DNA from: Bacteroidia bacterium
GTDB taxonomy: Bacteria; Bacteroidota; Bacteroidia; DATLTG01
Assembly: GCA_039924845.1 (NCBI GenBank)
Contig: JBDTAC010000025.1
Location: forward strand, 1-56,330
Direction of reading: 5' to 3'
DNA length: 56,330 nucleotides
Under the pieces are notes generated by a model. That model did not search any database. It worked only from the letters and a program-made list of their open reading frames with translations, and had not been told where the DNA came from. How positions within the stretch are numbered: position 1 is the first letter of the stretch; the number at the start of each line of letters is the position of its first letter. Shown here piece by piece: positions 1-56,330 of the stretch. Position numbers and translations under genes: made by a program.

Positions 1-740
1 TAGGATTAATCGTTTGTCCTGTACTCCAACTATAAGTCGTAGCGCCTGTGCCTGTTAAAGTCGCACTCGTTCCTGCGCATATTGTTGGTGAATTGACCGC
101 TACTACCGGATTCGGATTCACTGTTACCGTCGCTATCGCACTTCCTGTACAACCTGCTGTAGTACCTGTTACGGTATACGTTGTCGTTCCCGCCGGACTT
201 ACTGTTATCGGATTCGTTGTCGCGCCTGTGCTCCAACTATAAGTCGTAGCTCCTGTTCCTGTTAAGGTTGCTGCTGTGCCCGCACAAACGGTTGCTGAAT
301 TTACCGATACTGTTGGACTTGGATTGACTGTTACTGTTACCGTTGCGGTTCCAGTACATCCAGCATTATTCCCTGTTACCGTATAGGTGGTTGTAGTAGC
401 AGGAATAACAGTAAGAGGATTCGTAGTTGAGCCACCCGGACTCCAGGAATAAGTTGTTCCTGCAGGCGCTGTTGCTGTTAGAATACTGGAACTTCCTGCG
501 CATATAGTCGCAGGAACAGCATTCGCTGTTATTGTAAGCGTAGGATTAACAATTACTTGTACTGTTGCCGTTCCTGTGCAACCTGCTGTAGTACCCGTTA
601 CCGTATAAGTGGTGGTGGTTGCAGGAGTAACGGTAAGTGGATTGGCAGTTGAGCCTCCAGGGCTCCAACTGTAGCTTGTAGCTCCTCCTGCCGTTAAGAT
701 ACTCGAAGAACCTACGCATATCGGTGATGCAGATGCAGAT
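1..740 (-). repeat. Tandem Ig-like module repeats (about 207-222 nt)
   Basis: The block CTCCAACT (antisense of S-W-S) recurs at 24, 231 and 663, with a variant at 441. Spacings are 207, 210 and 222 nt, all multiples of three, so the array keeps the frame. The two leftmost copies are the most alike at DNA level. The array continues beyond the edge. Confidence 0.8.
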
Positions 741-1744
741 GCAGTAACTGTTGGTGATGGATTAACAATTACTTTGACAGTATCTGATTTAGTAAAAGAA
801 GAACCATCACAATTGGTTAGCTTCATGACAGCGGCATAGGAAGTAGTTACAGTAGGGCAAACGGTTAAGGCTGTTGTTGTGCCCAAGGAAGTTCCTGAAC
901 CTACAACGTACCAATTAAGCGTATAAGAAGGTGCTCCTGTTGGAGTAAAACGCCATGCTTCAGGTGTGCCATTTACCGAAAAAGTAGTATTATTTCTGCC
1001 AGGAGCAGTTACAGCAACTGTGCCTGCAGCATTTTGAATTCCTATCACTCCTTTTCCTCCATTCCATGCAGCACAAGAAAAACTGTTTTGTATATAAACA
1101 TCTATGTAATTTGTGTTTTCATACAACACACATTGGAAGGTGGAATTTGGTGTTCCATTACAGGTCCCAGAGCCCTTGTCAAATAAAGGGATATTATTCC
1201 AACTAATTACTAATGCTCTACAAGGTGCAGTTCCATACATTTGGAATTTAGTACTCTCACCTGGAGCAGCTATACCTGGATCAATATCCCTGTAAGGACA
1301 AGCAATCGTATTGCCGGGAATCGGAGTAGTTCCATCTGGAAGTGCTGCTCCTGTTGTAGTATATGGATCGTATCCACTTGCTTGAGTTACATCAAAAGTA
1401 ACTTCTCCATTAGCACCGATAACAAATTTACTGTATGTATTTCCAAAATAACAGAAATTAAATCCAATGTTTTCAACAGTACCCCATATATCATCAGTAC
1501 CTACCAATGTGGCAGTTCCTGTAGTGAAAGAGTAAGGTACATACGGAATACTTGCTACAGAATAACTCGTAGTTTGGTTATTGGTTACTAAAGTAGCGTT
1601 TAGTGTAGTACAAGAACCCTTACAAATGGCCGGAGGCGGTGCAATTATCACCGAAGGACAAGCAGGAGCTCCTTGTGCGAAAATAACACTTGCAAAAAAT
1701 AAATTTGCGAGAAGCGTAATTAAGAATAGGTATATTCTCTTCAT
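1..1744 (-). CDS. Secreted Ig-like-repeat adhesin, N-terminal part (runs off left edge)
   Basis: An open frame runs leftward from ATG at 1744 to the window edge without a stop, about 581 codons. Residues 1-23 form a signal peptide (MKRIYLFLIT..., cleavage near FA|Q). A unique region of roughly 330 residues follows, containing a domain rich in Tyr, Asn and Gly. After it come Ig/PKD-like modules of 69-74 residues, each with a Y-S-W-S strand and a T-T-T-Y-T-V-T-G strand (SWS codons near 670, 448, 238 and 31). This is the usual build of Bacteroidota surface adhesins exported by T9SS, whose sorting domain would lie beyond the edge. The innermost repeats use more GCG, CCG and ACG codons than the first ones, suggesting recent repeat amplification. 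Exact ligand unknown. The plus-strand open frames here are shadows. Confidence 0.85.
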   Translation of the reverse strand, partial: MKRIYLFLITLLANLFFASVIFAQGAPACPSVIIAPPPAICKGSCTTLNATLVTNNQTTSYSVASIPYVPYSFTTGTATLVGTDDIWGTVENIGFNFCYFGNTYSKFVIGANGEVTFDVTQASGYDPYTTTGAALPDGTTPIPGNTIACPYRDIDPGIAAPGESTKFQMYGTAPCRALVISWNNIPLFDKGSGTCNGTPNSTFQCVLYENTNYIDVYIQNSFSCAAWNGGKGVIGIQNAAGTVAVTAPGRNNTTFSVNGTPEAWRFTPTGAPSYTLNWYVVGSGTSLGTTTALTVCPTVTTSYAAVMKLTNCDGSSFTKSDTVKVIVNPSPTVTASASASPICVGSSSILTAGGATSYSWSPGGSTANPLTVTPATTTTYTVTGTTAGCTGTATVQVIVNPTLTITANAVPATICAGSSSILTATAPAGTTYSWSPGGSTTNPLTVIPATTTTYTVTGNNAGCTGTATVTVTVNPSPTVSVNSATVCAGTAATLTGTGATTYSWSTGATTNPITVSPAGTTTYTVTGTTAGCTGSAIATVTVNPNPVVAVNSPTICAGTSATLTGTGATTYSWSTGQTINP

Positions 1745-1764
1745 AGGGGAGTTTTTTAGCAGTG

Positions 1765-1782
1765 CAAAAAAATATTTTTTTG
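1765..1782. repeat. AT palindrome copy, AATATT core
   Basis: CAAAAAAATATTTTTTTG lies about 20 nt upstream of the adhesin start (1744). It is the symmetric-core variant of the dispersed palindrome. Confidence 0.6.
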
Positions 1783-1807
1783 ATGAATGAAATTTACTTT
1801 AAAATAA

Positions 1808-2302
1808 TTATTCTCCCGGCACTATGTCTGCGATACCGCCTGTTGCGTAATCACTGTCTTTCATAGATACCATTGTCGAGTTTTTTTGTGATGCTGCATC
1901 CAATGTTTGATCATCTGGCGCATTTTGAAGCCATTTATTTTCATTTTCTGTAAATTGGTACAGCGGATTTACATTCCCCTTGTTCGCACGAATAACATCC
2001 ATTACAATAAGGCGCGCGCGATGACTTTGAATAATAGCATTGGCGTAATCGCCTGCGGCATATAATTTACAAGCATATTGTTGGTGTTGAATGGCTTTTG
2101 CTAAATTGTCGGTATAGATTTTACCAACAATTTCCCATTTTTGTCCTTCGTATATACAAACTGAAGTACGTTTGAGTATTTGATTTGCCGCTAACTGTGC
2201 TTTGTTGGAAGATGTTGCTGATTGTGCAGAAGCCTTCATGTTAAACATAAAGCACGACAAAGCGATTAACAATACTACCTTTAAAGAAGTTGAGTTTTTC
2301 AT
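1808..2302 (-). CDS. Small secreted protein of unknown function
   Basis: 164 residues with an N-terminal signal peptide (MKNSTSLKVVLLIALS..., cleavage near ASA|Q). The mature part is mostly predicted-helical, with Y-A-C-K-L-Y-A-A-G-D-Y-A-N-A reminiscent of a single TPR-like hairpin (roughly residues 77-90), and an acidic C-terminus. I do not recognise the family. It lies between the adhesin and a gap holding a -7 promoter element at 2382-2389, so it is probably its own transcription unit, possibly reading through to the adhesin, whose start is 63 nt downstream. It is likely periplasmic or secreted; function unknown. Confidence 0.75.
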   Translation of the reverse strand: MKNSTSLKVVLLIALSCFMFNMKASAQSATSSNKAQLAANQILKRTSVCIYEGQKWEIVGKIYTDNLAKAIQHQQYACKLYAAGDYANAIIQSHRARLIVMDVIRANKGNVNPLYQFTENENKWLQNAPDDQTLDAASQKNSTMVSMKDSDYATGGIADIVPGE

Positions 2303-2381
2303 AATATGAATTTTATAAAATTATTTTAATTGTAAGTTACGAGTATCAATAAGCAAACATAATAAAAAAAAATTGCATATA

Positions 2382-2389
2382 CAAAAGTA
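2382..2389 (-). promoter_or_regulatory. Bacteroidota -7 element TACTTTTG
   Basis: The minus strand reads TACTTTTG, matching the Bacteroidota consensus TAnnTTTG, about 80 nt upstream of the start at 2302. No clear -33 TTG was seen. Confidence 0.45.
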
Positions 2390-2567
2390 GAATTAGCTAT
2401 AAGAATTTTGATTACTGAAAAACAACTATTTTTTTGATAAAAGTAGCGACCTATAAGCCTTCTAACGAGATTAAACTCAATTAAAGTTCGACAAAATAAG
2501 TTTTTAACAAGTTATCAATAAAATGAGACTATCACAAAAAAAATGGTGCTATTGATTTTTAATTTTC

Positions 2568-2597
2568 ACCGTTTGAAAAATTATTTTTTCGAACGGT
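2568..2597 (-). terminator. 30-nt AT-core hairpin after the 2618-3376 gene
   Basis: ACCGTTTG...CGAACGGT arms enclose AAAAATTATTTTTT. The arms pair throughout apart from one G-T pair and the centre. The position, 20-50 nt beyond the stop at 2618, fits a terminator. It is also a member of the dispersed palindrome family, in minus orientation. Confidence 0.65.
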
Positions 2598-2617
2598 ATT
2601 TTTAAAGGAGAAAAACA

Positions 2618-3376
2618 TTAAAAACCCAAACCAATTCTGACACCCAATGAAAATACAGGATCCCATTTTTGAGAAGAAACTATTGTTGTTTGATTGCCAA
2701 TTCCATACGACGTACTGATAACGCCGTAGGTAACTTTATTAAGTGTTGTTTGCGCCATACCCACGCCAATGTACCAATCAAAAAACAAGGCATTGTCTCC
2801 CGAATTTTGATTTCCGAACAATAGCCGGTAGCTAAGCACTTTGCGGCTATCCGGATCAAAATTCCCAGTAAGGTTTCCGCTCACATCTTCTACTTCCACT
2901 TGTTTATTATACGTACGGTACCATACATCTGGAGAAATATAATAACCGCTCATGGCAGTATTTTTGTACCCAATGTAATAACGCAAAGCCCCCTCTAAAC
3001 TGTATCCCGTTTTACCCATAACGGTTGTACCATTGGTGCTATATACATCGCCTGTTTCGAACTCATACACAAAATCCGTGAAGGTAATTCCGGCTGCAAT
3101 TTCGGCGCTAAAACGTCCAGCAATTTTTCGTTCATAATAAATAGGAACATCGCCTCGCGCGATTAGTAAGGGATTTATTTTAATTGCATTTTTAGTGCTG
3201 TCGATATAACGGTTTGAAAAATAATTTTTCGTCATGGCTGGATTAAATACCATCACCTTTACGGTAACAGCGGTATGCGCAGAATCTTTTTTTGCAGGAA
3301 CGTTTGTTTGCGCTTCCAGAAAAAAAAGATTTAGAAACATAAAAATAGCAATGAGAAACAATTTATTTTTTTGCAT
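2618..3376 (-). CDS. Outer-membrane beta-barrel-like protein, unknown
   Basis: 252 residues from ATG at 3376. An in-frame ATG at 3412 would precede the promoter -7 element and give a non-signal N-terminus, so 3376 is preferred. The signal peptide ends near L-E-A-Q. The mature protein has alternating aromatic strands (for example Y-Y-E-R-K-I, F-S-A-E-I-A-A-G, A-L-R-Y-Y-I-G-Y) and finishes L-G-V-R-I-G-L-G-F with a terminal aromatic residue, as in outer-membrane barrels. It resembles DUF3575-type Bacteroidota proteins, but I cannot assign the family firmly. It lies downstream of the Rieske gene on the same strand with its own promoter. Confidence 0.7.
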   Translation of the reverse strand: MQKNKLFLIAIFMFLNLFFLEAQTNVPAKKDSAHTAVTVKVMVFNPAMTKNYFSNRYIDSTKNAIKINPLLIARGDVPIYYERKIAGRFSAEIAAGITFTDFVYEFETGDVYSTNGTTVMGKTGYSLEGALRYYIGYKNTAMSGYYISPDVWYRTYNKQVEVEDVSGNLTGNFDPDSRKVLSYRLLFGNQNSGDNALFFDWYIGVGMAQTTLNKVTYGVISTSYGIGNQTTIVSSQKWDPVFSLGVRIGLGF

Positions 3377-3377
3377 T

Positions 3378-3395
3378 CGAAAAAATATTTTTTTG
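3378..3395. repeat. AT palindrome copy at a start codon
   Basis: CGAAAAAATATTTTTTTGC lies directly upstream of ATG 3376 (minus strand), between the -7 element and the start, so it would fill the short 5' leader. Confidence 0.6.
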
Positions 3396-3403
3396 CAAAG
3401 GTA
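3396..3403 (-). promoter_or_regulatory. -7 element TACCTTTG
   Basis: Minus-strand TACCTTTG is 20 nt upstream of ATG 3376. It predicts a leader of about 14 nt and argues against the ATG at 3412. Confidence 0.5.
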
Positions 3404-3420
3404 AAAAAGCAAGTTGTTTT

Positions 3421-3831
3421 TTAGGAAAAAATACGCAGCAAGTTTCCCGAAAGAGAGGTATTGTATTTTTTAACAGGAATACTGGCGGGTCCGGTTACCA
3501 CATTTCCGTTAGTATCAAACAAAGAACCGTGGCAAGGGCAAGGAAATTGATTTCCATTAAACTGAATGGTGCATCCTGCATGTGTGCATACATCGTACAA
3601 CGCCAAAAAAGCACCGCTATTACTTTTGGCAATAATAATTGAATTCGCATATACATATCCGCCATTATTTTGAAGTGCGGAGTACGCAGGCTGCGTAATA
3701 TCAATCGTAAAATTGACATTTGACGTACCAGAAGGCGTTGGAGCAGAAGAATTATTTTTTTTACATGCGACTACAAATGCAGCGATGGTAGCACCTCCAA
3801 AAACTCTCAAAAAAAAACTTCTGCGATTCAT
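3421..3831 (-). CDS. Rieske [2Fe-2S] lipoprotein
   Basis: 136 residues from ATG 3831 (an in-frame ATG at 3861 adds ten charged residues before the signal and is less likely). The N-terminus M-N-R-R-S-F-F-L resembles a twin-arginine signal and ends in a lipobox V-V-A-C with Cys23. The cluster box is C82-T-H84-A-G-C87 and C98-P-C100-H101-G-S. By homology with bc1/b6f Rieske proteins, C82, H84, C98 and H101 bind the cluster and C87-C100 form the disulfide. It is short, so probably a small electron-transfer or dioxygenase-type ferredoxin domain anchored in the membrane rather than a full cytochrome bc subunit; no cytochrome b gene is nearby. It follows the CX4CH cargo gene by 33 nt and is probably co-transcribed with it. 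Confidence 0.9.
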   Translation of the reverse strand: MNRRSFFLRVFGGATIAAFVVACKKNNSSAPTPSGTSNVNFTIDITQPAYSALQNNGGYVYANSIIIAKSNSGAFLALYDVCTHAGCTIQFNGNQFPCPCHGSLFDTNGNVVTGPASIPVKKYNTSLSGNLLRIFS

Positions 3832-3864
3832 CGGATTTTCTTGTTTTTGGAATCTGCACAAAAA

Positions 3865-5550
3865 TTATTGAACCACTATTTTTTGCATCGTTGTTTGTTC
3901 TCCTTGTATTGTTTTCACGAAATACATTCCTTTTGATACTGTGCCTTTCAGCGATATTTGTTGCGTGTGCGTTCCAGCTTGTTGATGTGCGGAAACAATG
4001 TCCATTACTTTTTTTCCGTCAATCGAATACAATGAAATTAGTACTTGTTCGTCTTGTGCATCGTAGTAACGAAGGGTTAATTGATCATTTGTTGGATTTG
4101 GAAAAAGTACTATGGAAGAATAATTTTTCGACAAATTAACGACAGCCGTTGGAGCAGAAATATTCACATTATCAATATATAAATCATTTCCATATTCTGT
4201 AATACTTCTGAAATCTACTAAAATATTCATTCCCGCAAAAGCATTTAGGTTCACCGTTTCTGTACGCCATTGTGCTGAATTAGGCACAAATTCGCTCGAA
4301 CTTCCTCCAGCGAGTGTTGCCAAATTCGCTCCTCCTTTGTAATAAACAGAAGTAAAAGTTTGTCCGCAATCAGCGGATACCAATACGCGTAAGGAATCAT
4401 ACTGAGCTGGCGATCCATTGTAATAAGTATAAGCCACACCAAACGAAAGACTCACAGAACTTAAAGCCGTACAGTTAATAGGAGGAGTAATAATATCATC
4501 TGTTTGTCCTGCGCCATTGTAATTATAATTGTCCATTTCTATGGATGCTGTTCCTGTTTGATGTGCAGCTGTAGTACGCACCCAGGTAATACTGTTATCC
4601 GGATTTACGATACTCCAACCAGCAGGCGGGAATGTAGTGGCTTCAAAACCTTGGTTAAACGGAACGGTATTTCCGACAGGAACACAATTAAAATGTGTGG
4701 TCGTAGTATCGTTGTAATTGTCCGTATCCGTTGTACCATTAGGAGCTGTCGAATATGCCGTAAATGTGTGTGCGCCAGCAATTGTAGTTTGTAAAGGAAG
4801 TGTAATGTTTGTAGTAGCAGAAGTAGCCAATGTACCCGTCCAAGCAAATGTAGCAGGCGCTCCAGCATCTGTTTTATAATTAATAGTAGCAGTAGTTAAT
4901 GTGTTTGTTCCGAAATTTTTGAGTGTAACTATTGGCGTAAAAGAACTGGAACAAATAGTGGAAGAAGGAGTTGTAATTGCTGAAATTCCTGCATCATTCG
5001 CCGTAGGTGTAACAGCATTTGCAACTAAAGTGGAAGTATAAATATAATCTCCTCCCACACCACCATCTCCGTTGGCGCAATTAAATGCCGCATAAAATGT
5101 AACACTGGAGCCACTTGTCGGAGCAGTCCAATAAAAACTCCAAGAGCGTCCGTTGGTGCCAGTATTGCTATTGATGGTATGTGTTACTTCATTCCCAGAT
5201 GTTTGTGTTTGTCCATCTGAACTAACAATCGTTCCTGCAGAAACGCCTGCGTTAAAGCCAAATTTACTTCTGCCCACATAAGTAGCTGTGCAGGTAATTA
5301 AATATTGATGTCCTGCGGTATAACCCACAGGAGGAATATTGCTTGTTATCCAACCTGTTTTTGTTCCCAAAGCATAAGAATTATGGCACCCTCCTTGATC
5401 ACAGGTAGCACCGCCATCCGCGGGAGAACCAGTTGCTCCGACTTGTCCTGCTGCGTGCGAATATCCATAATTAGTTTTATAATCATTCACAGTTAAAATT
5501 AAACCTGCTGCTAAAGCAATGGTTGCGGTAAGTATCAGTTTTCTTTTCAT
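3865..5550 (-). CDS. T9SS-secreted protein with choice-of-anchor-V-like domain and CX4CH motif
   Basis: 561 residues. Signal peptide at residues 1-20. Residues 30-180 resemble the Reelin-like/choice-of-anchor V domain, including a C50-D-Q-G-G-C55-H56 motif that could bind a c-type haem (CX4CH rather than the usual CX2CH). Residues 190-290 form a CARDB-like Ig module with L-K-N-F-G-T-N-T. Residues 295-465 form a jelly-roll of the T9SS-cargo type (F-N-Q-G-F-E, N-P-D-N-S-I-T-W, D-D-I-I-T-P-P). The tail is a type A sorting domain (L-F-P-N-P-T-N-D-Q ... K-I-V-V-Q). It is predicted to be exported across both membranes and attached to the surface. It heads a short operon with the Rieske lipoprotein, hinting at extracellular redox chemistry; this is inference. 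Confidence 0.85.
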   Translation of the reverse strand: MKRKLILTATIALAAGLILTVNDYKTNYGYSHAAGQVGATGSPADGGATCDQGGCHNSYALGTKTGWITSNIPPVGYTAGHQYLITCTATYVGRSKFGFNAGVSAGTIVSSDGQTQTSGNEVTHTINSNTGTNGRSWSFYWTAPTSGSSVTFYAAFNCANGDGGVGGDYIYTSTLVANAVTPTANDAGISAITTPSSTICSSSFTPIVTLKNFGTNTLTTATINYKTDAGAPATFAWTGTLATSATTNITLPLQTTIAGAHTFTAYSTAPNGTTDTDNYNDTTTTHFNCVPVGNTVPFNQGFEATTFPPAGWSIVNPDNSITWVRTTAAHQTGTASIEMDNYNYNGAGQTDDIITPPINCTALSSVSLSFGVAYTYYNGSPAQYDSLRVLVSADCGQTFTSVYYKGGANLATLAGGSSSEFVPNSAQWRTETVNLNAFAGMNILVDFRSITEYGNDLYIDNVNISAPTAVVNLSKNYSSIVLFPNPTNDQLTLRYYDAQDEQVLISLYSIDGKKVMDIVSAHQQAGTHTQQISLKGTVSKGMYFVKTIQGEQTTMQKIVVQ

Positions 5551-5640
5551 AAAATTATTTTTTTAACGAGGCGCAAGATAAAAAAGATATTCGAAAAAAA
5601 AAATTGGAGCGTTTTTTAAGATGTTATACAGCGGTTTTTT

Positions 5641-5673
5641 AAGCCCTTCAAAAAAATAATTTTTCGAAGGCTT
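5641..5673 (+). repeat. AT palindrome with GC-containing stem, in a divergent region
   Basis: AAGCCCTTC and GAAGGCTT arms enclose AAAAAAATAATTTTTC. It sits between two divergently transcribed genes (starts at 5550 and 5754), so it is not an ordinary 3' terminator. A second partial copy lies at 5683-5700. The downstream flank resembles that of the copy at 7359. Confidence 0.7.
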
Positions 5674-5753
5674 ATTTTGAGCTCTGAAAAATAATTTTCT
5701 ACTATAAAGTTATCTACATTCTATTATATTTACAAAAAACTTAAAAAAAAATC

Positions 5754-7337
5754 ATGAAAAAAATACTACGAAATTTTCTTCTTCTACTTTTTGTTATATC
5801 CTTTGCCCCGCAACAAAAAGTTACTGCGCAAAATAATGTACAAGTAACCTGGGGTCCTGAACTTAAAAGTGACTCTCGAAGAGAAGCTATGCTTGGGACA
5901 GACATTATTGGCGAAAATGCCACTTCTTTTTATACACTTACAACGCAACCAGCAACGCTGTTTTCCGATGGACACATTTTTTTTGAAGAATTTTCCAAAA
6001 GCGATATGACACTGGTTCGAAAGCAAGAAATACTGATGCCGAAAACAGATGGGAAAAGAGAGGAATTTGGCACCCTTCTTTATGTGAAAGGAAAAATGAT
6101 TTTGTTTACCAGCTATTACAACTCTGATCAAAAGAAAAATTATGATTTTGTACAGTCTGTGAACAATGACGGAACCGTAAATCCAGATGCTAAAAAAATA
6201 GATGAAATAGAAGTTACGAAATCAGGTTTGTTTGGAACAAATAAAGGTAGTTTCAGTACTATTCTTTCTACCGACAGCAGTAAAATTTTAGTTTATCGTA
6301 GCGAAACGTATAAAAAAAATGAAACGCATCAATTTCACTGCAAAGTATTGGATTTGAATTTGAATGAAATTTGGTCGAAAGAGTTAGAATTACCTTACAA
6401 AGACAAAAACTTTTCTGTTTCGGATTATACACTCGACAATAATGGAGATGTGTATATGTTAGCAAAAATAGAATTGGAAAAAGATCAACATCAAAAAGGA
6501 GATCCGAATTATAAATACGAAATTTTGTATTACAATCACACTGCTGATGCTTTGAAAGAATATGATTTGAGCATCGGTCAAAAATACATTACCAGTGTTG
6601 CCTTTAAATTAAATACAACAGGAGATTTAGTGTGTGCTGGGTTTTACTCCAACAAAAACAGCTATTCCGTTGCCGGTTCTTTTTATCTTAAAATAGATGA
6701 AAAAACAAAAAATGTAGTCAATACAGGTTTTAAAGAATTTGATAAAGATATATTGGCGAAGTTTATGAGTGTTCGAAAAGTAAATAAAGGAAATGAAATA
6801 AATGACATGAAAGTGGATGAGATTTTATTTCACGATGATGGAACTGCCTATATGATTTCCGAGCAATATTGGGTGGCCATGATCACAACTTATGATCCTC
6901 AAACCCATTCGTCTCAGACCACAACCATTTATCACGCAAATAATATTGTAGTCGTTAATTTTGCTGCTGACGGTTCGATTGTTTGGGCAAAATGTATTGT
7001 GAAAACTCAGGAGTCGGAAAATGATTTTGGAATGTACTTATCATACTCGGTACAAGAAGTCGGAAAAAAATTATTTTTTATGTTTAACGACAATGTGAAA
7101 AATCTGAAAATACCAAATTCGGATGATTACAAAACAATGAGTAATCCTAGGAAATCGGTTGCTATGTTGGTTACAATGGATGAAAAAGGCGATGAACAAC
7201 GCAACTCAATGTTTAACGCGAAAGACTTGGAAGTTATATTACGACCGATATTGAGCTTGCAAGTAAGTCCCTCAGCCATGATTATTTATGGCGATAAAAG
7301 AAAAAATTTTAAATACGGTAGAGTAACATTTCAATAA
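5754..7337 (+). CDS. Secreted protein of unknown family, propeller-like
   Basis: 527 residues with a signal peptide (residues 1-26, ending V-T-A-Q). The mature part has repeated strand-turn units such as D-x-N-G-D-V-Y-M-L and D-G-S-I-V-W-A-K, spaced as in beta-propellers, but I recognise no named domain and there is no T9SS tail, lipobox or catalytic motif. It is divergent from the CX4CH cargo gene and convergent with the helical-repeat gene at 7398. Likely periplasmic or surface-exposed; function unknown. Confidence 0.75.
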   Translation: MKKILRNFLLLLFVISFAPQQKVTAQNNVQVTWGPELKSDSRREAMLGTDIIGENATSFYTLTTQPATLFSDGHIFFEEFSKSDMTLVRKQEILMPKTDGKREEFGTLLYVKGKMILFTSYYNSDQKKNYDFVQSVNNDGTVNPDAKKIDEIEVTKSGLFGTNKGSFSTILSTDSSKILVYRSETYKKNETHQFHCKVLDLNLNEIWSKELELPYKDKNFSVSDYTLDNNGDVYMLAKIELEKDQHQKGDPNYKYEILYYNHTADALKEYDLSIGQKYITSVAFKLNTTGDLVCAGFYSNKNSYSVAGSFYLKIDEKTKNVVNTGFKEFDKDILAKFMSVRKVNKGNEINDMKVDEILFHDDGTAYMISEQYWVAMITTYDPQTHSSQTTTIYHANNIVVVNFAADGSIVWAKCIVKTQESENDFGMYLSYSVQEVGKKLFFMFNDNVKNLKIPNSDDYKTMSNPRKSVAMLVTMDEKGDEQRNSMFNAKDLEVILRPILSLQVSPSAMIIYGDKRKNFKYGRVTFQ

Positions 7338-7358
7338 AAAATCACGCTTAATTTCTCA

Positions 7359-7397
7359 TTCAAAAAAATAATTTTTCGGAGGCTTATTTTAAGCTTC
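7359..7397 (+). terminator. Palindrome plus hairpin between convergent genes
   Basis: TTCAAAAAAATAATTTTTCG (7359-7378) is followed by GAGGCTT-ATTTT-AAGCTTC (7379-7397), a 7-bp hairpin with one G-T pair. It ends one base before the stop of the minus gene at 7398 and lies 20 nt after the stop of the plus gene, so it can serve both. Confidence 0.6.
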
Positions 7398-8954
7398 TTA
7401 AATTATTTCTATGACATGACCGTATTTGCGTTTTCTGCGAATAGCTTGAGCAAAAGTAATTTTTTCTGTTTTGCTTTCTATCCATGAAATAAAATCAAAA
7501 AACTCCAATGCCACACGTTCAAATTTATCTTCAATTAAAATTTCCATTTCTTTTTTGAAATCCAGAAAAATAGTTTCTGTTGAAGCTCCGCGTTTTACTT
7601 TAATTAGTTTTCGGATGTATTCCAATACCAAATGTTCGAATTTATGTGTTTTGTCTTTACTTGAATACAGGCGGATAACGGAGCGAATTTCATATTCTAT
7701 CAATTGCGTATTGCCCAGTTCATAATGAATAATTAAATTGAGTAAGCGCGAAAAGCCGTATAAATCCTGGCGCAATTCTTTTTCTCTTTCGTTCAAAATT
7801 TTATTGTTCCAAAGCAATGCTTTGTGGAAATCACCATTCCCAAAATAAACAGCGGAAATGTTGTAATAAAAAATCACTACTTCTTCCGTATTGATTTTGC
7901 CTTCGTATTTTTTTAAGCCTGCCGCTATTGGGTTTACTAACTTTACGGCTTTATCAAATTCGCCTAAATCATTGTAAATTAATAATTCTGCGTTGTACGA
8001 ACTGGTAAATATTTTGAGTTGTAAATCGATACTCGCAAATTCCGGAAGCGTAAGCAAACTCCGCATCTTATCAATATTATTAAAACATTTTTCGTACTTA
8101 TTTTCAGCCAAATGGCAAAAAACAATGTTGTTGATGGCAGACAAATAACGTTTCGACATTTCCTTCGCCATTTGCGGATACGTATCCATCAATTTTAACA
8201 AAGCGGTAAAATGAACCAACGTTTTATCCAATCCAGAACCGCTTGCCATGTAATACATTCCTTTGATGTGATGAAATACAATTTTTGCGCTGATGGAAAG
8301 TGCTCGAGATTCATCTTGCATCAAAGGTTCATTCAATAAATATTCAGTAAAAGATTGTTCTTTAGAGTTGCGCATTACCATTTTTTGACGCACCCAATAA
8401 TTTAGTTTAGAAAAAATGATTTGGTATTTTCCGAAATTTCCGGATTGTTCAATTACTTTATTTTCCTTTTCCAACAAATCATTCAGGTCAATATCCATCA
8501 TACCGAAATGCGCTTCCATATCAATCAATTTTTTTTCGAGATTGATAATTTCTAAAATAAGATAAAATTTTTCGTAGAAATATGCTTGTTTTTTCACCTT
8601 CTCCAACGCTTTTCTACACTGCTTATACAGCGCTTTGTCGAACAAAACTTCAATATCATTTATTTGTTCTTTCAGTTGCGCACTCATCGAAATATTTGCG
8701 TGATAAGCACGCAAACTTTTCATAATTAATTTATGCAAATGATTTTTTTCAGACGGCAAATGTTTGATAAAAGTTTCACGCTTCAATTCTTTGCGGATAG
8801 CGGCTTCATTGTAAGTTTCTTGCAACTCAATCGCATCAAATAAACGTACGTAATTTTTCGCACCTGTTTGCAGCGACGACATGAGTTTGAAAAATCTTTT
8901 TTCAGATTTACTCATCGATTTAATCAACTGAAAAAGTTCGTCGGATGGATTCAT
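7398..8954 (-). CDS. Helical-repeat (TPR-like) protein, unknown function
   Basis: 518 residues from ATG 8954 (M-N-P-S-D-E-L-F). A longer frame from 9023 would add a Phe/Leu-rich extension with no supporting signal. There is no signal peptide, so it is cytoplasmic. The N-terminus (S-M-S-K-S-E-K-R-F-F-K-L) and the long amphipathic helices match a Bacteroidota-wide family of roughly 500-residue proteins with TPR-like solenoids and no assigned role. No enzymatic motif visible. It is monocistronic, flanked by convergent and divergent genes. Confidence 0.75.
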   Translation of the reverse strand: MNPSDELFQLIKSMSKSEKRFFKLMSSLQTGAKNYVRLFDAIELQETYNEAAIRKELKRETFIKHLPSEKNHLHKLIMKSLRAYHANISMSAQLKEQINDIEVLFDKALYKQCRKALEKVKKQAYFYEKFYLILEIINLEKKLIDMEAHFGMMDIDLNDLLEKENKVIEQSGNFGKYQIIFSKLNYWVRQKMVMRNSKEQSFTEYLLNEPLMQDESRALSISAKIVFHHIKGMYYMASGSGLDKTLVHFTALLKLMDTYPQMAKEMSKRYLSAINNIVFCHLAENKYEKCFNNIDKMRSLLTLPEFASIDLQLKIFTSSYNAELLIYNDLGEFDKAVKLVNPIAAGLKKYEGKINTEEVVIFYYNISAVYFGNGDFHKALLWNNKILNEREKELRQDLYGFSRLLNLIIHYELGNTQLIEYEIRSVIRLYSSKDKTHKFEHLVLEYIRKLIKVKRGASTETIFLDFKKEMEILIEDKFERVALEFFDFISWIESKTEKITFAQAIRRKRKYGHVIEII

Positions 8955-9072
8955 TATTTTCAATAAAAAATTAAAAAAGCAGGACGAATTTATTAATAAA
9001 AATTTCAAAAAACAACCGAGCACTCTCTTTTTTTGAGGCTCAAAAATTATTTTCTCATTTCGCAGTATTTTC

Positions 9073-9080
9073 TAACTTTG
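9073..9080 (+). promoter_or_regulatory. -7 element TAACTTTG upstream of the efflux pair
   Basis: Matches TAnnTTTG, 25 nt upstream of the tolC-like start at 9105. No good -33 TTG; promoter for the 9105-12597 operon is likely. Confidence 0.5.
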
Positions 9081-9104
9081 GCAATTATTTTTTGTTAGGA
9101 TATT

Positions 9105-10553
9105 ATGATGTACAAAGATTTGAAATTTATTTTTAGTTTTTTTCTTCTTTTTGTTGGCTCGATTTTTTGCCGATCGCAAAATGCAACACCTCCGCAAGCT
9201 GCGACATGGACTTTGCAGCAGTGTATTGATTATGCGCTGAAAAATAACTTGCAAATAAAACAGAATGAGCTGAACGAGGAAGTTACTCAAGCCACTTTAC
9301 TTGCCAATAAAGGAAAAATGCTACCCAACCTCAATGGCAATGCTTCACACAGTTACAATTGGGGTAAATCCATCAATCCCTACACAAACCAATTTGATAA
9401 TTCCGAAGTGCAAACGGATAATTTTTCGTTAAGCAGCAGTATTACGCTTTTTAGTGGATTTCAAAATTATAATTCTGTAAAACAAAGCCAATACGATTTA
9501 CTTTCGAGCAAGTACGATGTGCAAAAACAAAAAAATGATATTTCGTTGAACATTGCTTCCGATTATTTACAAATATTAATGAACGAAGAATTATTGCAAC
9601 AATCCAATGATCAACTTTCCTTGATTTCAGCACAAGTAAAACGAACAAAGATTTTGGTAGATGTCGGGAATTTGCCGAAAGGAAATTTATTGGATATTCA
9701 AGCACAAGAAGCATCCGAAGAATTATCTGTAACCGATGCACAAAATCAATTAGACATTTCTTATTTAACCTTGACGCAATTGTTAGATCTTGATTCTGTT
9801 GGAGGATTTCAAATTGTGAAACCAGAACTTTCCATTCCTGCAGAAACCATTTTAACTTCTACTCCCGATCAAATTTACACCAAAGCACTTAGCTCCCAGC
9901 CAGATATTGAAAGTGCCGAAATGAAATTGAAAAGTTCTGAAACTGCTGTATCTATTGCAAAAGGCGGTATTAGTCCGCGCTTAATTTTAAGTGGCTCTAT
10001 CGGATCGGGATATTCCAATGTAGCCAACAATGTTACTGGAGTAAATCTGACCGGTTACCAACCGATTGGAGTAACTACAACAGGCGTTGAAGTACTCGGA
10101 CCTACTTATCAAGAAATTACCAACATCGCCCCTTTCTCTAATCAGTTTAACGACAATGTGAACAAAGCCATTGCACTACAATTAACTTTTCCTTTTTTCA
10201 ATGGATTTCAAACAAAAACAACTATTGAAAAAGCAAAAATTCAACAATTAAATAATCAATATGCGTTGGAAATTACGCAAAATCAATTTCGTAAAACGAT
10301 TCAACAAGCTTTCGCAGATGCAAAAGCAGCGCTGAAAAAATATTATTCTACCTTAAAAAATGTTACCTCTTTGCAAGAGGCATTCGATTATACACAAACA
10401 AAATTTAATGTAGGGATGGTCAATTCGGTAGATTACGACACCTCAAAAAATAATTTGATTAAAGCGAAATCAAATTTATTACAAGCCAAATACGATTACA
10501 TTTTTAAAACCAAAGTGCTTGATTTTTACGAAGGAAAACCGCTTGTATTTTAA
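9105..10553 (+). CDS. TolC-family outer-membrane efflux protein
   Basis: 482 residues. Signal peptide of about 25 residues. The typical TolC duplication is visible: an N-terminal W-T-L-Q-Q-C-I-D-Y-A-L-K-N-N box (residues 36-49), a helical barrel with long heptad stretches, and a second half beginning near residue 260 (Y-T-K-A-L-S-S-Q-P-D-I). It forms the outer-membrane channel of a tripartite exporter. The partner HlyD-type adaptor starts 21 nt downstream with a palindrome in between. Family assignment is firm; substrate is unknown because the inner-membrane transporter is not encoded here. Confidence 0.92.
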   Translation: MMYKDLKFIFSFFLLFVGSIFCRSQNATPPQAATWTLQQCIDYALKNNLQIKQNELNEEVTQATLLANKGKMLPNLNGNASHSYNWGKSINPYTNQFDNSEVQTDNFSLSSSITLFSGFQNYNSVKQSQYDLLSSKYDVQKQKNDISLNIASDYLQILMNEELLQQSNDQLSLISAQVKRTKILVDVGNLPKGNLLDIQAQEASEELSVTDAQNQLDISYLTLTQLLDLDSVGGFQIVKPELSIPAETILTSTPDQIYTKALSSQPDIESAEMKLKSSETAVSIAKGGISPRLILSGSIGSGYSNVANNVTGVNLTGYQPIGVTTTGVEVLGPTYQEITNIAPFSNQFNDNVNKAIALQLTFPFFNGFQTKTTIEKAKIQQLNNQYALEITQNQFRKTIQQAFADAKAALKKYYSTLKNVTSLQEAFDYTQTKFNVGMVNSVDYDTSKNNLIKAKSNLLQAKYDYIFKTKVLDFYEGKPLVF

Positions 10554-10574
10554 TTCAAAAAAATAATTTTTCGG
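10554..10574 (+). repeat. AT palindrome abutting a start codon
   Basis: TTCAAAAAAATAATTTTTCG plus one G fills the whole gap between the tolC-like stop (10553) and ATG 10575. No Shine-Dalgarno is present. Confidence 0.75.
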
Positions 10575-11921
10575 ATGAAAAAAATTTTAATCTTAATCGG
10601 TATCGGCATTGCTGCGATTGCTTTTACTTTATCGCTTAAAAGTTGTTCGAACGATAATTTATTAAAAGTAACAACCGAAAAAGCGCAAAAAAGAAATATC
10701 ATTGAAACTGTTTCTGCCAACGGAAAAATACAACCAGAAACAGAGGTAAAAATCAGTCCGGATGTATCAGGAGAGATTGTCGCTTTGCAAGTAAAAGAAG
10801 GCGATCAGGTAATGAAAGGCGATTTGTTATTGAAAATTCGTCCGGATATTTATGAGTCTACGCTCGATCAAATGACCGCATCTTTAAACAATGCAAAAGC
10901 CAATTTAGCCAATTCAAAAGCACGTTTAACACAAATGCAAGCGCAATTTGTAAATGCGCAAGCCATCTACGATCGCAATCAAAAATTGTTTTCTCAAGAT
11001 GCTATTTCTGCATCCGATTGGGATGCTGCAAAAGCGGCTTATGCTGGCGCAAAAGCAGATGTAAGTGCAGCCGACGAAACGGTAAAAGCAGCCGAATTTA
11101 GCGTTAAAAGTTCTGCCGCTTCTGTAAATGAAGCACAAGATAATTTGATCAAAACAACCATTGTTGCGCCAGTAACTGGCACCGTTTATAATTTAGCAAT
11201 TGAAAAAGGTGAGCGCGTAGTGGGGACATCTCAAATGGCAGGAACCCAAATGTTGTGCATTGCCAATCTCAATAAAATGGAAGCCAATGTGAATGTCAAT
11301 GAAAATGATATCGTGCGCGTACATCTTGGAGATACTGCCTTGATTGAAGTAGATGCCTTCTTAGATCGCAAGTTTAAAGGTATTGTAACAGAAATTGCAA
11401 ATTCTGCCAACACAACAGGAGTTACTGCCGATCAAGTAACTAATTTTTCAGTAAAAATTCGGATACTCGAAAAATCGTATGCGGATTTATTGGCTAAAAA
11501 TGGCGGCACTCCACCTTTCCGTCCGGGAATGTCAGCAACCGTAGATATCGAAACAAAAAGTTCGAATAATGTGCTTTCCGTACCAATAGAGTCAGTTACC
11601 ACCAGAAATAACAATGCGACAGCAGACGAAAAAACGGGCGACACTTCTGATAAAACAGATAATAGCAAAACGAAAAGTGCTCCAAAAACAAATGCACAAA
11701 TTCAGGAATGTGTATTTGTTTTTTCCAATGGGAAAGCAAAAATGGTGAATGTAAAAACAGGAATTCAAGACAATAATTTCATTGAAATTACAGAAGGTTT
11801 GAAAGACAGCGACGAAGTGATTACAGGTCCGTACGAAAGCGTTTCCAAAGTATTAAAAGATGGAAGCTCGGTTGAAAAAGCGAGTAAAATAAATTTGTTT
11901 AAAGATACCGCTACTAAATAA
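10575..11921 (+). CDS. HlyD/MacA-type periplasmic adaptor
   Basis: 448 residues. An N-terminal membrane anchor ends S-L-K-S-C-S-N, a possible lipobox. It contains the biotinyl-lipoyl half motifs (G-E-I-V-A-L-Q-V-K-E-G-D-Q-V near residues 59-72; V-A-P-V-T-G-T-V near 198-205), a central coiled-coil hairpin (about 95-190), a beta-barrel domain, and an unusual Asn/Thr/Lys/Asp-rich linker around residues 343-375. In most Bacteroidota operons this gene is followed by MacB ABC ATPase and permease genes. Here tsaB follows after one base, so the pump must be elsewhere or the adaptor is shared. Confidence 0.9.
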   Translation: MKKILILIGIGIAAIAFTLSLKSCSNDNLLKVTTEKAQKRNIIETVSANGKIQPETEVKISPDVSGEIVALQVKEGDQVMKGDLLLKIRPDIYESTLDQMTASLNNAKANLANSKARLTQMQAQFVNAQAIYDRNQKLFSQDAISASDWDAAKAAYAGAKADVSAADETVKAAEFSVKSSAASVNEAQDNLIKTTIVAPVTGTVYNLAIEKGERVVGTSQMAGTQMLCIANLNKMEANVNVNENDIVRVHLGDTALIEVDAFLDRKFKGIVTEIANSANTTGVTADQVTNFSVKIRILEKSYADLLAKNGGTPPFRPGMSATVDIETKSSNNVLSVPIESVTTRNNNATADEKTGDTSDKTDNSKTKSAPKTNAQIQECVFVFSNGKAKMVNVKTGIQDNNFIEITEGLKDSDEVITGPYESVSKVLKDGSSVEKASKINLFKDTATK

Positions 11922-11922
11922 A

Positions 11923-12597
11923 ATGTCGCTCCTTCTTCATTTAGAAACAGCCACCACTGTATGTTCTGTGGCACTTTCCGAAAATGGGAAATTACTCGTG
12001 TTCGAAGAAATAAATAACGGTTATACGCATGCCGAAAACTTGACGGTTTTCATCGAAAATATTCTTCGTCAAACTCAAAAAAAAAATACAGAACTTGATG
12101 CAATCGCAGTGAGTAAAGGACCTGGTTCTTATACTGGATTGCGTATTGGCGTGGCTACTGCAAAAGGTTTGTGTTACGCACTCAACAAGCCGCTTATCGC
12201 GATAAATACACTCGAAGCTATGACAGTGGGAATAACTCCTAAAGAAGAGAACGCTTTGTATTGTCCGATGATTGATGCGCGCCGAATGGAAGTGTATTGT
12301 GCTTTATTTGATGCAAAAAACAATTGGATAAAAAATACTTCTGCCGAAATTATTTCTGAAAATTCGTTCTCAGAATTTTTATCTTCCAAAAAAATATTTT
12401 TTTATGGAGATGGCGCAGCTAAATGTAAAACAACACTTTCGCATCATAAAAATGTCGCTTTTTTAGAAACTATTTTTCCATCTGCAAAAAACATGATCGC
12501 GCTTGCACACGCAGCTTTTGACAAAAATAATTTTGAAGATTTAGCGTATTTCGAACCGTTTTATTTGAAAGAATTTGTTGCCGGTGGCACAAAATAA
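11923..12597 (+). CDS. tsaB: TsaB, tRNA t6A37 biosynthesis subunit
   Basis: 224 residues. TsaB is the inactive Kae1-like partner that scaffolds TsaD and TsaE for threonylcarbamoyl-adenosine formation at A37 of ANN-decoding tRNAs. Visible are the N-terminal H-L-E-T-A-T ASKHA strand, K-G-P-G-S-Y-T-G-L-R-I-G (residues about 66-77) and the Bacteroidota-type end F-E-P-F-Y-L-K-E-F. It begins one nucleotide after the HlyD-type gene stop, so translational coupling is likely. Its last 37 nt overlap, tail to tail, the end of the gene on the opposite strand. Residues near 157 (K-K-I-F-F) coincide with an AATATT palindrome. Confidence 0.93.
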   Translation: MSLLLHLETATTVCSVALSENGKLLVFEEINNGYTHAENLTVFIENILRQTQKKNTELDAIAVSKGPGSYTGLRIGVATAKGLCYALNKPLIAINTLEAMTVGITPKEENALYCPMIDARRMEVYCALFDAKNNWIKNTSAEIISENSFSEFLSSKKIFFYGDGAAKCKTTLSHHKNVAFLETIFPSAKNMIALAHAAFDKNNFEDLAYFEPFYLKEFVAGGTK

Positions 12598-13520
12598 TCG
12601 TACGAGAATTTTACAATTAAAATATTTTTTTCGATAAAATCGCGATCGATCATTGAGTTTAAAATTCCTGTCGAATCTGTGTATAAATAAGCTATTTCAT
12701 GTATTTCATTTGCATTGCGATATTTTATCACATCATCCAAATTGCCTTGCTTGTTATAATGAAGATGTGTTTTTTCGTTTAAATTTCCGCTGGCATTGGA
12801 AGTATAATCATATTCCGAAACACGCCCTATAGAGTCGTATTTACAAGATGTTTCCGTACGTACCCACGTATATAAAAATGATTCGCGTTCATTTATTTTT
12901 TTCCCAAGAGCATCAAAATTAACGATGCTTTGTTTATATGATTTTTTTTCGTCGTTGAAAAAATATTTTTTCAACTGTGTTTTTGTAAGCTGTTGAAAGG
13001 TACATGAATCAAAGGAAAGAACGGTTTGTTCTTTGAGTTTAAACACATTCGGATCGATACTTCCGTTCACTTCTCTGAAATGCGTTTCCTTTACTTTTTG
13101 TCCGACAGAATCATATACAAAATACCAAGAATCATAAAAATCGCCTTCGTTACTTCTCTTTATTGATAATCGTTTCTGCGCATCGTAATAAAAATAAGTA
13201 GGAATGGTATCGAACAAATCCCTACCTCTATTCAAATTAAAATACGAATAAATCAACGCGCCATTAATCGAATCAAATTGATAATATTTTGAAAGCCCTT
13301 GATCAATAATGGGCTTACCATCTGGTTTGATAACAAGTGCCGCCGAAATGGATTTTATTTTATTTTTTTGAATGAATGTTGCATTAAAACTCGGATCACT
13401 CAAAGACATTTGAAAAGGGTTTTCAGAAATTATTTGTGCTGGAGAAATTAACACAGACAAGCAACAGAGCGTCAAAAAAATATTTTTTTTGTAATCGAGA
13501 AAAATTTTTTTCTGTTGCAT
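12561..13520 (-). CDS. Secreted YD-repeat-like protein
   Basis: 319 residues with a signal peptide (through S-P-A-Q near residue 30). The mature region has spaced Y-D/Y-x-D-S units (F-V-Y-D-S-V-G-Q-K-V, K-Y-D-S-I-G-R-V-S-E-Y-D, L-Y-T-D-S-T-G) like Rhs/YD repeats, each about 20-30 residues. No toxin domain or T9SS tail. The C-terminal 11 codons are antisense to the end of tsaB. A minus-strand -7 element lies at 13539-13546. Function unknown; a cell-envelope or surface protein is likely. Confidence 0.75.
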   Translation of the reverse strand: MQQKKIFLDYKKNIFLTLCCLSVLISPAQIISENPFQMSLSDPSFNATFIQKNKIKSISAALVIKPDGKPIIDQGLSKYYQFDSINGALIYSYFNLNRGRDLFDTIPTYFYYDAQKRLSIKRSNEGDFYDSWYFVYDSVGQKVKETHFREVNGSIDPNVFKLKEQTVLSFDSCTFQQLTKTQLKKYFFNDEKKSYKQSIVNFDALGKKINERESFLYTWVRTETSCKYDSIGRVSEYDYTSNASGNLNEKTHLHYNKQGNLDDVIKYRNANEIHEIAYLYTDSTGILNSMIDRDFIEKNILIVKFSYDYFVPPATNSFK

Positions 13521-13538
13521 AGATTATTTTTGTCTTCG

Positions 13539-13546
13539 CAAAAGTA
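13539..13546 (-). promoter_or_regulatory. -7 element TACTTTTG (minus strand)
   Basis: Lies in the 29-nt gap between the stop of the DUF255 gene (13550) and ATG 13520, giving a predicted leader of about 12 nt. It could allow independent expression of the YD-repeat-like gene. Confidence 0.45.
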
Positions 13547-13549
13547 GAA

Positions 13550-15667
13550 TTATTTTTCCATCTCTTTCACCGCATTTTTCACTTCACTCACGGGTAGTTG
13601 ACAAGTTTTATCTTGGCATACGTAAATCAACGTTTTACCAGAAACATATTTATCTTCCAGCAATGGCAATGTACTATTTACAAGGCTTCCGCTGATAATT
13701 TTATTCGGAATAAAATACGATTCCAATTCCTTTTGCTTCGCGATAGCATCGGAACCAACAATGGCAACTTCGTAAAAAGGCGCTGTAAAGTGCGTCATCA
13801 ACAACATCCAATTGGAATAATTTTCGGGATAATCTACAATAAATGGTTTTACATTGTTCAACATTTGTTTCGATATTTCGAGGTAATGCGTATCGTCAAA
13901 ATAATTTCCTAAGAAGAACAAATCCTTTGCCATGCTGGAGTTAGAAGCTGGAATCACATTGTCCGTCAATTCTGTTTTTCGAGCAATTAACGCAGCGTCT
14001 AAATCGGAAGTATAATAAAACATTCCCGTCGTTTTGTCTTGAAAATGAAGAATGCAATAATCTGCTAATTGTTTGGAAATCGTCAACCATTTTTCATCAA
14101 ATGTGCATTGATAAAGACTTATAAAGGCTTCCATCGTGAATGAATAATCGTCTAAATAACCGTTTATGCTCGACTTTCCAGATTTGTATGTGTGATTTAA
14201 ACCTCCATCTGGACGAAGCTGTTTTTGTAAAATAAAATTTGCATTTTTCAAAACGGCATCTAAAAACAATTTTTCTCCGAAAGCTTTGTAAGCATCTGTA
14301 TAAGCCTTTAACATCAAAGCATTCCAAGAAGTCAAAGATTTATCATCCAAAGCCGGATGAATACGTTTTTCGCGTGCAATCAATAATTTATTTTTAAACT
14401 CTTGTACTTTAGTTTCTAATTTTTCAAGCGGAATTTTATGTTCTTTCGCAAAAGCTTCGTCTAATTTTTTTCGAAGCAAAATATAATTGTCTTCCTCCCA
14501 ATAACCAACATTATTTACGTTGTAATAATCTGCAAACAAATTAAAATCAGTTCCAATAATTTGCTGCAATTCTACTTTCGTCCACACATAATATTTTCCT
14601 TCTTTTCCTTCTGAATCAGCATCCAAAGCGGAATAAAAAGCACCTTCCGGAGAAGTCATTTCACGTGCAATAAAAGCAAGCGTTTCGTCAACAATTTGTT
14701 TATATAGTTTTTTTTTCGTGAGCTGAAAAGCTTGCGAATAAAGCGTTACAAGCTGAGCATTGTCGTACAACATTTTTTCGAAATGCGGAATTTTCCATTG
14801 ATCATCTGTTGAATAACGTGCAAATCCACCACCCACTTGATCGTAAATTCCACCTTCCGCCATTTTATCCAACGTCAGCTCAATTTGTTTCAACACATTT
14901 TTATCTTTTGTCTGCGCATAATACGAAAGCAAAAACTCATAATTATTTGGCAAAGGAAATTTCGGCGCACGATTTGGTCCACCATTTACTGTATCAAATC
15001 GAGGTATCCAACTTTTATACGCTTGCGTTAAAAAATCTAATTTAAAATTTTCGGGCTGTGAATTTTTAGAAATCAATTCACTTTTCTGAACACCTTCTGT
15101 TAATTTTTCCGCATATTCACGTATCTTTTCGGGATGTAATCGAAATGTATCCGCCAAACTGAGCAATATATTCTTCCAATCTTCTTTTCGGAAATACGTG
15201 CCTCCATAAATCGGCTTTCCATCGGGTAACGTAAAACAATTCAAAGGCCAACCGCCGCTTCCAGTCATTAATTGAACCGCATTCATATACACTTGATCAA
15301 TATCCGGACGCTCTTCTCTATCCACTTTTATGCACACAAAATATTTATTCATAATGTCCGCAACAGCTGTATCTTCAAAGCTTTCGTGCTCCATCACATG
15401 GCACCAATGACACGCCGAATAACCGATACTGATAAGCATTAATTTATTTTCTTTTTTTGCTTTTGCCAAAGCGCTGTCGCCCCAAGGATACCAATCTACT
15501 GGATTATGCGCGTGTTGTAAAAGGTACGGACTGCTCTCGTGAATGAGGTGGTTGGTATATTCAAATTGCTTTGTATTCATAGTTTGAGATTTTTTTGTAT
15601 GCTGACAGCTACCTAAAAATAGGACAAGTAAAGCAAAATTTAAAAAAATATTTTTAGGAACATTCAT
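13550..15667 (-). CDS. DUF255 / YyaL-type thioredoxin-fold lipoprotein
   Basis: 705 residues. The N-terminal lipobox L-F-L-G-S-C-Q would anchor it to a membrane, unlike most cytoplasmic members. Residues about 45-205 are the DUF255 thioredoxin-like domain with H-N-P-V-D-W-Y-P-W and the redox motif C-H-W-C (about 87-90). The rest is an alpha/alpha-toroid like N-acylglucosamine epimerases ([18 protein letters not shown]). It belongs to the SSP411/SPATA20 family, whose reaction is not established. Followed by the YD-repeat-like gene after 29 nt. Confidence 0.9.
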
Positions 15668-15716
15668 CTTGTAAAATTACGTTTTAAATATGAATGAAAT
15701 TAATGAGAATGTTTCT

Positions 15717-15724
15717 TATTTTTG
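15717..15724 (+). promoter_or_regulatory. -7 element TATTTTTG fixing the start of the glycosyltransferase
   Basis: Perfect TAnnTTTG match 24 nt before ATG 15749. A TTG at 15722 in the same frame overlaps this element, so it cannot be the start of a transcript made from it. Confidence 0.6.
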
Positions 15725-15748
15725 ATTAGAATTTGTGATGGAACTTCT

Positions 15749-16876
15749 ATGAAAAAAATAATCGGTACAAATACAATCAGTTATCCTGAAATTAGAAACT
15801 TTGTCGATTTACCTTTTTTAAAATACGAAATCAAAAAGAAACAAAATTTTTATAAAATTCCAGCTCATTTTTATTTTAAATGGAAAGGAAAAACCAACGA
15901 CTATTTTTGGAATACTTTTAATGATTTTAACATCCACAATGTTGAATTATTTCACTTTTTTAACGCATTAAGTGTTGGAAAAACACCTTGGATTACCACT
16001 TTTGAAACTTCCCTCCCTCGTTGGGGAAATGACAAACTTATTCAAAAAGGGCTTTCTCTTATTGCCAATGATTCCTGTAAGAAAATTATAGCAATCTCTG
16101 ATTCTGCTGCCAATATTCAACGACAAATAGTTGCTACCAGATTTCCTGAATTTTCAGAAATTATTGAAAGTAAATTAATGGTTTTGCATCCAACGCAAAA
16201 AAAGATAATGCAAAATTTACAAGGAAAAAACAAATCCGAAATTATACGTTTTACGTTTATCGCTTCGGATTTTACCAAAAAAGGAGGGCATGAAATAATC
16301 AAGGTATTCAACCACTTATATAATAATGGTATAAAAAATTGGAAATTGACCATTGTTTCGGAATCATTAAACGGAGACTCTACTTCCTCAGATAGTTTTA
16401 ATCATGTAAAAAAAATAATTGCAAAATATCCTGATAATATCACCCTATATTTTCAATTACCAAATGATAAAATACTGGAATTATTAAGAGAAACGGATGT
16501 AGGATTATTGCCAAGCTATCAAGATACTTATGGATACTCTATCTTAGAAGCTCAAGCTTCTGGCTGCCCAACAATAACAACTGATATTCGTGCTTTCCCG
16601 GAAATAAATAATGATGAAATTGGTTGGATAATCAAAGTTCCAAAGGACGAATTCGGCAACGGTATTTACTCGAATAAAAAAGAGGCGGTGTTGTTTTCTA
16701 ACGCTATCTGCGATCAGCTTTATGCTATCATTGAAAAAATTATCCAATTCCCCGAAAGCATTAAAGAGAAGGGATATAAGGCATTACAAAAAATAGATAC
16801 GGTAAATTCTCCTGCAAAAAATGCGGCAATCTTAGAAGCAATTTATGACGAAATATCGGCACTTAACAAAAAATAA
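15749..16876 (+). CDS. GT-B fold glycosyltransferase, GT4-like
   Basis: 375 residues from ATG 15749 (the in-frame TTG at 15722 overlaps the promoter). The C-terminal half has the GT4 pattern: I-R-F-T-F-I-A-S-D-F (start of the second Rossmann domain), D-V-G-L-L-P-S-Y-Q-D-T-Y-G-Y-S-I-L-E-A-Q-A (E-x7-E type nucleotide-sugar site) and G-C-P-T-I-T-T-D. No membrane segment. It is a stand-alone gene, more AT-rich than purQ downstream, and distant from the polysaccharide operon at 50 kb. Acceptor and donor unknown; lateral acquisition is possible but not shown. Confidence 0.85.
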   Translation: MKKIIGTNTISYPEIRNFVDLPFLKYEIKKKQNFYKIPAHFYFKWKGKTNDYFWNTFNDFNIHNVELFHFFNALSVGKTPWITTFETSLPRWGNDKLIQKGLSLIANDSCKKIIAISDSAANIQRQIVATRFPEFSEIIESKLMVLHPTQKKIMQNLQGKNKSEIIRFTFIASDFTKKGGHEIIKVFNHLYNNGIKNWKLTIVSESLNGDSTSSDSFNHVKKIIAKYPDNITLYFQLPNDKILELLRETDVGLLPSYQDTYGYSILEAQASGCPTITTDIRAFPEINNDEIGWIIKVPKDEFGNGIYSNKKEAVLFSNAICDQLYAIIEKIIQFPESIKEKGYKALQKIDTVNSPAKNAAILEAIYDEISALNKK

Positions 16877-16913
16877 ATTTAAACAAGCCCTAAGTCCGTC
16901 CGCAGATTTTATT

Positions 16914-16921
16914 TACTTTTG
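16914..16921 (+). promoter_or_regulatory. -7 element TACTTTTG upstream of purQ
   Basis: Matches TAnnTTTG, 20 nt before ATG 16942. No clear -33 element. Confidence 0.45.
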
Positions 16922-16941
16922 AGCATCCATAAATTAAAATC

Positions 16942-17640
16942 ATGGCAAATAAATTCGGAGTGGTTGTTTTTCCAGGATCCAATTGTGATCAGGATATGTT
17001 GTACGTGTTAAAAACGGTTTTTAAACAAAACGTCGTGGCTTTGTGGCACAAAGAAACCAGTTTGCAAGGCTGCGATTTCATTATACTTCCCGGAGGTTTT
17101 TCCTACGGAGATTATTTGCGTTCTGGCGCCATCGCGCGTTTTTCGCCGATTATGGAAGAAGTGGTGAAACACGCCAACAACGGCGGTTATTTGGCGGGTA
17201 TTTGCAACGGATTTCAAATTTTGTGCGAAGCTGGTTTGTTGCCCGGCGCCCTGCTTCACAACAGCAATCGGAAATTTAATTGCAATAATATTTTCATCAC
17301 ACCACAAAATAAAGAAACCGTTCTGACACGAAATATTCCCGAAAACAAAGCCTTGAAAACCCCCATTGCACATGGTGAAGGTCGTTTTTACGCAGATACT
17401 GAAACCTTGCAAAAATTAAATGCCAACAATCAAATTTTATTTCGCTATTGCGATGAAAACGGGCAAATTACGGACGTCGCTAATCCCAATGGTTCTACTG
17501 AAAATATTGCCGGAATTTGCAATGCCGGAAAAAATATTTTTGGCATGATGCCTCATCCCGAAAGAGCTGCGGATAGCGAATTAGGCAATACCGACGGAAA
17601 ATTTATATTCGAATCCATTCTCGATTTGGTTTCCGCTTAA
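16942..17640 (+). CDS. purQ: Phosphoribosylformylglycinamidine synthase, glutaminase subunit PurQ
   Basis: 232 residues. A class I glutamine amidotransferase that supplies ammonia for FGAR to FGAM conversion in purine synthesis. Visible: G-S-N-C-D-Q-D, the oxyanion strand P-G-G-F-S-Y-G-D, nucleophile Cys in G-I-C-N-G-F-Q-I-L (about residue 92), and the His/Glu pair in M-P-H-P-E-R-A. This is the small-subunit (Bacillus-type) system that needs separate PurS and PurL; neither is in the window. A palindrome separates it from the MarC-family gene 25 nt downstream. Confidence 0.95.
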   Translation: MANKFGVVVFPGSNCDQDMLYVLKTVFKQNVVALWHKETSLQGCDFIILPGGFSYGDYLRSGAIARFSPIMEEVVKHANNGGYLAGICNGFQILCEAGLLPGALLHNSNRKFNCNNIFITPQNKETVLTRNIPENKALKTPIAHGEGRFYADTETLQKLNANNQILFRYCDENGQITDVANPNGSTENIAGICNAGKNIFGMMPHPERAADSELGNTDGKFIFESILDLVSA

Positions 17641-17644
17641 GGAC

Positions 17645-17665
17645 TTCAAAAAAATAATTTTTCAA
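17645..17665 (+). repeat. AT palindrome abutting a start codon
   Basis: TTCAAAAAAATAATTTTTCA ends immediately before ATG 17666, between purQ and the MarC-family gene. Confidence 0.75.
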
Positions 17666-18238
17666 ATGCACTTCGACTTAAAACAAATAGCCAGCGTTAG
17701 TATGATTCTCTTTGCAGTGATAGATATTTTAGGATCTATACCTGTTATCATTGATTTACGGAATAAAATGGGGCATATCCATTCCGAAAAAATAACCCTT
17801 ATTTCTGGCGGAATAATGATTGTTTTTTTATTTCTCGGAGAATCCATTTTAAATCTCATCGGTGTTGATATCCATTCTTTTGCCATTGCCGGAGCCATCA
17901 TTATTTTTCTGTTAGGCATCGAAATGATTTTGGGAATTCGCATTTACAAAGATGATGCTCCTGGCGTTGCAAGTGTTGTTCCTCTTGCATTTCCGCTAAT
18001 TGCCGGAACTGGAACCATGACGACTTTACTTACTTTAAAAGCACAATTTAGCACCGAAAATATAATCGCAGGAATTCTGATCAATCTTGTTTTTGTATAT
18101 GCAGTCCTTAAAACTACCGGACGTTTGGAACGAATTTTAGGTCCAGGTGGAATTGCCATTTTGCGAAAAGTTTTCGGAATTGTTTTGTTGGCAATTGCCA
18201 TTAAGCTTTTTGCGACCAATGCAGGATTGAAAATATAA
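17666..18238 (+). CDS. MarC-family (UPF0056) membrane protein
   Basis: 190 residues with about six hydrophobic segments. Family signatures include D-I-L-G-S-I-P-V near residues 20-27 and P-L-A-F-P-L-I-A-G-T-G-T-M-T-T near 106-120. MarC proteins are inner-membrane proteins of unestablished transport role. Probably co-transcribed with purQ, though no functional link is evident. Confidence 0.9.
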   Translation: MHFDLKQIASVSMILFAVIDILGSIPVIIDLRNKMGHIHSEKITLISGGIMIVFLFLGESILNLIGVDIHSFAIAGAIIIFLLGIEMILGIRIYKDDAPGVASVVPLAFPLIAGTGTMTTLLTLKAQFSTENIIAGILINLVFVYAVLKTTGRLERILGPGGIAILRKVFGIVLLAIAIKLFATNAGLKI

Positions 18239-18249
18239 ACATTATTTTT

Positions 18250-18278
18250 TTGCGCTGAATTTTTAATTTGTATTTTTG
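18250..18278 (+). promoter_or_regulatory. Bacteroidota promoter TTG-N18-TATTTTTG
   Basis: TTG at 18250-18252 and TATTTTTG at 18271-18278 are separated by 18 nt. This is the best complete -33/-7 match I found, 22 nt upstream of ATG 18301. Confidence 0.65.
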
Positions 18279-18300
18279 ACAAAACATAAACTCCTTTAAC

Positions 18301-18954
18301 ATGACTTCTATTATTCTCCAAGCAGTTGTTGTCGCCTTTAAAAGCCCAAGTGCAACTATTATTGATTCTATCATTCTAAAAACACACATAATTGTTGTAA
18401 CAATTTTCTTCCTTATTTATCTCGTGAAAACTTTTTTATTGCTCAGCAACGCGAAAGAAAAGTTGGCAGTTTTTTCTAAAAGAACAAAAATTTTAGAAAT
18501 GATTGTTAGCGTTCTTTTCCTTGTTACAGGCGGAATTTTATTGGTTTCGCTTCCGCAGATAAATACCTTCATGATTCTGAAATTGGTAGCCGTTTTTGCT
18601 GCTATTCCATTGGCAATTGTTGGTTATAAAAAAGGAAACAAAGTATTAGCAACACTTGCTTTTTTATTAGTTGTAGCCGCTTATGGTTTAGCCGAAATGA
18701 GCGCGAAACCTGCTGTTGTAGCCACCACAGCTGTTGATGGAAAAGCACTTTACACAAACAATTGCGTTTCGTGTCATGGCAATGATGGTAAAAAAGGCGC
18801 GATGGGCGCAGCCGATTTATCAACACTTCAAGCGGATAATGCGACAATCATCAATACCATTAAAAATGGAAAAAATGCCATGCCGGCTTTCGGAGCATTA
18901 TCTGACGCACAAATCAAAGCTCTTGCCGATTACACAACTTCCCTAAAAAAATAA
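18301..18954 (+). CDS. Membrane protein fused to a C-terminal cytochrome c domain
   Basis: 217 residues. Residues 1-140 contain four hydrophobic helices resembling the SirB family (short loop with S-K-R-T-K-I-L-E). After a linker, residues 147-217 form a class I cytochrome c with C-V-S-C-H (haem attachment, about residues 155-159) and a distal Met ligand candidate in N-A-M-P-A-F-G. The domain should face the periplasm. This places a small haem electron carrier directly on a membrane anchor; the partner oxidase or dehydrogenase is not nearby. It has its own good promoter. hflX starts 10 nt after the stop. Confidence 0.8.
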   Translation: MTSIILQAVVVAFKSPSATIIDSIILKTHIIVVTIFFLIYLVKTFLLLSNAKEKLAVFSKRTKILEMIVSVLFLVTGGILLVSLPQINTFMILKLVAVFAAIPLAIVGYKKGNKVLATLAFLLVVAAYGLAEMSAKPAVVATTAVDGKALYTNNCVSCHGNDGKKGAMGAADLSTLQADNATIINTIKNGKNAMPAFGALSDAQIKALADYTTSLKK

Positions 18955-18964
18955 TTTACGTACT

Positions 18965-20152
18965 TTGTTCGATACCGCAGTACAACAGGAAACAGCCGTT
19001 CTCGTAGGATTAATTAACAGCGAACAGAACGAAATTCAAGTACAAGAATATCTGGAAGAGCTTGCTTTTCTGATAGAAACTGCGGGCGTAAAACCACTCA
19101 AAAAATTTACACAACGTTTATCAAAACCCGATCCGCGCACATTTATCGGTTCTGGTAAAACCGCGCAAATAAAAGAATACGTTATAGAAAATAAAGTAAG
19201 TTTAGTTGTTTTTGATGATGAACTTTCGCCTTCTCAACAACGAAATTTAGAAAAAGAATTGGTCTGTAAAGTACTCGACAGAAACCGAATTATTCTCGAT
19301 ATTTTCGCAGCACGCGCACGCACTGCACACGCCAAAACACAAGTAGAATTGGCTTTTTATCAATACATGTTACCGCGTTTAACTGGTATGTGGACACATT
19401 TGGAACGCCAGCGTGGAAGCACTGGAACACGCAGTGGCGCTGGAGAAAAAGAAATTGAAACCGATCGTCGGATTGTACGCGATAAAATTTCGCAACTGAA
19501 GGAAGAGCTTTCTGCCATTGATCGGCAGATGACAACGCAACGAAAAAACAGAGGTGAATTAATTCGCGTGGCGTTAGTAGGATACACCAACGTGGGCAAA
19601 TCCACGATTATGAATATGCTTTCTAAATCGGATGTGTTTGCCGAAAATAAATTGTTTGCAACGCTCGATACAACCGTTCGAAAAGTAGTGATTGAAAATT
19701 TACCCTTTTTGCTTTCCGACACGGTAGGCTTTATTCGCAAGCTGCCCACGCATTTGGTGGAATCGTTTAAATCGACTTTGGATGAAGTGCGCGAAGCCGA
19801 TTTATTAATTCACGTCGTGGATATTTCGCATCCGCAATTTGAAGATCAAATTAAAGTGGTTACGCAAACGCTTACAGATATTGGCGCAGGCGACAAAGCA
19901 ACTATTTTAGTGTTCAACAAAATAGATGCGTATCATTTTATCGAAAAAGACGAAGACGATTTATTGCCTGCCACCAGAGAAAATATGAGTTTGGAGCAAT
20001 TGAAAAAAACGTGGATGGGAAATTTGAATGGTTCTTGTCTTTTTATTTCGGCTATGAACAAACAAAACTTGGAAGAGATGCGCCAAACGCTGTATTCAAC
20101 CGTAAAAGAGTTGCATCAAAAAAGATATCCTTATAATAAATTTTTGTATTGA
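18965..20152 (+). CDS. hflX: HflX-type ribosome-associated GTPase
   Basis: 395 residues. HflX splits stalled or heat-damaged 70S ribosomes. Visible: HflX N-terminal domain with P-R-T-F-I-G-S-G-K (about 54-62), the coiled helical hairpin around G-S-T-G-T-R-S-G-A-G-E-K-E, G1 G-Y-T-N-V-G-K-S-T (about 205-213), G3 D-T-V-G-F-I-R and G4 N-K-I-D. The start is a TTG (M-F-D-T-A-V-Q-Q-E-T-A-V-L-V-G); no ATG lies between the previous stop and the conserved region. Start choice is moderately sure, function firm. Confidence 0.93.
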   Translation: MFDTAVQQETAVLVGLINSEQNEIQVQEYLEELAFLIETAGVKPLKKFTQRLSKPDPRTFIGSGKTAQIKEYVIENKVSLVVFDDELSPSQQRNLEKELVCKVLDRNRIILDIFAARARTAHAKTQVELAFYQYMLPRLTGMWTHLERQRGSTGTRSGAGEKEIETDRRIVRDKISQLKEELSAIDRQMTTQRKNRGELIRVALVGYTNVGKSTIMNMLSKSDVFAENKLFATLDTTVRKVVIENLPFLLSDTVGFIRKLPTHLVESFKSTLDEVREADLLIHVVDISHPQFEDQIKVVTQTLTDIGAGDKATILVFNKIDAYHFIEKDEDDLLPATRENMSLEQLKKTWMGNLNGSCLFISAMNKQNLEEMRQTLYSTVKELHQKRYPYNKFLY

Positions 20153-20166
20153 AATAAAAGAATTGG

Positions 20167-20188
20167 TTCGAAAAATTATTTTTTTGAA
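20167..20188 (-). terminator. AT palindrome between convergent hflX and HAD genes
   Basis: TTCGAAAAATTATTTTTTTG plus AA, lying 15 nt after the hflX stop and 8 nt beyond the stop of the minus gene. The position fits a shared terminator. Confidence 0.55.
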
Positions 20189-20196
20189 GACGATTT

Positions 20197-20823
20197 TCAG
20201 ATGAAAATAATATCTAAAATCGTATTCGGAGAAGCAAGATGAATGGTTTGCAAACCAATTGTTTCAGCAGCTTTTACGTTGATTAATAAATCGTCTATAA
20301 ATAAAGTTTCCTGCGCCAGAATTTTTTTTTCACGTAATACGTACTCATAAATTTCTGTATCGGGTTTTCGCATTTTTATTTCATAAGAAAAATATTCTTT
20401 TTCGAAAACATTTGACAAATCAGCTATTCCGAAAGTTTTTTGCAAATAATTGGAGAAGTAATTAATGTGAATTTCGTTCGTATTACTCAATAAAGACAAG
20501 CGATAGCGTGATTTTAATTTTTCGAGTAATTGCAAACGCTTTTCCGGAAAATCAAGTAACATTGCATTCCACGCAGCATCTATTTGTGCATCACTCCAAT
20601 TTTTATCAGAAATTTTACGCAAGGTATTTCTAAATTCTGCTGCAGAAATTAACCCTTTTTCAAAATCATCAAAAATTTTATCTTGATGAAGTTGTGAATA
20701 CAAAGCATCAAAATCAGTAATTCCTAATTGCCGAAATGCTTTCTGCGTAAGCGAATAATCAATATTCAACAGCACAACACCTAAATCAAAAATAATATTT
20801 TTTACGGAAGAATTTACCTGCAT
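20197..20823 (-). CDS. HAD-superfamily hydrolase (subfamily IA, YihX-like)
   Basis: 208 residues. Motif I is F-D-L-G-V-V-L (the second Asp of DxD is replaced by Gly, as is common in the YihX/epoxide-hydrolase-like branch). Motif II is L-L-S-N-T-N-E, motif III a Lys near K-M-R-K-P-D, and motif IV F-I-D-D. A helical cap lies between residues 17 and 100. Likely a sugar-phosphate or nucleotide phosphatase; substrate unknown. It is the last gene of the minus run 20197-21874, separated from the SDR gene by two palindrome copies. Confidence 0.88.
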   Translation of the reverse strand: MQVNSSVKNIIFDLGVVLLNIDYSLTQKAFRQLGITDFDALYSQLHQDKIFDDFEKGLISAAEFRNTLRKISDKNWSDAQIDAAWNAMLLDFPEKRLQLLEKLKSRYRLSLLSNTNEIHINYFSNYLQKTFGIADLSNVFEKEYFSYEIKMRKPDTEIYEYVLREKKILAQETLFIDDLLINVKAAETIGLQTIHLASPNTILDIIFI

Positions 20824-20830
20824 AAACGCG

Positions 20831-20852
20831 TTTGAAAAATTAATTTTTTGAA
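20831..20852 (-). repeat. AT palindrome copy upstream of the HAD gene
   Basis: TTTGAAAAATTAATTTTTTG lies 7 nt upstream of ATG 20823 (minus strand). Confidence 0.6.
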
Positions 20853-20881
20853 GTCAAAATTAAAAATGCTTTTTTTACGCA

Positions 20882-20901
20882 TTGAAAAATTATTTTTTTG
20901 A
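20882..20901 (-). repeat. AT palindrome containing a stop codon
   Basis: TTGAAAAATTATTTTTTTGA on the plus strand. On the minus strand its TAA core (20890-20892) is the stop of the SDR-like gene, preceded by two Lys codons. Confidence 0.65.
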
Positions 20902-21567
20902 CGCACCTAATTGGATAATATCATTTCCTTCGATTACTTTTTTATCGTAGCCTTTTTCCACCACAGCAATCATCGCATCAGACAATTCTTTTAAAGTGCA
21001 AAATTTGGTTGGTGACAATTTTCTTCCAATTGGATACATCCAATTTATATATTTGTAAAAGGGATGCGCATTTTTTAATCCTTTTATCGGTTTTATAAAT
21101 CCGGGACGAAATGCAAATACTTGTCGGAAAGGTAATTTCATCAAATCGTTTTCGGTTTTTCCTTTTACGCGCGCCCACATCATTTTTCCTTTTTCGCTGC
21201 TGTCGGTACTTGCTCCCGAAATATAACAAAATGTCATTTCAGGATTTAATTTGCTCAAAGTTTTTGCAACGTTTATCGTTAATGTGTAAGTCAATTTTGT
21301 ATATGCTTCTTCCTTCATTCCGACAGACGAAACGCCCAAACAGAAAAAGCAAGCGTTGTAACCCGAAAGTTGGTTTTCTATAGCCGTTAAATCAAAAAAA
21401 TCAGCGTGAATAATTTCCAATAATTTAGGATGCTTTACACCGCAAGGTTTTCGGTTAATAACCAACACTTTTTCTACCTGCGGATTTTGCAAACATACGT
21501 GCAATGCGCCTTCGCCAACCATTCCGGTTGCTCCTGTAATAATTGCACTGATTTTTAATGTGTTCAT
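20890..21567 (-). CDS. SDR/NAD(P)-binding Rossmann protein, HTATIP2-like
   Basis: 225 residues from ATG 21567. An upstream extension to 21666 would simply translate a palindrome copy and is rejected. Atypical SDR: G-A-T-G-M-V-G-E-G-A nucleotide loop (about 11-20), I-N-R-K strand, and Y-I-S-G-A-S-T-D-S-S-E-K-G-K-M-M-W-A-R-V-K-G in which S-x(n)-K replaces the classic YxxxK. These resemble the HTATIP2/oxidoreductase-like family. Substrate unknown. Ends in two Lys codons merging into the palindrome that carries its stop. Confidence 0.85.
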   Translation of the reverse strand: MNTLKISAIITGATGMVGEGALHVCLQNPQVEKVLVINRKPCGVKHPKLLEIIHADFFDLTAIENQLSGYNACFFCLGVSSVGMKEEAYTKLTYTLTINVAKTLSKLNPEMTFCYISGASTDSSEKGKMMWARVKGKTENDLMKLPFRQVFAFRPGFIKPIKGLKNAHPFYKYINWMYPIGRKLSPTKFCTLKELSDAMIAVVEKGYDKKVIEGNDIIQLGASKK

Positions 21568-21575
21568 TTTATGTT

Positions 21576-21596
21576 TTGAAAAATTATTTTTTTGAA
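21576..21596 (-). repeat. AT palindrome next to ATG 21567
   Basis: TTGAAAAATTATTTTTTTGA plus A, 8 nt upstream of the SDR-like start. Read through in frame it would give F-Q-K-N-N-F-S-K. Confidence 0.65.
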
Positions 21597-21634
21597 AACT
21601 ATTTTTTATTCCAAAGCGCAAATTGCGACAGTGC

Positions 21635-21874
21635 CTACTTTGACAATATTTGAAATATAGGTACAATTATAGCCATTAATCCCAAAAAAAAGAGACACAT
21701 TCCACTCCATAAATACTGGTTCACAATTACAGCTTTATAAACAGGATCGGCATTCGGATTATCTCTTTTTTCTTTTTGCCATAATTTCAAAAAATACACG
21801 CCAGCTGCCATAGCAGCAATGCCAACAGGGAATATCCACCAAGGAGGTGTTGGAGTAACATTTACTTCATTCAT
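21635..21874 (-). CDS. Small two-helix membrane protein, unknown
   Basis: 79 residues from ATG 21874 (M-N-E-V-N-V-T-P-T-P-P-W-W-I-F-P). Two hydrophobic helices (about residues 14-30 and 57-76) flank a charged segment K-L-W-Q-K-E-K-R-D-N. No known family recognised. It leads the minus-strand trio, 67 nt upstream of the SDR gene. An apparent N-terminal extension to 21943 is a translated palindrome copy. Confidence 0.6.
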   Translation of the reverse strand: MNEVNVTPTPPWWIFPVGIAAMAAGVYFLKLWQKEKRDNPNADPVYKAVIVNQYLWSGMCLFFLGLMAIIVPIFQILSK

Positions 21875-21894
21875 AACATTTATTTTTTTAGGTT

Positions 21895-21915
21895 TTGAAA
21901 AATTATTTTTTTGAA
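21895..21915 (-). repeat. AT palindrome upstream of the small membrane protein
   Basis: TTGAAAAATTATTTTTTTGA plus A, 20 nt upstream of ATG 21874. Nearly identical over 21 nt to the copy at 21576. Confidence 0.65.
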
Positions 21916-21964
21916 ACTGTTTTTTAGCTCTGATTTCCGTCATTCAAAATTAGAAAAAAGAAGG

Positions 21965-21986
21965 CTCAAAAAATTATTTTTTTGAA
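21965..21986 (-). repeat. AT palindrome in the divergent gap
   Basis: CTCAAAAAATTATTTTTTTG plus AA, between the small membrane protein and the phosphoesterase gene; flank AGGCTC is shared with the partial copy near 9035. Confidence 0.6.
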
Positions 21987-22000
21987 CCCCAATTTTGCTT

Positions 22001-22008
22001 CATCTTTG
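22001..22008 (+). promoter_or_regulatory. -7-like CATCTTTG, possibly leaderless start
   Basis: One mismatch to TAnnTTTG. It ends 4 nt before ATG 22013, so a transcript from it would begin at or beside the start codon. Confidence 0.35.
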
Positions 22009-22012
22009 CGAC

Positions 22013-22507
22013 ATGATAAAAATTGCTTTGCTTTCGGATACGCACAATTATTTGGATAAACGTATTTTTAAATACCTCGAACCTTGCGATGAAATATGGC
22101 ATGCGGGCGATATCGGCACTATTTCTGTTTGCGAAGAATTGGAAAAAATAAAACCTTTAAAAGCCGTTTACGGAAACATTGACGGACAAGATATTCGAAA
22201 AAAATATCCGAAAGATTTACGTTTTACTGTCGAAAAAATGGACATTTGGATGACGCACATTGGAGGTTATCCAAACCATTATTCGCCTGATGTGAGAGAA
22301 AAAATAAAAATGAATCCGCCCAAAATTTTTATTTGCGGACATTCGCACATTTTAAAAGTAATGTACGATAAACAACTGAATACGCTTTGTTTAAACCCTG
22401 GTGCCTGTGGCATGTACGGATTTCACAAAATAAAGACATTGCTTCGTTTTCAGATAGACAATGGCAGTATCCAGCAAATGGAAGTAATTGAATTAGGCGA
22501 AAAATAA
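22013..22507 (+). CDS. YfcE/MJ0936-type metallophosphoesterase
   Basis: 164 residues from ATG 22013 (M-I-K-I-A-L-L-S-D-T-H). Metal-binding motifs: S-D-T-H (about 8-11), H-A-G-D-I-G (33-38), Y-G-N-I-D (56-60), M-T-H-I-G (82-86) and G-H-S-H (110-113), the full calcineurin-like set. Cytoplasmic phosphodiesterase of unknown physiological substrate. Its stop (22505-22507) is the TAA in a palindrome core. An upstream in-frame ATG at 21995 would overlap the promoter-like element. Confidence 0.9.
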   Translation: MIKIALLSDTHNYLDKRIFKYLEPCDEIWHAGDIGTISVCEELEKIKPLKAVYGNIDGQDIRKKYPKDLRFTVEKMDIWMTHIGGYPNHYSPDVREKIKMNPPKIFICGHSHILKVMYDKQLNTLCLNPGACGMYGFHKIKTLLRFQIDNGSIQQMEVIELGEK

Positions 22508-22515
22508 TTTTTTGA
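22498..22515 (+). repeat. AT palindrome containing the phosphoesterase stop
   Basis: CGAAAAATAATTTTTTGA. TAA 22505-22507 is the gene stop. Confidence 0.65.
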
Positions 22516-22720
22516 AAAAAGCTTGTGTATTAAAAATTCTTTGTATCATTGCATCATAATACTATTGTTACACCCGTACCTGTAGTCAATCAAACAAAAA
22601 CAAATATCGTTCACACATCAAATTTCACTTATCTTTTGCATTGAAAAACATGCCAATTACCCTCTAATTACTCATTTTATCTATTTTATAGATTTATAAA
22701 CCAAACCCTAATTTTTCCTC

Positions 22721-24355
22721 ATGTACGACATCCTCGAACTGAACAACAAACTCGTAAACGAATTAAAAGACATTGCCAAAGCATTAAACGTACCGAAATA
22801 CGAAGCTCTCAAAAAACAAGATTTAATTTATAAAATTTTAGATCAACAAGCACTTTCTGCTCCTGCTGAAACTACTATTGTTCCTGTAATGCCGACGCCG
22901 GAGCCTGAAAATACAGCTCCAAAACTTCCGAAACTGGACGATAACAGACATCTTCGTCCGCGCAGACCGAGAACGGAAGAGCCAGAAAATAAAATTGAAA
23001 AAATTGTGAAACACGAAGATCAGGCACCTGTTTTTGCAAAAGAACCAGAACTAATTAATGCACCAATAATGCCATCCACAGAAATTTTTACGGAAGAAAA
23101 GAAAGAAATAACTCCAGTGGCTCCCACTGAAAATACTACTCTCACACCTACTCCACATACACCGGAAACGGAAGAACAAAAAAGAATTTTTCAAGGAAAA
23201 GAAGCGTTGAGACCAGACAGAATCAACGTTCCGTATTCTTTTGATGGTATCATCAACAGCGAAGGCGTGTTGGAAATTATGGCGGATGGTTATGGATTTT
23301 TACGTTCGGCAGATTATAATTATTTAAGTTCTCCCGATGATATTTACGTATCGCAATCACAAATAAAATTATTCGGATTAAAAACTGGAGACAATGTTTT
23401 CGGAAGTATTCGTCCACCGAAAGAAGGCGAAAAATTTTTCCCGCTCATCAAAGTAGAACATATCAATGGCAGAGAACCCGCATTTGTGCGCGACAGAGTT
23501 CCGTTTGATTATTTAACGCCTTTATTTCCGTTTGAAAAATTAAATTTAACAGGACCGAAAAGTTCTATTTCTGCGAGAGTGGTAGACATGTTTACACCGA
23601 TTGGAAAAGGGCAAAGAGGTTTAATTGTTGCCCAACCGAAAACTGGTAAAACAGTTTTATTGAAAGAAATCGCGAACGCAATTGCAGCCAATCACCCTGA
23701 AGTTTATTTGATGATTTTATTGATTGACGAACGTCCTGAAGAGGTGACAGATATGGCAAGAAGCGTGAAAGCAGAAGTAATTGCTTCCACTTTTGATGAG
23801 CCTGCCGATCGTCACGTAAAAATCGCCAACATCGTTTTAGAAAAAGCAAAACGAATGGTAGAATGCGGACACGATGTAGTTATTTTATTGGATTCGATTA
23901 CTCGTTTAGCCCGTGCATACAATACTGTTTCTCCAGCTTCTGGAAAAGTTTTATCGGGCGGTGTGGATGCGAATGCGCTTCACAAACCAAAACGCTTTTT
24001 TGGTGCAGCACGTAAAATAGAAGATGGTGGATCATTGACGATTCTTGCGACAGCATTGATTGATACGGGTTCTAAAATGGACGAAGTTATTTTCGAAGAG
24101 TTTAAAGGAACCGGAAATATGGAATTGCAATTGGATCGCAAATTGGCGAACAAACGTATTTATCCTTCTATTGATTTGGTGGCTTCCAGCACACGAAGAG
24201 ATGATTTATTGATTGACAAAGATGCCTTGAAACGTATTTGGATTTTGCGCAATCACTTAGCAGATATGACGCCTTTAGAAGCGATGGAATTCTTGAGAGA
24301 TCGTATTAAAAACACACAAACCAACGAAGAATTTTTAATTTCTATGAACAGTTAA
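22721..24355 (+). CDS. rho: Transcription termination factor Rho
   Basis: 544 residues. Hexameric RNA-dependent ATPase that terminates transcription. Domains: Rho N helix bundle (1-45), a low-complexity Pro/Glu/Thr insertion (about 50-165) typical of Bacteroidota, cold-shock RNA-binding domain (about 170-245), and the ATPase with Walker A A-Q-P-K-T-G-K-T (about 304-311) and Walker [11 protein letters not shown]. Its 213-nt upstream region is long for this genome and might hold autoregulatory leader sequence. It matters here because the palindromes could be Rho-independent terminators. Confidence 0.96.
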
Positions 24356-24358
24356 TCA

Positions 24359-24380
24359 TTCGAAAAAATATTTTTTTGAA
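24359..24380. repeat. AT palindrome one base before a start codon
   Basis: TTCGAAAAAATATTTTTTTG plus AA between rho stop (24355) and ATG 24382. Confidence 0.65.
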
Positions 24381-24381
24381 C

Positions 24382-24864
24382 ATGAATTATTACGTCCGAA
24401 TTGGTATCCTCACCGCATTTATCATTATGATATTTCATTTAGCTGTTTTTTATTCGGGCAGTTTCTATACTTCTATTGGCAGATACGCACTTTTACTCGA
24501 TTTGCTAATTATGTTACCTGGAATTTTTTGGGGAATAAAATCCAAAAAAGAACGCGATTTAAAACAAAATTATATCCTAAAGGAAGCCATTAAAAGTGGC
24601 TTACAAGTAGTAACAGCCGTTAGTTTCACGGTTGCTTTTTTTACGTATATTTTTTTTCTTTTTGAAATTCCTGCCATCCTCACACAAACACAAAATTATT
24701 TAGTTTCCGTGGATACACCCGCTGCCAGTATTTCTGGAATATTGACAAATGCACAAAATTATTTTTCACCTTTCCACCAAGCTACCATTTCTTTATTTAT
24801 GCATTTGATTCCAGGTGTTATCATCAGCGTAATTTTCGCTACTTTATTAGGGCAAAAAAAATAA
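24382..24864 (+). CDS. Four-helix membrane protein, DUF4199-like
   Basis: 160 residues from ATG 24382; an in-frame TTG at 24376 lies inside the palindrome and is unlikely. Four hydrophobic segments (about 5-25, 33-50, 73-95, 135-157) with a K-S-K-K-E-R-D-L-K loop after the second are the topology of DUF4199 proteins, common in Bacteroidota and without known function. Probably transcribed with rho. Confidence 0.7.
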   Translation: MNYYVRIGILTAFIIMIFHLAVFYSGSFYTSIGRYALLLDLLIMLPGIFWGIKSKKERDLKQNYILKEAIKSGLQVVTAVSFTVAFFTYIFFLFEIPAILTQTQNYLVSVDTPAASISGILTNAQNYFSPFHQATISLFMHLIPGVIISVIFATLLGQKK

Positions 24865-24885
24865 TCAAAAAATTATTTTTCTGAA
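24865..24885 (-). repeat. AT palindrome, against the local gene direction
   Basis: TCAAAAAATTATTTTTCTGA, directly after the stop at 24864. This is one of the few copies in a plus-strand run with the ATTAT core. Confidence 0.55.
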
Positions 24886-24960
24886 CATTGTTTTGTAATA
24901 CACGAACGGGGAAAATAATTCCTAAATTCGCCAACAACAAAATTTGCAGCATAATTTGAT

Positions 24961-27858
24961 ATGGAATATAATTTCACGGAAGTAGAAAAAAAGTGGCAGG
25001 AGTATTGGAAAAAGTATAAAACTTTCGAGACGAAAAATAATTTTTCGCTACCGAAATATTATGTGTTGGATATGTTTCCATATCCGAGCGGAGCTGGTTT
25101 GCACGTTGGGCATCCGCTGGGTTATATTGCTTCGGATATTATTGCGCGTTACAAACGTCATAAAGGTTTTAATGTGTTGCATCCAATGGGTTACGATTCT
25201 TTCGGTTTACCAGCGGAACAATATGCCATTCAAACGGGACAACATCCTGCAATTACTACCGAAAAAAACATTTCGCGTTATCGCGAACAATTAGATAAAA
25301 TTGGCTTTTCATTCGATTGGGACAGAGAAGTACGAACTTCTAATCCGAATTATTACAAATGGACGCAGTGGATTTTTATTCAGCTTTTTAATTCGTGGTA
25401 CAATAAAAAAACAGACAAAGCGGAAAATATTTCTGCGCTTATTTCTGTTTTTGAAAGCGAAGGAAATTCCAATATCAATGCAGCTTGCGAAGAAACAAAA
25501 ATATTCACGGCAAGTGAATGGAAATCCTTTTCCGAAAAAGAGAAATCATCTATTTTATTAAATTATCGCCTCACGTTTTTGAGCGATACTTGGGTAAATT
25601 GGTGTCCGCAACTCGGCACTGTTTTGGCGAACGAAGAAGTAAAAGAAGGAGTTTCTGAACGCGGTGGTTTTCCTGTTGAACGCAAATTAATGAAACAATG
25701 GAGCATGCGCATAACTGCTTACGCAGAGCGTTTGTTGAGTGGTTTGGAAAAAATTGATTGGAGTGAAAGTATCAAAGAAGCGCAACGCAATTGGATTGGA
25801 AAATCAGAAGGGACATCGTTAAAATTTAAAATTCAGAATTCAGAATCTTTCATTGAAGTTTTCACCACACGTCCTGATACTATTTTCGGAGTGTCCTTCG
25901 TAACGCTGGCTCCAGAGCATGAATTGGTTGAAAAAATTACAACGCCCGAACATAAAAAAGCTGTTGACGAATATGTTATTTATGCAAAAAATCGTTCGGA
26001 GCGCGAGCGGCAAGCGGACGTTAAAAAAATTAGCGGACAGTTTACTGGCGCGTTTGTGGAGCATCCGTTTACCGGAAAATTAGTTCCGGTTTGGGTAGGC
26101 GACTACGTACTTGCGGGTTACGGAACAGGTGCGGTAATGGCTGTTCCTGCGCATGATTCGCGCGATTTCGCATTCGCTAATTATTTTGGTTTGGATAAAA
26201 TTAAAGTAATTGAACCGCCTAAAAATATCACTCAAAATGAAAACGAAGCTTGGGAAGAAAAATCGGGAACGCTTTTTAATTCTGATTTTTTAAATGGTTT
26301 GGATGTAAAAGCGGCTATCAAAAAAGCAATTGAAGAAATTGAAAAAAATAATTTTGGAAAAGGAAAAACAAATTTCCGTTTGCGCGATGCGATTTTTGGC
26401 AGACAACGTTATTGGGGCGAACCGATTCCTGTTTATTACAAAGACGGAATTCCGCACGTACTCAGCGAAAGCGAATTGCCGTTGATTTTACCAGAAGTAG
26501 ATAAATTTTTACCAACCGAAACTGGAGAACCTCCTTTGGCTCGCGCAGAAAAATGGAAATACAAAAACGAATTTCCTTACGAACACAGCACAATGCCGGG
26601 TTGGGCGGGAAGTTCTTGGTATTTTTTACGTTACATGGATGCGCATAACGACAAAGAATTTGCTTCTAAAAAAAATATAGATTATTGGCAAAATATAGAT
26701 TTGTATATGGGCGGTGCCGAACACGCAACCGGACATTTATTGTACGTGCGTTTTTGGTCAAAATTTTTATTTGATTTGGGATTGATTCCTCAAGACGAAC
26801 CTGCGAAAAAGTTGATTAATCAAGGAATGATTCAAGGATTAAGTATGCTATCTTATTTTTTGAACATTAGTTATTCATATAATAGAGAAGAAACTGAAAA
26901 TTCTATTAAAACTTCTATTCATAACATCAATAATTTATTGATAGACAAAAATTCTGTAATTTCAGTATATAGTGCTTTTAAGCGCCATATACCAATAGAA
27001 TATGTAACTTTTGAAGAAGGAAAATATTATTTGACATGTGAAAATTTAGAAAAATTAAAAATCAAATATCAAATGTTTTCAAATGCAAGACTTTTTAATC
27101 AAAATGATTTTGATGCTCTTCCAGAAAAAAAAATAAAAGTAAATGAAGAAAAAATTGAACTTTTTTCCGAACCCGAAAAAATGTCCAAATCCAAATTCAA
27201 TGTAGTAAATCCCGATGATATTTGTGAAAAATACGGAGCAGATTGTTTGCGTTTATACGAAATGTTTTTAGGTCCGCTGGAAATTTCAAAACCTTGGAAT
27301 ACCAACGGAATTAGCGGTGTTTCAAATTTTATTCGGAAACTTTGGAGATTGTATCACAAAGACGAAAAACTGGTGATAAGTGAGGAAGAAGCTACCAAAC
27401 CCGAATTAAAAACCTTGCACAAAACCATCAAAAAAATTACAGAAGATATTGAGCGTTTTTCTTTCAATACATCGGTGAGTAATTTTATGATTTGCGTAAA
27501 CGAATTAACCGAATTAAAATGCAACAAGCGCGCTATTTTAGAACCTTTGGCAATTTTAATTTCGCCTTACGCGCCACACGTTGCCGAAGAAATCTGGAAT
27601 TTGCTCGGACATGCTGAAAGTATTTCGTATGCAACTTTTCCAGAATTTGACGAGAAATATTTAACCGAAACATCTTTCAATTATCCTGTTTCGGTAAACG
27701 GGAAAACACGTTTTTTCACCGAATTAGAATTGTCGCTAAGCAAGGAAGACATTGAGAAAGAAGTGATGGCGATGGAACAAACACAAAAATATTTGGAAGG
27801 AAAATCCCCAAAAAAAATAATTATAGTGCCCAATAAAATTGTCAATATTGTTATCTGA
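24961..27858 (+). CDS. leuS: Leucyl-tRNA synthetase
   Basis: 965 residues. Charges tRNA-Leu. HIGH-type motif H-V-G-H-P-L-G-Y (about 49-56), CP1 editing domain roughly 225-420 (G-T-G-A-V-M-A-V-P-A-H-D), and K-M-S-K-S (about 740-744). Two Bacteroidota-type insertions are present: one after N-S-W-Y-N-K-K (about 145-195) and one between N-Q-G-M-I-Q-G and the KMSKS loop (about 625-730). The second is markedly more AT-rich and poorly conserved in feel. An in-frame palindrome copy (25031-25047) encodes T-K-N-N-F-S at residues 24-29. The TGA stop opens the next palindrome. Confidence 0.96.
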   Translation: MEYNFTEVEKKWQEYWKKYKTFETKNNFSLPKYYVLDMFPYPSGAGLHVGHPLGYIASDIIARYKRHKGFNVLHPMGYDSFGLPAEQYAIQTGQHPAITTEKNISRYREQLDKIGFSFDWDREVRTSNPNYYKWTQWIFIQLFNSWYNKKTDKAENISALISVFESEGNSNINAACEETKIFTASEWKSFSEKEKSSILLNYRLTFLSDTWVNWCPQLGTVLANEEVKEGVSERGGFPVERKLMKQWSMRITAYAERLLSGLEKIDWSESIKEAQRNWIGKSEGTSLKFKIQNSESFIEVFTTRPDTIFGVSFVTLAPEHELVEKITTPEHKKAVDEYVIYAKNRSERERQADVKKISGQFTGAFVEHPFTGKLVPVWVGDYVLAGYGTGAVMAVPAHDSRDFAFANYFGLDKIKVIEPPKNITQNENEAWEEKSGTLFNSDFLNGLDVKAAIKKAIEEIEKNNFGKGKTNFRLRDAIFGRQRYWGEPIPVYYKDGIPHVLSESELPLILPEVDKFLPTETGEPPLARAEKWKYKNEFPYEHSTMPGWAGSSWYFLRYMDAHNDKEFASKKNIDYWQNIDLYMGGAEHATGHLLYVRFWSKFLFDLGLIPQDEPAKKLINQGMIQGLSMLSYFLNISYSYNREETENSIKTSIHNINNLLIDKNSVISVYSAFKRHIPIEYVTFEEGKYYLTCENLEKLKIKYQMFSNARLFNQNDFDALPEKKIKVNEEKIELFSEPEKMSKSKFNVVNPDDICEKYGADCLRLYEMFLGPLEISKPWNTNGISGVSNFIRKLWRLYHKDEKLVISEEEATKPELKTLHKTIKKITEDIERFSFNTSVSNFMICVNELTELKCNKRAILEPLAILISPYAPHVAEEIWNLLGHAESISYATFPEFDEKYLTETSFNYPVSVNGKTRFFTELELSLSKEDIEKEVMAMEQTQKYLEGKSPKKIIIVPNKIVNIVI
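25031..25047 (+). repeat. AT palindrome inside leuS, in frame
   Basis: CGAAAAATAATTTTTCG is symmetric about its central base and is read as K-N-N-F-S, near the N-terminus of LeuRS. Confidence 0.6.
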
Positions 27859-27874
27859 AAAAATAATTTTTTAA
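27856..27874 (+). repeat. AT palindrome opening with the leuS stop
   Basis: TGAAAAAATAATTTTTTAA; TGA 27856-27858 is the leuS stop. Confidence 0.6.
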
Positions 27875-27884
27875 CCAGAAAAAA

Positions 27885-28853
27885 ATGGAATTAAAACCAG
27901 AATTAATTGATCGCATCAAGCGCTTGGATGAAAAATATCAAGCGATGGGACAAGATTTAACTTCGTACTTGGATGGCTTGCTGTACGCCGATTACCTCAC
28001 GTATTGGGATTACATTCATTTGGATACTTTGTTGAGTTTACAAAATCCAAAAACAAGTATTCCGGATGAAAAAATATTTATCATGTACCATCAAATTACA
28101 GAATTGTATTTGAAATTGTGCATGCATGAATACGCGCAAATTGGCAATAAAGAAAACATGACAGCCGATTTTTTCTTGGCACGCGTAAACCGAATTGTAC
28201 GCTATTACGAAGCATTAACAACTTCGTTTGATGTGATGGTGGACGGTATGGAGCAAGAACAATTTTTAAAATTCAGAATGTCCCTATTGCCTGCAAGTGG
28301 CTTCCAATCGGGGCAATTCCGAATGGTGGAAATTTGTTCTTGCGATTTTTTGCAACTTATTCCAGCAGATAAACGCGAAAAATATTCTGGTTACACTACC
28401 GATTCGATGATTGAAGAATTGTACAAACATTTGTATTGGAGATCCGGCGCAACAGAGTTGGCAACAGGTAAAAGGACACTTACGTTGGAACAATTTGAAA
28501 AAAAATATGCGCAAGAATTTATTGCACTTGCCCAAGAATACAAAACAAAAAATGTTTGGGCGAAATACAAATCATTGCCTGAAGCCGATCAAAAAAACGA
28601 AAAAATAATTCTCGCACTTCGTAAGTTGGACGTGAGTTTGAATGTGAATTGGCGATTGGTGCATTATAAATCTGCGGTGCGTTATTTGCAAAAAAATCCA
28701 GTGGACATTGCCGCAACTGGTGGAACAAATTGGCAAAAATATTTACCTCCACGTTTCCAAAAAATATTTTTCTTCCCCGAATTATGGACCAAAGAAGAAA
28801 TGGAACATTGGGGCAAAAGCTGGGTAGAATCAGTCGTTTTCGAGAAAAAATAA
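27885..28853 (+). CDS. kynA: Tryptophan 2,3-dioxygenase family protein
   Basis: 322 residues. Haem dioxygenase opening the indole ring of tryptophan to N-formylkynurenine. Family hallmarks: L-T-Y-W-D-Y-I-H-L-D-T-L-L-S-L-Q, Y-H-Q-I-T-E-L-Y-L-K-L (about 66-76, lining the substrate pocket), proximal haem His in W-R-L-V-H (about residue 260), and the C-terminal G-G-T loop (A-A-T-G-G-T-N-W). No kynureninase or other pathway gene is adjacent. It follows leuS by 26 nt. The TAA stop is the core of the next palindrome. Confidence 0.9.
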   Translation: MELKPELIDRIKRLDEKYQAMGQDLTSYLDGLLYADYLTYWDYIHLDTLLSLQNPKTSIPDEKIFIMYHQITELYLKLCMHEYAQIGNKENMTADFFLARVNRIVRYYEALTTSFDVMVDGMEQEQFLKFRMSLLPASGFQSGQFRMVEICSCDFLQLIPADKREKYSGYTTDSMIEELYKHLYWRSGATELATGKRTLTLEQFEKKYAQEFIALAQEYKTKNVWAKYKSLPEADQKNEKIILALRKLDVSLNVNWRLVHYKSAVRYLQKNPVDIAATGGTNWQKYLPPRFQKIFFFPELWTKEEMEHWGKSWVESVVFEKK

Positions 28854-28860
28854 TTTTCGA
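28841..28860 (+). repeat. AT palindrome containing the dioxygenase stop
   Basis: CGAGAAAAAATAATTTTCGA. TAA 28851-28853 is the stop after E-K-K. The next ATG is at 28869. Confidence 0.65.
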
Positions 28861-28868
28861 ATAAAAAA

Positions 28869-30167
28869 ATGTTTAAACCGTACACTCGTGCAGTTATTTT
28901 GGTATTTCTGTTTGTGTATACGCTTGTGTTTTTTCGTGTCGCAAATATTGATTTATACAAGAGTATTTCAGGACGCGATTTTATTCATGGCGATGGTTTC
29001 AGCGATAAAGACACGCATTCCGCAGCACTTTATTTTTACGATTATGGATTTCGGAAAACATCTTTTTTACCCGTCCAAAATTACAAAGGTGATGGTGTAA
29101 TTACCGACAGCACAAAAGTATATACACATTATCCCGCTTTACCAGCCATCATCGCGGGCATCACTATGAAAATCACACATTCCAAGTCTGAAATTTATTT
29201 GCGAATTCCACCATTACTCATTTCTTTCTTTTGGTTTTTTCTGATTTTTAAATTACTAATTGATTTTTTGCCGGATAAGAAGTGGGCGATCATCGCTGGT
29301 ATTATTTTAGTGCTTTCCAATTATTACATCGCTTGGATCGATAGCTTTCACAAGCATTGTTACGAAGAATTTTTGAAATGGCTTTTTGTATATCTCATCT
29401 ATTTGTACCACGAGCGAAAGCAAAAAAAGACTTTTTTACTCGTCGTACTCGCGCTCATTTTTATCATTATTGCAAATGTTTCCTACGAACCTATATTATT
29501 TCTGGGCTTTGTTACCATTGGTTTTTCTCACATCTATAAAAAAACTTTTTTCGGAAAAGAAGTTTTTATCCTTGGTTTTGCTGCTATTATTGGTTTCGGA
29601 ATTCATTTTTTACAATGCTATTTTTATTTTCATTCCTTACCGGAAACGCTAAGTGATTTAAAAGGTGCTTTCCTGAATCGTACTATTGGCGGAGGAAACG
29701 AGCAAACACACGAATTGCATCACGCCATTCATTTTTTCGATTTAATAAAATTAATTAGCTTCGATTGGTTCAATCGCATCGAGCGCTTTTTTCTGATTCC
29801 AGGATGGGCGTTTTTAGTATTGTGTATACTCGGATTTCGAAAAGCGAAAAAAGGAAATTCAAAACTGTTCCTAATTCTCATTACCTTGCTAATCGCGTCT
29901 TTGAGTTGGTCCGTTTTTATGACGCAACATTCCTTAGTACATATTTTTATTACCAAACAGATTGGTGTTTTTTACGCGCTGATGCTGGGTTATAGTTTGC
30001 CCATTTATTTTGAAAATTTGAAAAAAAGTTTTTCGTCCAGCGGAAAAATACCTCTTCGATTATTTCATATCGGATTTTTGAGCTATATTTTTGTAATGGC
30101 AGCCTCTCAGCAAATCTTTGATTTATACATCCGCTATGGTTTCGCCTATCCTTATTTCGGAAAATAG
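28869..30167 (+). CDS. Polytopic membrane protein, GT-C glycosyltransferase-like
   Basis: 432 residues, about ten hydrophobic helices. The first periplasmic loop (residues 30-90) carries acidic residues and H-Y-P-A-L-P-A-I-I, reminiscent of the PMT/ArnT GT-C fold where an early loop holds the catalytic Asp. No complete signature, so the assignment is tentative. It starts 15 nt after the dioxygenase stop and ends before a good terminator (30179-30207). Confidence 0.65.
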   Translation: MFKPYTRAVILVFLFVYTLVFFRVANIDLYKSISGRDFIHGDGFSDKDTHSAALYFYDYGFRKTSFLPVQNYKGDGVITDSTKVYTHYPALPAIIAGITMKITHSKSEIYLRIPPLLISFFWFFLIFKLLIDFLPDKKWAIIAGIILVLSNYYIAWIDSFHKHCYEEFLKWLFVYLIYLYHERKQKKTFLLVVLALIFIIIANVSYEPILFLGFVTIGFSHIYKKTFFGKEVFILGFAAIIGFGIHFLQCYFYFHSLPETLSDLKGAFLNRTIGGGNEQTHELHHAIHFFDLIKLISFDWFNRIERFFLIPGWAFLVLCILGFRKAKKGNSKLFLILITLLIASLSWSVFMTQHSLVHIFITKQIGVFYALMLGYSLPIYFENLKKSFSSSGKIPLRLFHIGFLSYIFVMAASQQIFDLYIRYGFAYPYFGK

Positions 30168-30178
30168 AATCGAATTTT

Positions 30179-30214
30179 AGGTTTGAAAAATTAATTTTTC
30201 GAAGCCTTTTTTTT
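30179..30214 (+). terminator. Rho-independent terminator built on the AT palindrome
   Basis: AGGTTTGAAAAATTAATTTTTC followed by GAAGCCT gives a nearly complete stem (AGG...CCT with one G-T and one mismatch), followed by an eight-base T run. It lies 12 nt after the stop at 30167. It shows that at least one family member has terminator form. Confidence 0.75.
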
Positions 30215-30231
30215 ATCACAAAAATTCGTCT

Positions 30232-30254
30232 CTCAAAAAAATAATTTTTCAAAC
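30232..30254 (+). repeat. AT palindrome upstream of ispG
   Basis: CTCAAAAAAATAATTTTTCA plus AAC, immediately upstream of the ispG -7 element (30265-30272). Confidence 0.6.
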
Positions 30255-30264
30255 AGCAAATTCG

Positions 30265-30272
30265 TAAATTTG
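30265..30272 (+). promoter_or_regulatory. -7 element TAAATTTG upstream of ispG
   Basis: TAnnTTTG match 19 nt before the TTG start at 30292. A further small AATATT palindrome lies in the leader (30275-30289). Confidence 0.5.
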
Positions 30273-30291
30273 TAAAAAAATATTTTTTACA

Positions 30292-32232
30292 TTGACATCT
30301 TCCGAAGCTTTTTATTGCAATAGTTTAGACTATTATTCACGTTACAAAACGCGCGTAGTAAACATTGGCGATGTGCCGCTTGGTGGCGAAAATCCCATTC
30401 GTGTGCAATCCATGACCACTACCGACACGATGAATACGCTCGCAACGGTGGAACAATCCATTCGCATGATTGAGGCTGGTTGCGAATATGTGCGCATCAC
30501 TGCGCCAAGTATGAACGAAGCAAAAAATCTCGAAAATATAAAAAAGGAATTACGTAAACGCGGATATAAAACTCCGTTAATTGCAGATATTCATTTTACG
30601 CCAAACGCTGCAGAGCTTGCTGCGCGTATTGTGGAGAAGGTTCGCGTAAATCCCGGAAATTATGCCGACAAGAAAAAATTTGAACAAATTGATTATTCTG
30701 ATTCTACGTATGAAGCAGAATTAGAGCGCATTCGCGAACGTTTTACGCCACTCGTAAAAATCTGTAAAGAATACGGAACAGCGATGAGAATCGGCACCAA
30801 TCATGGTTCTTTGAGCGATCGCATTATGAGTCGTTACGGAGATACGCCACTCGGAATGGTGGAATCGGCACTCGAATTTTTGCGCATCTGCGAAGAAAAT
30901 AATTATTCTCAAATTATTCTTTCGATGAAGGCGAGCAACACGCACGTAATGGTGCAAGCTTACCGATTGCTTGTAAAAAAAATGAACGAAACAGGTAGAA
31001 ATTATCCATTGCATTTAGGTGTTACCGAAGCCGGAGAAGGCGAAGATGGACGTATTAAATCGGCTGTCGGCATTGGCACTTTGTTGGCAGATGGCTTGGG
31101 CGATACCATTCGTGTTTCCTTAACGGAAGAACCGGAATTTGAAATTCCGGTAGCAAAAATTTTAGTCAAAAAATACAATCAACTTTCATCTGAAAAAAGT
31201 AATTCCAGTCCAATTGATTTAGCGAAATTACCTTATTCCCCTTACGATTACAAACGCAGAGAAACCAATCTCGTAGCGAATATTGGCGCACAAAATGTAC
31301 CACGGGTAATCGCTGATTTCAGTAAAAGGAAAAATATTATTCCCGCGAATTTTTTTGCTGTTGGATATAATTATTCGGTGCCGCTCGACAAATGGAATTT
31401 GAGCGATCAAGCCTGTGATTATATTTATTTAGGCGATACAGAAATTAATTTTCAAATTCCCGGGACACTTGGATTAATCTACAATTACGACACCTGGAAA
31501 AAACTGAAAAATAAAAAAAGTGCATATCCTTTATTCGATTCGAAAAATTATTTTTTAGAAGGAGAAAAATCTTCGGAAATAAATTTTCTGAAACTGAATT
31601 CTTCCGATAAATTATCAAAATTAGATGAAAAAACTGTTTTGATTTTTGAAGCCGAAAGTTTCATGGAACAACGAAAAATGTTCATTGATTTAACGAGCGC
31701 TGAAAAAATATTTTTTCAAACGGTCCCTGTCATTATCAAAAAAAATTATCAAAATACAACAGAAGAAGAATTTCAATTAAACGCTTCTTCTGATTCAGGA
31801 GCCTTGTTATTAGATGGTTTTGGCGATGGCATTTGGCTGAGCGCAGATGAAAATATCCCTCAAAAATTAATCAATGCAACTGCTTTCGGAATTCTTCAAG
31901 CAACGCGTACGCGCATTTCTAAAACAGAATATATTTCTTGTCCTTCTTGCGGACGAACGCTTTTCGATTTGCAAGAAACTACGGCTAAAATTCGTTCACG
32001 AACCGATCATTTAAAAGGTGTAAAAATCGGAATTATGGGCTGTATCGTAAACGGTCCAGGCGAAATGGCTGATGCCGATTATGGATATGTGGGAACGGGT
32101 GTCGGAAAAATTACACTTTACAAAGGCAAAGAAGTAGTTCAACGCAGCATTGCATCCGAAAAAGCTGTGGATGCACTTATTGATCTCATCAAAGAACACG
32201 GCGATTGGGTGGAGAAAATAGACCTAAAATAA
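30292..32232 (+). CDS. ispG: 4-hydroxy-3-methylbut-2-enyl diphosphate synthase, long form
   Basis: 646 residues, against about 370 in E. coli. This [4Fe-4S] enzyme of the MEP pathway converts MEcPP to HMBPP. The N-terminal TIM barrel spans about 15-300 (P-I-R-V-Q-S-M-T-T-T-D-T, D-I-H-F, N-P-G-N-Y). An inserted domain of about 230 residues (310-540) is the long form seen in Bacteroidota, Chlorobi and plastids. The C-terminal cluster domain has C-P-S-C (about 549-552), G-C-I-V-N-G-P-G-E-M (Cys about 584). The start is TTG; the conserved Y-Y-S-R-Y-K-T-R-V-V region begins only 13 residues in, which supports it. An in-frame AATATT palindrome sits at 31701-31718. Confidence 0.95.
   Translation: MTSSEAFYCNSLDYYSRYKTRVVNIGDVPLGGENPIRVQSMTTTDTMNTLATVEQSIRMIEAGCEYVRITAPSMNEAKNLENIKKELRKRGYKTPLIADIHFTPNAAELAARIVEKVRVNPGNYADKKKFEQIDYSDSTYEAELERIRERFTPLVKICKEYGTAMRIGTNHGSLSDRIMSRYGDTPLGMVESALEFLRICEENNYSQIILSMKASNTHVMVQAYRLLVKKMNETGRNYPLHLGVTEAGEGEDGRIKSAVGIGTLLADGLGDTIRVSLTEEPEFEIPVAKILVKKYNQLSSEKSNSSPIDLAKLPYSPYDYKRRETNLVANIGAQNVPRVIADFSKRKNIIPANFFAVGYNYSVPLDKWNLSDQACDYIYLGDTEINFQIPGTLGLIYNYDTWKKLKNKKSAYPLFDSKNYFLEGEKSSEINFLKLNSSDKLSKLDEKTVLIFEAESFMEQRKMFIDLTSAEKIFFQTVPVIIKKNYQNTTEEEFQLNASSDSGALLLDGFGDGIWLSADENIPQKLINATAFGILQATRTRISKTEYISCPSCGRTLFDLQETTAKIRSRTDHLKGVKIGIMGCIVNGPGEMADADYGYVGTGVGKITLYKGKEVVQRSIASEKAVDALIDLIKEHGDWVEKIDLK
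31701..31718. repeat. Perfect 18-nt palindrome inside ispG
   Basis: TGAAAAAATATTTTTTCA is fully self-complementary and is read in frame as E-K-I-F-F-Q within the inserted domain. Confidence 0.6.
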
Positions 32233-32283
32233 TCCATTTTAAAAAATAATATCTCCTTAAAGACGAATATCTAACTAAAAAAA

Positions 32284-32310
32284 GCTGACTGTTTGCAGCC
32301 AGCCTTTTTT
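32284..32310 (+). terminator. Rho-independent terminator after ispG
   Basis: GCTGACTG-TTTG-CAGCCAGC (one mismatch) followed by CTTTTTT, 52 nt after the ispG stop. The A run on the left also suits the opposite-strand porin gene ending at 32332. This is a conventional GC stem, unlike the AT palindromes. Confidence 0.75.
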
Positions 32311-32331
32311 CATGCAGTAAAAAATGTTTTT

Positions 32332-33606
32332 TTATTTATAAAACAAATAATAAAAAGTGATGCGATACGCTAAATCATAATCGCTTTTTAAGCTACCACC
32401 CACTCCATTTGCTCTATTGCTGAATTGGTCGTACCAAACGTTTGGCATGATGTGTATTTGCGGAATCGGCGTGTAATCGAGTCCTACCGTAATAAAATTT
32501 TCCGTATTGGAATTTCCATTACTGTATGAACCAGTATACGTATCATCTGCGCTGTAATTTGCATCCGGGTTATAGGTATCGTATCTGAAAATAGCACCTA
32601 ATTTTTGAACTCCATTTTTATCTCTAAGAAGCGTTGCGGCACCTTCTATGGAAAAGCCAGACTGCACTCGATTGGTGGTGTCGTTCGGCTGAGAAATACC
32701 GTTTACTTTTGCAACGATTGCTTGATTTTTCATCACTTCTTGAAAATATTCAAAACTGATATTGAAATTTTTTGTTTTGTACCCAATCAATCCTCTTCCA
32801 ACGGTATTACTTTGTTTGTAAGGGCTCCACTGAATAGTATGATAATCTCCATAAAAATCAACAACTATTTTATCATTGAAAAATTTCGCAAAAAGATCCC
32901 CATAATACCTTTTGTAAGGTGTGTAGCTCGACAAAGCACTATTATCTGGTTTTGCACCGCTATTATTCCCCACCATTATGTTATATCCTACACAGGCTTT
33001 CTCGGCGCCATTTTCGTCGTTTGTCTTCCAAATTTTTCCGCCCAATTTTGCCCCCACATCGTTGGAACCAGTAATTCCTCTCATATCTAAAATCGTTCTT
33101 TCGATGGCACGATATCCCCAAAAAGGTTCTTCCATAAAAGCGAAAGATGGAGTTACAACAGCGCCTATCGAGAGGTTGGAGCCTGGAAAAATATTATCCC
33201 ATTCCATGTTCCCAAATTTCAAGTAAAAGGAGCGAGAGTTAGTTTGATCAATATTAACGCCTCCGATGCTGCCATCGTAAAGATCCTCGTGAGCCAATAC
33301 CATGTGTACAGAAAATTGTTTATTGAAAAAATAATCGTACCCGAGATATACCCTTTGGAAGGAAAAGGCATTCGCTCCTTGCGGAACTTGAGAATACTGA
33401 GTAGATCCCCGTTTGGCAGAATCGGCATGTGTTTTTGTGTAATCACTTCCGAACATAAATCCCCAAATGTGCCCACGTGTAGAATCTTTTGATTCATGCG
33501 GACTTGTTGTGCTGGGATAGGGTTTACTATCACCAAATTGTGCATTTGCAATTCCTCTTCCTAATAAGAAAGCGCACATCGTTGCAAAAAATAATTTTGT
33601 TTTCAT
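32332..33606 (-). CDS. Porin-like outer-membrane protein
   Basis: 424 residues with a signal peptide (to A-N-A-Q). Alternating aromatic strands are regularly spaced (R-V-Y-L-G-Y-D-Y-F-F, F-Y-L-K-F-G-N-M-E-W-D, F-N-I-S-F-E-Y-F-Q-E) and the chain ends Y-R-I-T-F-Y-Y-L-F-Y-K, consistent with a 14-18-strand barrel of the phosphate-selective porin O/P-like kind. No T9SS tail. Substrate unknown. Monocistronic, facing a 409-nt divergent region. Confidence 0.75.
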   Translation of the reverse strand: MKTKLFFATMCAFLLGRGIANAQFGDSKPYPSTTSPHESKDSTRGHIWGFMFGSDYTKTHADSAKRGSTQYSQVPQGANAFSFQRVYLGYDYFFNKQFSVHMVLAHEDLYDGSIGGVNIDQTNSRSFYLKFGNMEWDNIFPGSNLSIGAVVTPSFAFMEEPFWGYRAIERTILDMRGITGSNDVGAKLGGKIWKTNDENGAEKACVGYNIMVGNNSGAKPDNSALSSYTPYKRYYGDLFAKFFNDKIVVDFYGDYHTIQWSPYKQSNTVGRGLIGYKTKNFNISFEYFQEVMKNQAIVAKVNGISQPNDTTNRVQSGFSIEGAATLLRDKNGVQKLGAIFRYDTYNPDANYSADDTYTGSYSNGNSNTENFITVGLDYTPIPQIHIMPNVWYDQFSNRANGVGGSLKSDYDLAYRITFYYLFYK

Positions 33607-33731
33607 CGTCTTATTTGTTTAGTTATATTTGTTTTAGTTGTTTGGTTCGTTTATTTTTCGTTACAAAGCAAGAGTTTAATTGTTATTGAATTATTTACGC
33701 AATGTTAAATTTGTATTATCAAAAAAGGTAT

Positions 33732-33751
33732 TTCAAAAATTATTTTTTCAA
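33732..33751 (-). repeat. AT palindrome in the divergent region
   Basis: TTCAAAAATTATTTTTTCAA, nearest gene the minus-strand porin. Confidence 0.55.
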
Positions 33752-33931
33752 CTACTTCAGTTTATCTCAATTAATTTATGTCTCTTTTCTTCGGCTCAAA
33801 AGTAGGAGCCACCATTCTGTAAAAAAATGATTTGTATCATAGTTCGAATTGTGCTTATTCGAATAAAGAATGGCTTGGCATTGGCGTGAGTTTATTTTGT
33901 AGCAACTATTCATTTTTACGTTTAAAACCCA

Positions 33932-33953
33932 TTCAAAAAATTATTTTTTCAAA
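33932..33953 (-). repeat. AT palindrome upstream of the methyltransferase promoter
   Basis: TTCAAAAAATTATTTTTTCA plus AA, followed by GGCTC-type flank at 33978. Confidence 0.55.
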
Positions 33954-33993
33954 CGCCTTTTCAGGCGATGCTTTAAGAGGCTCAAATTCTTGC

Positions 33994-34001
33994 TACATTT
34001 G
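33994..34001 (+). promoter_or_regulatory. -7 element TACATTTG upstream of the methyltransferase
   Basis: Matches TAnnTTTG, 14 nt before the GTG at 34016, predicting a leader of under ten bases if GTG is used. Confidence 0.5.
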
Positions 34002-34015
34002 CAAAAAAATAAGCT

Positions 34016-35191
34016 GTGGAAGAAAATATAAATGAGTTTCAGATGCTTGCCAAAACTGCTTTCGGAATGGAAGAAATTTTGGCAGCCGAATTGTTGAAAT
34101 TAGGTGCCAGAAATATTGAGCAACGCAACCGCGCCGTTAGTTTTACAGGCGACAAAGGTTTTATGTACAAAGCCAATTTGTGTTTGCGCACCGCCTTACG
34201 AATTTTAAAACCCATCACTCATTTTGAGGTTTCGGATGAAAATGATTTCTACGAAAAAATTCAAAAAATAAATTGGGAAAAATATTTAGAACCTCAAGAA
34301 ACCTTGGCGGTGGATACGGCGCTCAACACTGATTTATTCAACCATTCGCAATACATTTCTCAAAAAACAAAAGATGCCATTGTAGATAAATACCGCGAAA
34401 AATATGGCGTTCGTCCGGATGTAGATTTAGACAATCCGACGCTTCGCATCAACATTCATATTTTTCAAACTACCTGCACGGTTTCTTTGGATAGTTCTGG
34501 CGATGCGCTTTATAAAAGAGGTTATCGCGAAAACATAAATTTAGCGCCACTCAACGAAGTATTGGCGGCAGCGATGGTGATACTCAGTGGCTGGAATAAA
34601 CATTCCGTTTTGGTTGATCCCATGTGCGGCTCCGGAACTATTTTGATAGAAGCCGCGATGTACGCGAATAATATTCCGCCAGGTTGCTTTCGCGAACAAT
34701 TTGGTTTTGAAAAATGGAAAGATTTTGATGCTGATTTGTGGCAAGTAATTTACGATGCCGCAATTGATAAAATCGACAGTTTAAATCCGGAAATAAGAGG
34801 CTGTGATATTTCGCCAAACATCATAAAAAAAGCGAAAAAAAATATTAAAACAGCAAAAGTGGACGACGTAGTTTCGGTACAACATTGTTCTTTTCAAGAT
34901 TTCGAACCACCTGCTGCCAAAGGCGTTGTGATTTTCAATCCGCCTTACGGCGAACGAATGGTGAAAGATAATATTGAAGAATTGTACAAAGAAATCGGAA
35001 GTACGATGAAAAAAAAATACAGCGGTTACGATGTCTGGATTATCAGTTCAAATATAGAAGCCATCCATGCAATTGGTTTGCGTCCGTCGCGAAAAATCAC
35101 CTTGTTTAACGGTGCCTTGGAATGTAAATTTTTGAAATACGAAATGTATCAAGGCACAAAAAAAATTCATAAATTGGTAAAAGAAGATTGA
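34016..35191 (+). CDS. RlmL-type 23S rRNA (guanine-N2) methyltransferase with THUMP domain
   Basis: 391 residues, corresponding to the N-terminal half of E. coli RlmKL (RlmL, m2G2445). THUMP domain about 45-160, followed by a Rossmann methyltransferase with D-P-M-C-G-S-G-T (about 201-208, SAM site) and the N6/N2-type catalytic motif N-P-P-Y-G-E-R (about 308-314). The start is a GTG; an ATG at 34043 would remove nine residues and is the alternative. It is followed by pfkA after 28 nt and a palindrome. Confidence 0.88.
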   Translation: MEENINEFQMLAKTAFGMEEILAAELLKLGARNIEQRNRAVSFTGDKGFMYKANLCLRTALRILKPITHFEVSDENDFYEKIQKINWEKYLEPQETLAVDTALNTDLFNHSQYISQKTKDAIVDKYREKYGVRPDVDLDNPTLRINIHIFQTTCTVSLDSSGDALYKRGYRENINLAPLNEVLAAAMVILSGWNKHSVLVDPMCGSGTILIEAAMYANNIPPGCFREQFGFEKWKDFDADLWQVIYDAAIDKIDSLNPEIRGCDISPNIIKKAKKNIKTAKVDDVVSVQHCSFQDFEPPAAKGVVIFNPPYGERMVKDNIEELYKEIGSTMKKKYSGYDVWIISSNIEAIHAIGLRPSRKITLFNGALECKFLKYEMYQGTKKIHKLVKED

Positions 35192-35199
35192 TTTTATCT

Positions 35200-35220
35200 T
35201 TCAAAAAAATAATTTTTCGA
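35200..35220 (+). repeat. AT palindrome abutting pfkA
   Basis: TTCAAAAAAATAATTTTTCG runs into the A of ATG 35220. It is the same 20-mer as at 10554 and 7359. Confidence 0.75.
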
Positions 35221-36188
35221 TGAAGAAAATAGCCGTGTTTACTTCAGGAGGCGATGCACCGGGAATGAACGCTTGTATTAGAGCCGTAGTACGAACTGCA
35301 GCACATCATCAATTGGAAATTTCGGGAATTATGCACGGGTACGAAGGTATGATGAACGGAGAATTTATTCCACTTCCGCCGAAATCCGTTGCCAATATTA
35401 TTCAGCGCGGTGGCACTGTTTTAAAAACATCCCGCAGCGAAAAATTTCACTCAAAAGAAGGCAGAGAAAAAGCATTTGAACACATCCAGAAAAATAAAAT
35501 TGATGCGCTAATAGCGATTGGTGGAGATGGAACTTTCCGCGCTGCATCCGTATTTGAAAGTGAATTCAACATTCCGATTATCGGCATTCCGGGAACAATT
35601 GATAACGATTTAATTGGCACCGATTATACGATTGGCTACGACACCGCCATCAATACAGTGATTGACGCCTTGGATAAAATTCGCGATACCGCAGAATCGC
35701 ACGAGCGTTTATTTATTGTAGAGGTAATGGGTCGCGATGCCGGCTTAATTGCGCTTCGAACGGGCATTGCGTCGGGCGCGATGGACATTTTAATTCCAGA
35801 AATAAAAACCGACCACACACAATTAATTCACAAATTAAAAAACGGAAGGAAAGATAAAACATCGAAAATTATTATTGTAGCAGAAGGCGATGAGGCAGGC
35901 GGAGCCATCGAAACAGGAAAAAAAATAAAATTAGCATTGCCGCATTACGATGTGCGCATTACTGTTTTAGGTCACATTCAGCGCGGCGGAAATCCGAGTT
36001 GTATGGACAGAGTACTTGCCAGCCGACTTGGTTTTGCTGCCGTTGAAGCCTTAATACAAAAAAAACACGGCGTGATGGTAGGCAGTAAAAGCAATGAAAT
36101 TATTTTCACTCCTTTTGAAAATGCAGTGAAACACATTTCGCAATTAAATCCGGAATGGCTGAAAATGATGGAGATTTTATCCGCTTGA
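35220..36188 (+). CDS. pfkA: ATP-dependent 6-phosphofructokinase
   Basis: 322 residues. Phosphorylates fructose 6-phosphate in glycolysis. T-S-G-G-D-A-P-G-M-N (about 8-17), G-G-D-G-T (about 101-105, ATP site), catalytic G-T-I-D-N-D (about 125-130), M-G-R-D-A-G (about 169-174) and G-H-I-Q-R-G-G are all present. The Gly at position 104 after G-G-D suggests the ATP rather than PPi-dependent type. The TGA stop opens a palindrome copy, and a perfect 42-nt palindrome terminates the unit. Confidence 0.96.
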   Translation: MKKIAVFTSGGDAPGMNACIRAVVRTAAHHQLEISGIMHGYEGMMNGEFIPLPPKSVANIIQRGGTVLKTSRSEKFHSKEGREKAFEHIQKNKIDALIAIGGDGTFRAASVFESEFNIPIIGIPGTIDNDLIGTDYTIGYDTAINTVIDALDKIRDTAESHERLFIVEVMGRDAGLIALRTGIASGAMDILIPEIKTDHTQLIHKLKNGRKDKTSKIIIVAEGDEAGGAIETGKKIKLALPHYDVRITVLGHIQRGGNPSCMDRVLASRLGFAAVEALIQKKHGVMVGSKSNEIIFTPFENAVKHISQLNPEWLKMMEILSA

Positions 36189-36203
36189 AAAAATAATTTT
36201 CAG
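36185..36203 (+). repeat. AT palindrome opening with the pfkA stop
   Basis: TTGAAAAAATAATTTTCAG; TGA 36186-36188 is the pfkA stop. Confidence 0.6.
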
Positions 36204-36215
36204 AGAATTAATAAT

Positions 36216-36257
36216 ACAAAACGCCTTCAGAAAATTAATTTTCTGAAGGCGTTTTGT
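36216..36257. terminator. Perfect 42-nt palindrome, bidirectional terminator
   Basis: ACAAAACGCCTTCAG followed by AAAATTAATTTT and the exact complement. Both arms of 21 bases match without mismatch, and A/T runs bound the stem on both sides. It lies between pfkA (stop 36188) and the opposite-facing lysine-rich gene (stop 36269), so it can stop both. Confidence 0.85.
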
Positions 36258-36268
36258 AACGATGTGAA

Positions 36269-36496
36269 TTACTTCGCTTTTTTTGCAGTTTTCACTTTTT
36301 TCTCTGTTTTTGCTTTTTTAGCTTTCACAGGTTTTTCTTTTTTCTCTGCTTTTTTCTCTGCTTTTTTCACTTCTTTTTTGTTTGCAGTTTGAGCAGTTTG
36401 AGCTTTTACTGATTTTTTAATTGTTTTGCTTCCTGTTGCGGCAAACACAGATGCTGAAAATATTACGGCAGCTGCTAATAACATGATTTTTTTCAT
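36269..36496 (-). CDS. Exported lysine/alanine-rich mini-protein (histone H1-like tail)
   Basis: 75 residues. Residues 1-20 are a signal peptide (M-K-K-I-M-L-L-A-A-A...F-A-A). In the remaining 55 residues 23 are Lys, interspersed with Ala, Thr and Glu (K-K-A-E-K-K-A-E-K-K-E-K), resembling histone H1 or H1-like bacterial tails, but the signal peptide would place it outside the cytoplasm. No aromatic residues. Function unknown: possible polyanion, DNA-biofilm or LPS binding is inference. Flanked by its terminator and a 190-nt upstream gap. Confidence 0.65.
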   Translation of the reverse strand: MKKIMLLAAAVIFSASVFAATGSKTIKKSVKAQTAQTANKKEVKKAEKKAEKKEKPVKAKKAKTEKKVKTAKKAK

Positions 36497-36667
36497 TTTG
36501 TTTTGGTTTTAAGGTTTAAATTATTTTTTGATTTCTGAAGGGATACATGCAAGCCTCGTGCCACAATTTTTTCACAACTAAAAATTAACGAATTTTAACA
36601 AATTACTCCTGTTTCGTTTAGGTAAAATTTTAAGATGTTGATTAAGATTCAGTTGCGCATTATTTCG

Positions 36668-36675
36668 TAATTTTG
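36668..36675 (+). promoter_or_regulatory. -7 element TAATTTTG upstream of gap
   Basis: TAnnTTTG match 13 nt before ATG 36689, giving a leader of only a few bases. Confidence 0.5.
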
Positions 36676-36688
36676 TAAAAAACACATT

Positions 36689-37687
36689 ATGAAAAAAACG
36701 CGCATTGCCATCAACGGTTTCGGAAGAATAGGAAGAGTTCTATTTCGTGTCCTTCAGAAAAGACAAAATATAGAAATCATTGCCATCAATGATCTGAGCG
36801 ATGCAAAAACACTCGCGCATTTATTGAAATACGATTCCATTCACGGCGTGTACCAAGGAACTGTTATTGCAGAAGAAAGTCATTTTATTGTTGATGGAAA
36901 AAAAATAATTATTCTGTCTGAAAAAAATCCTGAACAATTACCTTGGAAATCAATGGACATAGATATTGTCATCGAATCCACTGGGTTTTTCTTAGACAAA
37001 CAAAGCGCTGAAAAGCACTTATTGGCTGGTGCTAAAAAAGTAATTCTTTCTGCGCCACCAAAAGCCGACGACATCAAAACCATCGTTATTGGAATAAATG
37101 ATGAATTGCTTAAAAAAGAAGATGTCATTATTTCGAATGCTTCGTGCACCACTAATTGCGCGGCTCCCATGATAAAATTATTGGATGAAAATTGGGAAAT
37201 TGAAGACGCTTACATTACCACCGTTCATTCCTATACTGGCGATCAACGCTTGCACGATGCGCCTCACAAAGATTTGCGAAGAGCAAGAGCAGCGGCGGTT
37301 TCCATCGTTCCTACTTCTACTGGCGCAGCAAAAGCAATCACTAAAATCTTCCCGCATTTACATGGAAAAATAGGTGGTTGCGGTATTCGAGTTCCCGTTC
37401 CGGACGGATCTTTGACGGACATTACGTGTACGTTGAGAAAAAAGGCAAGCGTGGAAGAAATCAATGCTATTTTTAAAAAAGCAGCGGAAACTAACTTGAG
37501 AAATATTCTTCAATATACACTTGATCCTATTGTTTCCATTGATATTGTAGGAAATCCGTATTCCTGTATTTTTGATGCTGATTTAACTTCTGTACTTGGC
37601 GGAATGATAAAAGTAATTGGCTGGTACGACAATGAATCAGGGTATTCCAACCGTTTAGCGGATTTAATCGAAAAGATGAGTCTCTAA
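36689..37687 (+). CDS. gap: Glyceraldehyde-3-phosphate dehydrogenase, type I
   Basis: 332 residues. N-G-F-G-R-I-G-R (8-15, NAD binding), catalytic Cys in S-C-T-T-N-C (about 151-156), H179-equivalent in T-T-V-H-S-Y, and W-Y-D-N-E-S-G-Y-S-N-R near the end. It performs the glycolytic oxidative phosphorylation of GAP, matching pfkA 0.5 kb upstream. It stands alone, transcribed from a nearby -7 element. Confidence 0.96.
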   Translation: MKKTRIAINGFGRIGRVLFRVLQKRQNIEIIAINDLSDAKTLAHLLKYDSIHGVYQGTVIAEESHFIVDGKKIIILSEKNPEQLPWKSMDIDIVIESTGFFLDKQSAEKHLLAGAKKVILSAPPKADDIKTIVIGINDELLKKEDVIISNASCTTNCAAPMIKLLDENWEIEDAYITTVHSYTGDQRLHDAPHKDLRRARAAAVSIVPTSTGAAKAITKIFPHLHGKIGGCGIRVPVPDGSLTDITCTLRKKASVEEINAIFKKAAETNLRNILQYTLDPIVSIDIVGNPYSCIFDADLTSVLGGMIKVIGWYDNESGYSNRLADLIEKMSL

Positions 37688-37781
37688 ATCAACTTCTCGC
37701 TGTTGATAAGATTCCGACAAACACAACAACAGCTTTCTCATTATAAATAATTTTAGAGATTATCTATTTCTAATTTTCGTG

Positions 37782-40751
37782 ATGAGAAAAAATATTTTTT
37801 CAACCTGTGTTTTTATTGCCTTTATTATTTGCAGTCAATTAGTAAATGCTGCTTCTGATACTCTAAAATTAAAAACACAAGCTCCGCCTTTCCTTTCTAC
37901 CAATACAACTTGGGTAGATTCCGTTTTTAATTCGCTTACGCCAGATGAACGTCTTGGACAATTATTTATGGTGGCTGCGTATTCCAATCTCGATAAAAAA
38001 GAGCATAAGAAAAACAAAGAGGAACTCGAAAAATTAATTCGTGATTATAAAATTGGCGGATTGATTTTTTTTCAAGGTGGTCCCGCAAGGCAAGCTATAC
38101 TTGAAAATGAATATCAAAGCATTTCAAAAACGCCTTTATTAATCGCCATGGATGCAGAATGGGGATTGGCAATGCGCCTCGACAGCACCGTAAAATTTCC
38201 ACATCAAATGACACTTGGCGCGATTGAAAATGATTCCTTGATTTATGACATGGGTCGCTCAATTGCCTTGCAATGCAAGCGTTTGGGCGTACAATTGGAT
38301 TTTGCTCCTGTGATTGACATCAACAGTAATCCACTAAATCCAATTATCGGTACGCGTTCTTTTGGCGAAAATAAATTTAAAGTAGCACAAAAGGGATTGG
38401 CTTATATGAGCGGTTTGCAGGACGAACACGTGATTTCTACCGCAAAACATTTTCCCGGTCATGGAGATACGGATGCCGATTCTCACAAAACATTACCTGT
38501 TGTAAATCATTCCGTTGAGCGCCTTGATACACTTGAGTTATATCCTTTCCGACAACTTTTTTCGCATGGTATTAGCAGCACAATGGTAGCACATTTATAC
38601 ATTCCTGCACTTGATTCTACGCCCAATACCGCTTCTACCTTATCTCCAAGAGTGGTGAATGGTTTGTTGAAAACGAAAATGGATTTTAAGGGTTTAGTGT
38701 TTACAGATGCTTTAAATATGAAGGGCGTAAGTAAATTTTACAAACCCGGAATTGTAGATGTGAAAGCATTACTTGCAGGAAATGACGTATTGCTTTTTTC
38801 GGAAGATGTACCAAAAGCAATGGAGGAAATTAAAAATGCAATTGCCGATAGTGAGATTACACAAGCAGATATTGATGCACGCTGCAAAAAAATTCTGATG
38901 GCAAAATCCTGGGCAGGATTAAATCAGTATAAACCTGTTGATTTGAAAGGGTTATACGAAGATTTGAATCCAATAAGCGCTGATTTATTGAATCGAAAAA
39001 TCACAGAACAATCACTCACTTTACTTCAAAACAAAAATAATTTTATTCCTCTAAAAAGGCTGGATACATTAAACATTGCGACGATTTCTGTCGGAGATAC
39101 AAGCACTACTATTTTTCAAGAAACAATTACAAAATATGCTCCTTCAAAAAATATTTTTTTGAAAATAAATGGCGATTCTCTTTTTTATGATTCCATCGAA
39201 AAGGCTTTAAAACCTTACAATATCATTGTTGTAGCATTGGATAATCCAAGTTCTAATCCGGCAATTAATTTCGGACTTTCTATTCCATCCATAAAATTTT
39301 TAGACAAATTATTATTAACGAAAAAAATAATTTTCGATTGTTTTTCCACACCGTATGTACTTTCTAAATTTAACAATATCGAGCAATCGCTTGCAGTTAT
39401 TGAATCTTACGAAGACAATGAATACACTCAAAATTATTCTGCGCAACTTATCTTTGGAGGAATGACTGCTCAAGGAAAATTACCTGTTACCGCAGCGCCT
39501 TTGTTTCCAATTGGAAGCGGAATCAGAACCACTGATAAAATTCGTTTTGCCTACGTTTCTCCAGAAGAAATTGGAGTGTCCGAAAAAAAACTTTCTGTGA
39601 TTGATTCACTTGCTAACGAAGGAATAAAAGAACACGCTTATCCTGGGTGTGTTGTATTTGCTGCAAAAAATGGTAATGTTTTTTATCAAAAAGCATTCGG
39701 CTATCAAACGTATGATAAAAAAATTCCTACACGTACGAATGATATTTACGACCTCGCTTCTCTCACAAAAATATTGGCAACAACGCCCTCCATCATGCGC
39801 CTTTCCGAAGAAAATAAAATAAAAATAAATGCTCCACTCAGTTTGTATTTACCGATTTTAAAAAAATCAAATAAAAAGAAAATGCTCATCAATGATGTGA
39901 TGGCGCACCAAGCGGGATTGCAAGCGTGGATTCCTTTTTATAAAAATACGATGAAGGATGGAATCTATTTCCCATGGATTTACGACAGTGTAGAAACGCC
40001 TGCATTTCCAATACGTGTAGCGGAACATTTGTACATCAGTAAAGCGTATCACGACAGTATTTTACGTCAAATTATTCAATCAAAAGTATCGAAGAAAAAA
40101 GAATATCTATACAGTGATTTAGGATTTTATTTATTAAAAGAAATCATCGAAAAACAAACAAAAACAACACTTGACAATTATGTTTTTCAAAATTTTTACA
40201 ACCCTTTAGGACTTACTACAATGGGATATTTGCCGCGAAAACGCTTCGATTTAAAACGAATTCCGCCGACAGAAAACGATACTTATTTTAGAAAACAATT
40301 GCTGCATGGCGATGTGCAAGATCAAGGAGCCGCCATGATGGGAGGCGTTTCGGGTCATGCCGGACTTTTTTCGGATGCGAATGATGTAGCGATAATGATG
40401 CAAATGTATTTGCAAAAAGGCACGTATGGTGGTGAGCGATATTTTGATTCAACTACGGTTAGTAATTTTACAGCGTGCCAATTTTCCGCAAACGGCAACC
40501 GCCGCGGACTCGGATTTGATAAGCCAGAAATGAATCACAGCAAAGAAAGCCCTGCTTGCGATTCCGCATCAACAAACAGTTTTGGGCATTCTGGATATAC
40601 TGGAACATTTACCTGGGCGGATCCGGACAACGGAATTGTGTATGTCTTTTTATCTAACAGAGTTAATCCAAATGCATCAGAAAATAAATTGGCTGAACTT
40701 AATATTCGCACAAAAATCCAGCAAGCAATTTACGATGCCTTCAAAAAATAA
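37782..40751 (+). CDS. GH3 (NagZ-like) glycosidase fused to a beta-lactamase-fold serine hydrolase
   Basis: 989 residues from ATG 37782 (GTG three bases earlier is possible). Signal peptide to about residue 25. Residues 45-385 are a GH3 barrel with K-H-F-P-G-H-G-D-T-D-x-D-S-H (about 222-235), the NagZ catalytic His/Asp loop. Residues 400-570 form the GH3 C-terminal-like Rossmann domain. Residues 590-989 are a class C/DD-peptidase-type domain with S-L-T-K (about 660-663), Y-S-D (about 776) and H-S-G (about 935) in place of KTG. This fusion occurs in Bacteroidota; it is expected to cut beta-N-acetylglucosaminyl bonds in peptidoglycan and a peptide or ester. Its TAA is the palindrome core. Confidence 0.9.
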   Translation: MRKNIFSTCVFIAFIICSQLVNAASDTLKLKTQAPPFLSTNTTWVDSVFNSLTPDERLGQLFMVAAYSNLDKKEHKKNKEELEKLIRDYKIGGLIFFQGGPARQAILENEYQSISKTPLLIAMDAEWGLAMRLDSTVKFPHQMTLGAIENDSLIYDMGRSIALQCKRLGVQLDFAPVIDINSNPLNPIIGTRSFGENKFKVAQKGLAYMSGLQDEHVISTAKHFPGHGDTDADSHKTLPVVNHSVERLDTLELYPFRQLFSHGISSTMVAHLYIPALDSTPNTASTLSPRVVNGLLKTKMDFKGLVFTDALNMKGVSKFYKPGIVDVKALLAGNDVLLFSEDVPKAMEEIKNAIADSEITQADIDARCKKILMAKSWAGLNQYKPVDLKGLYEDLNPISADLLNRKITEQSLTLLQNKNNFIPLKRLDTLNIATISVGDTSTTIFQETITKYAPSKNIFLKINGDSLFYDSIEKALKPYNIIVVALDNPSSNPAINFGLSIPSIKFLDKLLLTKKIIFDCFSTPYVLSKFNNIEQSLAVIESYEDNEYTQNYSAQLIFGGMTAQGKLPVTAAPLFPIGSGIRTTDKIRFAYVSPEEIGVSEKKLSVIDSLANEGIKEHAYPGCVVFAAKNGNVFYQKAFGYQTYDKKIPTRTNDIYDLASLTKILATTPSIMRLSEENKIKINAPLSLYLPILKKSNKKKMLINDVMAHQAGLQAWIPFYKNTMKDGIYFPWIYDSVETPAFPIRVAEHLYISKAYHDSILRQIIQSKVSKKKEYLYSDLGFYLLKEIIEKQTKTTLDNYVFQNFYNPLGLTTMGYLPRKRFDLKRIPPTENDTYFRKQLLHGDVQDQGAAMMGGVSGHAGLFSDANDVAIMMQMYLQKGTYGGERYFDSTTVSNFTACQFSANGNRRGLGFDKPEMNHSKESPACDSASTNSFGHSGYTGTFTWADPDNGIVYVFLSNRVNPNASENKLAELNIRTKIQQAIYDAFKK
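39144..39163. repeat. AATATT palindrome within the GH3 fusion gene
   Basis: TTCAAAAAATATTTTTTTGA, read as S-K-N-I-F-L-K. A copy of the same type (37787-37803) encodes K-N-I-F-S at residues 3-7. Confidence 0.55.
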
Positions 40752-40759
40752 TTTTTCGG
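40740..40759 (+). repeat. AT palindrome containing the GH3 fusion stop
   Basis: TTCAAAAAATAATTTTTCGG; TAA 40749-40751 is the stop after two Lys codons. Confidence 0.65.
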
Positions 40760-40821
40760 AGTACCGAAAATACTTGGCCATTCCTACAAAGAAAAAATTA
40801 TTTTTGTTCCTTTAAAAATAT

Positions 40822-41397
40822 ATGACTATGACTCATTTTGATTACTACGCTTGGATTGGATTGCCTTTGTTAATAGTAATTGCGCGCCTTTTTGCTGTAA
40901 CGCTTTCCACTTTGCGTTATATTTTTATTTTTCGCGGATTAAAAAAAATAGTGCCATTTACCGCTTTTGCAGAAGCTTTAATTTGGTTAGTTGCAATTGC
41001 ACAAGTGATGAAGCACATGGATAATGTAGCCTGCTATTTCGCTTGGGCATTGGGCTATTCTCTTGGCACGTATGCTGGAATTATTGTAGAAGAAAAATTA
41101 GCAATCGGCTTGCAACTAATTCGAATTATCACAGAACATGATTGTGAAACATTGATTGATAAGCTTAAAAGAGAAAATCATGGAATTACTACAGTAGCTG
41201 CTCAAGGCGCATCAGGAGCCGTAAAAATGGTATTTACTGTTGTGAAACGTAAAAATGTACAATCGGTTATTGAACTTATTCGAGAGCACAACCCGAAAGT
41301 CTTTTATACGATAGAGGATGTGCGCGACACCGCTCATGGTGTGTTTTCGTCTAATAGTCAAAAAAATATTTCAAAAAAAATCAGTGCTACCCTGTAA
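40822..41397 (+). CDS. UPF0316/DUF2179 membrane protein
   Basis: 191 residues. Three N-terminal membrane helices (about 9-30, 47-65, 70-95) with the UPF0316 signature S-T-L-R-Y-I-F-I-F-R-G, followed by a cytoplasmic DUF2179 domain (about 100-175; I-I-T-E-H-D-C-E-T-L). The family (B. subtilis YebE-like) has no settled function. ATG 40828 is an alternative start two codons later. In the same run as the GH3 fusion and the permease. Confidence 0.85.
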   Translation: MTMTHFDYYAWIGLPLLIVIARLFAVTLSTLRYIFIFRGLKKIVPFTAFAEALIWLVAIAQVMKHMDNVACYFAWALGYSLGTYAGIIVEEKLAIGLQLIRIITEHDCETLIDKLKRENHGITTVAAQGASGAVKMVFTVVKRKNVQSVIELIREHNPKVFYTIEDVRDTAHGVFSSNSQKNISKKISATL

Positions 41398-41412
41398 GAA
41401 AAATAATTTTCA
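41398..41412 (+). repeat. AT palindrome, shortened
   Basis: GAAAAATAATTTTCA directly follows the stop TAA at 41395-41397, 11 nt before ATG 41424. Confidence 0.5.
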
Positions 41413-41423
41413 ACTACTCAAAA

Positions 41424-42752
41424 ATGTCCGCACGAAAAATTAGTTTTTACACCGCCGTTTCCGTCGTCATCGCCAATATGATTGGCACTGGGGTTTTCAC
41501 GAGCCTCGGTTTTCAATTATTCGATATTCAATCTGTTTTCGGAATTATTTTATTGTGGGTAGTTGGCGGAATTATTGCGCTTTGCGGCGCATTGTCTTAC
41601 GGAGAACTTGCTTCCGCGATGCCGCGTTCAGGCGGAGAATACCATTATCTTTCCAAATTATTACATCCTTTCGTTGGATTTTTATCTGGCTGGGTTTCTG
41701 TAACCGTAGGTTTTTCAGTGCCCGTAGCCTTATCCGCAATGGCTTTGGGGAAATATGTAAACGAAGTGTATCCAACATTAAATCCTGCAATGCTGGGTTG
41801 CTCCGTTGTTATTTTAATTACACTCGTACATTCTTTCAATCTTAAAAATAGTGCGAAATTTCAAAATATTTTTACCGTATTAAAAGTGTTGTTGATTTTA
41901 TTTTTTATCGTTGCTGGATTTACAATAAATACTTCGCAACCAATTTCTATCCTTCCCATTAATAGCCTTATTCCGAGCGAAAGCTGGAAAAGTATTTTTA
42001 GTCCAGCATTTGCTGTTTCATTGATTTATGTGTCCTACGCTTATTCGGGCTGGAACGCTTCTGCCTACATGGCGAGTGACATTGAAAATCCGCGTATCAA
42101 CATTCCGAAATCTTTATTTTGGGGAACTTTGGTGGTGATGATTTTATATGTCCTTTTAAATTTTATTTTTCTGTACACCGCTCCCATCAACGAATTGAAA
42201 GGTCAAGTAGAAGTTGGATACATTTCTGCTGTTCATATTTTTGGAACAAAAATTGGAAATTTAATGGGGATGCTCATCGCGTTTTTATTAGTGTCTTCCA
42301 TTAGCTCCATGGTATTTGCGGGTCCACGCGTAGCGCAAGTAATGGGCGAAGATTTAACACAACTTTCTTTTTTATCGAAGAAAAATAAAAATGGAATCCC
42401 TGTCGTAGCAACCATTATACAATCAGCCATTACAATTTTATTAATCCTCACGTCTACCTTCGATAAAGTACTGGTCTACATCGGCTTTACCTTGGGCTTA
42501 TTTACTTTCTTAACCGTTTTCAGTTTATTTGTAATGAGAATAAAGAAACGAGAATTGTCAGGAATCTACAAAACATTCGCCTATCCGATTACTCCAATTA
42601 TTTTTTTACTTTTGACGGGTTGGACATTGTTTTTTACAATGCAAGGGCACGTTAAAGAATCATTGTTTGGCTTAGCAACTGTGCTTGTTGGAGGTATTGT
42701 CTATTTTATTAAAAAAAATGAATCTCAAAATGAAGAAAAAAAAGTACGCTGA
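41424..42752 (+). CDS. APC-superfamily amino-acid permease
   Basis: 442 residues, twelve hydrophobic segments. The first helix has N-M-I-G-T-G-V-F-T (about 18-26), the APC backbone-binding glycine motif, and helix 2-3 has S-Y-G-E-L-A-S-A-M-P-R-S-G-G-E-Y. Proton-coupled uptake or exchange of an amino acid is expected; substrate not predictable. Its last 23 nt overlap the start region of the following lipoprotein gene, and the TGA stop opens a palindrome. Confidence 0.92.
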   Translation: MSARKISFYTAVSVVIANMIGTGVFTSLGFQLFDIQSVFGIILLWVVGGIIALCGALSYGELASAMPRSGGEYHYLSKLLHPFVGFLSGWVSVTVGFSVPVALSAMALGKYVNEVYPTLNPAMLGCSVVILITLVHSFNLKNSAKFQNIFTVLKVLLILFFIVAGFTINTSQPISILPINSLIPSESWKSIFSPAFAVSLIYVSYAYSGWNASAYMASDIENPRINIPKSLFWGTLVVMILYVLLNFIFLYTAPINELKGQVEVGYISAVHIFGTKIGNLMGMLIAFLLVSSISSMVFAGPRVAQVMGEDLTQLSFLSKKNKNGIPVVATIIQSAITILLILTSTFDKVLVYIGFTLGLFTFLTVFSLFVMRIKKRELSGIYKTFAYPITPIIFLLLTGWTLFFTMQGHVKESLFGLATVLVGGIVYFIKKNESQNEEKKVR

Positions 42753-43974
42753 AAAAATAATTTTTTCAATCACGATTCTTGCGATGTGTTTTTTGATAAA
42801 CGCTTGCGGAAATCAAGAAAATAAATCAACTATCGTAACAAAAAACACGGCAGTAAAAAAAGATTCTGTTCCAGTAAAACAAGTCTCAGACAGTATAAAA
42901 AAAATAAAAATTTCAGCTGATACAAATGTAACGATCGACCGAACTTTCAATGATATTGCGCGATACATTGCCGGTATGAAACAAGAATCGGGCAGCGATT
43001 TCTCAGATTTGGAAAAGGATACCGCTTGGATTCGTCACGCAAAAAATTTCGATGCTGCCTGGAATTTATTGGATAGTAAACGTATAAAACCTATGGCAGC
43101 ATGGGCAAATACAGAACTTTCATCAGAACATCAAAAAAATTTAGATGTTTTTTATCCCTTGAGCGGGCCGGATATCTTGCACGGAAATATTTTTTTCCAT
43201 GAAGCAAAAAATTATCATTTATATGCGCTCGAAAGAGCTGGTGCATTGCCAAATTTAAAACATTTAAACCCGTCCGAACGTGCCAATTATTTGAATGATA
43301 TTTTCACGTCGTTGAGTGATGTTTTCAAAAAAAGTTATTTCATTACACACAAAATGTTGGGCGATTTACAACGCGAAAATGTGAACGGAACCTTGCCATT
43401 GATTTGTGTTTTTTTAGTGCGCACACATCATCCAATTGTAAATGTAAAATATTTTCATCTGAACGATGATGGTTCTGAAACCGAATTAAACAAGGACAGT
43501 GCAGCGGTTCACACAAATGATTTTGTAAAAGTATATTTCCGAAATAATACGAATAATAGTATGCAAGTAGTTTCGTACATGAAATGTGATTTATCAGATG
43601 GTGCATTGGCAAAAAACAAAGGCATGATGGCTTGGATGAAAAATATGCCAACCTCTTTTACCTATCTGAAATCCGCGTCCTATCTGTTGCATTATAAATT
43701 TTTTACGCTGCTCCGAAATTTTATTTTGGATAAAAGTGCTTCTATTTTAGAAGACGATACCGGAATTCCTTATAAATATTTGACCAGCGACAAATGGAGT
43801 GTTTCGCTTTACGGGATGTATGTTGTTCCGGTAAAAGATTTTAAAGGTGTTACCCAAACTAATTTGGAAACTGCCTATAAAGACAGTGCTAAATATGTAA
43901 AAGCACTACCCTTTTCACTCGGCTATCATTGGGGGACAAACGATCAGAATTTAATAAAAGCAGAACGAAAATAA
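42730..43974 (+). CDS. Lipoprotein of unknown family
   Basis: 414 residues from ATG 42730 (ATG 42718 is possible; both overlap the permease end). The lipobox is L-I-N-A-C, with Cys at about residue 26. The N-terminal signal coding region contains a palindrome copy (42750-42768) that reads in frame as K-I-I-F-S. The mature protein starts with a Lys/Ser/Thr linker (to about residue 70), followed by a globular domain with H-G-N-I-F-F-H-E-A-K-N-Y-H and T-H-H-P-I-V-N-V-K-Y. No named family recognised. Next gene begins 10 nt later. Confidence 0.75.
   Translation: MKKKKYAEKIIFSITILAMCFLINACGNQENKSTIVTKNTAVKKDSVPVKQVSDSIKKIKISADTNVTIDRTFNDIARYIAGMKQESGSDFSDLEKDTAWIRHAKNFDAAWNLLDSKRIKPMAAWANTELSSEHQKNLDVFYPLSGPDILHGNIFFHEAKNYHLYALERAGALPNLKHLNPSERANYLNDIFTSLSDVFKKSYFITHKMLGDLQRENVNGTLPLICVFLVRTHHPIVNVKYFHLNDDGSETELNKDSAAVHTNDFVKVYFRNNTNNSMQVVSYMKCDLSDGALAKNKGMMAWMKNMPTSFTYLKSASYLLHYKFFTLLRNFILDKSASILEDDTGIPYKYLTSDKWSVSLYGMYVVPVKDFKGVTQTNLETAYKDSAKYVKALPFSLGYHWGTNDQNLIKAERK
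42750..42768 (+). repeat. AT palindrome shared by a stop and a signal-peptide codon run
   Basis: TGAAAAAATAATTTTTTCA; TGA 42750-42752 ends the permease while the other frame continues the lipoprotein. Confidence 0.6.
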
Positions 43975-43984
43975 TTTTTTCAAT
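43967..43984 (+). repeat. AT palindrome containing the lipoprotein stop
   Basis: GAAAATAATTTTTTCAAT; TAA 43972-43974 is the stop, and ATG 43985 follows directly. Confidence 0.6.
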
Positions 43985-45223
43985 ATGATTAAGCGGACAC
44001 TGCTATTTGTTTTTGCAGCGATGCAAATTCACTGCACCGCTCAAAATATTTTAAAACAAATTATTAAAACCGATTCGTTTTACACGAAGTATAAAGACGT
44101 TTTTTTACATCCCGAAAAATATCATTTGCAAATTATTTACACGCAAATAAATCGCGATAAAGATAATGTTCCGCACTTGAAAAAATATTTTTTGGAACCT
44201 CCTTCAAAAAATTATTTTTACCCCGCAAGTTTAGTGAAATTACCCTTTTCAGCTTTAGCGCTCGAAAAAATTGATCGCTTAAATATTAGTGATTTAACCA
44301 AAGATTCTCGTTTATTAATTGACAGTTTACATCGTTGTCAAACAAAAGAATACGTGGATACTACTGCGGAATCAGGCTATCCAAGCATTGCGCAATACTT
44401 AAAAAAAATGTTACTGGTTAGTAATAACAAAGCCTGTAATCGTATTTACGAATTTCTGTCTCCTGATTATATCAATAAAAGATTGCATGAGATGGGCTAT
44501 CAAAACATTTTGATAAATCAGCGTTTGGGGGGAGGTTGCGATACAAACGACAATCGTTTTACCAATCCTTTTGTTTTTTTAAGAAATGATTCTTCTGTTA
44601 TTTACAAACAAGCTGCCGATACTGACAATGCTGCTATTGCAAACTGTGCGCTATGCACAAAAATAGGGAGAGGGTTTAAAGAGGACGGACGAATAAGACC
44701 TCCAAGAAATTTTTGCGACAACAATTATATTCCGTTTGAAGATGAAAATAATATTTTACTTTCCATTATTTTTCCTGAATGTATTAACCCTTCACTGCAA
44801 TTTCATATAACAGAAAGTGATTATCAATTTTTGTATAAATACATGAGTATGCTTCCACGAGAAAGTGATTATCCACATTACGATGAAAAAGTTTACAAAG
44901 ACAATTTCAAGAAATACATTTACTTCGGAACGACTGATTCCATTAAAGATTCTACGGTTCGATCGTTTAATATTGTGGGCAGAGCGTATGGCTTTTTAGC
45001 TGATTGCGCCTACATTGTAGATCCGGATACGCACACAGAATTTTGTTTGTCGGTATTGATTTATGCGAACGAAAAAAATATTTTGAACACCGGAAAATAC
45101 CAATACGATTCGCTGGCATTGCCTTTTATGGCAGATTTAGGACATCTTATTTTTAACTACGAACAAAAGCGTACGAAAAAACATATTGCTTATTTGAATG
45201 CCTGGCGATTTCATTATCCGTAA
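43985..45223 (+). CDS. Secreted class A beta-lactamase-like serine hydrolase
   Basis: 412 residues. Signal peptide to about residue 20 (A-A-M-Q-I-H-C-T-A-Q). The active-site Ser is in Y-P-A-S-L-V-K (about 80-86), the second motif in V-S-N-N-K-A (S-x-N, about 142-147), and the third is degenerate (N-I-V-G-R-A-Y-G in the KTG region). No omega-loop E-x-x-L-N is evident, so penicillin hydrolysis is uncertain; it may be a peptidase or transpeptidase-like relative. Coupled to the lipoprotein upstream and close to the GH3/beta-lactamase fusion, suggesting envelope peptidoglycan turnover. Confidence 0.8.
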   Translation: MIKRTLLFVFAAMQIHCTAQNILKQIIKTDSFYTKYKDVFLHPEKYHLQIIYTQINRDKDNVPHLKKYFLEPPSKNYFYPASLVKLPFSALALEKIDRLNISDLTKDSRLLIDSLHRCQTKEYVDTTAESGYPSIAQYLKKMLLVSNNKACNRIYEFLSPDYINKRLHEMGYQNILINQRLGGGCDTNDNRFTNPFVFLRNDSSVIYKQAADTDNAAIANCALCTKIGRGFKEDGRIRPPRNFCDNNYIPFEDENNILLSIIFPECINPSLQFHITESDYQFLYKYMSMLPRESDYPHYDEKVYKDNFKKYIYFGTTDSIKDSTVRSFNIVGRAYGFLADCAYIVDPDTHTEFCLSVLIYANEKNILNTGKYQYDSLALPFMADLGHLIFNYEQKRTKKHIAYLNAWRFHYP

Positions 45224-45227
45224 ATTT

Positions 45228-45259
45228 AGGCTTCAAAAAAATAATTTTTAAAGCTCTTT
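45228..45259 (+). terminator. AT palindrome terminator after the serine hydrolase
   Basis: AGGCTTCAAAAAAATAATTT followed by TTAAAGCTCTTTT: AGCTT-type arms enclose the core, with a short T run, 5 nt after the stop at 45223. Confidence 0.6.
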
Positions 45260-45288
45260 TGTTGGGTGCAAATAGTGACACTATTCCA

Positions 45289-45645
45289 CTATTCATCACA
45301 ACATGGATATAGAAACTTTAGAATAGTATCCTTTGTGATTATTTTAATTGAATCGCTACCATAATTTTTAATAATTGAATCTGATACATTTATCATATTC
45401 CATTTTTCTCTCCACAAACCACACGGACAAAAATGCGGTAAAGTATCTGTTTTATTAATTACAATAATGCCATCGCAATTCTTAAATTCTTTTTTTACAG
45501 ATATAGTGCCTTTAAATTCTTTATACCTTATGTTTTCCTTTCGCCATTTATCACAAGTAAAAGGAGACCAACAACTACTAATTAAAACTAAAAGAATAAC
45601 AATCAGAAATATTGGATTTTTATTTATGTGCAAATATTTTTTCAT
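45289..45645 (-). CDS. Cys-rich small lipoprotein, unknown
   Basis: 118 residues. A hydrophobic signal (F-L-I-V-I-L-L-V-L-I-S-S-C) ends in a lipobox. Beyond the lipid Cys there are several more, including C-P-C and the C-terminal C-C-D-E. Family not recognised. Isolated, between two larger genes; its 5' side faces the multi-element gap 45646-45764. Base composition is more AT-rich than neighbours. Confidence 0.6.
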   Translation of the reverse strand: MKKYLHINKNPIFLIVILLVLISSCWSPFTCDKWRKENIRYKEFKGTISVKKEFKNCDGIIVINKTDTLPHFCPCGLWREKWNMINVSDSIIKNYGSDSIKIITKDTILKFLYPCCDE

Positions 45646-45764
45646 TAGCTTCTTCCATTCAGCGCAGCTTCTCGCTAAGCTTTATTTAGTTAACATTAGA
45701 TTCTTCACTGCGTTCAGAATGACATCTTTTCTTCATCACATAATCACTTAATTACCTAATCACT
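45646..45764. other. Gap with a dispersed-repeat fragment
   Basis: 119 nt between two minus genes. It contains AGCTT-CTCGCT-AAGCT inverted arms, the 27-nt repeat at 45698-45724, and two TAATCACT direct copies near 45740-45765. No gene seen. Confidence 0.55.
45698..45724. repeat. Copy of the widespread ATTCT...AGAAT dispersed repeat
   Basis: The minus strand reads TGTCATTCTGAACGCAGTGA followed by AGAATCT. This imperfect palindrome (ATTCT and AGAAT arms) matches a short repeat I recall from many Bacteroidota and other environmental genomes; that match is from memory, not a search. Confidence 0.6.
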
Positions 45765-48173
45765 TTAGTGGATCACATCAAACTTTCCAGTCAAATAATG
45801 TTGGTCGTCTACGGGAATAGAAATAAAATAAATACCGTTTTTCCAATCTTCGGCAGAAACAGAATAATTAGTTTGTCCTTGTTTTAAATTGCCACGAAAA
45901 ATTATTTTTCCAGCAGCGTTTATCACAGAGAATTTTTTGGATTGAAGTTGCGATTCATCTTTCAAATCGAATGAAATAGTTTTATTTGCAGGATTCGGAT
46001 ACACCTGAATAGTTCCCGAACTTTTTTTCAATTCTTTAATTCCAAGTGTTGAAACGCCATCTGCGAAAGTATATTCACCCATCGGCAAGGAGTCTAACTT
46101 AACGTATCCAAAACCGAGAGTTGGTCCACCCACAATTACTTTCGAATAAGCAGGATATTGCGTCCAATCAGAAGCAGGATTTTTTCGGTACAACAAAATA
46201 ATACTGTCTGAGCCATGGATAGTTAATGCGGTATCGAGGTATCCGCCGCCGCCAGAAGAAACTTTTCTGCCATCAAAATACATTTGTGCCGTTGCTGTAT
46301 ATCCGTTCGGAATAATACCCGATACCTTCCAATACCTGTTTGGCGAAATGCGGTAGTGCATCGGATTATTTTTTATAGAATCGGGCGCGGTATAATTATG
46401 TTCCACAAAAATAAATGCAGAATCGGTGATGTTGGTAACCGTAATTGACATGCGCGCATTGGATAAATTATACGTTCCAGTTGCTTTTATAGTAGCAGTT
46501 TGTGGAGCAATGGCTTCGCTAATTTTTTCATCCATATTTAAACCAATAAAAATAGGATTTATCGGAAGCGTAAAAGTGAACGTAGAAAGATGTCCGGAAA
46601 CAATTATTTTCTGATCAATATCATTCCACATTTTATCTTTGAATGAAATCTGCAAAGGCACATTGTTGAAATAAGCAGGCGCTCCAGTCAATTTTTGTTT
46701 TACAAAAACAGTAACAGTATAATTTCCACTTACTGGAACCACCTTAAATGAATCAATGGAAAACTGCGGAAAGCCTGGATTAAAAACCCATCCATTAAAA
46801 AAATCTGACAAATTCATTCCAGATGAAGTTTGTAAACTATTCATCAAGGTGTAACTATTAACAGCAGTGTATTGATTGGTATTCAAATAATATTTCAGTC
46901 CGGCAAAAAATGTGGAATCGCCCATATAACCTCTTAATGTATGCGCTACATCTGCCCCTTTTTGATACACCGTATAACCATACGTATATGCTAACGGTAT
47001 GTTGTAAAGCGCGCGATAGCTGTGATCTATAATATGTGCGTAGTGCAATACATTTTCGTGATTGGTTCTGATAGAAGCTTTGTAAGCATTTGTTCCGTAA
47101 ACCCATTCTGTAAAAATAGATTGCGAATAAACTGCCATTCCTTCGTTCAGCCACATATCGCCTGCTGTTTGACACGTTACCAAATCACCAAACCAATGAT
47201 GCGATAATTCGTGCGCCATTATATCCGCTTCGTAAGTAGTTGTTCCGTTGGCGGCAAGTGCAGGAAAAGCAATGTTTGTGGCGTGTTCCATTGCACCAGA
47301 AGTAAATGGGACAAGCGAATAACCTACTTTATTCCAACGATAATATCCATACCTGTTTTCGAAACCAGCAAGTGCATTTTTAAGATGAACAAATGAATTT
47401 TTTAAATTGATTGTATCTGCAGGAAGTGCCGCCAACACAATTGGAATTGGACCATTAATGCCGTTGTAAACTTCGTTTACTTGTGTGTATTTCCCTACAT
47501 CAACACTTGCCAAATAACTTGGAATAGATTTGTCTAATTCCCATGTTCGTGTTCTTAATCCGGATATATCAGTGGTATCACTTTTTAAATATCCATTGCA
47601 ATAAGCAATGTTTCCATTATTGGTGGTGATGTTGAAAATATACGTAGCACGCTCTACAAAATTATCGAAACACGGATACCAAACTCTTCCATAATTATGT
47701 GGATTCGCATCAAAACCAACACCCAAATTATAAGCAATTCCGTTTTGAAAATAAAAACCACCCCAGCCCGAAGCGTCCATTTGTGGCGTTCCGTGATAAT
47801 AAATAGTTAAATTATTTGTATCCCCAATGTTTTCAGTACTTGGGAGCTGAGCTACAATAAGAGTATCGTTGTAATGATACGTTACTAATTGATTGTTCAT
47901 TGTAATGGAATCAACCGTTAAACGGAGTAAATCCAAACTAATCGTATTGACAGTATTCATTTTCGGAGCAAAACGAATTACAGTATTTCCGCCAATTATT
48001 TTATTGGTGAAATCCGTAATATTCAGATTTATCGTATAATTTAAAATATCAATAGTATCGCTTCTCTGATTATCAGCAAGTGTTTTAGGGTTTTGAAAAT
48101 TAATTTTTTGTTGCGCTTCCGCAGAAATGGATCCGAACAGAAAAATGACACAGAGTAAAATTAATTTTTTCAT
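45765..48173 (-). CDS. M1-family metallo-aminopeptidase with T9SS sorting domain
   Basis: 802 residues. Signal peptide (to A-E-A-Q). M1 hallmarks: G-A-M-E-H (about 295-299, exopeptidase site), H-E-L-S-H-H-W (about 320-326, zinc), then E in W-L-N-E-G (about 343). The substrate-binding beta domain precedes it; the usual long C-terminal helical domain is replaced by an Ig-like region. The last 85 residues are a type A sorting domain (I-Q-V-Y-P-N-P-A-N-K-T, G-I-Y-F-I-S-I). It should be exported to the surface, digesting peptides for uptake by permeases such as the one at 48480. Divergent from that permease. Confidence 0.92.
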   Translation of the reverse strand: MKKLILLCVIFLFGSISAEAQQKINFQNPKTLADNQRSDTIDILNYTINLNITDFTNKIIGGNTVIRFAPKMNTVNTISLDLLRLTVDSITMNNQLVTYHYNDTLIVAQLPSTENIGDTNNLTIYYHGTPQMDASGWGGFYFQNGIAYNLGVGFDANPHNYGRVWYPCFDNFVERATYIFNITTNNGNIAYCNGYLKSDTTDISGLRTRTWELDKSIPSYLASVDVGKYTQVNEVYNGINGPIPIVLAALPADTINLKNSFVHLKNALAGFENRYGYYRWNKVGYSLVPFTSGAMEHATNIAFPALAANGTTTYEADIMAHELSHHWFGDLVTCQTAGDMWLNEGMAVYSQSIFTEWVYGTNAYKASIRTNHENVLHYAHIIDHSYRALYNIPLAYTYGYTVYQKGADVAHTLRGYMGDSTFFAGLKYYLNTNQYTAVNSYTLMNSLQTSSGMNLSDFFNGWVFNPGFPQFSIDSFKVVPVSGNYTVTVFVKQKLTGAPAYFNNVPLQISFKDKMWNDIDQKIIVSGHLSTFTFTLPINPIFIGLNMDEKISEAIAPQTATIKATGTYNLSNARMSITVTNITDSAFIFVEHNYTAPDSIKNNPMHYRISPNRYWKVSGIIPNGYTATAQMYFDGRKVSSGGGGYLDTALTIHGSDSIILLYRKNPASDWTQYPAYSKVIVGGPTLGFGYVKLDSLPMGEYTFADGVSTLGIKELKKSSGTIQVYPNPANKTISFDLKDESQLQSKKFSVINAAGKIIFRGNLKQGQTNYSVSAEDWKNGIYFISIPVDDQHYLTGKFDVIH

Positions 48174-48479
48174 GGTTATAGATTTTCTAAAGTAAGATGA
48201 GCAATTGAAATTAAAAATAAAAATACGTCTTTACTGATTCAAAAATAACTTAAAAAATTTTAGCAGTGTATAAAAAGCCAGATTTTCTTTCAATTTAAAC
48301 CAATAATTCAAAATGCAAAAAATAAATTTTCTCAATTATCAACTTGCGATATATACTGCTGTTGTAAATTATCCCAATCCTTTTATCGCTTAGAGCGCAC
48401 CAACTAAAAAAAATATCTATATTTAGCCTTCTAAAAAATAATTTTTCAAACTGATTTTTTATAAATACTCCGAATAACT
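48174..48479. other. 306-nt divergent intergenic region
   Basis: It separates the M1 peptidase and the permease. It holds an AT palindrome (48429-48450) and TATATTTA at 48418, one mismatch from the -7 consensus, for the plus gene. Nothing else recognised. Confidence 0.45.
48429..48450 (+). repeat. AT palindrome upstream of the permease
   Basis: TTCTAAAAAATAATTTTTCA plus AA, about 30 nt before ATG 48480. Confidence 0.55.
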
Positions 48480-49940
48480 ATGGCAAATAAGCTCTTTTTC
48501 ACGAAATCACTCAATCGCTTAATGACGGAATCTTCTGATTCTGAAAACGGACTGAAACGCACATTAACGGCTAATAATCTCATTGCCCTTGGTATTGGAG
48601 CCATTATCGGCACTGGAATTTTTGTACTAACTGGTACTGCAGCTGCTAATCATGCGGGTCCAGCTTTGGTATTGTCTTTTGTTTTATCTGGAATTGGCTG
48701 TGCATTTGCAGGTTTATGTTATGCCGAATTTGCTTCCATGATTCCGATTGCAGGAAGTGCTTATACGTACTCCTACGCCACGCTCGGAGAATTTATTGCT
48801 TGGATTATCGGGTGGGATTTAATTTTAGAATACCTCTTTGGCGCTTCTACCGTGGCTGTTGGATGGTCGGGTTACATTGTTAGTTTTTTTAAAGATTTCG
48901 GAATTACGATTCCTGCCGCCATGTGCCAAGCTCCTTTGGATCACGACCCAACACAAGGCTGGCATTTAACGGGTGCTTTCATCAATTTTCCAGCAATATT
49001 TATTATTGTGTTGATGACCACTTTATTGGTGATCGGCATTAAAGAATCAGCGCGTTTCAACAACATCATCGTTATTTTAAAAATTGCGGTAATTCTGCTC
49101 TTCATAGGATTTGGCGCACACTACATTACCAAATCCAATTGGACTCCTTTTATTCCGCCCAATGCAGGTGATGGAAAATTCGGATGGAGTGGAATTGTTG
49201 CCGGTGCAGGCGTTATCTTTTTTGCATACATCGGTTTTGATGCCGTTTCCACCGCTGCTCAAGAAGCTATTAATCCACAAAAAGACATGCCTCGAGGCAT
49301 TCTCGGATCGCTCATCATTTGTACCATTTTATACATTGTCGTTTCTTTTGTCCTTACAGGAATCGTTAATTACAAAGATTTAAATGTTCCCGCTCCTATT
49401 GCCATGGCGATTGACAAAGCTGGTCCTGCTTTATTTTGGTTGCGTCCTTTGATAAAAATCGGCGCCATTGCCGGATTGAGTTCCGTTATTTTAGTGATGT
49501 TGATGGGACAACCGCGTATTTTTTATTCCATGGCGAAAGACGGTTTGCTTCCACAAAAATTTGCAGCCGTTCACAAAAAATTTAAAACGCCTTATGTTAC
49601 CACTATTTTAACAGGCTCTGTAGCTGCCATTATTGCTGGACTTTTCCCGATTGGCATATTAGGCGAATTGGTTTCCATCGGTACTTTACTCGCCTTCGTA
49701 ATTGTTTGTGCAGGAATTATTGTACTCCGAAAAACACGTCCCAATATTCATCGTCCATTTAAAACACCTTTTGTTCCGCTTTTTCCGATTCTCGGAATTA
49801 TAATTTGTTCGGCTCAAATGATTGCACTTCCGTCAGAAACTTGGTGGCGATTGATTATTTGGATGGCTATCGGAATTATTATTTATTTCTCTTACGGAAT
49901 AAAACATAGCAAAGTCCAGAAAGAAGGCGGCTCGAAATAA
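48480..49940 (+). CDS. CAT/YfnA-type amino-acid permease
   Basis: 486 residues, twelve to thirteen hydrophobic segments. G-A-I-I-G-T-G-I-F-V-L-T-G (about 38-50) and C-Y-A-E-F-A-S-M-I-P-I-A-G-S-A-Y-T-Y belong to the cationic amino-acid transporter branch of the APC superfamily. Located beside the surface M1 peptidase, which supports peptide-derived amino-acid uptake; the exact substrate is not predictable. Confidence 0.93.
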   Translation: MANKLFFTKSLNRLMTESSDSENGLKRTLTANNLIALGIGAIIGTGIFVLTGTAAANHAGPALVLSFVLSGIGCAFAGLCYAEFASMIPIAGSAYTYSYATLGEFIAWIIGWDLILEYLFGASTVAVGWSGYIVSFFKDFGITIPAAMCQAPLDHDPTQGWHLTGAFINFPAIFIIVLMTTLLVIGIKESARFNNIIVILKIAVILLFIGFGAHYITKSNWTPFIPPNAGDGKFGWSGIVAGAGVIFFAYIGFDAVSTAAQEAINPQKDMPRGILGSLIICTILYIVVSFVLTGIVNYKDLNVPAPIAMAIDKAGPALFWLRPLIKIGAIAGLSSVILVMLMGQPRIFYSMAKDGLLPQKFAAVHKKFKTPYVTTILTGSVAAIIAGLFPIGILGELVSIGTLLAFVIVCAGIIVLRKTRPNIHRPFKTPFVPLFPILGIIICSAQMIALPSETWWRLIIWMAIGIIIYFSYGIKHSKVQKEGGSK

Positions 49941-49943
49941 GTG

Positions 49944-49967
49944 CTTTGAAAAATTATTTTTTTGAAG
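49944..49967 (-). repeat. AT palindrome after the permease
   Basis: CTTTGAAAAATTATTTTTTTG plus AAG follows the stop at 49940 by 3 nt. The ATTAT core is opposite to the local gene direction, an exception to the trend. Confidence 0.55.
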
Positions 49968-50040
49968 TGTTTAAAATCATACTTTTTTAAAGACATCCTA
50001 AAGTAAAACGCTAAAAAGCGTATACTTTCTTAGATTTTCC

Positions 50041-50048
50041 TATTTTTG
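50041..50048 (+). promoter_or_regulatory. -7 element TATTTTTG upstream of the polysaccharide operon
   Basis: Perfect TAnnTTTG, 18 nt before ATG 50067. Likely promoter for genes 50067-53002 or the whole run. Confidence 0.55.
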
Positions 50049-50066
50049 TATCCTTAAATTTTAAGA

Positions 50067-50645
50067 ATGGAAAAAGATTTTTTTGCGCATCCTTCTGCTT
50101 TTATTGATGAAGGCTGTAAAATAGCGAAAGGCGTTAAGATTTGGCATTTTTCACACATTATGTCTAATTGCACAATTGGCGAGGGTTCCAACATCGGTCA
50201 AAACGTAGTTATTTCGCCTGATGTGGTGCTTGGCAAAAATGTAAAAGTGCAAAACAATGTTTCTATTTATACGGGCGTAACGTGTGCGGACGATGTTTTT
50301 TTGGGTCCGTCGATGGTATTTACCAATGTGACTAATCCACGCAGCGCTGTCAATCGTAAAAATCAATATGCCAAAACGCATGTTGGAAAAGGAGCATCTA
50401 TTGGTGCCAACGCAACTATTGTTTGCGGACACGATATTGGCGAATTTGCCTTTATTGGTGCGGGTGCTGTGGTTACAAAAAATGTTCCTGCTTATTCTTT
50501 ATGGGTCGGAAATCCTGCCAAACAAATTGGTTGGATGAGTGAATTCGGACATCGTTTGGATTTTAAAAATGGCATCGCGGTTTGTCCAGAAAGTAAGGAA
50601 AAATACAAATTAGAAATCGGAAAAGTAAGCAAGATAGTGGAGTAA
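50067..50645 (+). CDS. Left-handed beta-helix N-acetyltransferase, WbpD/WlbB-like
   Basis: 192 residues. Hexapeptide repeats from I-A-K-G-V-K-I-W to V-V-T-K-N-V-P-A-Y. K-I-W-H-F-S-H-I (about 25-32) holds the catalytic His-type residue, and V-G-N-P-A-K-Q-I-G-W is the closing motif of the WbpD/WlbB family, which acetylates the 3-amino group of UDP-GlcNAc(3NH2)A. First gene of the operon; its partner dehydrogenase WlbA-type follows after 23 nt. Confidence 0.88.
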   Translation: MEKDFFAHPSAFIDEGCKIAKGVKIWHFSHIMSNCTIGEGSNIGQNVVISPDVVLGKNVKVQNNVSIYTGVTCADDVFLGPSMVFTNVTNPRSAVNRKNQYAKTHVGKGASIGANATIVCGHDIGEFAFIGAGAVVTKNVPAYSLWVGNPAKQIGWMSEFGHRLDFKNGIAVCPESKEKYKLEIGKVSKIVE

Positions 50646-50668
50646 TTTCCCGTATTAATTCAATCAAA

Positions 50669-51694
50669 ATGACTAAAATAAAATTCGCCATTGTTGGTCA
50701 AGGACACATCGGAAAACGCCATGCGGAGATGATTCGCAGAAACGAAGAATGTGAACTCGTTGCCGTTTGTGATATTCAAGATAAAAGCAAATTAGGATTA
50801 TCTGAATTGAAAGAAAAATTTTTCAATTCGATTGAAGAAATGTTGGTGTCTAATTTAGAAATTGATGTCGTAAATATTGCTACACCAAACGGATTGCACG
50901 CGAAACATGCGTTGCTTGCGCTAGATGCAAAAAAACACATTGTGTGCGAAAAGCCGATGGCACTTCACAAAGCAGATTGCGAAGCCATTATTTATAAATC
51001 GTTGCAAGTAAATAAAAATGTTTTTTGCGTGATGCAAAATCGTTATTCGCCGCCATCTGTATGGATAAAAGAGCTCATCGAAACAAAAAAAATGGGTGAT
51101 ATTTATATGGTGCAGTTGAATTGTTATTGGAATCGCGACGAGCGTTATTATAAAAAAGGCGGCTGGAAAGGCACGCAGGATTTAGATGGCGGAACTTTGT
51201 TCACGCAATTTTCTCATTTTATAGATATCATGTATTGGCTTTTTGGCGATATCAAAGACATTCAGGCGAAGTTCAATGATTTTACACACGCTAATTCTAC
51301 TGATTTTGAAGACAGCGGTTTTGTTACTTTTAATTTCGCGAATGGCGGAATGGGAAGTATTAATTATTCCACGGCTGTTTGGGATAGCAATTTAGAAAGT
51401 AGCATTACGATTATCGGAAAAAAAGGGAGCGTGAAGATTGGCGGGCAATACATGAACGAAGTAGAATATTGTCACATCGAAAATTATACTTTGCCAGAAT
51501 TGGCGCCAACCAATCCGGGCAATGATTACGGGACTTACAAAGGTTCGGCAGCCAATCATCATTATATTATTGAAAATGTGGTGGATACGCTAAAAAATAG
51601 GAAAACCATTACTACCAACGCTTTAGAAGGGATGAAAGTGGTGGAGATGATTGAACGTATTTACGCTTTGCGAAAAGACAATCGAAAAAAATAA
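50669..51694 (+). CDS. Gfo/Idh/MocA dehydrogenase, WlbA/WbpB-like
   Basis: 341 residues. Rossmann G-Q-G-H-I-G-K-R-H (about 10-18), E-K-P-M-A (about 94-98) with the catalytic Lys, and substrate-domain D-G-G-T-L-F-T-Q-F-S-H-F-I-D. In WbpB/WlbA the enzyme oxidises C3 of UDP-GlcNAcA, giving the 3-keto sugar that a PLP aminotransferase (WbpE/WlbC) converts before the acetyltransferase acts. The 3-aminotransferase gene is not in this window. Stop TAA lies in a palindrome. Confidence 0.87.
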   Translation: MTKIKFAIVGQGHIGKRHAEMIRRNEECELVAVCDIQDKSKLGLSELKEKFFNSIEEMLVSNLEIDVVNIATPNGLHAKHALLALDAKKHIVCEKPMALHKADCEAIIYKSLQVNKNVFCVMQNRYSPPSVWIKELIETKKMGDIYMVQLNCYWNRDERYYKKGGWKGTQDLDGGTLFTQFSHFIDIMYWLFGDIKDIQAKFNDFTHANSTDFEDSGFVTFNFANGGMGSINYSTAVWDSNLESSITIIGKKGSVKIGGQYMNEVEYCHIENYTLPELAPTNPGNDYGTYKGSAANHHYIIENVVDTLKNRKTITTNALEGMKVVEMIERIYALRKDNRKK

Positions 51695-51702
51695 TTTTTC
51701 AA
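51682..51702 (+). repeat. AT palindrome containing the WlbA-like stop
   Basis: TCGAAAAAAATAATTTTTCA plus A; TAA 51692-51694 is the stop after R-K-K, and ATG 51713 follows 10 nt later. Confidence 0.65.
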
Positions 51703-51712
51703 GACTGAAAAT

Positions 51713-53002
51713 ATGTATAAAAAACTCCTCAAAAAAGAAGCGAAATTAGCCGTTATTGGCTTGGGATACGTAGGATTGCCCATTGCACTGGCTTTTGCAA
51801 AAAAAATTAAAGTCATCGGATTCGACATCAACGAGGCACGCGTAAACATGATGAAGAAAGGAATTGATCCGAGTCAAGAACTTGATAAGTCGGCGTTTAA
51901 AGGCTGTGACATTGAATTTACCGCTTCGATTGATGTGTTGAAAAAAGCAAATTTTTTCATTGTAGCCGTGCCAACGCCGATTGACGAACATAATTTACCT
52001 GATTTAAAACCTCTGATTGGCGCGTCTAAATCTGTTGGGAAAGCATTGAAAAAGGGAGATTATGTGGTGTATGAATCCACTGTTTATCCAGGTTGTACGG
52101 AAGAAGATTGCATTCCGATTTTGGAAGAAATTTCGAAATTGAAATTCAAAAAAGATTTTAAAGTGGGATATTCTCCAGAACGTATCAATCCAGGCGATAA
52201 GGAACATACGATTACAAAAATTTTAAAAGTTGTTTCGGGATGTGATGAGGAATCCTTGGAAGAAATTGCGAAAACCTATCAAATTATTGTGGAACCAGGC
52301 GTTCACAAAGCACCTTCCATTAAAGTAGCAGAAGCCGCTAAAATCATTGAAAACACCCAGCGAGATGTAAATATTGCTTTGATGAATGAACTTTCCATCA
52401 TCTTCAATAAAATGAATATTAATACGTATGATGTGTTGGAAGCTGCGGGAACAAAATGGAATTTCTTGAAATTTTCTCCAGGACTTGTTGGTGGACACTG
52501 CATTGGCGTGGATCCATATTATTTAACGCACAAAGCGGAAGCCTTGGGTTATCACTCGCGCGTAATTAATTCCGGCAGATACGTAAACGATTCGATGGGG
52601 TTTTATGTCGCAAAAAATACCGTAAAAAAAATAATTGCAGCTGGAAAAAATATTTCTCAAGCCAAGGTTTTAGTGATGGGCGCTACGTTTAAAGAAAATG
52701 TGAGCGACATCCGAAATTCTAAAATTGCAGATGTGGTGAAAGAATTAAAATCGTATTCGGTAAAAGTAGAAGTAACGGATCCGTATGCGGATTCAAAGGA
52801 ATTGGATCACGAATACGGTTTCGGGTTGGTAAAAAATATAGGTAAAAATTACGACGCTGTTATCATCGCGGTTAATCACAAAGAGTATTTGAATTTAGAT
52901 GAAAAATATTTTAAATCTATTTTGTCTAAAAATCCTGTGTTGATTGATGTGAAAGGGATGTACAGAAATAAAATGAAAAATATTACCTATTGGGGATTGT
53001 AG
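51713..53002 (+). CDS. Nucleotide-sugar dehydrogenase, TviB/WbpA/WbpO-like
   Basis: 429 residues. G-L-G-Y-V-G-L-P (about 17-24, NAD), V-P-T-P-I (about 85-89), K-V-A-E-A-A-K-I-I-E-N-T-Q-R (about 204-217), catalytic Cys in G-G-H-C-I-G-V-D (about 264) and A-T-F-K-E-N-V-S-D-I-R-N-S. These identify UDP-HexNAc 6-dehydrogenases of the TviB type, giving UDP-GlcNAcA (or GalNAcA). It supplies the uronic acid for the WlbA-like dehydrogenase and for the TviC-like epimerase downstream. A 42-nt repeat separates it from rmlB. Confidence 0.92.
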   Translation: MYKKLLKKEAKLAVIGLGYVGLPIALAFAKKIKVIGFDINEARVNMMKKGIDPSQELDKSAFKGCDIEFTASIDVLKKANFFIVAVPTPIDEHNLPDLKPLIGASKSVGKALKKGDYVVYESTVYPGCTEEDCIPILEEISKLKFKKDFKVGYSPERINPGDKEHTITKILKVVSGCDEESLEEIAKTYQIIVEPGVHKAPSIKVAEAAKIIENTQRDVNIALMNELSIIFNKMNINTYDVLEAAGTKWNFLKFSPGLVGGHCIGVDPYYLTHKAEALGYHSRVINSGRYVNDSMGFYVAKNTVKKIIAAGKNISQAKVLVMGATFKENVSDIRNSKIADVVKELKSYSVKVEVTDPYADSKELDHEYGFGLVKNIGKNYDAVIIAVNHKEYLNLDEKYFKSILSKNPVLIDVKGMYRNKMKNITYWGL

Positions 53003-53082
53003 AGTGGTTACGAATTACAAATCAATACGAATTTACCAATAGAGAGTGGTTACGAATTACAAATCAACACGAATTTACGAAT
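53001..53082. repeat. Direct repeat, two 40-nt copies, 42-nt period
   Basis: AGAGTGGTTACGAATTACAA begins at 53001 and again at 53043; the 40-nt copies differ at two positions. The first overlaps the stop codon of the dehydrogenase. ACGAATTAC-type repeats like this are common intergenic material in environmental Bacteroidota (recalled, not searched). Confidence 0.8.
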
Positions 53083-53104
53083 AGCAAATTATTATAATTC
53101 TTAG

Positions 53105-54157
53105 ATGAAAAAAATTTTAATCACTGGAGGTGCCGGATTTATTGGTTCTCACGTAGTTCGTTTGTTTGTAAATAAATATCCGGATTATCATATTGTGAAT
53201 TTAGATATGCTCACGTACGCTGGCAATCTCGCTAATTTAAAGGATATTGAAAAAAAATCGAATTACGAATTTGTAAAAGGTGATATTGTTAATGCTAATT
53301 TTATTTCGAATTTATTTGAGAAAAATAATTTTTTTGGCGTTGTTCATTTAGCCGCTGAAAGCCACGTAGACAGAAGTATTTCCAATCCTTTGGAATTTGT
53401 AATGACGAATGTAATCGGCACCGTAAATTTATTGAACGCTGCAAAAAGCAGTTGGAAAAATAATTTTTCAGAGCATCGTTTTTATCATGTTTCCACAGAT
53501 GAAGTGTATGGCTCTTTGGGTGAAACAGGAATGTTTACGGAAAAAACTTCATATGATCCACACAGTCCGTATTCCGCATCCAAAGCGAGTTCCGACCATT
53601 TTGTGCGCGCGTATCACGATACTTTTCAATTGCCTATTGTAATTTCGAATTGCTCCAACAATTACGGATCTTTTCATTTTCCAGAAAAATTAATTCCACT
53701 TTCCATTCACAATATAAAAAATAACAAAGCCATTCCTATTTACGGAAAAGGTGAGAATGTGCGTGATTGGCTGTTTGTAGAAGATCATGCACGCGCCATT
53801 GATACTATTTTCCATCATGGAAAAAATGGAGAAACGTATAATATTGGTGGAAATAATGAATGGACAAATATCGATTTAATTCGTTTGTTGTGTAAAATTA
53901 TGGACAAGAAATTAAATCGTGCAGAAGGTGAATCAGCAAAGCTGATAACGTTTGTGAAAGACCGTGCTGGACATGATTTGCGCTATGCGATTGATTCTTC
54001 AAAACTTCAAAAGGAATTGGATTGGAAACCGAGTTTACAATTTGAAGAAGGCTTGGAAAAAACCGTTGATTGGTATTTGAAAAACGAAGTGTGGTTGAAC
54101 AATGTAACTTCTGGAGATTATCAGAAATACTACGAAAATCAATACGTTAAAAGATAA
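53105..54157 (+). CDS. rmlB: dTDP-glucose 4,6-dehydratase
   Basis: 350 residues. G-G-A-G-F-I-G-S-H (8-16, NAD), A-A-E-S-H-V-D-R-S-I (about 81-90), S-T-D-E-V-Y-G-S-L-G (about 128-137), Y-S-A-S-K-A-S-S-D (about 156-164, catalytic YxxxK), and G-N-N-E-W-T-N. Dehydrates dTDP-glucose to the 4-keto-6-deoxy sugar for rhamnose or related sugars. rmlA, rmlC and rmlD are not here. Two palindrome copies lie in frame (53318-53336 and 53453-53471), read as E-K-N-N-F-F and W-K-N-N-F-S. It is the only gene here with two. Confidence 0.94.
   Translation: MKKILITGGAGFIGSHVVRLFVNKYPDYHIVNLDMLTYAGNLANLKDIEKKSNYEFVKGDIVNANFISNLFEKNNFFGVVHLAAESHVDRSISNPLEFVMTNVIGTVNLLNAAKSSWKNNFSEHRFYHVSTDEVYGSLGETGMFTEKTSYDPHSPYSASKASSDHFVRAYHDTFQLPIVISNCSNNYGSFHFPEKLIPLSIHNIKNNKAIPIYGKGENVRDWLFVEDHARAIDTIFHHGKNGETYNIGGNNEWTNIDLIRLLCKIMDKKLNRAEGESAKLITFVKDRAGHDLRYAIDSSKLQKELDWKPSLQFEEGLEKTVDWYLKNEVWLNNVTSGDYQKYYENQYVKR
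53318..53336 (+). repeat. AT palindrome in rmlB (first)
   Basis: GAGAAAAATAATTTTTTTGG, in frame as E-K-N-N-F-F-G. Confidence 0.5.
53453..53471 (+). repeat. AT palindrome in rmlB (second)
   Basis: TGGAAAAATAATTTTTCAGA, in frame as W-K-N-N-F-S-E. Confidence 0.55.
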
Positions 54158-54220
54158 TTCTTTCGTTTCGAGTTTATGAAAATATTCTTTAAAATTTTTA
54201 TTTAAAATCTGAAACAAATC

Positions 54221-55216
54221 GTGTACGCTACTAAATTTCATTCAAACGATTTATCCGAAAAAACTTTTTTAGTTACAGGTGGCGCGGGTTTTATTGGATC
54301 CAACATTGTAGAATATTTATTGAAATACAATGCCGGAAAAGTAATTGTACTCGATAATTTAGCAACAGGTTTTAAGAAAAATATCGAGCCATTTCTGAAT
54401 TCTGAAAATTTTATTTTCATCGAAGGTGATATTTGCAACCTCGATGATTGCAGAAAAGCCTGCGAAAATGTGGATTATGTTTTTCACGAAGCTGCGCTTG
54501 GTTCCGTTCCAAGATCCATCAAAAACCCTTTAGATACACATCATGTAAATGCTACCGGCTTTATAAATATGTTGATTGCTGCGCGCGATGCAAACGTGAA
54601 ACGCTTGGTGTACGCCAGTTCTTCGTCGGTTTATGGCGACAGTAAAATTTTACCGAAAGTAGAAGAAATTACCGGAAAACAATTATCGCCTTATGCGGTT
54701 TCGAAAATGGTGGATGAGTTGTACGGAGAAATTTTTTCGAAGACGTATAACATGGAAATTATCGGGCTTCGTTATTTCAATATTTTCGGACCGAGACAAA
54801 ATCCAGAAGGCGAATATGCTGCTGCCATTCCTTTGTTCATAGATGCATTGCTTCAAAATATATCGCCGAAAATAAATGGAGATGGAAATCAAACACGTGA
54901 TTTTACTTTCGTGGAAAATGCTGTACAAGCAAATATAAAAGCCATGTTTGCTTCGGAAAATAATTTTCAAGGAAGTGTTTTTAACGTTGCTTTTGGCGAA
55001 CGCGTTTCGCTTAATCACTTGATAAAGATTTTAAGAAAATTATGTAAGGCAACTGTCGAAACTACTTATAGGAGCGAACGAGTAGGAGATGTGCGCGATT
55101 CTTTAGCAGATATTTCGAAAGCAAAAAAAGAGTTGAATTATTATCCTGAAATAACTATTGAAACTGGTTTGAAAATAACCTTGGATTGGTTTGAGTCGTT
55201 TGTCAATAAGGCTTAA
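54221..55216 (+). CDS. SDR epimerase, TviC/WbpP-like (UDP-HexNAc(A) 4-epimerase)
   Basis: 331 residues from GTG 54221. G-G-A-G-F-I-G-S-N (about 21-29), S-S-S-V-Y-G-D (about 131-137), Y-A-V-S-K (about 152-156, catalytic) and L-R-Y-F-N-I-F-G-P-R-Q-N-P mark the WbpP/TviC group, which interconverts UDP-GlcNAc(A) and UDP-GalNAc(A). With the TviB-like dehydrogenase it could make UDP-GalNAcA, as in Vi antigen. The 63-nt gap upstream is AT-rich with no obvious signal. Confidence 0.9.
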   Translation: MYATKFHSNDLSEKTFLVTGGAGFIGSNIVEYLLKYNAGKVIVLDNLATGFKKNIEPFLNSENFIFIEGDICNLDDCRKACENVDYVFHEAALGSVPRSIKNPLDTHHVNATGFINMLIAARDANVKRLVYASSSSVYGDSKILPKVEEITGKQLSPYAVSKMVDELYGEIFSKTYNMEIIGLRYFNIFGPRQNPEGEYAAAIPLFIDALLQNISPKINGDGNQTRDFTFVENAVQANIKAMFASENNFQGSVFNVAFGERVSLNHLIKILRKLCKATVETTYRSERVGDVRDSLADISKAKKELNYYPEITIETGLKITLDWFESFVNKA

Positions 55217-55224
55217 ACGAAAAA

Positions 55225-55251
55225 TTGCCTCGCGCTTTATTCGTACATTTG
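55225..55251 (+). promoter_or_regulatory. Promoter TTG-N16-TACATTTG upstream of the PHP phosphatase
   Basis: TTG 55225-55227 and TACATTTG 55244-55251, 19 nt before the GTG start at 55271. Spacing is slightly short. Confidence 0.5.
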
Positions 55252-55270
55252 TATAAAACAACATTCGCCC

Positions 55271-56023
55271 GTGGGATTTTTTAGCAATGTATTTTCTAAA
55301 TCAACAAAAACAGATACCCCTGTAGATTTATCGCAATTGGGCTGTGATGTCCATTCTCACCTCATTCCTGGCATTGACGATGGTGCGCAAACGATGGATG
55401 ATTCAATTAATTTAATTAAAGAATTGTATCATCTGGGATTCAAAAAAATAATTACCACTCCGCACACGATGAGTGATTTTTATCGCAATACTTCTGAAAC
55501 TATTTTAGGAGGCATGGAAAAAGTGCGTGTTGAATTAAAAAACGCAGGAATTCCAGTGCAATTGGAAGCAGCTTCCGAATATTATTTGGATTATGATTTT
55601 GAACAAAAAATAGAAAAAGAACCTTTGCTCACGTTCGGCAAAAAAAAATATTTGCTGTTCGAATTGTCGTTTATTAATCCGCCGGATAATTTATATCAAG
55701 CGATTTTTAACATGCAAATGAAAGGCTATAAACCTGTATTAGCACATCCGGAACGTTATAATTATTGGCATCGAAATTTTAGTAAATACGAAGACTTAAT
55801 AGAGAAAGGTGTTTTGTTGCAAGTAAATTTATCTTCTTTGGCGGGATATTATTCTCCGGAGACAAAAAAAATTGCAGAGCAAATGATTGAAAAAAATATG
55901 ATTTCATTGCTCGGAACCGATTGTCATCACGAACGACATGTTGCCGCAGCCAAAAATGCCTTGTACGAAAAATCACTGCATCAATTGGTGCAAAGTGGCT
56001 TATTGCTGAACAAGGAATTGTAA
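55271..56023 (+). CDS. CpsB/YwqE-type PHP tyrosine phosphatase
   Basis: 250 residues from GTG 55271. PHP metal motifs: D-V-H-S-H-L (about 26-31), G-I-D-D-G-A-Q (about 34-40), T-P-H-T-M (about 64-68), A-H-P-E-R-Y-N-Y-W (about 156-164), and G-T-D-C-H-H-E-R-H (about 215-223). It dephosphorylates the autokinase tail that controls capsule chain synthesis and export. Location at the end of the sugar-nucleotide operon fits a polysaccharide regulator; no Wzc-like kinase in the window. Confidence 0.93.
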   Translation: MGFFSNVFSKSTKTDTPVDLSQLGCDVHSHLIPGIDDGAQTMDDSINLIKELYHLGFKKIITTPHTMSDFYRNTSETILGGMEKVRVELKNAGIPVQLEAASEYYLDYDFEQKIEKEPLLTFGKKKYLLFELSFINPPDNLYQAIFNMQMKGYKPVLAHPERYNYWHRNFSKYEDLIEKGVLLQVNLSSLAGYYSPETKKIAEQMIEKNMISLLGTDCHHERHVAAAKNALYEKSLHQLVQSGLLLNKEL

Positions 56024-56207
56024 CCCTCCTTCTCTTCGTGAATAATTGGAAATGGTAATTTGAGTTGAATGTGCAGATGAAAATTAAGAAAGCAGGAATG
56101 TTATTCTGGAATAATTTGGAATCTACGCGAAAGAAAATAACTCAAACATTTTCAGAAAGAAATTACTCCTTCAACTGCCGCGGACGATACTTCGGGTACG
56201 GAAAGAG
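56024..56207. other. Gap before the insertion element
   Basis: No supported gene. A 45-codon open frame (56077-56214) ends inside the element border; it has a GC-richer C-terminal part (C-R-G-R-Y-F-G-Y-G) and may be a gene fragment, but evidence is thin. Confidence 0.35.
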
Positions 56208-56330
56208 GGTGTAAAATAAAGTGTGTCAATTAAATTAAAAGATTTAAATTGACCAATATGAAAGCAGAAAAATTCGATTTTGAAGCCTTTAAAAAAGAGG
56301 CGCTTCGTAAACTTCGGAATAAAGAACCAG
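56208..56330 (+). mobile_element. Left end of a probable IS256-family insertion sequence
   Basis: GGGTGTAAAATAAAGTGTGT begins at 56208, 50 nt before a transposase-like start, resembling IS256-type terminal inverted repeats. The right end and the target duplication lie outside the window, so the boundary is approximate. Confidence 0.5.
56258..56330 (+). CDS. Transposase N-terminus, IS256-like (partial, runs off right edge)
   Basis: 24 codons from ATG 56258. The text M-K-A-E-K-F-D-F-E-A-F-K-K-E-A-L resembles the opening of Bacteroidota IS256-family (MULE) transposases. Too short for any catalytic residue to be visible, so the assignment rests on the N-terminus and the repeat-like end just upstream. 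It borders the polysaccharide operon and may interrupt or flank its continuation. Confidence 0.5.
   Translation, partial: MKAEKFDFEAFKKEALRKLRNKEP

Follow-up and report, generated by a model that had tools for sequence, protein, structure and literature searches.

What is the function of a perfect palindrome between the 3' ends of pfkA and of a lysine-rich reading frame on the opposite strand, and does it stand alone or belong to a larger family of sites? This is the question raised by a locus in a 56,330-nt stretch of DNA, termed here the window. The palindrome, TACAAAACGCCTTCAGAAAATTAATTTTCTGAAGGCGTTTTGTA, comprises 44 nt in two 22-nt arms with zero loop and no mismatch, one pair more at each end than the 42 nt with 21-nt arms of the original prediction, which was right about its perfection. 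The CGCC/GGCG stem, the outer AAAA and TTTT runs and the central GAAAATTAATTTTC described there were all found.

Going by base composition alone, the window should hold 1.7e-8 perfect 22-bp palindromes and the genome 8e-7. When the window was simulated 20 times with an order-2 Markov model, the longest palindrome arms measured 9-11 bp; in the real window, the arms ranking second are 11 bp long. No further copy with three or fewer mismatches occurs in the 2.66-Mb genome, which rules out that the palindrome is one of a set of near-identical repeats; a search for a second CGCCTTCA...TGAAGGCG found none either. The window gave no Rfam match and no tRNA.

A locus with convergent gene ends

The palindrome lies 26 nt past the stop of pfkA (gene end 36188) and 10 nt from the stop (36269) of the convergent frame, hence between two convergent genes as originally proposed (Table 1). 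The 75-codon lysine-rich frame has neither a Pfam nor an NCBIfam match and is for this reason a probable, not a proven, gene; in our reading, its start looks signal-peptide-like. Centred at 36194, 42 bp upstream of the palindrome centre, is a further copy of the element described below, with the pfkA stop codon TGA inside it; sampled elements often contain the stop codon of the gene running into them. Elsewhere in the window (37779-40751), a single ORF combines a glycoside hydrolase family 3 domain with a beta-lactamase-type serine hydrolase domain.

Table 1. Features of the palindrome and its surroundings (window coordinates)
Feature	Position	Strand	Basis
Perfect 44-nt palindrome, hairpin-forming element copy, probable bidirectional terminator	36215..36258	.	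sequence, fold, simulations, PWM 28.6 bits
Left W tract AAAA, U-tract of - strand transcript	36218..36221	.	sequence; W5 of family logo
Left S4 arm CGCC	36222..36225	.	sequence; S4 of family logo
22-bp AT core TTCAGAAAATTAATTTTCTGAA	36226..36247	.	20/22 positions fit TTYRAAAAAWTAWTTTTTYRAA; other two are one compensated pair
Right S4 arm GGCG	36248..36251	.	sequence
Right W tract TTTT, U-tract of + strand transcript	36252..36255	.	sequence
pfkA, ATP-dependent 6-phosphofructokinase	35220..36188	+	TIGR02482, 404 bits
Convergent 75-codon Lys-rich ORF	36269..36496	-	ORF; no Pfam/NCBIfam match
Adjacent non-hairpin element, 44-bp PWM span, centre 36194, 21.1 bits	36173..36216	.	PWM; contains pfkA stop TGA
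Element in RlmL-like gene/pfkA gap, 44-bp PWM span, centre 35210, 29.4 bits	35189..35232	.	PWM

On either strand, the palindrome can fold into a 20-bp hairpin of -29.1 kcal/mol, and none of 200 shuffled sequences folded as well. Together with its place between two stops and the proximity of the hairpin class to stops (see below), this makes the predicted bidirectional terminator plausible: the palindrome probably stops transcription from both sides, and bidirectional termination in vivo, although putative, is the likeliest use of this copy. To call the terminator ideal, as had been done, is too strong because the longest uninterrupted U-run after the hairpin is 4 nt each way, the + strand tail reads UUUUGUAACG (that of the - strand UUUUGUAUUAUUAAUU) and a scan with a terminator consensus reported the - strand only.

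Conservation of the site in relatives, proposed earlier as a check, was not observed. Among 80 named pfkA loci of relatives, 79 had at least 120 nt of downstream sequence, and in none of these was the element present (best score 5.3 bits); inverted-repeat arms of at least 10 bp occurred downstream of pfkA in one of the 79, in unrelated sequence. The source genome is the sole representative of its order among the comparison genomes.

An abundant, lineage-restricted element

The palindrome belongs to a family of dyad-symmetric elements of about 40 bp with the architecture W5-S4-TTYRAAAAAWTAWTTTTTYRAA-S4-W5. The logo, W5 - S4 - tTYRAAAAAWTAWTTTTTYRAa - S4 - W5, is symmetric in composition; it was derived from 229 fixed-length cores in 835,900 bases, which comprise the window and up to 20 kb from the start of each of 60 contigs. 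Outside the core, elements are conserved in A/T or G/C content alone, not in their letters. In a sample of 20 stretches (284 kb), numerous further perfect palindromes turned up that resembled this one in their AT centre but not in their G+C arms, and a relaxed search found the AT centre to be far commoner than palindromes. The literature searches turned up no paper describing this element.

We took the fit to the profile, rather than a match to the exact core, as defining membership. The palindrome scores 28.6 bits with a position weight matrix (PWM) whose training pattern does not match it, and one simulated 836-kb set held no position of at least 22 bits. The exact core consensus TTYRAAAAAWTAWTTTTTYRAA is not matched: 20 of 22 positions agree, and the misfit is one symmetric, compensated pair. 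Other hairpin copies of the element reach scores as high as 45.6 bits, and some 95% of the copies fall short of a perfect palindrome. Of the earlier suggestion that the palindrome is the archetype of an AT family, the membership thus stands and the archetype does not; it is a hairpin-forming offshoot of a large lineage-restricted element.

The degenerate core TYRAAAAAWTAWTTTTTYRA occurs 749 times in the genome and, as a control, not once when read backwards. Among 394 other Bacteroidota, 19 genomes have one copy each and 375 none. For the narrower core TYRAAAAATTAATTTTTYRA, there are 94 copies in the source genome, and one copy in each of 4 of the 294 other genomes of the class. With the symmetric PWM at 14 bits or more, the 836-kb sample yielded 653 raw sites, vs 8 in an order-4 Markov null, and these merge to 587. 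Scaling the 587 to the genome gives about 1,900; with the exact core at 281 per Mb in the whole genome, slightly above the 261 per Mb of the sample, roughly 1,900-2,000 copies is a fair estimate. Per 100 kb, two samples of the source genome held 82 and 81 raw PWM sites, and eight relatives 0, 0, 0, 0, 0, 1, 1 and 2.

Several further observations concern the distribution of these and similar sequences. The window contains 50 element sites of at least 10 bits, about one per 1.1 kb, the strongest centred at 5657, 30192, 2582 and 21975. Two relatives have over-represented 10-mers of their own, CGTCATTGCG with 26 copies in 100 kb (both strands counted) and GGTTCTGACC with 22. In viral contigs, at least 80 loci among the matches listed had one site each, which we take as chance. 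Contig C37 of the genome opens exactly with a perfect 46-nt palindrome of the element family, as if the assembly had broken there. Contigs C25 and C28 both measure 56,330 bases, and the first 20 kb of C28 do not occur in the window on either strand. Matches to Y1 (IS200/REP-type) transposase domains are found at C79:4774-5118, C73:65921-66139 and C86:413-628.

Gene ends, a hairpin minority and phased flanks

Gene context was assessed with a length-based ORF caller (88-89% coding); a codon-score caller gave 50% and was dropped. Of the strict-core matches, 195 lie outside ORFs of at least 100 amino acids and 102 inside them (2.0 vs 0.14 per kb); the inside counts include some spurious ORFs, and all gene-context figures are approximate. 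An element centre lies between -30 and +150 nt of the stop in 267 of 574 genes of at least 150 amino acids. At least one element is present in 34 of the 62 convergent gene-pair gaps of at least 25 nt, in 100 of the 272 tandem gaps and in 25 of the 72 divergent gaps of this size. Since divergent gaps are also occupied, gene ends are a preference of the element, not a rule. Between adjacent elements, two centre-to-centre spacings are preferred, one of 35-37 bp (23 pairs) and one of 47-52 bp (38 pairs).

Few gene ends have a classic G+C terminator outside elements (10 of the 133 convergent-type ends and 10 of the 184 tandem-type ends), for which reason most gene ends presumably rely on Rho or something else. 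Element-bearing ends show a hairpin plus U-run at the element in 6 of 77 (convergent-type) and 9 of 101 cases (tandem-type). Elements and classic terminators did not significantly exclude each other at gene ends (p 0.74 and 0.19).

Most copies do not form hairpins. We scored eight arm positions in 480 of the 482 copies of at least 18 bits, namely those with enough flank. Complementary pairs were about as numerous as expected, with too few copies at 4 to 6 pairs and an excess at the top: all eight pair in 21 of the 480 copies, vs 0.6 expected. The hairpin class, with at least 7 of 8 arm pairs, comprises 25 of the 480 copies, the palindrome included. Its members are close to a stop codon in 20 of 25 cases, vs 220 of 455 for the others (odds ratio 4.3, p = 0.003), and inside an ORF in 1 of 25 vs 129 of 455; the five bases on the sense 3' side contain on average 3.88 T residues vs 2.57. 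Because the 25 copies differ in stop proximity, ORF location and 3' T content, a minority of elements looks to have been converted into putative intrinsic, often bidirectional, terminators, the palindrome among them. For most copies, an RNA-hairpin family was rejected, as neither the paired YR positions nor the S4 arms covary beyond chance in 229 copies, one subset excepted.

The A/T content in the surroundings of 315 isolated elements is highest 17, 31, 42, 53 and 63 bp away from the dyad and is phased at about 10.5-11.5 bp out to about 65 bp; these maxima are missing around 353 control A-tracts. Between 22 and 66 bp, the amplitude of the family average at 10.75 bp is 0.0191, whereas the A-tracts reach 0.0022 and 60 random sets at most 0.0061. 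The single period that fits this range best is 11.6 bp. Beyond 66 bp the phasing is weak (0.0075 vs a null maximum of 0.0060).

The element's main role is probably at the DNA level. It would most likely work as double-stranded DNA, with an abundant bending or wrapping protein curling the DNA round the site; gyrase, or a nucleoid protein with similar wrapping, would be the first candidates. Against gyrase, the AT-only centre has no obvious fit to known gyrase cleavage preferences, the best single period is 11.6 bp instead of 10.75 bp, and weak phasing extends past 66 bp. The sites lie mainly between genes and most often shortly past a stop codon, the places where supercoils arise from transcription. 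The arms of about 5% of the copies, those of the palindrome included, have become fully complementary, so that the transcript would also form a long hairpin with a short U-run behind it. At the palindrome, RNA polymerase coming from pfkA or from the lysine-rich ORF could be stopped in this way, or both mRNA 3' ends could be protected. This account as a whole, a DNA-wrapping site at gene ends whose hairpin copies double as terminators, has in our view about an even chance of being correct. We are more doubtful about a further-reaching version, which we put forward only tentatively: nearly half of the gene ends may be marked by a hard-wired wrapping site measuring about 130 bp, in which phased A/T arms flank a 22-bp AT dyad core. 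Such sites would load gyrase or a wrapping nucleoid protein and so take up the supercoils that transcription generates, a minority having been made into bidirectional terminators via complementary arms.

High-copy, lineage-specific DNA elements without known purpose are a long-standing puzzle. Taken by itself, the palindrome would be ordinary; the element offers a sharp consensus, a dyad-symmetric phased anatomy, a preference for gene ends and a distinct terminator-like hairpin minority. Two questions thereby become testable: whether a bacterium uses sequence to position sites for supercoil handling or for nucleoid proteins at its gene ends, and how terminators evolve out of an existing DNA element.

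Other explanations and known systems

If the whole AT family were simply this lineage's style of bidirectional intrinsic terminator, without any role at the DNA level, the hairpin potential of the palindrome on both strands, the location of elements at gene ends, the T-rich 3' sides of the hairpin subset and the scarcity of classic G+C terminators would all be accounted for. We nevertheless consider this unlikely: about 95% of the copies lack a hairpin and show no covariation, the W tracts of the bulk are just slightly polar toward a 3' U-run, copies are present in divergent gaps as well, and the phased flanks would be left unexplained. The perfect 44-bp dyad symmetry would suit an operator through which a local transcription factor controls pfkA or the adjacent gene; as the palindrome is downstream of both genes and the family far too numerous for one regulon, we give this idea hardly any credence.

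High copy number might also have been reached by biased DNA uptake or by mobility. An AT-only symmetric core is unlike known uptake signals. A DUS/USS-type signal that, as in Neisseria and Pasteurellaceae, came to be co-opted in terminators would fit the lineage restriction (749 cores here vs 0-1 in each of 394 other genomes) and the presence of ComEC in the genome; flanks are not copied along, so copies arose site by site, as this explanation would have it. Copy density and terminator co-option are similar in DUS/USS (PMC1852404). The T2SS/T4P ATPase PF00437, however, has no match in this 99.1% complete genome, while the control matched in 14 of 14 genomes, and we regard an uptake signal as distinctly improbable. 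Less probable still is a mobile repeat of the REP/MITE kind, propagated by a transposase such as a RAYT. The copy number, the mainly intergenic location, the pairs at 35-37 and 47-52 bp and the three Y1_Tnp matches in the genome speak for it, but the letters outside the core are unconserved, a poor fit to recent copying, most copies are not stem-loops (25 of 480 have at least seven of the eight arm positions paired), and the logo is devoid of the conserved GTAG or CGTC tag described in PMC3733652.

The element shares features with several known systems. As in Rho-independent bidirectional terminators, a hairpin between convergent genes is bordered by an A-run on the left and a T-run on the right; unlike in these, the 22-bp arms have no loop, the U-runs are short, and the AT-only centre is common to about 2,000 mostly hairpin-less sites. 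HIP1 of cyanobacteria, the 8-bp palindrome GCGATCGC, likewise is a short palindrome present at very high frequency in one lineage, whereas the element has a 22-bp AT core with flanking structure. DUS/USS are lineage-specific, and some of their copies form terminator hairpins (PMC1852404); the element resembles them in both respects and in its frequency of roughly one per 1.4 kb, and differs in that its unit is one palindromic AT-only core and the genome is without a T2SS/T4P ATPase match. REP sequences, too, are short palindromic repeats at gene ends, with suggested roles in supercoiling and termination (PMC3733652), and differ from the element in their GTAG/CGTC tag, its flank letters being unconserved and its copies mostly not stem-loops. 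The E. coli gyrase motif, according to PMC6379681, is symmetric and 130 bp long, with a central 36 bp, two 47-bp flanks and 10.75-bp GC phasing. Dyad symmetry, a centre of about 36-40 bp and A/T phasing to about 65 bp are common to the element and to such strong gyrase-wrapping sites, a likeness that is geometric only. The E. coli motif is degenerate, has no sharp core and is not placed at gene ends by sequence; the downstream enrichment of gyrase is described there as not hard-wired in the sequence (PMC6379681), and in this the source lineage would therefore differ.
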